The notes under the pieces are model-generated. The model made no database searches, had not been told where the DNA came from, and saw nothing but the letters and a program-made list of their open reading frames with translations. Shown piece by piece: positions 1 to 38,652 of a stretch of DNA of 38,652 nucleotides. The number at the start of each line of letters is the position of its first letter. Position 1 is the stretch's first letter. Both the position numbers and the translations under genes were made by a program. The stretch comes from Candidatus Omnitrophota bacterium (GTDB taxonomy: Bacteria; Omnitrophota; Gorgyraeia; Gorgyraeales; Gorgyraeaceae). The stretch lies in the NCBI GenBank assembly GCA_018814825.1, contig JAHIYJ010000037.1:1-38652 (forward strand), in the 5' to 3' direction.

Positions 1-399
1 GAGAAAGGCCTGCTTACCAAGGCACGGCTGGACGAACGCGTAAGGCAGGATATAGAGTTCGGCAGGGCTATAGCTAAGTCTATAGCCGGCCTGGATATAG
101 GCCAGACTGTTGTGGTAAAAGACATGGTCGTCCTGGCAATAGAATCCATTGAGGGTACGGACGAGGCTATTAAAAGAGGTGCCCGCTACGGCAAAGAAGG
201 GGTTGTGGTCATAAAGGTGAGCAAGCCTGACCAGGACATGCGATTCGATGTGCCTATAATAGGGCCCGGGACGATAAAGCTACTGCGGGAAGTCAGGGCC
301 GCGTGTATAGCCATAGAAGCGGAAAAGACCTTGATTATAGACAAAGAAGAGACCATAAAACTGGCGGATGAGTCGAACCTGGGAATCGTCGCTATATAA
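1..399 (+). CDS. lpxI: LpxI, UDP-2,3-diacylglucosamine pyrophosphatase (3' part)
   Basis: The reading frame is open from base 1, so the ORF-track start at 112 is an internal GTG and the gene is truncated by the window edge; 132 C-terminal residues remain. They show the hallmarks of the LpxI (DUF1009) C-terminal domain: LDIGQTVVVKD, AIESIEGTDEAIKRG, VKVSKPDQDMRFDVP and a closing IAIEAEKTLIID. LpxI hydrolyses UDP-2,3-diacylglucosamine to lipid X in lipid A synthesis at the inner membrane and replaces LpxH in many diderms. The next gene starts 3 bases after its stop, so the two are probably cotranscribed. lpxB lies about 18 kb away, so lipid A genes are split here. Confidence 0.9.
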   Translation, partial: EKGLLTKARLDERVRQDIEFGRAIAKSIAGLDIGQTVVVKDMVVLAIESIEGTDEAIKRGARYGKEGVVVIKVSKPDQDMRFDVPIIGPGTIKLLREVRAACIAIEAEKTLIIDKEETIKLADESNLGIVAI

Positions 400-402
400 A
401 AA

Positions 403-1116
403 ATGTCAAAGAAAAAACAGATTATATCAAATCCTTCCAGCACGATAGAAGCCCTTACCAAGATCTCAAGAGCGATATCAAGCGATCTCTATCTGGAAGA
501 TATATTGAAGTTGATAGTGACCGTGACCGCGGAGGTAATGAACTCAAGGATCTGCACCCTGATGCTTTTTGATGAAAAAAAACAGCACCTTGTTATACGC
601 GCGACGCAGAGTATAAGCGAGGAGTATATAAACAAGAATCCTCTGAAAAAAAGTGAGGGCATTGTCTGGAAAGCGGCAGAGACGAATAGACCAATAGTGG
701 TGCCGGATGTATTGAAGGAAGCAGACTATAAATATAAAGACGTGGCGGAAAAAGAAGGTCTTGTATCATTACTATGCGTGCCGATGGCCGTTAAAAATAA
801 AGTAATAGGAATCTTAAACTGTTACACCTCCAAACCTCACAAGTTTTCAAAGACGGAGATCAATATATTGACAAGCGTCGCCAATCAGGCTGCGGTCGCC
901 ATAGAGAATACAGAGCTGATGGTAAAGACACGCGTCATACAGGAAGAACTTGAGACGCGCAAGGTAGTGGAGAAGGCCAAAGGTATCCTGATGAGGGAAG
1001 AGGGCCTTACGGAAGTCGAGGCGTTTAGGAAGATCCAGAAATTCAGCATGGATCGCCGGAAACCGATGAAAGAAGTGGCGGAGGCGATTTTGATGATGCA
1101 TGAGATGAAAGGATAG
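403..1116 (+). CDS. GAF-ANTAR domain putative RNA-binding antiterminator
   Basis: The 237-residue protein has an N-terminal GAF domain (about residues 20-165; LYLEDILKLIVTVTAEVM, ASVANQAAVAIENTEL-type end) and a C-terminal ANTAR domain (about 180-235; VVEKAKGILMREEGLTEVEAF, ending RRKPMKEVAEAIL). ANTAR proteins bind paired RNA hairpins and prevent transcription termination, and many control nitrogen genes. GAF domains sense small molecules or partner kinases. The gene lies directly upstream of queF-glnA and within 5 kb of gdhA and a gltB-like gene whose leaders contain terminators, so a nitrogen-regulatory role is a reasonable inference. The ligand is unknown. The start follows the lpxI stop by 3 bases without a clear Shine-Dalgarno sequence. 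Confidence 0.9.
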   Translation: MSKKKQIISNPSSTIEALTKISRAISSDLYLEDILKLIVTVTAEVMNSRICTLMLFDEKKQHLVIRATQSISEEYINKNPLKKSEGIVWKAAETNRPIVVPDVLKEADYKYKDVAEKEGLVSLLCVPMAVKNKVIGILNCYTSKPHKFSKTEINILTSVANQAAVAIENTELMVKTRVIQEELETRKVVEKAKGILMREEGLTEVEAFRKIQKFSMDRRKPMKEVAEAILMMHEMKG

Positions 1117-1186
1117 CGTTTAGCGTAGAGCGCATAGCGTATAGTAAAACAAAAAACTATCCGCTATCCGCTATCCGCTATCCGCT
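1115..1186 (+). repeat. Heptanucleotide-repeat inverted hairpin between ANTAR gene and queF-glnA
   Basis: Two 31-base arms (1115-1145 and 1156-1186) are imperfect reverse complements around a 10-base A-rich loop. The right arm is built from a 7-base unit (ATCCGCT) repeated four times after ACT; the left arm is a degenerate series of the complementary unit (AGCGNAT-like). I count six mismatches in 31 positions, and the inner 17 bp have only two. The left arm begins at the last two bases of the ANTAR stop codon. It could act as an RNA hairpin between the two genes or be a dispersed repeat; no U-tract follows, so it is not a standard intrinsic terminator. Confidence 0.75.
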
Positions 1187-1194
1187 AAAAGAAT

Positions 1195-1590
1195 GTGCCA
1201 AAAAAATCTACTTACAAAGGCTTACAAGAAAATGTCCGTAATTTAAAGACCCCAAAGATAGACGTATGGCGCAACCAATACACGGATAAAGATTACGTGG
1301 TCACTCTTCAGCACCCCGAGTTTACCTGTGTATGCCCTAAAACAGCTCTTCCGGATTTCGCAGCCATAACGATTCAGTATAAGCCTGATAAAGTATGCGT
1401 GGAGCTGAAGTCATTTAAGCTCTATCTGCTTTTTTACAGGGATGTGGGCATTTTCCACGAACACGTAATAAACAAGATCCTGGATGATTTCGTGGCCTCG
1501 TGCAGGCCAAGGTGGGTGGGTATTAAAGGCGAGTTCAATATGCGCGGCGGGATTAAAACCACGGTTACCAGCGAATACAATAGGAGTTAA
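1195..1590 (+). CDS. queF: QueF, NADPH-dependent preQ0 reductase
   Basis: This is a 131-residue short-form QueF, which reduces 7-cyano-7-deazaguanine (preQ0) to preQ1 in queuosine synthesis. The motif FTCVCPKTALPDFA contains the catalytic cysteine that forms the thioimide with the nitrile. ELKSFKLYLLFYRDVGIFHE and NKILDDFV match the substrate- and NADPH-binding core. The start is GTG at 1195, just after the heptad hairpin, and no good ribosome-binding site is visible. The stop is 2 bases before glnA, so the two are probably translationally linked. A QueG-like gene occurs at 16.7 kb. Confidence 0.93.
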   Translation: MPKKSTYKGLQENVRNLKTPKIDVWRNQYTDKDYVVTLQHPEFTCVCPKTALPDFAAITIQYKPDKVCVELKSFKLYLLFYRDVGIFHEHVINKILDDFVASCRPRWVGIKGEFNMRGGIKTTVTSEYNRS

Positions 1591-1592
1591 AC

Positions 1593-2924
1593 ATGATAGC
1601 GAAGACAAAAAAAGACGTACTGGCTCTAGTCAAAAAGCACGACATTAAATTTATAAAACTGTGGTTCGCGGATGTCCTGGGTTTTCAGAAGGGTATCGCC
1701 ATTACTAAACGTGAACTAGAGAAGGCCATTAGCGAAGGCATGGGTTTTGACGGCTCATCCATAGAGGGTTTCGCGCGCATTGAGGAAAGCGATATGGTGG
1801 CCATGCCGGACGCGTCAACATTTCAGTTGATTCCCTGGCGGACTGACAAAGAGAGTCTTTCAGCGAGGATGTTCTGCGATGTGGTGAAGCCCAACGGCAA
1901 GCCGTTTGAGGGGGATCCCAGGTATGTATTGAAGAAAAACCTGAAAAAAGCGAAAGAAATGGGTTTTGTTTACTATATAGGCCCTGAACTTGAATATTTT
2001 TATTTTGAGAACCCGAAAAATACCATAATCCTGGACAGGGGAGGATATTTTGACCTGACGCCGCTGGACGTGGCGCAGGACCTTAGGCGCGAGACAGTGG
2101 TCATGCTTGAGAAGATGGGCGTGAAGGTAGAATACAGCCATCATGAGGTGGCTACCTCGCAGCACGAGATAGACCTCAGGTATTGCGACGCGCTTACCAT
2201 GGCGGATAATGTAATGACCTATCGCATGGTAGTTAAGGAAGTCGCCAGGCGGCATGGTAAATATGCCACTTTTATGCCTAAACCCATCTATGGTATAAAT
2301 GGCAGTGGCATGCATGTCCACCAGTCGCTTTTTAAGGGCTCAAAGAACGCGTTTTTCAGCAAGACTGACAAGAGCCATCTCTCAGACATGGCCAAATATT
2401 TTGTAGCGGGTATCTTAAGGCATGTCCCTGAGATAACTACTGTAACAAACCAGTGGGTTAATTCCTATAAAAGGCTTATCCCGGGTTACGAGGCTCCGGT
2501 GTATATATGCTGGGCGCAGATGAACCGCTCTGCTCTCGTGAGGGTGCCTATGTATAAGCCCGGCAAGGAGAATGCTACCAGGATAGAGTTTCGCTCTCCT
2601 GACCCGGCAGCTAACCCGTATCTGGCTTTTTCTGTTATGCTGGCGGCCGGACTCGAGGGCATTAAAAAGAAATATAAGCTCCCTCGCCCGGCGGAAGATA
2701 ATATCTATAGAATGACAGAGGAAGAGCGCGCGAAAGCAGGCATAAGATCCCTGCCGGAAGATCTTTATGAGGCGATCAAGCTCACTGAAAAAAGCGAGCT
2801 TGTTAAAGAGGCCTTAGGAGACACTGTGTTCGAGTACTTTATACGCAACAAAAAGATGGAATGGGACGAATACAGATCCCAGATCTCCAGGTATGAATTA
2901 GATAAATACCTACCTATTCTATAA
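1593..2924 (+). CDS. glnA: Type I glutamine synthetase
   Basis: The 443-residue protein makes glutamine from glutamate, ammonia and ATP in the cytoplasm. Visible motifs include GFDGSSIEGFARIEESDM near the N-terminus, EYSHHEVATSQHEIDLRY, KPIYGINGSGMHVHQS (ATP/glutamate site) and RIEFRSPDPAANPYLAF. The length matches the shorter GSI-alpha class. The position equivalent to the adenylylated tyrosine of GSI-beta reads NIYRMTEEERA rather than NLYDLPPEE, so control by adenylylation is unlikely. An AGGAG element overlaps the end of queF and supports the ATG at 1593. The upstream ANTAR gene suggests RNA-level nitrogen control, which is inference. Confidence 0.97.
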   Translation: MIAKTKKDVLALVKKHDIKFIKLWFADVLGFQKGIAITKRELEKAISEGMGFDGSSIEGFARIEESDMVAMPDASTFQLIPWRTDKESLSARMFCDVVKPNGKPFEGDPRYVLKKNLKKAKEMGFVYYIGPELEYFYFENPKNTIILDRGGYFDLTPLDVAQDLRRETVVMLEKMGVKVEYSHHEVATSQHEIDLRYCDALTMADNVMTYRMVVKEVARRHGKYATFMPKPIYGINGSGMHVHQSLFKGSKNAFFSKTDKSHLSDMAKYFVAGILRHVPEITTVTNQWVNSYKRLIPGYEAPVYICWAQMNRSALVRVPMYKPGKENATRIEFRSPDPAANPYLAFSVMLAAGLEGIKKKYKLPRPAEDNIYRMTEEERAKAGIRSLPEDLYEAIKLTEKSELVKEALGDTVFEYFIRNKKMEWDEYRSQISRYELDKYLPIL

Positions 2925-2932
2925 ATTAAGCC

Positions 2933-3673
2933 ATGCGCAAAACCAGCGTTATACTACTAATTATATTCTCGTGTCTATTGGCCTATGGACTTATAACCAT
3001 GGCGCCTCCGGGAGATATCGTCGAGGCGCAGACCGAAAAGGGAAATGTTTCACATCCGCCTTTTCGTAAAGGAGAGAGCTTTAAGTATGATGTGATGTAT
3101 AAAAAAGTAAGGCTCGGGGAATCTATCCTGACCTTTCACGGCGAAGGGAAGAGCGGGGATAGACAAGTTTATTATATAACTTTCCGAACCAGAATACCTT
3201 CCTTGAAAGACGCAGAAGACCTGTATGCCGATAAACATACCTTTCTGCCTATAGAGGTCCATAGGTCAATCAAAAAAAAGGTGGGCTTTGATGATGAGAT
3301 AGTGGAACGGTACGATCAGGATAATTTCAGGGTGGATATAAGCCAGGAGAGCAAATTACGCTCCAGGGAATTCAGTATACAGAAAGATTCCCCTATCCAC
3401 AACGCCATACTCCTTGTATATTACTACAGGATGCAGAAAGTTTTCCATGAAGAAGACGTGCTAGCAGTCAACTTGCCCCTTGTGGATTTTAAGATCATTT
3501 ATAGCGGCATAGAGACCATTGACACGTCTATTGGCGAATATCGGGCCCATGTGTTTACCAGTGATCCAGCAAAGTTCAAACTATGGCTCAGCGCTGATGA
3601 AAGGCGCATACCTTTAAAGATAGAAAACCCCGGCACATTGGGGTATTCTTTGGTAATAAAATCAGTAGACTAG
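2933..3673 (+). CDS. DUF3108 family exported protein
   Basis: This 246-residue protein begins with a basic residue pair and a hydrophobic stretch (KTSVILLIIFSCLLAYGLITM), a probable signal peptide or N-terminal anchor. The rest is a beta-rich domain opening with PFRKGESFKYDVMYKKVRLGE, the typical start of DUF3108, and it contains DLYADKHTFLPIEVHRS. DUF3108 proteins are predicted periplasmic or outer-membrane-associated beta-sandwich proteins of unknown function. The gene follows glnA by 8 bases and ends the operon; the next promoter follows its stop. Nothing connects it functionally to nitrogen metabolism. Confidence 0.8.
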   Translation: MRKTSVILLIIFSCLLAYGLITMAPPGDIVEAQTEKGNVSHPPFRKGESFKYDVMYKKVRLGESILTFHGEGKSGDRQVYYITFRTRIPSLKDAEDLYADKHTFLPIEVHRSIKKKVGFDDEIVERYDQDNFRVDISQESKLRSREFSIQKDSPIHNAILLVYYYRMQKVFHEEDVLAVNLPLVDFKIIYSGIETIDTSIGEYRAHVFTSDPAKFKLWLSADERRIPLKIENPGTLGYSLVIKSVD

Positions 3674-3718
3674 ATAATTTTATATTAGTGCATAGCAAGG
3701 GTATAAAGTTATTTTTAC

Positions 3719-3747
3719 TTGACTAAGCATAGTTATTAAATGATAAT
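3719..3747 (+). promoter_or_regulatory. Sigma-70-type promoter of gdhA
   Basis: TTGACT (3719-3724), a 17-base spacer and GATAAT (3742-3747) give a near-consensus promoter. The predicted start near 3754 yields a leader of about 115 bases before gdhA, and that leader contains a terminator hairpin. Confidence 0.75.
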
Positions 3748-3764
3748 ATTATGTACTTTAGGAC

Positions 3765-3806
3765 AAAGGCGTTCTAGTGGTAAAAAGAATGCCTTTTTAT
3801 TTTTTA
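3765..3806 (+). terminator. Intrinsic terminator inside the gdhA leader
   Basis: An 11-bp stem, AAAGGCGTTCT (3765-3775) with AGAATGCCTTT (3786-3796), encloses a 10-base loop and runs into a T-rich tract ending at about 3806. It lies between the gdhA promoter and the gdhA start and not after an upstream gene's own promoter region, so it looks like an attenuator. A small competing stem, CTTT/AAAG (3757-3768), overlaps its 5' arm. Confidence 0.75.
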
Positions 3807-3868
3807 ACTAGCATTAAATTTAAGGAACGAAGTGAACGCAAATCGTCGTGTCTTTTAAGGAGGTAGTT

Positions 3869-5206
3869 ATGCAGAAGAAAATAAAAGATTTTATGTCGAA
3901 GGTTATAGAAAAGAATCCGGGAGAGACTGAATTTCACCAGGCAGTACAGGAAGTAGTAGAGTCAGTAATGCCGTTCATTGAAAAAAATCCTAAATATCAG
4001 AATGCAAAGATCCTCGAGAGAATGGTCGAGCCGGAAAGAGTAGTGATGTTTAGAGTGCCATGGCAGAATGATAAAGGCGAGATTCAGGTAGATAGAGGAT
4101 TTCGCATAGAGATGAATAGCGCACTTGGTCCTTACAAAGGCGGGATCAGGTTCCATCCAAGCGTAAACCTCGGCATACTTAAATTTTTAGCATTCGAGCA
4201 AGTTTTCAAGAATAGCGTTACTACCTTACCTATGGGTGGTGGAAAAGGCGGCTCTGACTTTGACCCAAAGGGAAAATCAGACAATGAAGTAATGCGCTTC
4301 TGTCAAAGTTTTATGACAGAACTCCAGCGCCATATTGGACCAGACACAGATGTGCCTGCAGGAGATATAGGAGTAGGTGGAAGAGAAATAGGATATATGT
4401 TTGGCCAGTACAAGAGGCTTCGCAATGAATTTACAGGAGTTTTAACAGGCAAAGGACTAAACTGGGGCGGAAGTTTGATAAGGCCAGAAGCAACAGGCTA
4501 TGGCTGCGTATATTTTGCGCAGGAGATGTTAAAGACAAAAGGCGAATCTTTAAAAGGAAAGGTCTGCACGGTTTCAGGCTCTGGGAACGTTGCGCAGTAC
4601 ACCGTTGAGAAACTGCTCCAGTTAGGCGCAAAGTCAGTTACGCTTTCAGACTCGAATGGGTATATTTATGATCCTGATGGAATAAGCAAACAGAAGCTTG
4701 AATTTGTGATGGAACTAAAGAATGTACGCCGGGGGAGGATAAAAGAATACGCTGCAAAATACAATTGTAAATATGTAGAAGGAAGATGGCCGTGGGAGGT
4801 AAAATGCGATTGTGCATTTCCCTCTGCTACGCAGAATGAGATACACGATACCGATGCTAAAAGGCTGATTAAGAATGGCTGTATCCTGGTTGCTGAAGGG
4901 GCAAATATGCCTTCGATGCCAAAGGCAGTAGAGGTATTTTTGGATGCAAAGACACTTTATGCACCAGGTAAGGCGTCGAATGCAGGAGGGGTAGCCACAA
5001 GCGGATTTGAAATGTCGCAGAATAGCCAGAGATTGTCCTGGACGAGAGAAGAAGTAGATGAAAAATTGCGCCAGATTATGATAAAGATTCACGAAAGTTG
5101 TCTTAAATACGGAAAGAAGGGCAACTTTACAAATTATGTCGATGGAGCGAACCTCGCAGGCTTTGTAAAAGTAGCCGATGCAATGCTGGATCAGGGCTTG
5201 GTGTAA
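3869..5206 (+). CDS. gdhA: Glutamate dehydrogenase, hexameric NADP type
   Basis: The 445-residue enzyme interconverts 2-oxoglutarate plus ammonia and glutamate. Motifs include GPYKGGIRFHPSVNL, LPMGGGKGGSDFDPKGKS (catalytic lysine region), DTDVPAGDIGVGGREIGYM and a nucleotide-binding VSGSGNVAQYTVEKL. Length and N-terminus match the bacterial NADP-dependent class. I chose ATG 3869 rather than the ORF-track GTG 3848 because AAGGAGG (3857-3863) sits at ideal distance from it. The gene has its own promoter and a terminator in its leader. With glnA and the gltB-like gene it forms a local ammonia-assimilation set. Confidence 0.97.
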   Translation: MQKKIKDFMSKVIEKNPGETEFHQAVQEVVESVMPFIEKNPKYQNAKILERMVEPERVVMFRVPWQNDKGEIQVDRGFRIEMNSALGPYKGGIRFHPSVNLGILKFLAFEQVFKNSVTTLPMGGGKGGSDFDPKGKSDNEVMRFCQSFMTELQRHIGPDTDVPAGDIGVGGREIGYMFGQYKRLRNEFTGVLTGKGLNWGGSLIRPEATGYGCVYFAQEMLKTKGESLKGKVCTVSGSGNVAQYTVEKLLQLGAKSVTLSDSNGYIYDPDGISKQKLEFVMELKNVRRGRIKEYAAKYNCKYVEGRWPWEVKCDCAFPSATQNEIHDTDAKRLIKNGCILVAEGANMPSMPKAVEVFLDAKTLYAPGKASNAGGVATSGFEMSQNSQRLSWTREEVDEKLRQIMIKIHESCLKYGKKGNFTNYVDGANLAGFVKVADAMLDQGLV

Positions 5207-5213
5207 AAAGTCC

Positions 5214-5241
5214 TTGACAAATTTTTGAAGCGTGATATAAT
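5214..5241 (+). promoter_or_regulatory. Strong promoter of the gltB-like gene
   Basis: A perfect TTGACA (5214-5219) is followed after 16 bases by a perfect TATAAT (5236-5241). The start would be near 5248, giving an untranslated leader of about 215 bases with several hairpins. It begins only 8 bases after the gdhA stop. Confidence 0.85.
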
Positions 5242-5247
5242 AATTCT

Positions 5248-5276
5248 TTGTAAGGTACAAGGTGAGTACTTTATAA
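5248..5276 (+). promoter_or_regulatory. Leader hairpin P1 upstream of the gltB-like gene
   Basis: TTGTAAGGTAC (5248-5258) can pair over 11 bp, including two G-U pairs, with GTACTTTATAA (5266-5276), leaving a 7-base loop AAGGTGA. It would form at the very 5' end of the transcript, just before the first terminator hairpin, like the first hairpin of an antiterminator-target pair. The loop has A at position 1 and G at position 4, as in ANTAR targets, but is 7 rather than 6 bases long. Confidence 0.6.
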
Positions 5277-5289
5277 GAGAATAGCAATG

Positions 5290-5322
5290 AGGCGTTCATA
5301 AAAGAACGCCTTTTTTGTTTTT
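5290..5322 (+). terminator. First intrinsic terminator in the gltB-like leader (T1)
   Basis: AGGCGTTC and GAACGCCT form a perfect 8-bp stem around the loop ATAAAA, followed by TTTTTTGTTTTT. The stem matches that of the gdhA leader terminator (GGCGTTCT/AGAATGCC), although the flanks differ. It lies about 40 bases from the predicted transcript start. Confidence 0.8.
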
Positions 5323-5330
5323 ACGGATAA

Positions 5331-5376
5331 AGACGTCCTTTTTATAGCGACGCTCGCTATTAAGAAGGGCGTTTTT
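5331..5376 (+). terminator. Second intrinsic terminator in the gltB-like leader (T2)
   Basis: AGACGTCCTTTTTATAGCGA (5331-5350) pairs with 5354-5374 around the loop CGC, with one bulged T and some G-U pairs, ending in TTTTTT. A mutually exclusive short stem, AAGGGC (5365-5370) with GCCCTT (5380-5385), would use part of the 3' arm. Two terminators in series in one leader suggest layered attenuation. Confidence 0.65.
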
Positions 5377-5462
5377 TATGCCCTTTGACTAAAGGAGAGA
5401 GAATTGACCTATTTTTTATGCGAGCAAGAAAAAGCTAAAATTAGAAAAAGGAGGCGAGGGTT

Positions 5463-7052
5463 ATGAATTTACGGACACCAGGAGGGAATGACGCTACAAG
5501 GACTTTTAACCGGTCGAAAAATGTTGTGCCGACTTCAGGACTTTGCTCGAGATGCTTTGAGTCGTGCCGAGGAAACTGCGAGGTATTTAAGTCTTCTTTT
5601 AGGGGCAGGGAAGTCATATATCCGGGTCCTTTTGGCGAAATGACAGCGGGAGGAGATAAAGACTATCCTATAGATTATTCGCATTTGAATATACAAGGAT
5701 ACGCGATGGGTGCGCAGGGTCTACCAGAAGGCGTTGAAGGGAATTCTGATACAGCCACTTTTCCTATTGTAAACACAGAGACAGAGTATGGGTGGGGTAA
5801 AAAGGTTAAAATGAAATTACCTATCTTTACAGGCGCTCTGGGCTCGACAGAGATTGCCAGGAAGAATTGGGAACATTTTACTGTAGGGGCAGCTATCTCC
5901 GGTATAACAATCGTATGCGGAGAAAACGTGTGCGGCGTAGACCCTGCGTTAGAGTTGGATAAAAACGGGAAAATTACAAAATCCCCTGAAATGGACCGCC
6001 GCATAGAAGCATATAGGAGATTTCATGACGGCTATGGCGAAATCCTGGTCCAGATGAATGTAGAGGACACCCGTTTAGGGGTCGCAGAATATCTGCGCAA
6101 GAGACATGACCTTGAGACCATTGAGTTAAAATGGGGACAGGGCGCAAAGTGCATAGGAGGAGAAATAAAGGTAAAATCCCTGGAAGAAGCATTGACACTC
6201 AAGAAACGCGGATATATTGTGACGCCAGACCCTACGATAAAATCAAACCAAGAGGCGTTTAAACAAGGCGCGATAAAAGAGTTTGAGAGACATTCAAGAT
6301 TGGGCTTTGTCTCAGAGGAGGGTTTTATAAAAGAGATAAAACGCCTGAGGGATCTTGGTTACAAGAGGATTACCCTTAAGACAGGGGCGTATTCCATGAG
6401 AGAGCTCGCTATGGCAATAAAATACGCGTCCATGACCAAGATAGACTTATTGACGATAGACGGTGCGCCAGGCGGGACAGGTATGAGCCCATGGAGGATG
6501 ATGCAGGAATGGGGCATCCCTACGTTCTATATCGAAGCATTAATGTATGAATTCTGCGAAAAACTGGCCAATAAAGGTATGAGGGTTCCTGATATTGCTA
6601 TCGCTGGCGGTTTTTCTCTTGAAGACCATGTCTTTAAGGCAATAGCGATGGGAGCGCCTTATGTAAAGGCAGTTTGCATGGGAAGGGCACTTATGATACC
6701 TGGTTTTGTAGGTAAAAACATAGGAGAATGGCTCAAGAATAAAAACCTGCCTCCTACAGTGAAAGAGTTCGGGACGAAACCTGAAGAGATATTCGTCTGC
6801 TACGAGGAGCTTTCAGAGAAATACGGTAAAGACATGAAAGATATCCCGTTAGGAGCAGTTGCTATATATACCTTTACGCAAAGGATCAGAGTAGGGCTAC
6901 AGCAGATCATGGCTGGCTCGAGGAATTTTAGATTGAGCACCATATCAAGAAAAGACCTCATGTGCCTTACGGAAGAGGCCGCGAGAGTTTCAGATATTCC
7001 CTATTTGATGGACGCGTCAAGGGAAGAGGCGGAAAAGGTTCTTGAAGGGTAA
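5463..7052 (+). CDS. GltB-type FMN-binding glutamate synthase domain protein
   Basis: This 529-residue protein corresponds to the central and FMN-binding synthase region of glutamate synthase, without the N-terminal glutamine amidotransferase domain. It has a Cys-rich start (GLCSRCFESCRGNC, residues about 27-40) that could bind an Fe-S cluster. It also has GPFGEMTAGGDKD, LGYKRITLKTGAYSMRELAMA and the FMN-barrel signature LLTIDGAPGGTGMSPWRMM followed by IAIAGGFSLEDHVFKAIAMGA. Stand-alone forms like this occur in archaea and anaerobic bacteria. No gltD or amidotransferase subunit is encoded nearby, so whether it makes glutamate is uncertain. AAGGAGG precedes the ATG. It has its own promoter and terminator-rich leader. 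Confidence 0.87.
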   Translation: MNLRTPGGNDATRTFNRSKNVVPTSGLCSRCFESCRGNCEVFKSSFRGREVIYPGPFGEMTAGGDKDYPIDYSHLNIQGYAMGAQGLPEGVEGNSDTATFPIVNTETEYGWGKKVKMKLPIFTGALGSTEIARKNWEHFTVGAAISGITIVCGENVCGVDPALELDKNGKITKSPEMDRRIEAYRRFHDGYGEILVQMNVEDTRLGVAEYLRKRHDLETIELKWGQGAKCIGGEIKVKSLEEALTLKKRGYIVTPDPTIKSNQEAFKQGAIKEFERHSRLGFVSEEGFIKEIKRLRDLGYKRITLKTGAYSMRELAMAIKYASMTKIDLLTIDGAPGGTGMSPWRMMQEWGIPTFYIEALMYEFCEKLANKGMRVPDIAIAGGFSLEDHVFKAIAMGAPYVKAVCMGRALMIPGFVGKNIGEWLKNKNLPPTVKEFGTKPEEIFVCYEELSEKYGKDMKDIPLGAVAIYTFTQRIRVGLQQIMAGSRNFRLSTISRKDLMCLTEEAARVSDIPYLMDASREEAEKVLEG

Positions 7053-7083
7053 ATATTAAAGCAGAGGACTGCAAGATTATAGA

Positions 7084-7112
7084 TTTACTCCGATAAAGCT
7101 TTATGTTATAAT
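7084..7112 (+). promoter_or_regulatory. Promoter of carB
   Basis: TTTACT (7084-7089), a 17-base spacer and a perfect TATAAT (7107-7112) lie 42 bases before the carB start. A small hairpin, GGTTA-tatatt-TAACC (7118-7133), follows. Unlike the gdhA and gltB-like leaders, no terminator is seen. Confidence 0.75.
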
Positions 7113-7153
7113 ACGTAGGTTATATATTTAACCGAGGCAAAAAGGAGGGGTGT

Positions 7154-10100
7154 GTGGCAAGAATAAAAGACATAGATAAAGTTCTGATCATAGGTTCAGG
7201 CCCGATCGTGATAGGCCAGGCGTGCGAGTTTGACTATTCAGGCACCCAGGCCTGTAAGGCCCTGCGCGCCGCAGGTTATAAGATTATCCTTGTAAACTCC
7301 AATCCAGCCACTATCATGACAGACCCTGGCATGGCAGATGTTACCTATATAGAGCCTTTGAACGTAGATAGACTCACCGCGATTATCGAGAAAGAGAGGC
7401 CTGATGCGCTCTTGCCGAATCTCGGTGGCCAGACCGGGTTAAATCTTTCTTCCGAATTATTTAAAAAAGGCATTCTTAAAAAATTTGGCTGCAGGATCAT
7501 AGGCGTGCAGGCAGATGCCATTGAAAGGGGTGAAGACAGGCTCGCTTTTAAGGAGACAATGAAAAAACTAGATATACCTCTCCCAAAGAGCGAACTGGCA
7601 TATTCAGTGGAAGAGGCAATGAAGATAGCCCATGATTTAGGCTATCCTGTTATTGTCAGACCTGCTTACACAATGGGCGGGACAGGCGGCGGAGCTGTAT
7701 TTAATGACGAGGAACTCGAAACAATAGCCTCGCGAGGCATATCAGCCAGTCTTATCGGGCAGATCCTCATTGAGGAATCTGTCTTGGGATGGGAAGAACT
7801 GGAACTTGAGGTCGTAAGAGACGCTGAATCAAATAAGATCACGGTGTGTTTTATAGAAAATATCGACCCCATGGGAGTCCATACAGGCGACTCATTCTGC
7901 GCCGCTCCTATGCTAACTGTGAAGCCAGAACTTCAAAAACTACTTCAGGATTATTCCTATAGAATAGTGGATGCGATAGGGGTTATAGGCGGCACAAATA
8001 TACAATTCGCGCATAATCCTGAAGATGACAAGGTAGTAGCCATTGAGATAAATCCCAGAACCTCACGCTCCTCTGCCCTGGCATCAAAGGCAACAGGATT
8101 TCCGATTGCGTATGTATCATCCAGATTAGCAGGTGGAGACCTTTTAAGGGACATCCAGTACTGGAGGGACGGGACTCTTGACAAATACACGCCTTCAGGA
8201 GATTACGTTGTCATAAAATTCTCACGCTGGGCGTTTGAGAAATTCAGGCAGATAAAAGACCAGCTAGGCACGCAGATGAGGGCAGTGGGCGAGGTGATGA
8301 GTATCGGCAAGACCTACAAAGAGGCTTTCCAGAAGGCAATAAGGAGTCTTGAGCAGGGCCGTTACGGCCTTGGCTTTGCCAAGAATTTCAACGAACTCTC
8401 TTTAGATGAGCTGAGAAAGCTCCTCGCGTATCCTACTTCAGAGCGCCAGTTTATAATGTACGAGGCGCTTCGTAAAGGCATGGATATCGACGAGATGTAT
8501 GACAAAACAAGGATACACAGATATTTTATAACCCAAATGGAAGAGCTGGTTGATCGTGAAGAAGAGATTCTTAAATATAAAGGCAGGAAACTGCCTGATG
8601 ACATGCTGATAAAGGCAAAGGAAGACGGTTTTTCAGACAGGTATCTCGGCCAGCTGCTTGGCGTGGCTGAAAAAGAGATTAGAGGACGCCGTATCAAGCT
8701 CGGCAAAGTCCAGGCATGGGACGCAGTGCCTGTAAGCGGGTCAGACGCGGCGTATTATTATTCGACTTACAATACGCCTGACAAGGTAAGTGCGTCTCCT
8801 AATAAAAAGATCATGATACTTGGGGGCGGGCCCAACAGGATAGGCCAGGGCATAGAATTCGACTATTGCTGCTGTCATGCCGCGTTTGCGTTGAGGGATA
8901 TGGGGTATGAGAGCATAATGGTAAATTGTAATCCAGAAACCGTTTCTACGGATTATGACACCTCAAATAAGCTCTATTTCGAGCCTTTGACCGTCGAGGA
9001 CGTCCTGAGTATTTACAATAAAGAAAAACCGGTTGGCGTGATAGTGCAGTTCGGCGGGCAGACACCTTTGAATATAGCGAAGGAACTCGAAGAGGCAGGG
9101 GTAAAGATACTCGGCACATCTGTTGAAAGTATAGACCTCGCTGAGGATAGAGAACGATTTGCTAAGGTTATGAAAAAACTAGAGATACCCCAGCCGGAAA
9201 GCGGGATGGCAAGCACGTTAGAAGAAGCCTTAAAAATAGCCGACAGGATAGGATATCCTCTTATGGTAAGGCCCTCTTATGTCTTGGGCGGGAGGGCAAT
9301 GGAGATTGTATATGACGAAGAGATGCTCAAGAGTTATGTAAAGGTAGCTGTTGACGTATCTCCGGACAGACCTATCCTCATAGATAAATTTTTAGAAGAC
9401 GCGATCGAGGCCGAGGCAGATGCCGTATCTGACGGTAAAGATGTCTTTATCCCTTCCATCATGGAGCACATAGAGGAGGCCGGCATACATTCAGGCGACT
9501 CTGCCTGTGTTATCCCGCCAAAGACCATACCAAAAAAGCACATCGATACGATAAAAGAATATACAGAAAAAATCGCGAAGGAGCTGAAGGTCTGCGGGCT
9601 TATGAATATGCAGTACGCGATCGCTGATGATACCGTCTATGTCCTGGAGGCTAATCCAAGGGCGTCAAGGACCGTCCCGATTGTATCAAAGGTGTGCGGT
9701 TTATCCATGGCCAGGATAGCCACTGAGCTTATGCTTGGTAAAAAAATCAGTGATATGAATCTGAGACCCAGGAAATACAACCATTTTGGGGTAAAGGAAT
9801 CGGTGTTCCCCTTTTATATGTTCCAGGAAGTGGATCCGGTGCTCGGGCCTGAGATGCGTTCGACAGGAGAAGTTATGGGGATAGCCGATTCGTTCGGCCT
9901 TGCGTATTTCAAGGCGCAGGAAGCCGCCAATGCAAAACTGCCCACGGAAGGCACTGTCCTTATAACAGTCGCTGACAAGGACAAGAAAAAGAATATTGCC
10001 GAGGCCGCAAGGAGATTGCGTGAGATAGGTTTCAGGATCTTCGCTACAGAAGGCACAAAGAAATTCCTCGACAAACACAACGTTGAGGCCGAATTGATTA

Positions 10101-10354
10101 AGAAGATGCATGAAGGAAGGCCGAATATAATAGACGCCATCAACAATAAAGAAATACAGCTTATCGTCAATACGCCTGTCGGAAAATACGCGGCGTACGA
10201 CGATTCGTATATAAGAAAGAGCGCCATAAAGTATAAGATACCTTATATTACGACTCCGGCGGCAGCAATCGCAGTAGCGGAAGGGATCAAGTCATATCTG
10301 GAGAACAAAGGAGACGTCAAATCTCTGCAGGAATACCACAACGAGATCACCTGA
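7154..10354 (+). CDS. carB: Carbamoyl-phosphate synthase large subunit
   Basis: At 1066 residues this is a full-length CarB, which makes carbamoyl phosphate from bicarbonate, ammonia (delivered by CarA) and two ATP for arginine and pyrimidine synthesis. Both internally homologous ATP-grasp halves are present: the first opens VLIIGSGPIVIGQACEFDYSG, the second opens IMILGGGPNRIGQGIEFDYCC. The C-terminal allosteric MGS-like domain is visible (EGTVLITVADKDKKK ... VNTPVGKYAAYDD). The start is GTG 7154, behind AAAGGAGGGG. carA is not adjacent. The genes that follow (DUF1846, PurF-like) are close enough to share its transcript. Confidence 0.97.
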   Translation: MARIKDIDKVLIIGSGPIVIGQACEFDYSGTQACKALRAAGYKIILVNSNPATIMTDPGMADVTYIEPLNVDRLTAIIEKERPDALLPNLGGQTGLNLSSELFKKGILKKFGCRIIGVQADAIERGEDRLAFKETMKKLDIPLPKSELAYSVEEAMKIAHDLGYPVIVRPAYTMGGTGGGAVFNDEELETIASRGISASLIGQILIEESVLGWEELELEVVRDAESNKITVCFIENIDPMGVHTGDSFCAAPMLTVKPELQKLLQDYSYRIVDAIGVIGGTNIQFAHNPEDDKVVAIEINPRTSRSSALASKATGFPIAYVSSRLAGGDLLRDIQYWRDGTLDKYTPSGDYVVIKFSRWAFEKFRQIKDQLGTQMRAVGEVMSIGKTYKEAFQKAIRSLEQGRYGLGFAKNFNELSLDELRKLLAYPTSERQFIMYEALRKGMDIDEMYDKTRIHRYFITQMEELVDREEEILKYKGRKLPDDMLIKAKEDGFSDRYLGQLLGVAEKEIRGRRIKLGKVQAWDAVPVSGSDAAYYYSTYNTPDKVSASPNKKIMILGGGPNRIGQGIEFDYCCCHAAFALRDMGYESIMVNCNPETVSTDYDTSNKLYFEPLTVEDVLSIYNKEKPVGVIVQFGGQTPLNIAKELEEAGVKILGTSVESIDLAEDRERFAKVMKKLEIPQPESGMASTLEEALKIADRIGYPLMVRPSYVLGGRAMEIVYDEEMLKSYVKVAVDVSPDRPILIDKFLEDAIEAEADAVSDGKDVFIPSIMEHIEEAGIHSGDSACVIPPKTIPKKHIDTIKEYTEKIAKELKVCGLMNMQYAIADDTVYVLEANPRASRTVPIVSKVCGLSMARIATELMLGKKISDMNLRPRKYNHFGVKESVFPFYMFQEVDPVLGPEMRSTGEVMGIADSFGLAYFKAQEAANAKLPTEGTVLITVADKDKKKNIAEAARRLREIGFRIFATEGTKKFLDKHNVEAELIKKMHEGRPNIIDAINNKEIQLIVNTPVGKYAAYDDSYIRKSAIKYKIPYITTPAAAIAVAEGIKSYLENKGDVKSLQEYHNEIT

Positions 10355-10370
10355 TGTCGCTGGACCAACA

Positions 10371-11915
10371 GTGAAAATTATGTTTAAACGAGTCGTGACC
10401 AAAAAAATCAGCTTTGACAACGAAAAATATCTTTCCGAGCAGACAAAAGAGATCCTAAGCAGGGTCAAGAAATTCGATAATAAGCTCTACCTCGAGTTCG
10501 GCGGAAAGATATGCTTTGATTATCATGCGGCAAGGGTTCTCCCTGGATATGACCCTAATGTAAAGATGAGGCTCCTGGAAAAACTCAAAAAACACGCCGA
10601 GATAGTAATAAGTGTCTATGCGAAAGACATTGAGCAGGGCAGAGTACGGGGGGATTACGGCATAACTTATGACCTTGCCACCTTGAAGCTCATAGATGAC
10701 TTAAAGGCCTGGAAACTCGACGTGGCTGCGGTTGTCCTGACAAGGTTCAGCAATGAGCCGTCTGCCTTGAAATTCAAAAGGAGATTAGAAAGGCTGGGCA
10801 TTAAAGTTTACAAGCATGTAAAGATAGAAGGATACCCGCATGATGTGGAAAAAATCGTGAGCGCCGACGGCTATGGCAGGAATGAGTATATAGAGACGAA
10901 AAAACCCATTATTATAGTAACGGCACCTGGCCCTGGCAGCGGCAAACTCGCGACGTGCCTGTCTCAGCTCTACCATGACCATAAGAAAGGCATTAATTCC
11001 GGCTACGCGAAGTTTGAGACATTCCCTATATGGAACCTGCTCCTGAATCACCCCGTGAATATAGCGTATGAGGCGGCGACAGTGGATCTAGCGGATTTTA
11101 ACCTGATAGACCCGTTCCACCTTGAGAAATACAAAAAAGAATCGATAAATTACAACCGCGACGTGGAGGCCTTTCCTATCCTGAAAAATATTATACACAG
11201 GATAGCGGGTTCCAAAGACAGTTATTATAAGTCTCCCACTGATATGGGGGTTAACAGGGCCGGCTTTGGTATTGTGGATGACAAGGGCGCGAGAGAGGCT
11301 GCGAAACAGGAGATCATCCGCAGGTTTTTCCGTCATAACCTCGAGTTCGCGACAGGAAGCGGCACAAAAGAGGAGCTGGAAAGGGCAGAGGCTATTATGG
11401 ACAAGGCAGGCGTTAAACCTGAGGACAGGTCGACTGTCCTTCCTGCCAGGAAAGCCGCGGAAGAGTGCAAGAAAAAGAAGAAAGGTAACAAGGGTTATTA
11501 CTGTGGGGCCGCCATAGAGTTGAATGGCAGCAGGATAATAACAGGGAAAAATTCCACACTGATGCACGCGGCGTCGAGCGCCGTAATAAACGCCATAAAA
11601 TACATAGCGGGGATAGACGACGGCGTCCATATCTTAAAACCCGAGGTGATGGACGACCTCTCGAGCTTAAAAAAAGAAACGCTGAGCATGACGTCAGAAA
11701 GCCTTACCCTGGATGAGATATTAGTCGCGCTTTCCATAAGCGCGCATACGGATAGAAACGCTAAGAGCGCCTTGCTGAAACTCAAGGAATTAAGGGGATG
11801 CGAGCTGCATTCCACGCATCTGCCCACGCCGGGCGATGAAGCAGGCCTGAGAAAACTGGGCATAAATTTTACGACAGACGCAATCCCATCATCAAGCCTG
11901 TTTTTTAATTATTAA
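10371..11915 (+). CDS. DUF1846 (UPF0371) family protein
   Basis: This is a 514-residue member of the DUF1846 family, recognised by its opening (SFDNEKYLSEQTKEILSR, LYLEFGGKICFDYHAARVLPGY) and its length. A P-loop-like motif, APGPGSGK (residues about 186-193), suggests nucleotide binding, and MHAASSAVINAIKYIAGI lies in the C-terminal part. The family's biochemical role is not established to my knowledge, so I assign none. The track start is GTG 10371, with ATG 10380 as an alternative; neither has a convincing Shine-Dalgarno. The degenerate PurF homologue starts 11 bases after its stop, suggesting a joint function. Confidence 0.85.
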   Translation: MKIMFKRVVTKKISFDNEKYLSEQTKEILSRVKKFDNKLYLEFGGKICFDYHAARVLPGYDPNVKMRLLEKLKKHAEIVISVYAKDIEQGRVRGDYGITYDLATLKLIDDLKAWKLDVAAVVLTRFSNEPSALKFKRRLERLGIKVYKHVKIEGYPHDVEKIVSADGYGRNEYIETKKPIIIVTAPGPGSGKLATCLSQLYHDHKKGINSGYAKFETFPIWNLLLNHPVNIAYEAATVDLADFNLIDPFHLEKYKKESINYNRDVEAFPILKNIIHRIAGSKDSYYKSPTDMGVNRAGFGIVDDKGAREAAKQEIIRRFFRHNLEFATGSGTKEELERAEAIMDKAGVKPEDRSTVLPARKAAEECKKKKKGNKGYYCGAAIELNGSRIITGKNSTLMHAASSAVINAIKYIAGIDDGVHILKPEVMDDLSSLKKETLSMTSESLTLDEILVALSISAHTDRNAKSALLKLKELRGCELHSTHLPTPGDEAGLRKLGINFTTDAIPSSSLFFNY

Positions 11916-11926
11916 GGGGGTTATCA

Positions 11927-13348
11927 ATGAGCGGAGTATTTGGAGCGGTATCGCAGAAAGACTGTACGGTAGATCTATTTTATGGGGTTGATTACCAGAC
12001 TCATCTTGGGACAGAGTACGGGGGGATCGCTGTCCTGAGCGGCAAGAGGATATACAGACAGATACATGATATATCTCAGAGCCAGTTTAAGTCAAAATTC
12101 TATGAGGATTACAAAAAGTTTGAGGGTAAATACGGGATTGGAGCGATCAGCGATTCTGATGCGCAGCCAATGTTCCTTAACGCGAAATTCGGCTCATTCG
12201 CGATATGTATGGCGGGCCTTATTGAGAATACAGGGGAGCTTATCAAAGAATTGCATAAAAGAGGACATTCCTTCAGCGAGACAGAGGACGGTTCTGCCAA
12301 CAGTGTCGAGGTAGTGGCAAAGCTTATAAGCGAGGGCGAGGATTTTGTAAGCGGGATAGAGTATGTATTCGATAAAATCATTGGTTCTTGCTCGCTCCTT
12401 TTATTATGTAAAGACGGGATATACGCTGCGAGAGACAGGTTCGGATATACTGCCCTAGCGATAGGGAAAAGAGGCAGGGATTATGCTGTTGCTTCAGAGA
12501 CATGCGCTTTCCCTAACACCGGTTTCACGGTAGAAAAATTTCTCATGCCAGGCGAGATAGTCCTTATGAACGAAGACGGGCTGAAACAGATAAGGGGAAA
12601 ACGGGATGTAAACCAGATATGCTCATTTTTATGGATATATACAGGTTTTCCGGCTTCTACTTATGAGAATGTCAGTGTTGAGTCTGTTAGAGAGAGATGC
12701 GGAGCGGCCCTGGCGAAACATGATAAAGACATACAGGTGGACGTTGTCTCCGGCGTGCCGGATTCGGGGATTGCCCATGCGATAGGATACTCGATGGAGT
12801 CAAAGAAGCCATACAGGAGGCCTCTTGTAAAATATACGCCCGGCTATGGCAGGAGTTACACGCCTCCCGTCCAGGAGATAAGGGATCGGGTGGCCAGGAT
12901 GAAACTTATCCCGATAAAGGACATCATAGATGGCAACAGGATTGTCGTATGTGAGGATTCAATAGTAAGAGGCACGCAGTTAAAGAATTTCACAGTGCAG
13001 AAGCTATGGGACAATGGCGCTAAGGAGATACACGTAAGGCCTGCCTGCCCGCCGCTTATGTTCCCGTGCAGGTTTTGCCTGTCTACCAAGTCTATTCATG
13101 AACTTGCAGCGAGAAAGGCCATAAAAGATATTGAAGGGAAAGACATAGAAGATGTTTCTGAATATACAGACCATACTACAGAGAAATACAAAAAGATGGT
13201 CAAATGGATAGAGAAAGATATTGACGTCACGACCCTCCGCTATCAAACTCTCGATGACATGATAAAGGCCATTGGCCTCCCCAGGGAGAGGCTCTGCACC
13301 TATTGCTGGAACGGCGAGTGTCTCGCTAAAGATAACTTACTCTCTTAA
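11927..13348 (+). CDS. PurF-like phosphoribosyltransferase with degenerate glutaminase site
   Basis: The 473-residue protein has the PurF layout: an N-terminal Ntn-type glutaminase domain and a C-terminal phosphoribosyltransferase domain. The PRTase part looks intact: GVPDSGIAHAIGYS, the flexible loop KYTPGYGRSYTPP and the PRPP loop VVCEDSIVRGT (residues 340-350). Cysteines at about 232, 381, 457 and 460 align with the 4Fe-4S ligands of Bacillus-type PurF. The glutaminase site does not look intact: the sequence begins MSGVFGA where PurF has the nucleophile CGVFG, the HRGQ motif reads HLGT, and the conserved NG reads AG. It may use free ammonia or do something else. An AAGGGGG ribosome-binding site precedes the ATG. 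Confidence 0.85.
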   Translation: MSGVFGAVSQKDCTVDLFYGVDYQTHLGTEYGGIAVLSGKRIYRQIHDISQSQFKSKFYEDYKKFEGKYGIGAISDSDAQPMFLNAKFGSFAICMAGLIENTGELIKELHKRGHSFSETEDGSANSVEVVAKLISEGEDFVSGIEYVFDKIIGSCSLLLLCKDGIYAARDRFGYTALAIGKRGRDYAVASETCAFPNTGFTVEKFLMPGEIVLMNEDGLKQIRGKRDVNQICSFLWIYTGFPASTYENVSVESVRERCGAALAKHDKDIQVDVVSGVPDSGIAHAIGYSMESKKPYRRPLVKYTPGYGRSYTPPVQEIRDRVARMKLIPIKDIIDGNRIVVCEDSIVRGTQLKNFTVQKLWDNGAKEIHVRPACPPLMFPCRFCLSTKSIHELAARKAIKDIEGKDIEDVSEYTDHTTEKYKKMVKWIEKDIDVTTLRYQTLDDMIKAIGLPRERLCTYCWNGECLAKDNLLS

Positions 13349-13383
13349 CTTTACGCGCGGGCGATGCTATAATGTAAAGTTAA
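13345..13383 (+). promoter_or_regulatory. Promoter of the flavoprotein gene inside a 10-bp inverted repeat
   Basis: TTAACTTTAC (13345-13354) and GTAAAGTTAA (13374-13383) are perfect inverted repeats 19 bases apart. Between and within them lies a promoter: TTAACT (13345-13350), 17-base spacer, TATAAT (13368-13373). The -35 box is in the left arm and the -10 box abuts the right arm, as in an operator. The left arm overlaps the stop codon of the PurF-like gene. Confidence 0.6.
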
Positions 13384-13397
13384 AGGGGTAGCGTCTT

Positions 13398-14642
13398 ATG
13401 AAGAGAAAGAGAATAGTCGTCATTGGAGGCGGGCCCGCCGGCATGATGGCGGCTATAAGAGCCAGTCAGCTTGGCCAGGATGTAACCCTTATTGAGAAAA
13501 ATCCCTCCCTCGGCAGGAAACTCCTCTTAAGCGGAAAAGGGCGCTGTAACCTTACAAACACCAGTGACCTGGACTCATTCCTCGAGAGATTCTCCAAGTA
13601 CTCTCAATTCTTAAGAGACGCTTTTAAAAAATTCTTTAACCGCGAACTTATGGATTTTTTCGAGAAAAGAGGCCTCAGGCTCAAGGTGGAACGCCAGATG
13701 AGGGTTTTTCCGGTAAGCGATTTATCAGGCAGCATACTCGAAGTCTTAAAAAAAGAATTACGGGACAACAAAGTAAGGGTAATTTATAAAAAGGAGCTGT
13801 CCGGCGTAAAAATCGATGAAGATAAAGTAAAAGGAGCGCTCTTTAAGGGTGGGGAATTTTTGGCGTGCGACAGCCTCATACTGGCGACCGGCGGAGTTTC
13901 TTATGGGTTTACCGGCTCTACGGGCGAGGGGTTGGATATCGCGAGGAAATCAGGGCACAGGATAGTCGAGGTGAGGCCGGGCCTTGTGCCTCTCGAGACA
14001 AAAGAAAGTTACCCCGCTTTTCTGGAAGGCCTTGCCCTTAAGAATATCAGGCTCAGGTTCACTGACGGGAAAAAGCATATTGTCTCCGAAATAGGCGAGA
14101 TGATGTTTACTAAGACCGGAATCTCAGGGCCACTTGTCTTATCGCTGAGCAGGCGGATTACGGACTGGCTTGATAAAGATAGAGAGGTCTCTGTCGAATT
14201 AGATTTAAAGCCTGCCCTGTCTGATGAGAAAATGGACGCCAGGCTTTTAAGAGAATTCGGGAGAAATCCCACGAAGACTATAAAAAACACGCTTAAAGAA
14301 CTCCTCCCGCAAAGGATGGTGGGAGTTTTTCTTATGCTGGCTAAAATACCGGAAAACAAAAATGTCAGCCAGATTACGCAAAAGGAGAGAAAATTCCTCG
14401 TGGCGTTATTCAAGGCCATGCGCATGGCGATAAAAGGGCCGAGGCCCATAAAAGAAGCCATGGTAACGCGCGGAGGGGTTTCCCTGAAAGACATAGACCC
14501 CCGCACCATGGAATCCAGGATCGTGAAAGATCTGTATTTCGCCGGAGAGATGATAGACGTAGACGCGGATACAGGCGGTTTTAATCTCCAGGCGGCGTTC
14601 TCCACGGGATACCTGGCAGGCGAAAGCGCCTCTCTTCCCTAA
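13398..14642 (+). CDS. BaiN/HI0933-family FAD-dependent oxidoreductase
   Basis: This 414-residue flavoprotein opens with the dinucleotide-binding fold VVIGGGPAGMMAAIRASQLG and LIEKNPSLGRKLLLSGKGRCNLTN, the diagnostic signature of the HI0933/YhiN/BaiN family. It ends with the FAD-contacting LYFAGEMIDVDADTGGFNLQAAFSTGYLAG. Family members are cytoplasmic; the physiological substrate is unknown for most, and BaiN itself acts in bile acid dehydroxylation, which cannot be transferred here. AAAGGGG lies 11-17 bases upstream of the ATG. It has its own promoter and is followed by a hairpin array. Confidence 0.9.
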   Translation: MKRKRIVVIGGGPAGMMAAIRASQLGQDVTLIEKNPSLGRKLLLSGKGRCNLTNTSDLDSFLERFSKYSQFLRDAFKKFFNRELMDFFEKRGLRLKVERQMRVFPVSDLSGSILEVLKKELRDNKVRVIYKKELSGVKIDEDKVKGALFKGGEFLACDSLILATGGVSYGFTGSTGEGLDIARKSGHRIVEVRPGLVPLETKESYPAFLEGLALKNIRLRFTDGKKHIVSEIGEMMFTKTGISGPLVLSLSRRITDWLDKDREVSVELDLKPALSDEKMDARLLREFGRNPTKTIKNTLKELLPQRMVGVFLMLAKIPENKNVSQITQKERKFLVALFKAMRMAIKGPRPIKEAMVTRGGVSLKDIDPRTMESRIVKDLYFAGEMIDVDADTGGFNLQAAFSTGYLAGESASLP

Positions 14643-14759
14643 CTTGACGATTCTTACATTGTAAGTTTTGTCAAGTTAAGCAGCATCCCTCGACTGCGCT
14701 CGGGACAGGTAAGATGCTGCGACTACATTTTAGGCTGTAGTTGCAGCGCTTTGCGCTGC
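14641..14759 (+). repeat. Array of four hairpins between flavoprotein gene and mnmG
   Basis: Four inverted repeats follow one another. First is AACTTGAC/GTCAAGTT (14641-14677) with an inner CTTAC/GTAAG. Second is GCAGCATC/GATGCTGC (14680-14720) enclosing a REP-like core CCCTCGACTGCGCTCGGGA. Third is ACTACA/TGTAGT (14722-14739). Fourth is GCAGCGC/GCGCTGC with a TTT loop (14743-14759). No ORF is present and no long T-tract follows. The core of the second hairpin resembles a palindromic repeat found in many unrelated bacterial genomes. Confidence 0.75.
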
Positions 14760-14799
14760 TTGCAAAAAGGAATTTCCTACTATATCAAGTTATCTGTAA

Positions 14800-14828
14800 T
14801 TGACTGGCAGATATAGCTCTGTTATTAT
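14800..14828 (+). promoter_or_regulatory. Promoter of mnmG, probably leaderless
   Basis: TTGACT (14800-14805), a 17-base spacer and TATTAT (14823-14828) precede the ATG at 14838 by 9 bases, so transcription would start 2-3 bases from, or at, the start codon. An overlapping TATAAT (14826-14831) gives the same conclusion. No Shine-Dalgarno sequence is visible. Confidence 0.65.
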
Positions 14829-14837
14829 AATATTCCT

Positions 14838-16718
14838 ATGAAAAAGTCTTATGATGTCATAGTTATTGGCGCTGGGCATGCCGGGATAGAAGCATCTCTG
14901 GCTTCAAGCAGGATGGGCATGGCAACGCTGCTTGTTACCATGGACCTTGATAAAATAGGGTATATGTCCTGCAATCCCGCTATAGGCGGTATAGGCAAGG
15001 GCCAGCTCGTAAAGGAAATAGACGCGCTTGGCGGGGAAATGGCAAAGGCAACGGACTATAGCGCAATACAGTTTCGGGTCCTGAACAGGAGTAAGGGGCC
15101 AGCAGTGTGGTCTTCCAGGGCCCAGGTGGACAGGGAGCTGTATATAAAGTATATGTGGGATATTGTCAAAAGAACTCATGGCCTGGAAACGCTAGAGGGC
15201 TTGGTTTCCGATATAATAGTAAAAAACAGAAAGGCGCGCGGCGTCAGACTATCTGACAATACTGTAATAAAATCCAGAGCTGTCATAATAACGACAGGCA
15301 CTTTCCTGAACGGTGTGATACATATCGGGCTCAGCCATTTTCCGGGCGGCAGGTTGGGCGATCCGCCCTCAATCGGGCTTTCAGAAAGACTCAAATGCCT
15401 GGGATTCAGGGTAACAAGGCTAAAGACAGGTACAACGCCGCGGCTGGATTCGAAGACGATTAATTTTTCAAAACTGAGGAAGCAGCCCGGAGATAAGCCT
15501 CCTGTGCCTTTTTCATTTTCAACAAAGACAATCAAAAGAAGGCAGCTACCTTGTTACCTGACTTACACAAACAAAAAGACACATGATATTATACGCGACA
15601 ACCTTGATCGCTCGCCGCTTTACACGGGTAAGATACAATCCATCGGCGTGAGATACTGCCCTTCAATAGAAGACAAGATCGTGAGATTCAGGGACAGGGA
15701 CAGGCACCAGGTTTTTCTTGAGCCGGAAGGCCTGGATACTAGCCAGTATTACCCTAACGGCGTGTCAACCAGCCTGCCTATTGACGTTCAGCTGAAGATG
15801 ATAAGGAGTATAGAAGGACTTGAGGAGTCTGAAATAACCACGCCAGGTTATGGTATAGAGTATGATTTTATTGACCCTACTCAGCTTAGAGCCACGCTTG
15901 AGACAAAACTGATAGAAAATCTCTATAACTCGGGCCAGATAAACGGCACAACCGGTTATGAAGAAGCGGCGGCACAGGGTTTCATGGCAGGCGCGAACGC
16001 GGCCCTTAAATTAAAAGGTAAAGACCCTCTTGTGCTTGACCGCTCAGAGGCTTATATAGGGGTGTTAATAGACGACCTTGTCACAAAAGGCACAAACGAG
16101 CCGTACAGGATGTTTACCTCGCGCGTAGAATATAGACTCATCCTTAGAGAAGACAACGCTGACCTGAGACTTACGGAGACAGGGTATAATCTAGGCATTG
16201 TTGACAGTAAGCAATACGGGAAAGTAATGCTGAAAAAAAAGAGAATCCGTATGGGCATGGAAAATCTCATCGGCACAAGGCTGTATCCTGACAGGGGCAC
16301 AAACATGAAACTGGCGAGACGCAAGATCCCGCCGATAAGCAACGTAACTAACTTGCGGGATTTACTGAGGAGACCACAGGTAAATTTTGACAAACTGAAA
16401 GGGCTTGTCGGGCAAAGAAGGCCTTTGACTGACAGCGAAGCCAGGCAGGTTGAGATAGAAGTAAAATACAGAGGTTTTATAGACAGGCAGTTAAGGGAAA
16501 TAGAGAATTTCAAAAGGATAGAGCGGATAAAGATGCCGCAGGGTTTCAGTTTCGATAAGATCCCCGGCCTTTCCAGAGAGATTATCGAAAAACTTTCCGC
16601 GGCAAGGCCGTCGAACCTGGGGCAGGCGTCCAGGATCTCAGGCGTAACGCCAGTGGCCATATCTATCCTGATGATATACCTGAAAAAATGGAAAACGGAA
16701 AACTCATTAAAAAACTGA
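14838..16718 (+). CDS. mnmG: MnmG (GidA), tRNA wobble-uridine modification flavoprotein
   Basis: The 626-residue protein is the FAD subunit that, with MnmE, installs the carboxymethylaminomethyl (or related) group at C5 of wobble U34 in tRNAs. Motifs: the FAD fold DVIVIGAGHAGIEASLASSRMG, SCNPAIGGIGKGQLVKEIDALGG, TGTFLNGVIHIGLSHFPGGR, and the family signatures GVRYCPSIEDKIVRF and LEPEGLDTSQYYPNG. Full length for the family. The promoter is so close to the ATG that the message is probably leaderless. The 3' end overlaps the QueG-like gene by 31 bases, linking two apparent tRNA-modification genes. Confidence 0.97.
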   Translation: MKKSYDVIVIGAGHAGIEASLASSRMGMATLLVTMDLDKIGYMSCNPAIGGIGKGQLVKEIDALGGEMAKATDYSAIQFRVLNRSKGPAVWSSRAQVDRELYIKYMWDIVKRTHGLETLEGLVSDIIVKNRKARGVRLSDNTVIKSRAVIITTGTFLNGVIHIGLSHFPGGRLGDPPSIGLSERLKCLGFRVTRLKTGTTPRLDSKTINFSKLRKQPGDKPPVPFSFSTKTIKRRQLPCYLTYTNKKTHDIIRDNLDRSPLYTGKIQSIGVRYCPSIEDKIVRFRDRDRHQVFLEPEGLDTSQYYPNGVSTSLPIDVQLKMIRSIEGLEESEITTPGYGIEYDFIDPTQLRATLETKLIENLYNSGQINGTTGYEEAAAQGFMAGANAALKLKGKDPLVLDRSEAYIGVLIDDLVTKGTNEPYRMFTSRVEYRLILREDNADLRLTETGYNLGIVDSKQYGKVMLKKKRIRMGMENLIGTRLYPDRGTNMKLARRKIPPISNVTNLRDLLRRPQVNFDKLKGLVGQRRPLTDSEARQVEIEVKYRGFIDRQLREIENFKRIERIKMPQGFSFDKIPGLSREIIEKLSAARPSNLGQASRISGVTPVAISILMIYLKKWKTENSLKN

Positions 16719-17359
16719 AGTCGCTAGCCTTTGATTCAGGCGCGGCGCTGTTCGGCGTAGCGGATATAACGGCCGTAAAAAAAGACTTTCATTTTTCAGA
16801 TGCAATTTTGAAAGATTTAGACTATGCTATATCTATAGGCATTAGACTTTCTGATCCGATATTAGACGAGATCAAGGATGCACCTACCAAGATATACTAT
16901 CACCATTACCGTCAGGCGAATATAGCGCTTGACCACATGGCGTTCAGGCTGAGTGGCCTTATCCAGTCCAGGGGATACAGGGCTCTCCCGGCCCCGGCCT
17001 CTCAGATTATAGACTGGGAGAAACAAAAAGGGCACCTTTCGCATAAAAAAATCGGGGAGCTTGCCGGTCTCGGGTTTATAGGCAGAAATAACCTTCTGGT
17101 AAATCCTGATCTTGGTTCAAGATTTCGTCTGGTTACGATTTTAACAGACGCCCCTTTAAAGCCAGATAAGCCTCTGGGCTTGGATTGCGGCGGGTGCAGG
17201 GCCTGCGTGGACATCTGTCCGGCTGGAGCAATAAAAGAAAAAAAAGAAGACTTTGACCATATCAAATGTTACGAGAAACTAAAGGAATTCAGGGACAAAA
17301 GGATAGTCGACCAGTTTATATGCGGTGTATGCGTTAAAGCGTGCAGACCCAGCAAATGA
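16688..17359 (+). CDS. QueG-like (COG1600) double 4Fe-4S protein
   Basis: This 223-residue protein resembles epoxyqueuosine reductase QueG: ELAGLGFIGRNNLLVNPDLGSRFRLVTILTDAPL followed by two cysteine clusters, CGGCRACVDICPAGAI and CGVCVKACR. QueG reduces epoxyqueuosine to queuosine with cobalamin. The protein is much shorter than typical QueG (about 340-380 residues), and the DTAPLLER-type stretch carrying the catalytic aspartate reads IIDWEKQKGHLSHKK instead, so it may be a paralogue with a different substrate. It overlaps mnmG by 31 bases and guaA by 4 (ATGA), indicating one operon. Confidence 0.75.
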   Translation: MENGKLIKKLKSLAFDSGAALFGVADITAVKKDFHFSDAILKDLDYAISIGIRLSDPILDEIKDAPTKIYYHHYRQANIALDHMAFRLSGLIQSRGYRALPAPASQIIDWEKQKGHLSHKKIGELAGLGFIGRNNLLVNPDLGSRFRLVTILTDAPLKPDKPLGLDCGGCRACVDICPAGAIKEKKEDFDHIKCYEKLKEFRDKRIVDQFICGVCVKACRPSK

Positions 17360-18897
17360 AAAAAGACACGGTAGTTATATTGGATTTTGGGGCGCAGTAT
17401 AATCAGCTTATCGCGAGGCGCGTAAGGGAGAGTAGCGTCTACTGTGTTCTCCTGCCTTACAATGTTTCCGTAGCCAGGGTCAAATCCCTGAGGCCAAAGG
17501 CCATAATACTGACGGGTGGGCCGGCAAGCGTGCATAAAAAAGGCGCCCCGAAATGCGCTAAAGAGATTTTTGAGCTTGGCGTGCCTGTCCTGGGGATATG
17601 CTATGGCATGCAGCTCATGGGTCATATATTGAGAGGCAAGGTCGGCCCGACGCGGAGAAGAGAATACGGCCACGCGGAATTAATCATCGATAAAAAAGAC
17701 AGGCTCTTCTCGGGCTGCGGGAAGAAAGAAAACGTCTGGATGAGCCACGGCGATCAGGTCCTTAGGCTGCCGGACGGTTTTATCAGACTGGCGCACACGA
17801 AGAACAGCAGGATAGCCAGTATGTATCATCCGGTAAAAAAGTTTTACGGCGTCCAGTTTCACCCTGAAGTGGTTCATACGCCGAAAGGCATGAGGATATT
17901 TAAAAATTTCCTGTACGGAGTCTGCGGCTTCAAGCCCGAATGGACCATGAAATCTTTTATCCATGAGGCGGTGAAAAACATAAGAACACAGGTCGGCAGA
18001 AGTCGTGTGGTCCTCGGCCTGAGCGGAGGCGTGGATTCTTCCGTGGCCGCGGTGTTATTGAGTAAGGCGATCGGGAAAAGGCTCGAATGTATCTTCGTGG
18101 ATAACGGCCTTTTGAGAAAGCTCGAGAGGCAGTACGTCGCTGATACCTTCAAGAGGCACTTTCACATGAACCTACATGTCATCGATGCTGAAAAACGTTT
18201 TCTGAGTAAATTGAGAGGAGTTACGGATCCGGAGAGAAAACGTAAGATTATAGGTAAAGAATTTATAAAGGTGTTTGAGGAAAAGGCCAAAAAACTCGGC
18301 AGAGTGGAATTTTTAGGCCAGGGCACCATTTATCCGGATGTTATTGAGAGCGTGTCAGCCAAAGGCGGGCCGTCGAGCACTATAAAGTCCCACCATAACG
18401 TTGGTGGGCTTCCTAAAAAGATGGGACTCAGGCTTGTGGAACCCCTGAAAGACCTCTTCAAGGATGAAGTGAGAAAGCTGGGTAGGGAGCTCGGGATTGG
18501 CGCCAAGTTGATTGACAGGCAGCCGTTTCCTGGCCCTGGCCTCGCTGTCAGGATAATAGGAGATATTACTAAAAAGCGCCTTGATGTCTTGCGGGAAGCG
18601 GATATGATAGTCCAGGAAGAGATGAAAAAATATGGAGGCTATAAAAATATCTGGCAGTCATTCGCTGTCCTTTTGCCCGTAAAAAGCGTGGGCGTGATGG
18701 GAGACGAGAGGACATATGAGAATACTTGCGCTATCAGGGCCGTGACAAGTCTTGACGCGATGACAGCTGACTGGGCTAAGATCCCTTATGATATATTAGG
18801 CAGGATATCCAACCGCATCATAAACGAAGTCAATGGCATTAACCGTGTCGCGTACGATATAAGTTCCAAGCCCCCCGCGACAATAGAATGGGAATAA
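17356..18897 (+). CDS. guaA: GMP synthase, glutamine-hydrolysing
   Basis: The protein (513 residues from ATG 17356) converts XMP to GMP using glutamine and ATP. The class I amidotransferase domain shows the nucleophile elbow GICYGMQLMG and the His-Glu pair in GVQFHPEVVH. The ATP pyrophosphatase domain opens LGLSGGVDSSVAAVLL, and the C-terminal dimer domain contains DRQPFPGPGLAVRI. I prefer ATG 17356 over GTG 17341 because MKKDTVVILDFGAQYNQLI is the usual N-terminus and it overlaps the preceding stop as ATGA. The convergent lpxB stop is only 2 bases beyond the guaA stop, with no terminator between. Confidence 0.96.
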   Translation: MKKDTVVILDFGAQYNQLIARRVRESSVYCVLLPYNVSVARVKSLRPKAIILTGGPASVHKKGAPKCAKEIFELGVPVLGICYGMQLMGHILRGKVGPTRRREYGHAELIIDKKDRLFSGCGKKENVWMSHGDQVLRLPDGFIRLAHTKNSRIASMYHPVKKFYGVQFHPEVVHTPKGMRIFKNFLYGVCGFKPEWTMKSFIHEAVKNIRTQVGRSRVVLGLSGGVDSSVAAVLLSKAIGKRLECIFVDNGLLRKLERQYVADTFKRHFHMNLHVIDAEKRFLSKLRGVTDPERKRKIIGKEFIKVFEEKAKKLGRVEFLGQGTIYPDVIESVSAKGGPSSTIKSHHNVGGLPKKMGLRLVEPLKDLFKDEVRKLGRELGIGAKLIDRQPFPGPGLAVRIIGDITKKRLDVLREADMIVQEEMKKYGGYKNIWQSFAVLLPVKSVGVMGDERTYENTCAIRAVTSLDAMTADWAKIPYDILGRISNRIINEVNGINRVAYDISSKPPATIEWE

Positions 18898-18899
18898 AA

Positions 18900-20039
18900 T
18901 CAGGATAGGAATTTATGGATGATGACGTGGGCTGCCCGGTTCGCGGCGCCTTTTTCCCCGAGTTTTCCTTTTAATTTCCTCAGGTTTTCTTTTATGCCGC
19001 GCCGTCTTTCATCGTTATTGAGTATGTCCAGGGCTTCTGTGGCTATATTTTTGGCGTTTGCCTCAAATTGAATCAGTTCAGGCACTATTCTCTTTCCCGC
19101 CACCACATTTACCAGTCCGATATCAGGTATTTTTATCATGTTTCTCGCCAGGAACCAGGTGAGGAGAGACGTCTTGTAGATTATGACCATAGGCTTCTCC
19201 ATTATGGCTGTCTCAAGCGTCGCGCTACCCGAAGAGACAATGACCAGATCGGCTATCTCCATGATCTCATAGGGCCTGTTGTCCAGCGAATGCGGTTTTA
19301 TCTTTGAGGATTCAATGATTTTATTGTATACGGAGCTATCCAGTTCTCTGCGGCGAGAAAGAATAAACTCTGTTCGCGGCAGTTGACGCTCGATCATCTC
19401 GCACGCCTTAAGCATGACAGGCAGATGCTTTTCGATCTCTTGTCTCCGGGAACCAGGCAAAAGAGCTATTCTCACGGAATGGTGTTTAAGGTGCAGGTTG
19501 TGTATAGTTTCCTCTTTTTTCCAGCCGCTGTGCACTATATCCAGAAAAGGATGTCCGACGAAACTCACCTTTACGCCGGCCGTTCTATAAAGCTCTTCCT
19601 CGAAACCGAATATCACTATCATCTTGTCCACTAATTTTTTTATCTCAGCGATCCTGTTCTTTCCCCATGCCCAGATCTGGGGGCTTATGTAATATATGAT
19701 AGGAATATTCTTCTCATTTACGTATTTCGCGAAACGCAGGTTGAACCCCGGGTAATCGACCAGTATGACCACGTCTGGTTTTCTGGCCTCAAGCAGTATA
19801 AGGAGTTTTTCGAGCATGCGCTTGAATGTCCGGAAATGCTTTATTACCTCGACAAAACCCACAACAGCCAGTTCCACTATGTCATAGATAATTTCCGCGC
19901 CAGCCTCCTCCATTTTCTTGCCGCCTATGCCGAAGATTTCTATATGAGGGTCTTTTGATCTAAGGGCCTTGATGAGGTGGGCGGCGTGAAGGTCGCCGGA
20001 TGCCTCGCCCGCGACGATTAGTATCTTTTTTCTTTTCAT
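18900..20039 (-). CDS. lpxB: Lipid A disaccharide synthase
   Basis: The 379-residue glycosyltransferase (GT19) joins lipid X and UDP-2,3-diacylglucosamine into the lipid A disaccharide at the inner membrane. Visible motifs: ILIVAGEASGDLHAAHLIKAL at the N-terminus, YISPQIWAWGKNRI, SFVGHPFLD, ALLPGSRRQEI and the acceptor-site VSSGSATLETAIMEKPMVIIYK. Its ATG overlaps the TGA of the Gfo/Idh gene by 4 bases. It is convergent with guaA. Confidence 0.96.
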   Translation of the reverse strand: MKRKKILIVAGEASGDLHAAHLIKALRSKDPHIEIFGIGGKKMEEAGAEIIYDIVELAVVGFVEVIKHFRTFKRMLEKLLILLEARKPDVVILVDYPGFNLRFAKYVNEKNIPIIYYISPQIWAWGKNRIAEIKKLVDKMIVIFGFEEELYRTAGVKVSFVGHPFLDIVHSGWKKEETIHNLHLKHHSVRIALLPGSRRQEIEKHLPVMLKACEMIERQLPRTEFILSRRRELDSSVYNKIIESSKIKPHSLDNRPYEIMEIADLVIVSSGSATLETAIMEKPMVIIYKTSLLTWFLARNMIKIPDIGLVNVVAGKRIVPELIQFEANAKNIATEALDILNNDERRRGIKENLRKLKGKLGEKGAANRAAHVIIHKFLS

Positions 20040-20953
20040 GCGTTGAGTTTTCTGATTATCCTATGAGCTACTGACAGGGCATTATAGGCCTCTACCCCTG
20101 AGACAATGGGTTTAGACTTCCTGAGGACGCAGTCCACGAATGAGGAAAGCTCTTTCTGCAAAGGTTTTTCCTTTTTGATATCTATTTTTTTAGACACGAT
20201 CTTATTGTTTATTTTGCTGGATATTACAGCTTCCTGGTTTACGTAATCGAGTGAGATATAGCAGTCTTTCTGGAATATCCTGATCTTACGAAGGGTATCG
20301 TCCGTGACGCGGCTGGCGGTAAGGTCACAAACGGTGCCGTTTGTAAACCTGAGCCTCGCGTTGGCTATATCCTCGTGTTTTGTGAGGATCTTCATGCCCA
20401 CGGCCTGTATGTCATGTATCTTTGATTTTGTCAAGCCCAGCACGATGTCTATATCGTGTATCATGAGGTCCAGCACCACTCCCACGTCTTTTACCCTTGG
20501 AGTGAACGGGCCAAGCCTGTGGACTTCGATAAACTTTGGCCTTGGCAGGAGCCTTTCTATCGCCTGGATAGCGGAATTGAACCGCTCCACATGACCCACC
20601 TGCAATATTAGTTTTTTCCCCCGCGCCAGCCTTACCAGCTCACTAGCCTCTTTCAGCGTCTTTGTAATGGGTTTTTCAATAAGACAGTGGACTTTGTTTT
20701 TAAGGAAAAATTTACCTATCTGGTGGTGGAGATAGGTAGGAGTGACAATGCTGACCGCTTCTATATCCTGCTCAAGCAGCCTCTTGTAATCAGTAAACGA
20801 GGCGGTCTTAAGGGCTTTTCCCACTGAGGAGGCCCTTTCTTTATTTATGTCACAGACCCCTGCGAGCGTTACGTTTCTTAGCCTTGAGTATATCTGGCCG
20901 TGGATAGAGCCGAGCCTTCCGAGTCCAATGACGCCAACGCGCAGTTTTTTCAT
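20036..20953 (-). CDS. Gfo/Idh/MocA family oxidoreductase
   Basis: The track ORF starts at 21013, but the family N-terminus MKKLRVGVIGLGRLGSIHG begins at 20953, giving 305 residues. The Rossmann fold (GVIGLGRLGSIHG), the EKP motif (VHCLIEKPITKTL) and HDIDIVLGL place it in the NAD(P)-dependent Gfo/Idh/MocA sugar dehydrogenase family. Coupling to lpxB suggests a lipid A precursor as substrate, as for GnnA, which oxidises UDP-GlcNAc on the way to the 3-amino sugar of amide-linked lipid A. No GnnB-type aminotransferase is visible nearby, so this stays an inference. Confidence 0.88.
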   Translation of the reverse strand: MKKLRVGVIGLGRLGSIHGQIYSRLRNVTLAGVCDINKERASSVGKALKTASFTDYKRLLEQDIEAVSIVTPTYLHHQIGKFFLKNKVHCLIEKPITKTLKEASELVRLARGKKLILQVGHVERFNSAIQAIERLLPRPKFIEVHRLGPFTPRVKDVGVVLDLMIHDIDIVLGLTKSKIHDIQAVGMKILTKHEDIANARLRFTNGTVCDLTASRVTDDTLRKIRIFQKDCYISLDYVNQEAVISSKINNKIVSKKIDIKKEKPLQKELSSFVDCVLRKSKPIVSGVEAYNALSVAHRIIRKLNA

Positions 20954-20960
20954 ATCTATA

Positions 20961-20989
20961 ATGATAACAAAGAGCTTGAGAAATGTCAA
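20961..20989 (-). promoter_or_regulatory. Leaderless promoter of the Gfo/Idh-lpxB operon
   Basis: On the minus strand TTGACA (20989-20984), a 17-base spacer and TATCAT (20966-20961) end 7 bases before the ATG at 20953. Transcription would begin at or next to the start codon. The element interleaves with the divergent msbA promoter. Confidence 0.75.
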
Positions 20990-21004
20990 TCCAGGTGATA
21001 AAAT
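20976..21004 (+). promoter_or_regulatory. Leaderless promoter of the msbA-like gene
   Basis: TTGAGA (20976-20981), a 17-base spacer and TAAAAT (20999-21004) end 7 bases before the ATG at 21012, again implying a leaderless message. Its -35 box lies inside the spacer of the opposite promoter and vice versa, so RNA polymerase could occupy only one at a time. Confidence 0.7.
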
Positions 21005-21011
21005 AAGACCC

Positions 21012-22838
21012 ATGAAAGATTATATACGGTTTCTTAAATATTTGAGGCCCCACCTCTGGATCATGGCAATAGCGTTATTCTGCATGATAGTCTCATCCGG
21101 CATGGGAGGGGTATCCCTGGGCATGATCATACCCCTTGTGGATAATATACTAGCCGACAGGACAATATCTATCCCAGGCTCCCAGAATGTGCCGGAATTT
21201 ATAGTGGATCTAGTGAACAAGGTGAATAGCGTTCCAAAACCCGTTCTTTTAAACTGGCTTGTATTAATAGTGGCCTTGATATTCCTGATAAAAGAGCTGT
21301 TCCTGTTCTTCCAGACATATTTTATGAGCAAGCTAGGACAATCTGTCCTAAGGGACGTAAGGCTCGCCATATATAAGAAGCTTCTGGCGCTTTCCAACGA
21401 TTTCTACTCTACCATGCAGACAGGAGCGCTTGTGTCAAGGGTCACGTTTGACGTTGGGATCATAGTAAATTCTATCACAGAAGGCCTTACCGACCTATTG
21501 CTTCAGCCCATACAGCTCGTGATGTACCTGGCTATATTAATCGGGATAAAGGTCTATTTTTCCATATCCTGGGTATTGATACTTATTACCATGTTGGTGT
21601 TCCCTCTTATTGTATACCCTGTTATAAAAATAGGCAAAAAACTCAGGAAGATATCGACTTCTACACAAGAGAGCATGTCAGATATAAATTCCCTGCTCTT
21701 TGAGACCATATATGGCATAGGAGTAGTAAAGTCATTCACAGCCGAAAGATACCAGATAGATAAATTCCAGACCCATAACTATAAGTATTTTAAGATGCTC
21801 ATGAAATCCGTAAAACGCCTGGCGATCATAAGCCCGCTAGGGGAGTTCGTGGGAGTTATATGCATGGCGATAGTCCTATGGTTTGGCGGCAAAGAAGTTG
21901 TGGAAGGCAGGCTCTCGGCCGGGGCGTTCATAGCTTTTCTGGCCGCGCTTCTTTCTCTCATAAAACCTTTTAAACGGCTCAGCAGGCTCTACGGTATCAA
22001 TCAGCAGGCCCTTGCCGCGATAACAAGAGTATTTAAGATAATGGACAGGGAACTCACGGTGAAAGACAGGTCCGATGCTATTGCTATCGTCGGGTTTAAA
22101 AATTCAATAGAATTCAAGGATGTGGATTTTTCCTATATGCAGGGGCCCTTGGTATTGAAAAAAATCAAAGTCTCGCTTCCTAAGGGCAAGATACTGGCTA
22201 TAGTAGGTCTTTCCGGAGCGGGCAAGAGCACTTTAGTGAGTTTATTGCCCAGATTCTATGATCCAACGGTGGGCAGCGTGCTTATTGACGGCAGAGACAT
22301 AAGGGATTTTAAAGTCTCCTCTCTCCGCAGCCAGATAGGCATAGTTAGCCAGGAAAATATCCTTTTCAATGATTCGATACGCAATAATATAGCGTTTGGA
22401 AAACCCAAGGCAGGCTTGGATGATATAAAGAAAACGGCAAAGGCGGCCAATGCGCATGATTTTATCATGAAAATGCCGAATGGATATGATACTTTTATAG
22501 GAGACCGAGGTATAAGGCTTTCGGGCGGGGAAAAACAGCGCATAGCTATCGCCAGGGCGCTTTTTAAGGACCCCCCGATACTTATATTGGATGAGGCGAC
22601 GAGCCAGCTTGACAGTGAGTCTGAAAGACTTGTCCATGAGGCGATAGACAGGCTCATGGTCCATAGGACCGTATTTGTTATAGCCCACAGGCTTTCTACG
22701 GTTGAGCATGCGGATAAAATCATAGTTCTGGAGTCGGGAGGAATAGTGGAATCAGGCACTCATGCCGAATTATTGGAAAAATCCGGCGTATACAAGAGGC
22801 TTTACGAGATACAGTTTAAGCTCAAGGCCGCGTTCTGA
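21012..22838 (+). CDS. msbA: MsbA-like lipid exporter, ABC transporter permease-ATPase fusion
   Basis: The track ORF begins at 20847, but MKDYIRFLKYLRPHLWIMAIAL at 21012 is the natural start (608 residues) and matches the promoter position. An N-terminal six-helix type IV exporter domain precedes an ATPase with Walker A GLSGAGKST, a Q-loop in IGIVSQENILFND, signature LSGGEKQRIAIARAL, Walker B ILILDEATSQLD and the switch histidine in FVIAHRLSTV. Such half-transporters dimerise in the inner membrane; divergence from lpxB suggests lipid A-core flipping as in MsbA, but exporters of this family are hard to separate by sequence alone. Confidence 0.85.
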   Translation: MKDYIRFLKYLRPHLWIMAIALFCMIVSSGMGGVSLGMIIPLVDNILADRTISIPGSQNVPEFIVDLVNKVNSVPKPVLLNWLVLIVALIFLIKELFLFFQTYFMSKLGQSVLRDVRLAIYKKLLALSNDFYSTMQTGALVSRVTFDVGIIVNSITEGLTDLLLQPIQLVMYLAILIGIKVYFSISWVLILITMLVFPLIVYPVIKIGKKLRKISTSTQESMSDINSLLFETIYGIGVVKSFTAERYQIDKFQTHNYKYFKMLMKSVKRLAIISPLGEFVGVICMAIVLWFGGKEVVEGRLSAGAFIAFLAALLSLIKPFKRLSRLYGINQQALAAITRVFKIMDRELTVKDRSDAIAIVGFKNSIEFKDVDFSYMQGPLVLKKIKVSLPKGKILAIVGLSGAGKSTLVSLLPRFYDPTVGSVLIDGRDIRDFKVSSLRSQIGIVSQENILFNDSIRNNIAFGKPKAGLDDIKKTAKAANAHDFIMKMPNGYDTFIGDRGIRLSGGEKQRIAIARALFKDPPILILDEATSQLDSESERLVHEAIDRLMVHRTVFVIAHRLSTVEHADKIIVLESGGIVESGTHAELLEKSGVYKRLYEIQFKLKAAF

Positions 22839-22854
22839 CCATGGTAAAAAGAAC

Positions 22855-22882
22855 TTGCAAAGCATACGCTTTGTGATATAAT
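22855..22882 (+). promoter_or_regulatory. Promoter of the rpsB operon
   Basis: TTGCAA (22855-22860), a 16-base spacer and a perfect TATAAT (22877-22882). The palindrome CAAAGC-atac-GCTTTG begins in the -35 box and fills most of the spacer, so it could be an operator. The start near 22889 gives a leader of about 215 bases. Confidence 0.75.
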
Positions 22883-22905
22883 AACACCCCTGATATATTG
22901 GCAGT

Positions 22906-22973
22906 GTCATTGCGAACCACGAATTGGCCGCGTGCCCCGTATCTGAGCAAAGCGAATGGTACGGGGAAGCAAT
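22906..22973 (+). repeat. REP-like structured element in the rpsB leader
   Basis: ATTGC (22909-22913) and GCAAT (22969-22973) bracket an inner 7-bp stem, CCCCGTA (22935-22941) with TACGGGG (22960-22966). The bracketing GTCATTGCGA...GAAGCAAT pattern resembles a palindromic intergenic repeat seen in many bacterial genomes. Alternatively it is an autoregulatory S2 leader structure. The remaining leader (22974-23102) has only weak stems (CCGC/GCGG and GATAA/TTATC) and no gene. Confidence 0.6.
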
Positions 22974-23102
22974 ACTCAAAATTATATATAAGATCCTTCA
23001 GCCGCTCCTATTCGTCGCGGTTTCAGGATAAATTCGCACTTATCACTTACGTCGCCCTTAAGGTCTCCGTAAATGATATGCTCATTTAATCAAGGAGGAA
23101 AA

Positions 23103-23981
23103 GTGAACACAGAGCTAATCAAACAACTACTTGAGGCAGGAGCCCATTTCGGGCACAACAGGAGCCGATGTAACCCCAAGATGAAGCGTTTTGTATTCGG
23201 CGAACGCAGCAAGATCTATATTATAGACCTTGAGAAGACAGTAGAATTCCTGAATAAAGCCAGGGAGTTCATGAAAGATGTGGCTTCCAGAGGGGAAAAG
23301 ATACTGTTTGTAGGTACCAAGAAACAGGCCCAGGACATCATAGTGAACGTCGCCAAAAATTCGGACATGTTTTTCGTAAAAAACAGATGGCTAGGGGGGA
23401 CCCTGACCAATTTCAAGACCATACGTAACAGCATAAAACGCCTTAAAGAGATAGAGTCCATGGAGAAAGACGGCACTTTCGACGCTATTAAGAAGAAGGA
23501 GCGTGCCATACTGACAAAGGAAATGGATAAGCTGAGAAAAAATCTTCAAGGCGTTGTGGAGATGAAGAAGATGCCGGATGCGGTCTTCGTGGTGGACGCA
23601 AAAAAAGAAGAGATAGCCGTGAAAGAGGCGTATAAATTGGGGATCCCTATAGTGGCCATCGTGGACACGAACGCGAACCCGGATCTTATCGATTATCCTA
23701 TACCCGCGAATGATGACGCGATGCGGTCCATAAAACTCATAGTGGATTTTCTCTCCGAAGGCATAATAGAGGGAAAGAGAGAATTTGACCAGACAGAGAT
23801 AGACAGAAAAGCCCAGGAAGCGGAAGAAGAGACCGAAGAGACGGAAGAGCTTTTGGAAAAGTCAGAGGAACTCGTGGAAGGCTTGAAGGTGGACGCCAAA
23901 AAGGAAAAGGATGAAAAACGAACCAAGCCCGCCAGGAAAAAGGAGATAAGTTCCACGCAAAAATTTAGAAAGGAAAGGTAA
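23103..23981 (+). CDS. rpsB: 30S ribosomal protein S2
   Basis: I place the start at GTG 23103, behind AAGGAGG, because [22 protein letters not shown] matches the S2 N-terminus; the track start at 23073 adds ten unlikely residues. The 292-residue protein shows [32 protein letters not shown] and [27 protein letters not shown], all typical of S2. After about residue 225 it carries an acidic then lysine-rich tail ([20 protein letters not shown] ... [15 protein letters not shown]), longer than in most S2 proteins. First gene of an rpsB-tsf-pyrH-frr operon. Confidence 0.97.
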
Positions 23982-23987
23982 GTTGAC

Positions 23988-24584
23988 ATGGCGATAAGTG
24001 TTGATATGATAAAAAAACTAAGGGATAAGACAAACGCCCCTATGATGGACTGTAAAAAGGCCATCACGGAGGCCAACGGGGATCTGAAGACGGCCATGGA
24101 GATATTGAAAAAGCGCGGCCAGATAGTTGCGTTTAAAAAGGCCGGGCGTTCGGCTAAAGAGGGGGCAGTGGAGTCCTATATACACTCAAACAATAAGATA
24201 GGCGTCTTAATAGAGGTAAATTGCGAGACAGATTTTGTGGCGCGAAACGAGGATTTCAGGAAATTCGCAAAGGATGTCTGTATGCAGATAGCGGCGAGTT
24301 CCCCGGCCTACGTTTCCAGGGAAGAGGTGCCTAAATCAATCATTGATAGGGAAAAAGATATTTTAAGCGAACAGGTAAAGGACAAACCCGAAAACGTCGT
24401 GGAAAAGATCGTGACCGGGAAACTCGAGAAATTTTATTCTGAAGTATGTCTTTTGGACCAGCCTTTTATCAAAGATGATAAGCTTACGATAAAAGAATGC
24501 CTGTCCACGCTTATCGGCAAGATAGGCGAGAATATCATAATCCGGAGATTTATAAGATTCCAAGTAGGGGAAGACATAGGATGA
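23988..24584 (+). CDS. tsf: Elongation factor Ts
   Basis: At 198 residues this is a short EF-Ts, the nucleotide exchange factor that releases GDP from EF-Tu. The N-terminal UBA-like domain reads [24 protein letters not shown], followed by [19 protein letters not shown] and the signature [19 protein letters not shown]. Length fits the compact form with one core subdomain found outside the proteobacteria. It follows rpsB by 6 bases and overlaps pyrH by 4 (ATGA). Confidence 0.97.
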
Positions 24585-25303
24585 AGAAGGCTCTGAAGTC
24601 TGTCTATAAAAGGGTGGTCCTGAAGCTTAGCGGAGAGGCACTTCAGGGTAAACTAGGATACGGCATAGACCCTTTAGTGACAGCTCAGATAGCTAGAGAG
24701 ATAAAAGATACCAGAAAGCTCGGTGTCCAGATAGCGATTGTCATAGGAGGCGGGAATATCTACCGTGGCTCTACGGCCTCAGGCCAGGGCGTTGACAGGA
24801 TAATAGCTGATTACATGGGCATGCTGGCCACCGTCATAAACGGCCTGGCGCTCCAGGACGCGCTTGAAAAAGTAGACGTCATGACAAGGGTCCAGACAGC
24901 CATAGACATGCAGGAGCTGGCCGAACCCTATATAAGGCGCAAGGCAGTAAGGCACTTAGGTAAAAATAGAGTAGTTATATTCGTCGCTGGCACGGGTAAT
25001 CCGTATTTCTCAACTGATACCGCGGCCAGTTTAAGGGCGATAGAGATAAACGCGGATGTTATATTAAAAGCGACAAAAGTGGACGGTGTGTATTCAGCTG
25101 ATCCCAAGAAATGCAAGTCCGCTAAAAAATTCAAGAGCCTCAAATACATTGATGTGTTAAAAAAAGGCCTAAGGGTCATGGACGCTACCGCGGTAAGCCT
25201 GTGCATGGATAATAAATTACCCATCGTGGTATTTAATCTGACAAAACGAGGCAATATCAAAAGAGTTATATCAGGCGAGAAGATAGGAACAGTGGTCAAT
25301 TGA
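24581..25303 (+). CDS. pyrH: UMP kinase
   Basis: ATG 24581 overlaps the tsf stop; the track start at 24497 lies well inside tsf and is rejected. The 240-residue amino-acid-kinase-family enzyme phosphorylates UMP to UDP. It shows [52 protein letters not shown] and [22 protein letters not shown]. The rpsB-tsf-pyrH-frr order is the widespread bacterial arrangement. Confidence 0.97.
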
Positions 25304-25342
25304 ATTTTTTATCACCCCGCCTGTTTATCAAAGGAGGTCATC

Positions 25343-25906
25343 ATGCTCCCTCTACAGAAAAGCCTTCATGAGACAGAAGAATTAATGAAAAAGGCGGTTG
25401 ACTCCACGTCCAGAGAGTTTTCCGAGATCAGGACAGGCAGGGCGAATCCGAAACTTGTAGAGGGTATAAAAGTTGAGTGCTACGGCGCGGTCATGAATAT
25501 GCTCCAGGTAGCCAGCGTATCTGTTCCCGAGCCCAAGCTTATTGCCATACATCCGTGGGATCCCTCTAATCTTGCGGCGATTGAGAAGGCGATCTTAAAA
25601 TCAGAGCTTGGTATCACTCCTACAAATGATGGTAAGGTAATAAGGATTTCAATGCCTCCTCTGACAAAGGAAAGGTGCGAGGAGCTAAGGAAGATACTCC
25701 ACAAGATTACGGAACAGGGCAGAGTTTCGATAAGGACAGTCCGAAGGGACGGGATAGACAGCCTCAAGAAGATGGAAGACGCGAAAGAGATAACCGAAGA
25801 CGCCCGCTTCAAGGGCCAGGATGAGATCCAGAAGCTGACAGAAAAATACACGAAAAAGATAGAAGAACTCTTGAAGGAAAAAGAGAAAGAATTGAGTACC
25901 GTATAA
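25343..25906 (+). CDS. frr: Ribosome recycling factor
   Basis: The 187-residue protein splits post-termination ribosomes with EF-G. Recognisable parts are TSREFSEIRTGRANPKLVEGI, VSVPEPKLIAIHPWDPSNLAAIEKAI, the SELGITPTNDGKVIRISMPPLTKERC segment and a C-terminal charged helix (KIEELLKEKEKEL). AAAGGAGG precedes the ATG. The 39-base gap after pyrH has no promoter, so it belongs to the same operon. tRNA-Lys begins 9 bases after its stop. Confidence 0.97.
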   Translation: MLPLQKSLHETEELMKKAVDSTSREFSEIRTGRANPKLVEGIKVECYGAVMNMLQVASVSVPEPKLIAIHPWDPSNLAAIEKAILKSELGITPTNDGKVIRISMPPLTKERCEELRKILHKITEQGRVSIRTVRRDGIDSLKKMEDAKEITEDARFKGQDEIQKLTEKYTKKIEELLKEKEKELSTV

Positions 25907-25915
25907 ATATAGAGT

Positions 25916-25992
25916 GGGCCGCTAGCTCATGTTGGTAGAGCACCGCCCTTTTAAGGCGGGTGTGCCGCGTTCGACTCGCGGGCGGCTCACCA
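25916..25992 (+). tRNA. tRNA-Lys (anticodon UUU)
   Basis: A complete cloverleaf can be drawn: acceptor GGGCCGC/GCGGCTC (one G-U), D-stem GCTC/GAGC, anticodon stem CCGCC/GGCGG with loop CTTTTAA (anticodon TTT), T-arm CCGCG-TTCGACT-CGCGG, discriminator A and encoded CCA. It is embedded directly between frr and the archease gene, with no promoter of its own visible. Confidence 0.95.
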
Positions 25993-26002
25993 TTAATTAC
26001 TC

Positions 26003-26434
26003 ATGGAGCCCTACGAAATCATAGAACATACTGCTGATGTAGGGTTAAGGGCGAATGGGGCTACTTTAAAAGAGTTGTTCCAGAACGCCGCGAGAGGTAT
26101 GTTTGCCATTATCTCAGGCGATGAACGGCACGATGATGTGACGCCAGGCACGCGAAGAACCATACAGATTAAAAAAGAAGTTGATGCGTTAGAGGAGCTC
26201 CTGGTAGACTGGTTAAGCGAGCTCCTTTATATTTTCAACAAAGAAAAAATCTTGTTTAAAATCTTTAGGGTGCACGAATTAAATAATGACGGCATAAAAG
26301 GTGACGCCTACGGGGAAAGAATGACTCCCGGCGGTACGGCTGCCCGAACAGAAATCAAAGCGGTTACCTTCCATGGCCTCACCATACAGGAGAACATGCG
26401 GGGATTCAGCTGTAACATCATTTTTGACGTTTAG
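26003..26434 (+). CDS. Archease
   Basis: The 143-residue protein opens with YEIIEHTADVGLRANGATLKELFQNAARGMF and has EALEELLVDWLSELLYIFNKE-like features (here VDALEELLVDWLSELLYIFN), characteristic of the archease family. Archease speeds guanylylation of RtcB and allows multiple turnovers, and the two genes are commonly adjacent. rtcB starts 5 bases downstream. The start follows tRNA-Lys by 10 bases. Confidence 0.93.
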   Translation: MEPYEIIEHTADVGLRANGATLKELFQNAARGMFAIISGDERHDDVTPGTRRTIQIKKEVDALEELLVDWLSELLYIFNKEKILFKIFRVHELNNDGIKGDAYGERMTPGGTAARTEIKAVTFHGLTIQENMRGFSCNIIFDV

Positions 26435-26439
26435 TTATT

Positions 26440-27903
26440 ATGAACCAGGTCTGGCAGGGTAGATTAGAAAAGATAGACGACTATAGATGGAAAATTCCGC
26501 GTTCTTACAAGCCCGGTATGAAAGTCCCGGGCCTTATCTTAGCGAGTGATTCGCTTATCCCGTCCATAATCAATGATAAAGCAGTTGACCAGGTGGCCAA
26601 TGTGGCGTTTTTGCCGGGTATAGTAAGATACTCTCTTGCCATGCCTGACATACACTGGGGTTATGGTTTTAGTATAGGCGGCGTAGCGGCGACTGACCCG
26701 TCGGAAGGGGGAGTGATATCTCCCGGAGGGGTAGGTTACGATATAAACTGTGGGGTCAGGCTTTTAAGGAGCGAGCTTTTGCTGGATGAAGTTAAGCCAA
26801 AACTGGAGAAGCTAGTCAACGCGCTTTTCAGCAATATCCCATGTGGCGTTGGTTCCAGCGGGGATATCAGGGTAAGTCATAAAGAGGAAGAGGAAATATT
26901 TATTAAAGGCGCAGGCTGGGCCGTGAAAAAGGGTTACGGCGTTAAAGAAGACCTTGAGTGCACCGAAGACAACGGCGCCATTAAAGGCGCGGACCCCGGG
27001 GGAGTATCCGACAGGGCCTTTGAGAGAGGCAGGAAGCAGTCAGGGACCCTTGGCTCAGGGAATCATTTTCTGGAGGTCCAGATAGTCGACGAAATCTACG
27101 ACGACAAAAAGGCTGATATATTCGGCCTTTTCAAGGGGCAGATCACAGTGATGATACATTCCGGATCACGCGGCTTTGGCTACCAGGTATGCGACGATTA
27201 CGTAAAAAGCATGGTTACTGCCCTTAGGAAATACAACATTAATGTGCCAGACAGGCAACTTGCGTGCGTTCCGCTTGATTCTCCTGAGGGAAAAGCCTAC
27301 ATGGGCGGCATGCGCTGCGCGGCGAATTACGCGTGGAATAACAGACAATGCCTTACGTACCTTATAAGAGAGGTGTTTGAAAGGATTTTTAATAAGAGCT
27401 GGACAGATTTAGGCCTGGCTCTTGTCTATGACGTTGCCCATAATATAGCCAAGATGGAAAGGCATGTTGTGGACGGAAAGGAAAGGTTCCTCTGCGTCCA
27501 CAGAAAAGGCGCGACACGGGCGTTTCCGCCGCATCACGTTGATATCCCAGAGAAATACATAGAAGCTGGTCAACCGGTTATAATCCCGGGAGATATGGGG
27601 AGTTTTTCGTATATTCTGGCAGGCACAGAGGCTGCGATGACTGAGACATTCGGCTCAACGTGTCATGGCGCGGGACGCAACCTTTCCCGCTCAGCCGCTA
27701 TAAAAAGATGCGAAGGAAGGCAAATTGATAAGGAACTTTTTAATAAAAGTGGTATAATAGTAAGGGCCTCCGGGAGGTCAACTCTCGCTGAAGAAGCGCC
27801 GGAGGCGTACAAAGATGTTAAAGAAGTGGTTGAGGTTGTGCACAGAGCGGGGATATCGACAAAGGTCGCCAGAATGAGACCGCTGGGTGTAATAAAAGGC
27901 TAA
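26440..27903 (+). CDS. rtcB: RtcB RNA-splicing ligase
   Basis: The 487-residue GTP- and Mn-dependent ligase joins RNA 2',3'-cyclic phosphate (or 3'-phosphate) and 5'-OH ends, as in tRNA repair or splicing. Metal and active-site motifs are present: GGVGYDINCGVRLL (Cys ligand), LGSGNHFLEVQ, MIHSGSRGFGYQV, YDVAHNIAKME and the guanylylated histidine in TCHGAGRNLSR. Length matches full RtcB. Coupling to archease and position next to tRNA-Lys(UUU) point to a tRNA-repair role. No RtcR regulator is present. Confidence 0.97.
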   Translation: MNQVWQGRLEKIDDYRWKIPRSYKPGMKVPGLILASDSLIPSIINDKAVDQVANVAFLPGIVRYSLAMPDIHWGYGFSIGGVAATDPSEGGVISPGGVGYDINCGVRLLRSELLLDEVKPKLEKLVNALFSNIPCGVGSSGDIRVSHKEEEEIFIKGAGWAVKKGYGVKEDLECTEDNGAIKGADPGGVSDRAFERGRKQSGTLGSGNHFLEVQIVDEIYDDKKADIFGLFKGQITVMIHSGSRGFGYQVCDDYVKSMVTALRKYNINVPDRQLACVPLDSPEGKAYMGGMRCAANYAWNNRQCLTYLIREVFERIFNKSWTDLGLALVYDVAHNIAKMERHVVDGKERFLCVHRKGATRAFPPHHVDIPEKYIEAGQPVIIPGDMGSFSYILAGTEAAMTETFGSTCHGAGRNLSRSAAIKRCEGRQIDKELFNKSGIIVRASGRSTLAEEAPEAYKDVKEVVEVVHRAGISTKVARMRPLGVIKG

Positions 27904-27918
27904 AATAAGGAAGGTAAT

Positions 27919-29172
27919 ATGCTGGATATAAAATTTATAAGAGAAAACCCAGACATAGTAAAAAAGTCAATTAAAGACAGGAACCTAAAAATTGACATTG
28001 ACCAGCTCCTAAAGCTAGACGCTGATAAGAGAAAATTCCTGATAGAGTCCGAGGAATTAAAGGCTGAAAAGAATAAGGCATCAAAAGGGGGAAAGCCAGA
28101 TCATACTACTATAGAGAAAATGAAATCAATTGCCCAAAAAATATGTGATTTGGATAATAAAGTGGAGGGAATAGACCAAAAAATACTAGATTTTACACTT
28201 AATATCCCAAATATACCGCATAAATCAATACCAATAGGCCCTCCAAAGGCCAATAAAGTGGTGCGAATCCATGGAGAAAAGCGTAAATTTGACTTTAAGT
28301 CTAAGAATCACATAGAGTTAGGAGAAAAACTTGATATACTGGATTTTCCCAGATCAAGCAAGATTTCAGGCTCTGGTTTCTGTCTTTTTAAGGGTTTGGG
28401 GGCCCTGCTTGAAAGGGCGCTGATTAATTTCATGCTGGATTTACATACCAGGGAGCATGGCTATAAGGAAGTATTCCCGCCTTTCCTGGTTAACAGGGCC
28501 AGCATGACAGCCACAGGCCAATTGCCAAAACTTGAGGAAGAAATGTACAGGCTAAAAGATGATGACCTTTTTCTTATACCAACAGCAGAAGTCCCGGTTA
28601 CTAATATACACAGGGATGAGATACTTGATGAGAAAGACCTGCCGCTTTATTATACAGCTTATACGGCGTGCTTTAGACGCGAGGCAGGTTCTTACGGTAA
28701 AGACACAAAAGGACTTATGCGCGTCCATCAGTTTGACAAGGTAGAGCTCGTGAAATTTGTTAAACCTGAGACGTCTTTTGACGAGCTCGAAACTCTCCTC
28801 GGGAACGCTGAGAAGGTTCTGCAGAAGCTTGGATTACCCTACAGGGTGGTCATGCTTTCAACAGGGGATATAAGTTTTGCCGCCAGTAAATGCTATGATA
28901 TCGAGGCGTGGGCGCCAGGCATAGAAAAAGACCTTGAAGTCTCAAGCTGCAGTAATTTCACAGATTTTCAGGCGCGACGGGCCAATATAAAATATAGACC
29001 TGAAGACAGGAAAAAACCCGAATATGTGCATACTCTTAATGGTTCAGGCGTAGCCATGGCAAGGACTGTTGTCGCGATAATCGAGAACTATCAGGAAGAG
29101 GACGGAAGTATCTTGATCCCTGAGGTCTTGAGGCCATATATGGGCGGGAGAGACAGGATCGCAAGAGAATAG
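27919..29172 (+). CDS. serS: Seryl-tRNA synthetase
   Basis: The 417-residue class II synthetase has an N-terminal coiled-coil arm (about residues 25-100) that recognises the long variable arm of tRNA-Ser, then the catalytic core. Motif 2 reads [21 protein letters not shown], and the motif 3 region reads [27 protein letters not shown] precedes the ATG. Its two cognate tRNA-Ser genes (GGA and UGA) lie within 2.3 kb downstream. It follows rtcB by 15 bases, so is probably cotranscribed. Confidence 0.97.
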
Positions 29173-29174
29173 CT

Positions 29175-29837
29175 ATGATAGGGAAAGTCATTCGTTTTAT
29201 ATTTAGCGTCCTGCTCATACCGGCGTGCGTGGCCTTTACGATTACTTTTTATAACGGCGTGATAGATATAAGGGGTATGTCACAATCAGGCCTGATCTTT
29301 ATCCTGGGAGCGTTCTCTTATTCTATCCTACACCTGATTCTATTCAAGCTTGATTTCCTATATGTCCTGGGTCACGAAGCCGCGCACGCGATAGCCACTT
29401 TTTTTTCAGGAGGGAAGGTGCTTGGGATGAAGGTTTCGGCTAAAGAGGGCAGCGTCAAGACCACATCCCCGAACTTCTTTGTGATGCTGGCCCCTTATCT
29501 GGTGCCGGTATATGTCGTGATACTGGCGCTGGTATATTTTATCCTTTCATTTTTTATGGATGTCTCAAGATTATCGGGTTATTTTATGTTCTTCATAGGG
29601 TTTACCCTGATGTTTCACCTGGCTTATACGGCTGAATCGATACGAGAGAAGCAATCTGACCTGATGAAGACAGGATATTTTTTCTCAATATCGTTTATAT
29701 ATATAGTCAATATCGTAATAGCATATTTCATAATAAGCCTTTTGTTCCCAAAGTTGTTGTTCTTTGATTTTATTTCCGCTTCCTTTGAGAAGTCAAAACA
29801 GTTTTACTATAGTTTCTGGAGACAGTTATTTCTGTAG
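29175..29837 (+). CDS. M50-like (site-2-protease fold) integral membrane protein
   Basis: The 220-residue protein has about five to six hydrophobic segments (roughly residues 5-26, 40-58, 104-129, 133-152, 168-196). At residues 67-71 it has HEAAH within FLYVLGHEAAHAIATFFSGGKV, a zinc-metalloprotease HExxH motif in a membrane setting as in M50 family peptidases. No clear second NPDG-type zinc ligand is visible, though LAPYLVPV could correspond to the region seen in related families. It starts 2 bases after the serS stop. Substrate unknown. Confidence 0.65.
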   Translation: MIGKVIRFIFSVLLIPACVAFTITFYNGVIDIRGMSQSGLIFILGAFSYSILHLILFKLDFLYVLGHEAAHAIATFFSGGKVLGMKVSAKEGSVKTTSPNFFVMLAPYLVPVYVVILALVYFILSFFMDVSRLSGYFMFFIGFTLMFHLAYTAESIREKQSDLMKTGYFFSISFIYIVNIVIAYFIISLLFPKLLFFDFISASFEKSKQFYYSFWRQLFL

Positions 29838-29848
29838 CACAATAAAAT

Positions 29849-29876
29849 TTGTTTTATATATTTTTTAGTGTATAAT
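29849..29876 (+). promoter_or_regulatory. Promoter upstream of the homing endonuclease and tRNA-Ser
   Basis: TTGTTT (29849-29854), a 16-base spacer and a perfect TATAAT (29871-29876). The predicted transcript begins at or near GGAGATATGGCGGAGAAG (29878-29895), which resembles the 5' end of a tRNA-Ser. This may be the original tRNA-Ser promoter, now separated from the tRNA by the endonuclease gene. Confidence 0.6.
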
Positions 29877-29902
29877 AGGAGATATGGCGGAGAAGATAGT
29901 AT

Positions 29903-30913
29903 ATGAATAGAGTTAAATTCAGTAATAATAAAGTTCAGGTAAAATTCTTAAAACGAGCTATAACTAAAATAAATAAACCCATTGCTCAAATTGCCGGTAT
30001 ATGCGCAGTTGAAAAAAGAACATTCTATGATTGGCGTAGAGGTAAATATCAAATGTCTTATGGCGTCTTAAAAACATTGGCAGAGAAGGCAAGAATCCCT
30101 ATACCTAAAAAGATATCTTTACTGCCATTATATTGGTATGTACGGAAAGGAGCCCATAAAGGAGCTATAAACAGGAACAGAATATATGGGAACCCAGGAA
30201 CATCTGCAGGCAGAAGAAAGGGAGGGCTGGCAACGGTAGAAAAATTCAGATTAAACCCGGGATACGCAGAGAAAAAAGGCTTCAAGGTGAGAAAGGAAAT
30301 AAGCTATCCTGTAAAATCAAATTTATTTGTAGAATTTATAGGAATCGTATTAGGAGACGGAAGCATTAATATGAATCAAGTTAAGATAACTTTGAACAGC
30401 AAGACAGATAAAAAATATGCTGTTTACGTTAGGAAGATAATAAAACGGTTATTTTCGCTAAACCCTCATCTAAGAGAAACAGAAAAGAATACATTGGAAA
30501 TCGTGATATATAGTAGAAACCTTGTTGATTTTCTGATAAAATATGGCTTAAAGGCAGGAGATAAGGTATTTAATCAAATAGATGCGCCGAAATGGATTTT
30601 TTATAATAAGGGATTAATAAAAGCCTGTTTAAGGGGGCTTATAGATACGGACGGCGGAGTATATTTTCATAATCACAAGACAAAAGGCATTAGATGTAGG
30701 AATATAGGCTTGTGTTTTACAAATCATTCTTCGCCGCTTCTAAATTCTGTATATCGTATGCTTTTAGATTTGGGTATTTCTGCCAAAACCGACAAAAAAA
30801 GACACGTTTCTTTTTATGGAGTTACGGAAATAACGAAATATTTATCAAAGGTAGGTAGTAGTAACCCTAAGCATATAGCTAGGTTTAAATTATATAGAGA
30901 ATCAAAAGTTTGA
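29903..30913 (+). CDS. LAGLIDADG homing endonuclease with N-terminal helix-turn-helix-like domain
   Basis: The 336-residue protein carries two LAGLIDADG-type motifs, FIGIVLGDGS (residues 145-154) and CLRGLIDTDG (242-251), each with the catalytic acidic residue, so it should act as a monomeric double-motif endonuclease. Residues 15-65 (NKPIAQIAGICAVEKRTFYDWRRGKYQ) look like a DNA-binding helix-turn-helix, followed by a basic RRKGG segment. Base composition is more A+T-rich than flanking genes, consistent with transfer. It is free-standing: no host protein, intein junctions or recognisable intron surround it. It lies between a promoter and tRNA-Ser(GGA). Confidence 0.88.
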   Translation: MNRVKFSNNKVQVKFLKRAITKINKPIAQIAGICAVEKRTFYDWRRGKYQMSYGVLKTLAEKARIPIPKKISLLPLYWYVRKGAHKGAINRNRIYGNPGTSAGRRKGGLATVEKFRLNPGYAEKKGFKVRKEISYPVKSNLFVEFIGIVLGDGSINMNQVKITLNSKTDKKYAVYVRKIIKRLFSLNPHLRETEKNTLEIVIYSRNLVDFLIKYGLKAGDKVFNQIDAPKWIFYNKGLIKACLRGLIDTDGGVYFHNHKTKGIRCRNIGLCFTNHSSPLLNSVYRMLLDLGISAKTDKKRHVSFYGVTEITKYLSKVGSSNPKHIARFKLYRESKV

Positions 30914-30926
30914 TTCTATTGGTTAA

Positions 30927-31018
30927 GGAGAGGTCGCGTAGTCCGGCTTAGCGCGCGTGCCTGGAGAGCACGTAGGCGGGTAACCGCCTCCAGGGTTCGA
31001 ATCCCTGCCTCTCCGCCA
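30927..31018 (+). tRNA. tRNA-Ser (anticodon GGA)
   Basis: Class II tRNA with acceptor GGAGAGG/CCTCTCC, D-stem GCG/CGC, anticodon stem CGTGC/GCACG with loop CTGGAGA (anticodon GGA), long variable arm GGCGG-GTAA-CCGCC, T-arm CAGGG-TTCGAAT-CCCTG, discriminator G and encoded CCA. It appears intact despite the homing endonuclease gene ending 13 bases upstream. Confidence 0.96.
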
Positions 31019-31053
31019 GTCAGTATAGAAGGTAATTATAAAAAGAGAGACAA

Positions 31054-31380
31054 ATGGTAGATTTTCAGGTTATCAAAGAAATCTTAATGCCGTATCTCGA
31101 GGCCCTTAAAGACCTTAAATTTACATACGATAATCCTTTATTCTGGGCAGGCCTCATAATCTTATTTATCGTTCTGTCAAGAGCCTGGACCAGAGGTAGT
31201 GCGTTTTCTTTTTCGTTTTTAATCGCCTTGATTTTATTGGGCACCACCAAGCTGGAAGCTCTTGTAGCCGATATAATGATAAAGAACGGCTCCACGTTTG
31301 ATCCGCTCCTGATAAGGATCTTCTCGGGCTTTCTGATAGCTATTATACTTGTTTATTACGCTTTTATGAAAGAAGCGTAA
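31054..31380 (+). CDS. Small integral membrane protein of unknown function
   Basis: The 108-residue protein, not recognised as any family, has three hydrophobic segments (about residues 30-44, 50-66 and 87-104), with charged termini. It lies between two tRNA-Ser genes. A GAGAGAC stretch upstream is a weak ribosome-binding site. Composition resembles the chromosomal neighbours, so it is probably native. No function is assigned. Confidence 0.6.
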   Translation: MVDFQVIKEILMPYLEALKDLKFTYDNPLFWAGLIILFIVLSRAWTRGSAFSFSFLIALILLGTTKLEALVADIMIKNGSTFDPLLIRIFSGFLIAIILVYYAFMKEA

Positions 31381-31408
31381 TTTTGTTACAAACTCAATAT
31401 CTTAATAC

Positions 31409-31498
31409 GGAGAGGTGGCTGAGCGGTTGAAAGCGGCGGTCTTGAAAACCGTTATGGGCTTACGCTCATCGGGGGTTCGAATCCCTCCCTCTCCGCCA
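31409..31498 (+). tRNA. tRNA-Ser (anticodon UGA)
   Basis: Class II tRNA with acceptor GGAGAGG/CCTCTCC, D-arm GGCTGAGCGGTTGAAAGC, anticodon loop CTTGAAA (anticodon TGA), long variable arm, T-arm GGGGG-TTCGAAT-CCCTC (last pair G-C/ G-C type) and encoded CCA. Its 3' end is repeated twice downstream, marking it as the integration target of a genomic island. Confidence 0.96.
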
Positions 31499-31501
31499 GT
31501 A
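31479..31501 (+). other. Putative att site at tRNA-Ser(UGA) 3' end (copy 1)
   Basis: The last 20 bases of the tRNA plus GTA form a 23-base segment that recurs with one mismatch at 33976-33998 and in part at 34231-34250. Direct repeats of a tRNA 3' end are the classical footprint of tyrosine-recombinase integration. Confidence 0.7.
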
Positions 31502-31814
31502 ATTTTAACGTTTCCAACCTGTTATATTTAAATAAGTTATAACTCTCCTAATTTTTTATCACCCCTTGGTGCCCATATTAGGTGCCAAACTAAAGTGAAC
31601 CAGGTAGAGTCCTTAATTTCTTGACAACAAAAGACTTATCTTGTAACATATTTATTGAAGCAGAGTTTAGGCAATGCGTTTACAAGATTCCCCTATAAAC
31701 CTTTCGAAATAGTACTTAATCACCAAGTTGTTTTGTTAATAACGAAAAGTAGACGTTGCTTTGTTATGTTGACATAAGAAATAGAAATATGTAATGTATT
31801 AAGTAGAGGAAAAT
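31502..31814. other. Gene-free island edge with tandem GGTGCC repeats
   Basis: No ORF is present. GGTGCC occurs twice, at 31568-31573 and 31581-31586, 13 bases apart, a pattern like integrase-binding sites near attachment sites. An AT-rich inverted repeat, GTTATA/TATAAC, lies near 31521-31543. A weak promoter, TTGACA (31769-31774), 17-base spacer, TAATGT (31792-31797), may serve the deacetylase-like gene. Confidence 0.5.
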
Positions 31815-32663
31815 ATGAGCTTGTATTTTATATTTACTGTTGACGGCGATTGGAGTGAGTATTTTTCTACCAAATTGTCAAAGCAAGAAAGAAAACCTGA
31901 CAGGAAAGGTTTGCTTGGTTTGATTAAGCGCGAGATCGCAATTGCCCGTTCTATTGGTGGCAAAATTCTGCATTTTGTACACACATCGCCCGTCGCCCGG
32001 CAATATTATCTACAGCCAGAATTTATCCGCCTTTGGAAGAAGATAGAGGCATCTGGGGGGAGCATAGGGGTCCACTGTCACGAGGAAGGTCTTTTTAGCT
32101 GCGGCAGGCTTAACGATTCTGGCATACTGGAGCAGTCGGTCCGCTCATTAACTGAGCCGTTACGCAAAGAAGAACTGACCATCATTTCTTATCGCGGCGG
32201 TTATCTTACTTTTTGTAAAAATGTCATACCAATCTTAGAGAGAAATGGGCTTTTCATTGATTTTTCTTGCGCCCCGGGTCGTTACCTTCATTACAAAGGA
32301 AGACTGATCGCGGATTGGCGAGGGGCGCCGAAGAATTATTATCGCATGTGTTATCAAGATCACCGCGCAGAGGGTAAAAGCAATGTTATTGAAATACCCC
32401 TTGGAAAAATAAAGCAACGCGCTTTATATATCGATATTACATCTCTATCGGATATCTGGAAGGTAGCGCGACGTTTGGCTAAAAAAGATAAATCATCAAA
32501 AGGCAACATAATTGTATCCCTATTGACGCACACGTATGAGTTTTCTTCTGCATGGAAACGGGTTAGAATAAAAGCGACCCTCCTTATCTGCAGATTGTAC
32601 GGTAGTTTTATTAATGATAAAGAAGCGTTAGGGATTATCACAAGGGGGATAAGAAAAACATGA
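31815..32663 (+). CDS. Polysaccharide deacetylase-like (NodB-fold) protein
   Basis: The 282-residue protein has a divergent set of NodB-homology motifs: TVDGDWSEY (metal-binding aspartate, motif 1), SIGVHCHEEG (HxH, motif 2), ISYRGGYLTF (motif 3), FSCAPGRY, and a late LLTHTYEF histidine. Family members hydrolyse N- or O-acetyl groups from carbohydrates, but this divergent group has no known substrate to me. No signal peptide is seen, so it is probably cytoplasmic. AGAGGAAA precedes the ATG. The stop overlaps the next start as ATGA, so the two are coupled. It is the first gene inside the tRNA-Ser island. Confidence 0.75.
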   Translation: MSLYFIFTVDGDWSEYFSTKLSKQERKPDRKGLLGLIKREIAIARSIGGKILHFVHTSPVARQYYLQPEFIRLWKKIEASGGSIGVHCHEEGLFSCGRLNDSGILEQSVRSLTEPLRKEELTIISYRGGYLTFCKNVIPILERNGLFIDFSCAPGRYLHYKGRLIADWRGAPKNYYRMCYQDHRAEGKSNVIEIPLGKIKQRALYIDITSLSDIWKVARRLAKKDKSSKGNIIVSLLTHTYEFSSAWKRVRIKATLLICRLYGSFINDKEALGIITRGIRKT

Positions 32664-33607
32664 AAATTGGAATTGCAGCAGAAAACAGACCGCAAGAAAA
32701 GAGAGTTGTTATCCAACCACCTGAAATTAACAAAATTGCAGCCCGTCATGAGGTAACGGTTGAGAGCGGAGCGGGACTTGGTTTGAATATTCCAGACAGG
32801 GTTTTTACTAAAGCAGGTTGCGAAATTGGCTCGCGCGAAGAAGTGTATGCAAACCACCTGGTAGTCCGCATCAAAGAACCCAGTTTCGAAGAAATCAAAA
32901 TGATGCATTCGGGCAGTATTATTGTGTCGATGATGCACCTGCGCTGCCGTCCGAAAATGGAAGAAGCCCTGCGGGAACAGGATTTGATTGTAATTCCGCT
33001 TGAAAATCTGAAGGATCCATTTGGCAGGAGAATGGTTGAGGCAGTCGAGGAGTCCGGCCGTATCGGCATGGAATATGGTTTTAAGCTATGGGGAAAAGAT
33101 TCCGCAACTGCCGCGGTTAAAATCATGGGATATGGTGACATTGCTGTGGGTGCCATTCGGTGCGCAGCCCGTAAATTTGCCAGGGTTCAAATCCTAAATA
33201 AGAGAGATTTTTTAGAAATGGATAAACATATTCCGGGGACAGATATCCTTATAGATGCAATCAATCGTCCTTACCGAAGAGAGGTTGAGAAAGAGCCTTT
33301 TCTTGTAACACGTGAAATGTTAAAGCTCTTTAAGCCTGGATCGGTTATCGTGGATCTGGTTTCAAATCCCAAAAATCATGCTCCCGTGGAAACAATGCAC
33401 CCAACAACGCTGGATAATTTGCACTACATGGTCGATGGTGTCTATCATGCCTCTTGTTGGGGTTGGCCTGGCCTGGAACCACAGAAAATTGCCAAGCGCT
33501 ACAGTCTTCAGCTTAAACCGATCCTGGAAGATTTAGCAGATAATGGCATTGATCACTGCAATGATTTGACCAAGGCTGCTATTTTAGATTTTAATAGTGG
33601 AAAGTAA
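32660..33607 (+). CDS. Alanine dehydrogenase/opine dehydrogenase-like NAD(P) enzyme
   Basis: This 315-residue protein belongs to the AlaDh/PNT superfamily. The N-terminal domain reads KIGIAAENRPQEKRVVIQPPEI, VESGAGLGLNIPDRVF and VRIKEPSFEEI, whose lysine aligns with the substrate lysine of alanine dehydrogenase. MMHLRCRP supplies the expected histidine, and IMGYGDIAVGAIRCAARK is the dinucleotide-binding turn. It is shorter than alanine dehydrogenase (about 370) and closer in size to N5-(carboxyethyl)ornithine synthase, so reductive condensation of a keto acid with an amino acid is possible. It overlaps the deacetylase-like gene by 4 bases and ends 3 bases before a truncated MiaB-like ORF. Confidence 0.75.
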   Translation: MKIGIAAENRPQEKRVVIQPPEINKIAARHEVTVESGAGLGLNIPDRVFTKAGCEIGSREEVYANHLVVRIKEPSFEEIKMMHSGSIIVSMMHLRCRPKMEEALREQDLIVIPLENLKDPFGRRMVEAVEESGRIGMEYGFKLWGKDSATAAVKIMGYGDIAVGAIRCAARKFARVQILNKRDFLEMDKHIPGTDILIDAINRPYRREVEKEPFLVTREMLKLFKPGSVIVDLVSNPKNHAPVETMHPTTLDNLHYMVDGVYHASCWGWPGLEPQKIAKRYSLQLKPILEDLADNGIDHCNDLTKAAILDFNSGK

Positions 33608-33610
33608 ATT

Positions 33611-33826
33611 ATGCAAAAATGTCTCTACATCCATACATTCGGCTGCCAAATGAATATGCGTGATTCGGAAGTAATTTGTGGGCTTGGGTATCAAAAAGAC
33701 TATTCTATTTCAGAAGTTAAATATTTTAAAGGAGTCCGTTTTAAGATTTCAGAAATAGAGGTCTGGTTAAAAAAGAGAAAAAGGAAGGGGAGAAGCGCTT
33801 ATAGATTGGACATGGAAGATTTTTGA
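33611..33826 (+). pseudogene. Chimeric remnant: MiaB-like N-terminus joined to excisionase-like C-terminus
   Basis: The 71-codon ORF begins CLYIHTFGCQMNMRDSEVICG, the unmistakable start of a MiaB/MTTase methylthiotransferase (first cluster cysteine in FGCQMN). After about 24 residues it switches to a sequence ending YFKGVRFKISEIEVWLKKRKRKG, which looks like the C-terminal half of an excisionase/HTH_17 DNA-binding protein. Neither parent is complete, so it is best seen as a deletion or recombination joint near 33680. The MiaB part was probably the third gene of the upstream operon. Confidence 0.75.
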
Positions 33827-33828
33827 TA

Positions 33829-33890
33829 TGCGACCAAATTGCGACCATTTAATGTCAAAACAACGGCAAACATCAGCAAAGAACAGCAAA
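33829..33890. repeat. Helically phased short direct repeats (arm-type-like sites)
   Basis: TGCGACCA occurs at 33829-33836 and 33840-33847, spaced 11 bases. GCAAA then occurs at 33866, 33876 and 33886, spaced exactly 10 bases. The spacing matches one helical turn and resembles the arm sites bound by tyrosine integrases beside attachment sites. They lie right after the excisionase-like fragment and 86 bases before a tRNA-Ser 3' repeat. Confidence 0.55.
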
Positions 33891-33975
33891 CAACCGGAAT
33901 CCATAATTCCTTACCATTCAAAGAGTTAAGCTGTAATTCATTGAAAATAGGAGAGTTACAAAAACCCCCTTGCAA

Positions 33976-33998
33976 GAATCCCTCCCTCTCTGCCAGTA
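33976..33998 (+). other. Putative att site, tRNA-Ser 3' end copy 2
   Basis: GAATCCCTCCCTCTCTGCCA plus GTA matches the tRNA-Ser(UGA) 3' end over 23 bases with one C-to-T change. It lacks the rest of a tRNA, so it is an isolated repeat and the likely distal junction of the first inserted element. Confidence 0.75.
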
Positions 33999-34044
33999 TA
34001 TTTTATGGTGGAAATTGTAACAAACAAGAAGTAAGGTATTTATG

Positions 34045-34080
34045 ACGCAACTTATTGAGGAATCAGTAGGTTGCGTTTTG
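34045..34080 (+). terminator. Possible intrinsic terminator or structured RNA with GGAA tetraloop
   Basis: ACGCAAC (34045-34051) pairs with GTTGCGT (34070-34076). Inside, after a 2x2 internal loop, ATTGA pairs with TCAGT (one G-U) around the loop GGAA, a GNRA tetraloop. TTTTG follows. The surrounding 33999-34230 is AT-rich and I see no real gene in it; the two track ORFs there look spurious. Confidence 0.45.
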
Positions 34081-34230
34081 TGTTTATATGCTTTCGACTG
34101 TTTGAATTTGCTTTTAATAGTGTCCAAAACCTGCATATTTCTGCAAAAACTGTATGATTTCTGTATACAAAATGAGTTGTGTTATCATAGCTTATTCATT
34201 ATAATAATATTTGGAAGGGCGAAGTTAATT

Positions 34231-34250
34231 TCCCTCCTTCTCCGCCAGTA
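34231..34250 (+). other. Putative att site, tRNA-Ser 3' end copy 3
   Basis: TCCCTCCTTCTCCGCCAGTA matches the tRNA-Ser(UGA) 3' end over 20 bases with one mismatch. Together with copies 1 and 2 it suggests two integration events in tandem at the same tRNA. The segment 34251-34409 that follows holds a near-palindrome (TCGGGAGGCGCCTTCCGA) and a 25-codon ORF I do not trust, and nothing else I recognise. Confidence 0.65.
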
Positions 34251-34409
34251 GATATGGGGTGTGCGAGATAAGTAGAGTCGGGAGGCGCCTTCCGATGAAA
34301 AAATCAGCTATTGTAGGATTGAGAAAAGAAAAGCTTGTAAAAATTGTGAAGCCAGTGTCACGAAAGGCATAACAGATTTCATAGCATATTCTGTAGAGGT
34401 ATTTTAAAA

Positions 34410-35993
34410 ATGACAGAGAAAAAAAATATAACATTGATATCTTTAAACGATTATCTGGCCCTTGGTTCCAGGAATATCAGCTCATTTCTGAAAGAAAGTG
34501 GCTACAAGGTAGATATAATATTTTTCAGAAATATGATAAGCAATGAAAAACTGTCTTCCGCTGAAATCGAAGAGGATCTATTAATTGATTTGGTAAGGCG
34601 ATTAGACGCGTCTATCGTTGGGATTAGCGTATGCTCGCCTTATTTTAAAACAGCGTCTCAGGTTACTCAACGCATTCAAGAAGAATTAAAAATTCCTGTT
34701 ATTTGGGGAGGGGTCCATCCTACAATTATGCCGGAACAAAGTATAAAAGTTGCCGATATGATCTGCGTTGGAGAAGGTGAACAGTTCATGTTGGAATTAA
34801 TGCAGAATTTGTCTGAGAGAAAAAGTATCGATAAAATCAAGGGATTATGGATTAGAAAAAATGGAGAAATAATAAAGGGTGAAGACTCTGCCCCTATTCA
34901 GAATCTGGATACCCTGTCTTACCCGGATTATTCAAACGAAGGAAAATATTTTATCGAGGCAAATAATATTTACGAAGGGGATCCTGCCTTATTTGAGGAT
35001 AAGGGGTTGGTAGGTTCCTGGAGAAAAGGCCTTATAACACTAAAAAACGAATACTATATGCTTGCTTCAAGAGGCTGCCCTTTTAGATGCGCTTACTGTT
35101 GCAATAGTTTTTTGCATAAGAAGTATTTGAATCAGGACAAGGTGGTAAGATGGAGAAGCGTAGGAAATGTTATAGGGGAAATCATTTCCATAACCAAACG
35201 TTTTCCTAAGATCAAAAAGATCCAGTTTTACGACGCACTTTTTCCATGGGATAGAGACTGGGTTTCAGAGTTTTGCAGAGAATATAAAAGGCATGTAAAC
35301 AGACCTTTTTATGTCTCAACTCACCCGCATGTGTTAAAGAAAGAAAATCTCGCCATGTTAAAGGAAGCAGGGGTTGAGATAGTTGGATTTGGAATCGAAA
35401 GTGGCTGTGAAAAGGTTCGTAGGGAGATTTACGATAGAGATGTCTCTGATTTAGCTATAATAAACGCAGCTAAAGTCATTCATGATCAGAAAATAGAGCC
35501 GCATTATTATATTATATTGGATAATCCTTTTGAGGATTGGCAGGATAGAAAGGCAGGCTTAGACTTGCTTTTGAAGCTGCCAAGGCCCTTTATTTTGATA
35601 ATACATTCCCTATATCTCTTCCCCAAGGTTGAAGTGACCAGGAGGGTTTTGTCTCTATGGTTTGGTAAACTTTCAGATAAAGAGATAGAAGACTGGCTTT
35701 TTAAACAGTCTCAGTTCGGCATGGATTTTACAACCAATCCTATTAATGACTTATTTTGGAAAAGTCTGTATTCATTGACCGCGAAAAGTTTTGTTCCGAA
35801 GTTTTTGATACGCTCAATAAGTAATAGCAGATTTTTTCAAAAGCACCCTAAGATCGTAGTTATGCTAGCAAAGTTATGCGATTATATAAAGTTTGCATGG
35901 ACCGGGGCAACGAGGTTGCTTAAGAGAAATATTAGCCTGAAGAATATAAAAAATAATTTAAGTCTCAGTCAATTTGCAGATACATACCATTAA
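34410..35993 (+). CDS. B12-binding-domain radical SAM protein
   Basis: The 527-residue protein has an N-terminal cobalamin-binding-type domain (about residues 5-140; IPVIWGGVHPTIMPEQ, MICVGEGEQFMLEL). A radical SAM core follows with the cluster motif CPFRCAYCC (Cys 223, 227, 230), then IKKIQFYDALFPWDRDW and VEIVGFGIESGCEKVRREIYDR. The DxHxxG motif that supplies the lower cobalt ligand is not visible, as in several members of the class. Such enzymes methylate or rearrange unactivated carbons, and the substrate cannot be read from sequence. It pairs with a similar gene at 37305. The A+T-rich composition suggests an accessory origin. Confidence 0.85.
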   Translation: MTEKKNITLISLNDYLALGSRNISSFLKESGYKVDIIFFRNMISNEKLSSAEIEEDLLIDLVRRLDASIVGISVCSPYFKTASQVTQRIQEELKIPVIWGGVHPTIMPEQSIKVADMICVGEGEQFMLELMQNLSERKSIDKIKGLWIRKNGEIIKGEDSAPIQNLDTLSYPDYSNEGKYFIEANNIYEGDPALFEDKGLVGSWRKGLITLKNEYYMLASRGCPFRCAYCCNSFLHKKYLNQDKVVRWRSVGNVIGEIISITKRFPKIKKIQFYDALFPWDRDWVSEFCREYKRHVNRPFYVSTHPHVLKKENLAMLKEAGVEIVGFGIESGCEKVRREIYDRDVSDLAIINAAKVIHDQKIEPHYYIILDNPFEDWQDRKAGLDLLLKLPRPFILIIHSLYLFPKVEVTRRVLSLWFGKLSDKEIEDWLFKQSQFGMDFTTNPINDLFWKSLYSLTAKSFVPKFLIRSISNSRFFQKHPKIVVMLAKLCDYIKFAWTGATRLLKRNISLKNIKNNLSLSQFADTYH

Positions 35994-36003
35994 ATGAATA
36001 GGA

Positions 36004-37290
36004 ATGATTAATCCTAAAACAGTAGTCAATTTTTATAATCTTTTAAAAAACCAGCGGCTAGATATTTCTCAGCTACGGGAGCTACAAAATCAAAAGTTAA
36101 GGAAAATAATTAAACATGCCTATGATAATGTTATTTATTATCATAAACTTTTTGATTCAGCAGGTATTTTGCCTGAAGATATTCGATCTGTAAATGATTT
36201 ACATAAGATCCCGATTACAACCAAATCTTGTCTGCGGGATTTGGATATCAGGGAAATAATCTCAAAAAATGCCCGGCCAGATGATTGTATCAAGATGATA
36301 ACCAGCGGAGAAAGCGGGATACCATTCGAGTTTTATCTAGGGCCAGAAGAATATGATTATTGGAAACTTCTCCTTCTTCGTTTTCATATGGCAAATGGAA
36401 TGAGATTAACAGATAAATGCACTGTGCTTGCATATCCTTTACGTTTTCCAAAAAATAAACGATGGTTTCAACGTCTTGGAGTCTTAAGGCATATCTATAT
36501 TTCAGCCTTAGATCCAGCCAAGAAGTACACTGACAAAATCATAAAATCTAATCCAGATGTCATACTTGGATATGCTAGCGCTTTAAAGCTTTTTGCTAAA
36601 GAAGCGGAAAAGAGGAAAGATATTAATATTAGACCGAAGTCAATTTTAAGTTCAGGAGAGATGCTGGACAGCGAAACAAGGTTCATCGTAAAAAAAACTT
36701 TTGGAATCCAGATAGCTGACCTGTATAGCGTGATAGAGACGGGTCCTATTGCATGGGAATGCCCTTTTCATGAAGGATATCATATCAATATTGATAGTGT
36801 GGTGCTTGAGTGCGTAAAGAATGGGAAAATAGCCTCTTATGGAGAGAAGGGGAGACTTATTTGCACAAACCTATTCAATTTTACTATGCCAATGATTAGA
36901 TATAGCGTTAATGATGTAGCTGTATTGACCAAAAAGACGTGTTCTTGCGGAAGAGGATTTCCTTTATTAGAAAAGATTGAGGGAAGATCACTTGATTTTA
37001 TAACTCTGCCAGATGATAGAGTTATTTCTCCCGCAGTAATACTTATCATGCTCCGTAGACTTATTGGACAAGCTCAGCACAAGGTAATTCAAAAAGAAAA
37101 AGATAAAATCTTAATCCAACTCGTACCTGGTAAGAATTTTCGGGAAGAGAGTATCGCTTCTTTGAAAAGAGAAATGCAAAAAGAGCTTAACGCCGCTATA
37201 AACATTGACGTAGAGATTGTTGAAGAAATAAAAAAAAGTAGATCCGGAAAAATGAGATCCGTAATCTCTGAAGTAGCCAATAATTTATAA
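36004..37290 (+). CDS. PaaK/CapK-like adenylate-forming enzyme
   Basis: The 428-residue protein resembles phenylacetate-CoA ligase and CapK proteins. It has a P-loop TSGESGIP (residues 100-107, normally TSGTTGxP), ADLYSVIETGPIAWEC, the MIRYSVNDVAVL (RY..gD) segment with a following CSCGRGFPLLEKIEGRSLDFI, and a C-terminal lid ending KKSRSGKMRSVISE with the typical catalytic lysine region. Members activate carboxylic acids as adenylates; CapK-type members occur in surface-polysaccharide clusters. It starts 10 bases after the upstream radical SAM gene and 14 bases before the next, so all three form one operon. Confidence 0.82.
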   Translation: MINPKTVVNFYNLLKNQRLDISQLRELQNQKLRKIIKHAYDNVIYYHKLFDSAGILPEDIRSVNDLHKIPITTKSCLRDLDIREIISKNARPDDCIKMITSGESGIPFEFYLGPEEYDYWKLLLLRFHMANGMRLTDKCTVLAYPLRFPKNKRWFQRLGVLRHIYISALDPAKKYTDKIIKSNPDVILGYASALKLFAKEAEKRKDINIRPKSILSSGEMLDSETRFIVKKTFGIQIADLYSVIETGPIAWECPFHEGYHINIDSVVLECVKNGKIASYGEKGRLICTNLFNFTMPMIRYSVNDVAVLTKKTCSCGRGFPLLEKIEGRSLDFITLPDDRVISPAVILIMLRRLIGQAQHKVIQKEKDKILIQLVPGKNFREESIASLKREMQKELNAAINIDVEIVEEIKKSRSGKMRSVISEVANNL

Positions 37291-37304
37291 TAAGGAAAAC
37301 TATT

Positions 37305-38652
37305 ATGAAGATATTATTGATTGACCCAAATTTGAGCGGCATGATAAGCCAAAACGTTGGTTTGGCTTATGTGATTTCATCTGTTGAGCAGAGGCACCGG
37401 GTCAAGTTGCTGGATTTAACCTTTCAATCGAAGAGATATAATGAGTATATTTTAGCACAGATTGAAAGAGAAAAACCGGATTTAGTGGGTCTTTCAGTTA
37501 CCAGTTTTTCTTTGAGGGTCAGCATGGAGATCAGTGAATTGATTAAAAGGCGGTGTTCTGAAATTAGAATTATCTGGGGAGGCGGATACCCAACATTATT
37601 CCCGGAAGAAAGCATAAGTAGTCCCTCGATAGACGCCATATGCATAGGAGAAGGGGAGATCTCAGCCCTGGAATATCTAAATAGGTTGGAAGATGGCAGT
37701 GAGCCAAATGTAGAAGGGATTTGGTATAAGGATAAAAAAGGTCTCGTCCATAAGAATCGCCTGAGGCCCTTTGAAGAAAATATTGACAATATGCCTTTCC
37801 CTAACTGGGACCATTGGAAGATGGATAAGCACTTGGAAAAGAATCTTTACTTTGTCCCAGGCGCTGTCAAATTTTTAGCTTCTCGGGGATGTCCTTATAG
37901 CTGTTCTTTTTGTTCTAATGATGCGATTAGAAAATCTATACCAGGGCGATACTATAGACAAAGAACACCACAGAATATTATCGAAGAGATAAAAATAAAT
38001 GAATCTAGGTATTGGGAAAAAGGCTTTAGGGTTATCCATTTTGCAGATGAAATTTTCGGACTGAATTATGAATTCCTGAAGGATTTTTGTAGGTTATTTA
38101 AAAAAGAAGGACTGGATAAAAAATTCTCATGGTGTTGTGCAACGCGCGCCGATGTTATAACAGAAGACTGGGCCAGGACAGCGGCGGATTCTGGATGCGT
38201 CTGGATATGGCTTGGCATAGAATCAGGAGATGATTATGTACGTAATGGAGTCTATAAAAAAAATATTACCGGAGACCAAATAATAGGAGCAGTCTCCTGT
38301 CTTAGAAACAATGGCATTGCTTATAATTTTTCCATAATGGTCGGCTGTCCGGAAGATACGAGGGAAACAATAGAAAAGAGCATAAGATTGGCAAAGGCAT
38401 TGAAACCCGCCACATTTGATGTTTCTTTTTATCAGCCATTGCCTAAAACAGAGTTAGGCGCTGAGATTTTACGAACAATGAAAGTCAGAGACATTGTGTT
38501 TGACAGGCATGTGGATTACCCTAGAATACGTACAAAGAGTTTAAGCATATCCGATTTAAACAAAATTATGTGGAAAATTCGATTGATAAAATTATATATG
38601 TTTTTATTTGTCGGACTAAAGAGTAAGAAAATAGTTTTTATATTAGATATAA
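37305..38652 (+). CDS. B12-binding-domain radical SAM protein (3' end outside window)
   Basis: This frame is missing from the ORF track because it runs off the window: ATG 37305, behind AAGGA, stays open for 449 codons. The N-terminal domain (KILLIDPNLSG, PDLVGLSVTSFSL, IIWGGGYPTLFPEES, AICIGEGE) is of the cobalamin-binding type. The radical SAM cluster is in SRGCPYSCSFCSN (Cys 196, 200, 203). It continues with IHFADEIFGLNYEFL, CVWIWLGIESGDDYVRNG and MVGCPEDTRETIEKSI. It resembles the 34410 gene in layout but is clearly diverged. Product unknown; cotranscription with the PaaK-like gene suggests a common pathway. Confidence 0.87.
   Translation, partial: MKILLIDPNLSGMISQNVGLAYVISSVEQRHRVKLLDLTFQSKRYNEYILAQIEREKPDLVGLSVTSFSLRVSMEISELIKRRCSEIRIIWGGGYPTLFPEESISSPSIDAICIGEGEISALEYLNRLEDGSEPNVEGIWYKDKKGLVHKNRLRPFEENIDNMPFPNWDHWKMDKHLEKNLYFVPGAVKFLASRGCPYSCSFCSNDAIRKSIPGRYYRQRTPQNIIEEIKINESRYWEKGFRVIHFADEIFGLNYEFLKDFCRLFKKEGLDKKFSWCCATRADVITEDWARTAADSGCVWIWLGIESGDDYVRNGVYKKNITGDQIIGAVSCLRNNGIAYNFSIMVGCPEDTRETIEKSIRLAKALKPATFDVSFYQPLPKTELGAEILRTMKVRDIVFDRHVDYPRIRTKSLSISDLNKIMWKIRLIKLYMFLFVGLKSKKIVFILDI

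Follow-up and report, generated by a model that had tools for sequence, protein, structure and literature searches.

The PurF-like gene P, carried by a Candidatus Omnitrophota bacterium, encodes a protein in which the key residues of the glutaminase half are gone and those of the phosphoribosyltransferase half are kept. The observations reported here concern lost and conserved residues, monophyly, and the order, co-occurrence and absence of genes, and they make it probable that P is a PRPP aminotransferase taking free ammonia, one member of an ammonia-fed group of nucleotide enzymes. In textbook accounts, the committed steps of purine and pyrimidine synthesis draw their nitrogen from glutamine. 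If the proposal is true, the joint occurrence of P with lost or dead CarA and PurQ would represent a coordinated reversal to ammonia in uncultured bacteria.

The window, that is the whole stretch of 38,652 nucleotides analysed, is contig G000:C87 of a draft genome of 1.3 Mb, 92% complete. A check of its open reading frames found P intact, exactly where an earlier note on this DNA had placed it (Table 1). The protein is matched across its full length by B. subtilis PurF (1ao0, E=8.5e-56) in a sequence search, and the best Foldseek matches of its predicted fold (model pLDDT 73.6) are all PurF, with 1ao0 at the top (E=1.4e-33). The purF equivalog model TIGR01134 gives it 221.8 bits, below the cut-off of 350. 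The sequence aaggggg, which resembles a ribosome-binding site, lies 5' of the ATG, and the open frame upstream reads YLRGLS back to a stop, so that a hidden Cys start is excluded. With no in-frame upstream Cys and the same changes recurring in about 95 other sequences, a sequencing or start-site artefact is excluded, in agreement with the earlier note, which had argued against sequencing error. A decaying pseudogene is equally excluded by full-length conservation and a dN/dS of about 0.06 in the dead domain. Purifying selection acts on this domain (dN/dS of 0.058 in comparison with the nearest relative; dS is saturated in other pairs), and 66 of 230 columns there are invariant.

Table 1. Features of the window discussed in the text
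Feature	Position	Strand	Support
Glutamine synthetase, type I	1593..2924	+	
NADP-specific glutamate dehydrogenase, ammonia assimilation	3848..5206	+	
Glutamate-synthase-like protein, Glu_synthase domain	5463..7052	+	
carB, carB2 clade (CPSase large subunit); checked catalytic residues kept; Phe at E. coli Ser233	7154..10354	+	
DUF1846 (UPF0371), 514 aa, 11 bases upstream of P	10371..11915	+	
P, PurF-like protein, 473 aa, predicted glutaminase-dead	11927..13348	+	sequence, predicted fold, family alignment
Ser2 codon replacing Cys1 nucleophile	11930..11932	+	Ser 95/96 relatives; Cys 43/43 canonical PurF
HLG replacing HRG (Arg26 of E. coli PurF)	12002..12010	+	Leu 90/96, Met 6/96; Arg 43/43 canonical
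GAISDSDAQ; canonical GHxRYsTtGss..Q loop with Arg73/Tyr74 deleted	12140..12166	+	gap 96/96
AG replacing NG (Asn101, oxyanion hole)	12212..12217	+	variable in family: N 35, A 16, T 16, S 16 of 96
Fe-S cysteine C232	12620..12622	+	all four Cys 96/96
PPi loop PDSG, intact	12758..12769	+	96/96
Flexible loop K302-K326, catalytic K/R/Q/K kept, tip rewritten (KYTPGYGRSYTPP)	12830..12904	+	alignment
PRPP loop CEDSIVRGTQ	12950..12979	+	DSIVRG kept; E. coli Thr374 to Gln 96/96
Other three Fe-S cysteines of P	13067-13069, 13295-13297, 13304-13306	+	all four Cys 96/96
guaA (GMP synthase), glutaminase domain kept	17341..18897	+	

The state of the glutaminase half was read from an alignment of 96 P sequences with 43 canonical PurF, numbered after mature E. 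coli PurF, whose sequence was included. Cys1, Arg26, Arg73, Asn101 and Asp127 are present in all 43 canonical proteins. P lacks the N-terminal Cys nucleophile, and among the glutamine-binding and oxyanion residues Arg26 is Leu or Met, Arg73 is deleted, Asn101 is variable and Asp127 is lost, being Ser in the window protein. From the window sequence the earlier note had reported MSGVFG in place of CGVFG, HLG in place of HRG and AG in place of NG. The Ser is shared by 95 of the 96 sequences, and the Arg of HRG is replaced in all 96, by Leu in 90 and by Met in 6. The third is real in the window protein and the weakest of the three; on its own it is weak evidence, because Asn is retained at position 101 in 35 of the 96 sequences, and Gly102 is invariant in the family although Asn101 varies. 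The dismantling of the glutaminase was therefore correctly recognised and even understated, the deletion of the Arg73/Tyr74 loop and the loss of Asp127 having been missed. Judging from these residues, we consider it confirmed that P no longer has a working glutaminase.

Serine can act as the nucleophile in other Ntn hydrolases, and Ser2 is nearly invariant in the family, as would be expected if it were a working nucleophile and P had kept amidotransferase activity towards glutamine or some other amide. The loss of Arg26, Arg73, Asn101 and Asp127 renders this highly improbable, as does the Ser variant of E. coli PurF, for which Brown et al. 2011 (PMC3261824) give no detectable glutamine activity. 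According to the same paper, replacing Cys1 of E. coli PurF by Ser or Ala leaves its ammonia activity in place (PMC3261824).

The PRPP half has been kept. The PRPP loop DSxVRGT, the PPi loop and the flexible-loop Lys326, Arg332 and Lys349 (E. coli numbers) are found in all 96 P sequences, together with four cysteines of the B. subtilis type that, as read from sequence, would bind a putative 4Fe-4S cluster. What the earlier note had said of intact PRPP and flexible loops and Fe-S cysteines extends to the whole set of relatives, except that the flexible loop has a rewritten tip. The phosphoribosyltransferase half is probably catalytically competent, a judgement made as part of the whole ammonia proposal. 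Two other uses of this half can be envisaged. The rewritten tip, itself largely invariant across the family, and the replacement of Thr374 by Gln could mean another acceptor; along with 64 positions conserved in P and not in canonical PurF, they would suit a PRPP-dependent phosphoribosyltransferase for another nucleophile, possibly tied to carbamoyl phosphate or to the DUF1846 product, which would be no purine enzyme. Alternatively, P could be a catalytically idle sensor of PRPP or nucleotides that acts as partner or regulator for PurF or the nitrogen-assimilation cluster, but the invariance of Lys326, Arg332, Lys349 and of the PPi and PRPP loops exceeds the needs of a sensor.

In the tree, P forms a single clade apart from canonical PurF (SH-aLRT 100). 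The phylogeny suggested by the earlier note hence unites the Ser2/HLG sequences, among which AG is not constant. Beside the clade stand two PurF-like intermediates, from G031 (L157, G031:C99) and G100 (L158, G100:C43), with Cys1 and HRG intact, the Arg73 loop gone and PMSG replacing PDSG; their genes adjoin a CarA whose triad is gone, and they are possibly an evolutionary step towards P. When 84,980 species were scanned, each represented by one genome, at least 576 confirmed P-like stretches were found, and the titles of the best 80 of these matches name Omnitrophota, Planctomycetota/Phycisphaerae, Elusimicrobia, Auribacterota, WOR-3 and NPL-UPA2. Among the matches listed, the public-record relatives of P are mostly titled Candidatus Omnitrophota.

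A search of the window genome, 92% complete, found no second PurF, its two weak matches being GlmS- and AsnB-like proteins with a normal N-terminal Cys. The earlier note had proposed looking there for a canonical purF; none was found, and purM, purD, purC, a long purL and purQ are all present. Canonical purF was not found either in the related genera G001, G003, G005 and G006, which keep purM, purD and purC. In a class-level sample of 99 genomes, P occurs in 56, and 40 of these have canonical PurF too: P can stand alone, yet often does not. Accordingly, P as a universal replacement of PurF is unsupported, and the loss of canonical purF is not significantly tied to P (16/56 genomes with P against 9/43 without, p=0.49; p=0.19 in near-complete genomes). 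Complete purine auxotrophy is ruled out for most of the P genomes tested, in which purM, purD and purC are present; G047 keeps P, and these three genes were not found in it. Elsewhere, a purQ-purM-purD operon (L144, G020:C29) lies in a genome 96% complete where neither canonical purF nor P was found.

The frequent company of canonical PurF, sometimes within one operon (purL-purQ-P-purF-purM), would agree with a regulatory role as well as with a transferase acting on another nucleophile. The regulator is quite unlikely, since neither the window genome nor the related genera with a retained downstream pathway have any PurF homologue besides P. A transferase outside purine synthesis would be favoured by the retention of P in G047, and by an association of P with DUF1846 and carB2/carB3 that is stronger than that with purF loss. 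G047 is however weak evidence, because G096 retains canonical PurF without detectable purC or purM. P also sits within purine operons beside purF, purM and purQ, and several genomes with purD, purM and purC have no PurF homologue other than P; we regard such a transferase as unlikely.

Gene neighbourhoods place P amid nitrogen and nucleotide metabolism. The window has the order glnA, gdhA, a gene for a Glu_synthase-domain protein, carB, DUF1846, P, a flavoprotein gene, mnmG, a gene for a short QueG-like protein and guaA. The QueG-like protein (16688-17359, 223 aa) matches only part of the QueG model and adjoins mnmG in related loci too, and a GAF-ANTAR regulator and a QueF-like protein (403-1116 and 1195-1590) precede glnA where the nitrogen cluster begins. 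Among 80 named P loci, carB is nearby in 26 and DUF1846 in 23, and others have gltB/gltD-like genes, gdh, glnA, guaA, purM or canonical purF. The order purF-purM-P occurs in several Planctomycetota-titled records, and G055 and G048 have purL-purQ-P-purF-purM-purD. In G080, from the same family as G055, the operon reads purB-purL-P-purM-purD with P in the slot of purF, and neither canonical purF nor purQ was found in that genome. A TIGR00730-family (LOG-like) protein or look-alike follows purL in the purine operon at L145:5250-5897, L151:3806-4456 and L152:3851-4528.

Because the carB adjoining P has no carA alongside, a search was made for other glutaminase subunits, and carA was not found in the window genome. 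Losses were counted in genomes at least 90% complete, 48 with P and 35 without, most of the genomes counted being incomplete MAGs. The carA gene is absent from 22/48 genomes with P and 3/35 without (p=2e-4), purQ from 20/48 and 4/35 (p=3e-3) and both together from 17/48 and 1/35 (p=3e-4), p-values that serve as guides only because the tests were unplanned and related genomes are not independent. The double losses among P genomes spread over 13 GTDB families, and in the sole P-less case, G007, the contig breaks off at DUF1846, where P would follow. Outside the 99-genome sample, P occurs in CP070728 and CP070830, Planctomycetota records with chromosome titles, whose genomes lack carA. The switch away from glutaminases is partial, since PurQ, alongside a long PurL, is retained in the window genome, as are the glutaminases of GuaA, GlmS and AsnB.

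Other glutaminase subunits have apparently died in place. Eleven divergent CarA proteins, mostly in genomes with P or a P relative (examples are G033, G047, G053, G075, G080, L083 and L103, and also G031 and G100 with the intermediate PurF), have the nucleophile Cys changed to Ser in seven cases and to Gly in four, and their catalytic His and Glu are gone. All six reference CarA have the Cys and five have all three triad residues, the remaining one being truncated. The carB adjoining P or DUF1846 belongs to a clade of its own, carB2, with each catalytic residue checked intact. Its diagnostic changes include Ser233 to Phe in 27/27 sequences, beside Cys232 (E. coli numbers), which we take to correspond to Cys648 of human CPS1. 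In that enzyme, Cys648, Ala667 and Ala729 were described as an ammonia gate (PMC4655335). Either carB2 or the type with a dead CarA (carB3) is present in 53/56 P genomes against 5/43 without P. The purL genes from seven loci likewise form one clade (support 100), and six of these loci belong to genomes without PurQ; G084 has carB2, the PurQ-less-type purL and DUF1846 adjacent, and G041 has carB2, this purL and canonical purF together. In one genus, carA-carB1-carB2-DUF1846-P occur in tandem (L209 in G002:C45, L037, L039), and related genera retain only carB2. In G055, G074, G096, G049 and G030, carB is split into two half-length genes or pieces, the first half adjoining carA.

In the mechanism we propose, P would bind PRPP, its flexible loop would close and dissolved ammonia would attack C1 of PRPP to give 5-phosphoribosylamine, the first purine intermediate, which would pass to PurD; the glutaminase domain would persist as a structural relic. 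The carB2 clade would run on ammonia without CarA, or carB would do so with a catalytically dead CarA, and the purL clade would run without PurQ in part of the genomes, DUF1846 going along with this ammonia-fed set. P would have replaced canonical PurF in some genomes and would work beside it in others, presumably under plentiful ammonia. The NH3 substrate, the phosphoribosylamine product and an ammonia-rich anaerobic setting are thus what we infer.

Several lines of evidence argue for ammonia as the substrate. Glutaminase residues are gone while the PRPP machinery is kept throughout the family, P is the sole PurF homologue in several genomes keeping purD, purM and purC, and it occupies the purF slot in the G080 operon. 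The carA and purQ losses concentrate in P genomes and the triad-less CarA in genomes with P or a P relative, carB2 (checked catalytic residues intact) and the PurQ-less purL form their own clades, and P has glnA, gdhA and the gene for a Glu_synthase-domain protein as company. The transfer of free ammonia to PRPP, suggested by the earlier note as one possibility, thereby receives substantial indirect support. Counting against it are the lack of a significant link to purF loss, the 40 genomes that keep PurF, the partial nature of the switch and G047. On a wider scale, we find the evidence evenly balanced as to whether several candidate phyla carry a recurring ammonia-fed set (P for PurF, CarB2 without CarA or CarB3 with dead CarA, PurL2 without PurQ, and DUF1846) that would uncouple the committed purine and pyrimidine steps from glutamine.

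The DUF1846 neighbour is a full-length member of its family (PF08903, 537 bits), to which the known DUF1846/UPF0371 proteins SPD_0310 and DIP2346 also belong. Its coupling to P, pointed out in the earlier note, recurs well beyond the window: 48 of the 99 genomes have both genes, 8 only P, 5 only DUF1846 and 38 neither (p=5e-14), so that 13 are discordant. The two are often in the same genome without adjacency, and DUF1846 adjoins canonical purF in G023, G057, G082 and G034 and lies beside purF or purL in G046 and G084. Foldseek with its fold gave meaningful scores from DUF1846 entries only and no functional clue, and no tie to nucleotide synthesis was found in the literature searched. The pneumococcal homologue SPD_0310 of S. 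pneumoniae is reported to bind hemin (PMC9238395), and DUF1846 is essential in C. difficile (PMC12548448); its association with P provides this family with a metabolic context.

P resembles canonical PurF (TIGR01134) in its two domains, its PRPP, PPi and flexible loops, its four Fe-S cysteines and its linkage to purine genes. It differs in the missing glutaminase residues, a score well under the model cut-off, a separate clade and the rewritten flexible-loop tip. P genes are easily taken for ordinary purF in annotation, and genomes without canonical purF may appear falsely auxotrophic.

The idea of an ammonia-dependent PurF is not new, because Brown et al. 2011 proposed such a role for PurF' of Crenarchaeota, described in their paper as a PurF paralogue that lacks the N-terminal Cys and is encoded close to purF and purine genes (PMC3261824). 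P fits that description on both points: it too lacks the N-terminal Cys, and it lies near purF or purine genes in other genomes, with guaA and carB nearby in the window. Compared by description, the position of Ser in P is often Ala or Val in PurF'; P differs further in being bacterial and in its link to DUF1846, and that description mentions no concerted loss of CarA and PurQ for PurF'. No published account of a bacterial P family, or of a concerted loss of the CarA, PurQ and PurF glutaminases, was found in the open-access literature. What appears new is the large bacterial family, the complete pattern of its losses and its association with missing carA and purQ, dead CarA, the carB and purL clades and DUF1846, and P offers a bacterial system in which the old crenarchaeal hypothesis becomes testable.

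CPS-I offers a parallel in logic. Human CPS1 is ammonia-specific and cannot use glutamine, which its authors attribute to the change of the catalytic Cys to Ser (PMC4655335). As proposed for P, a glutamine-dependent ancestor became ammonia-dependent and retained a dead glutaminase domain with a Cys to Ser change. CPS-I is a different enzyme with a different fold, an analogue and no relative of P, and its closer parallel is found in the dead CarA proteins described above, seven of which have the same replacement of Cys by Ser.
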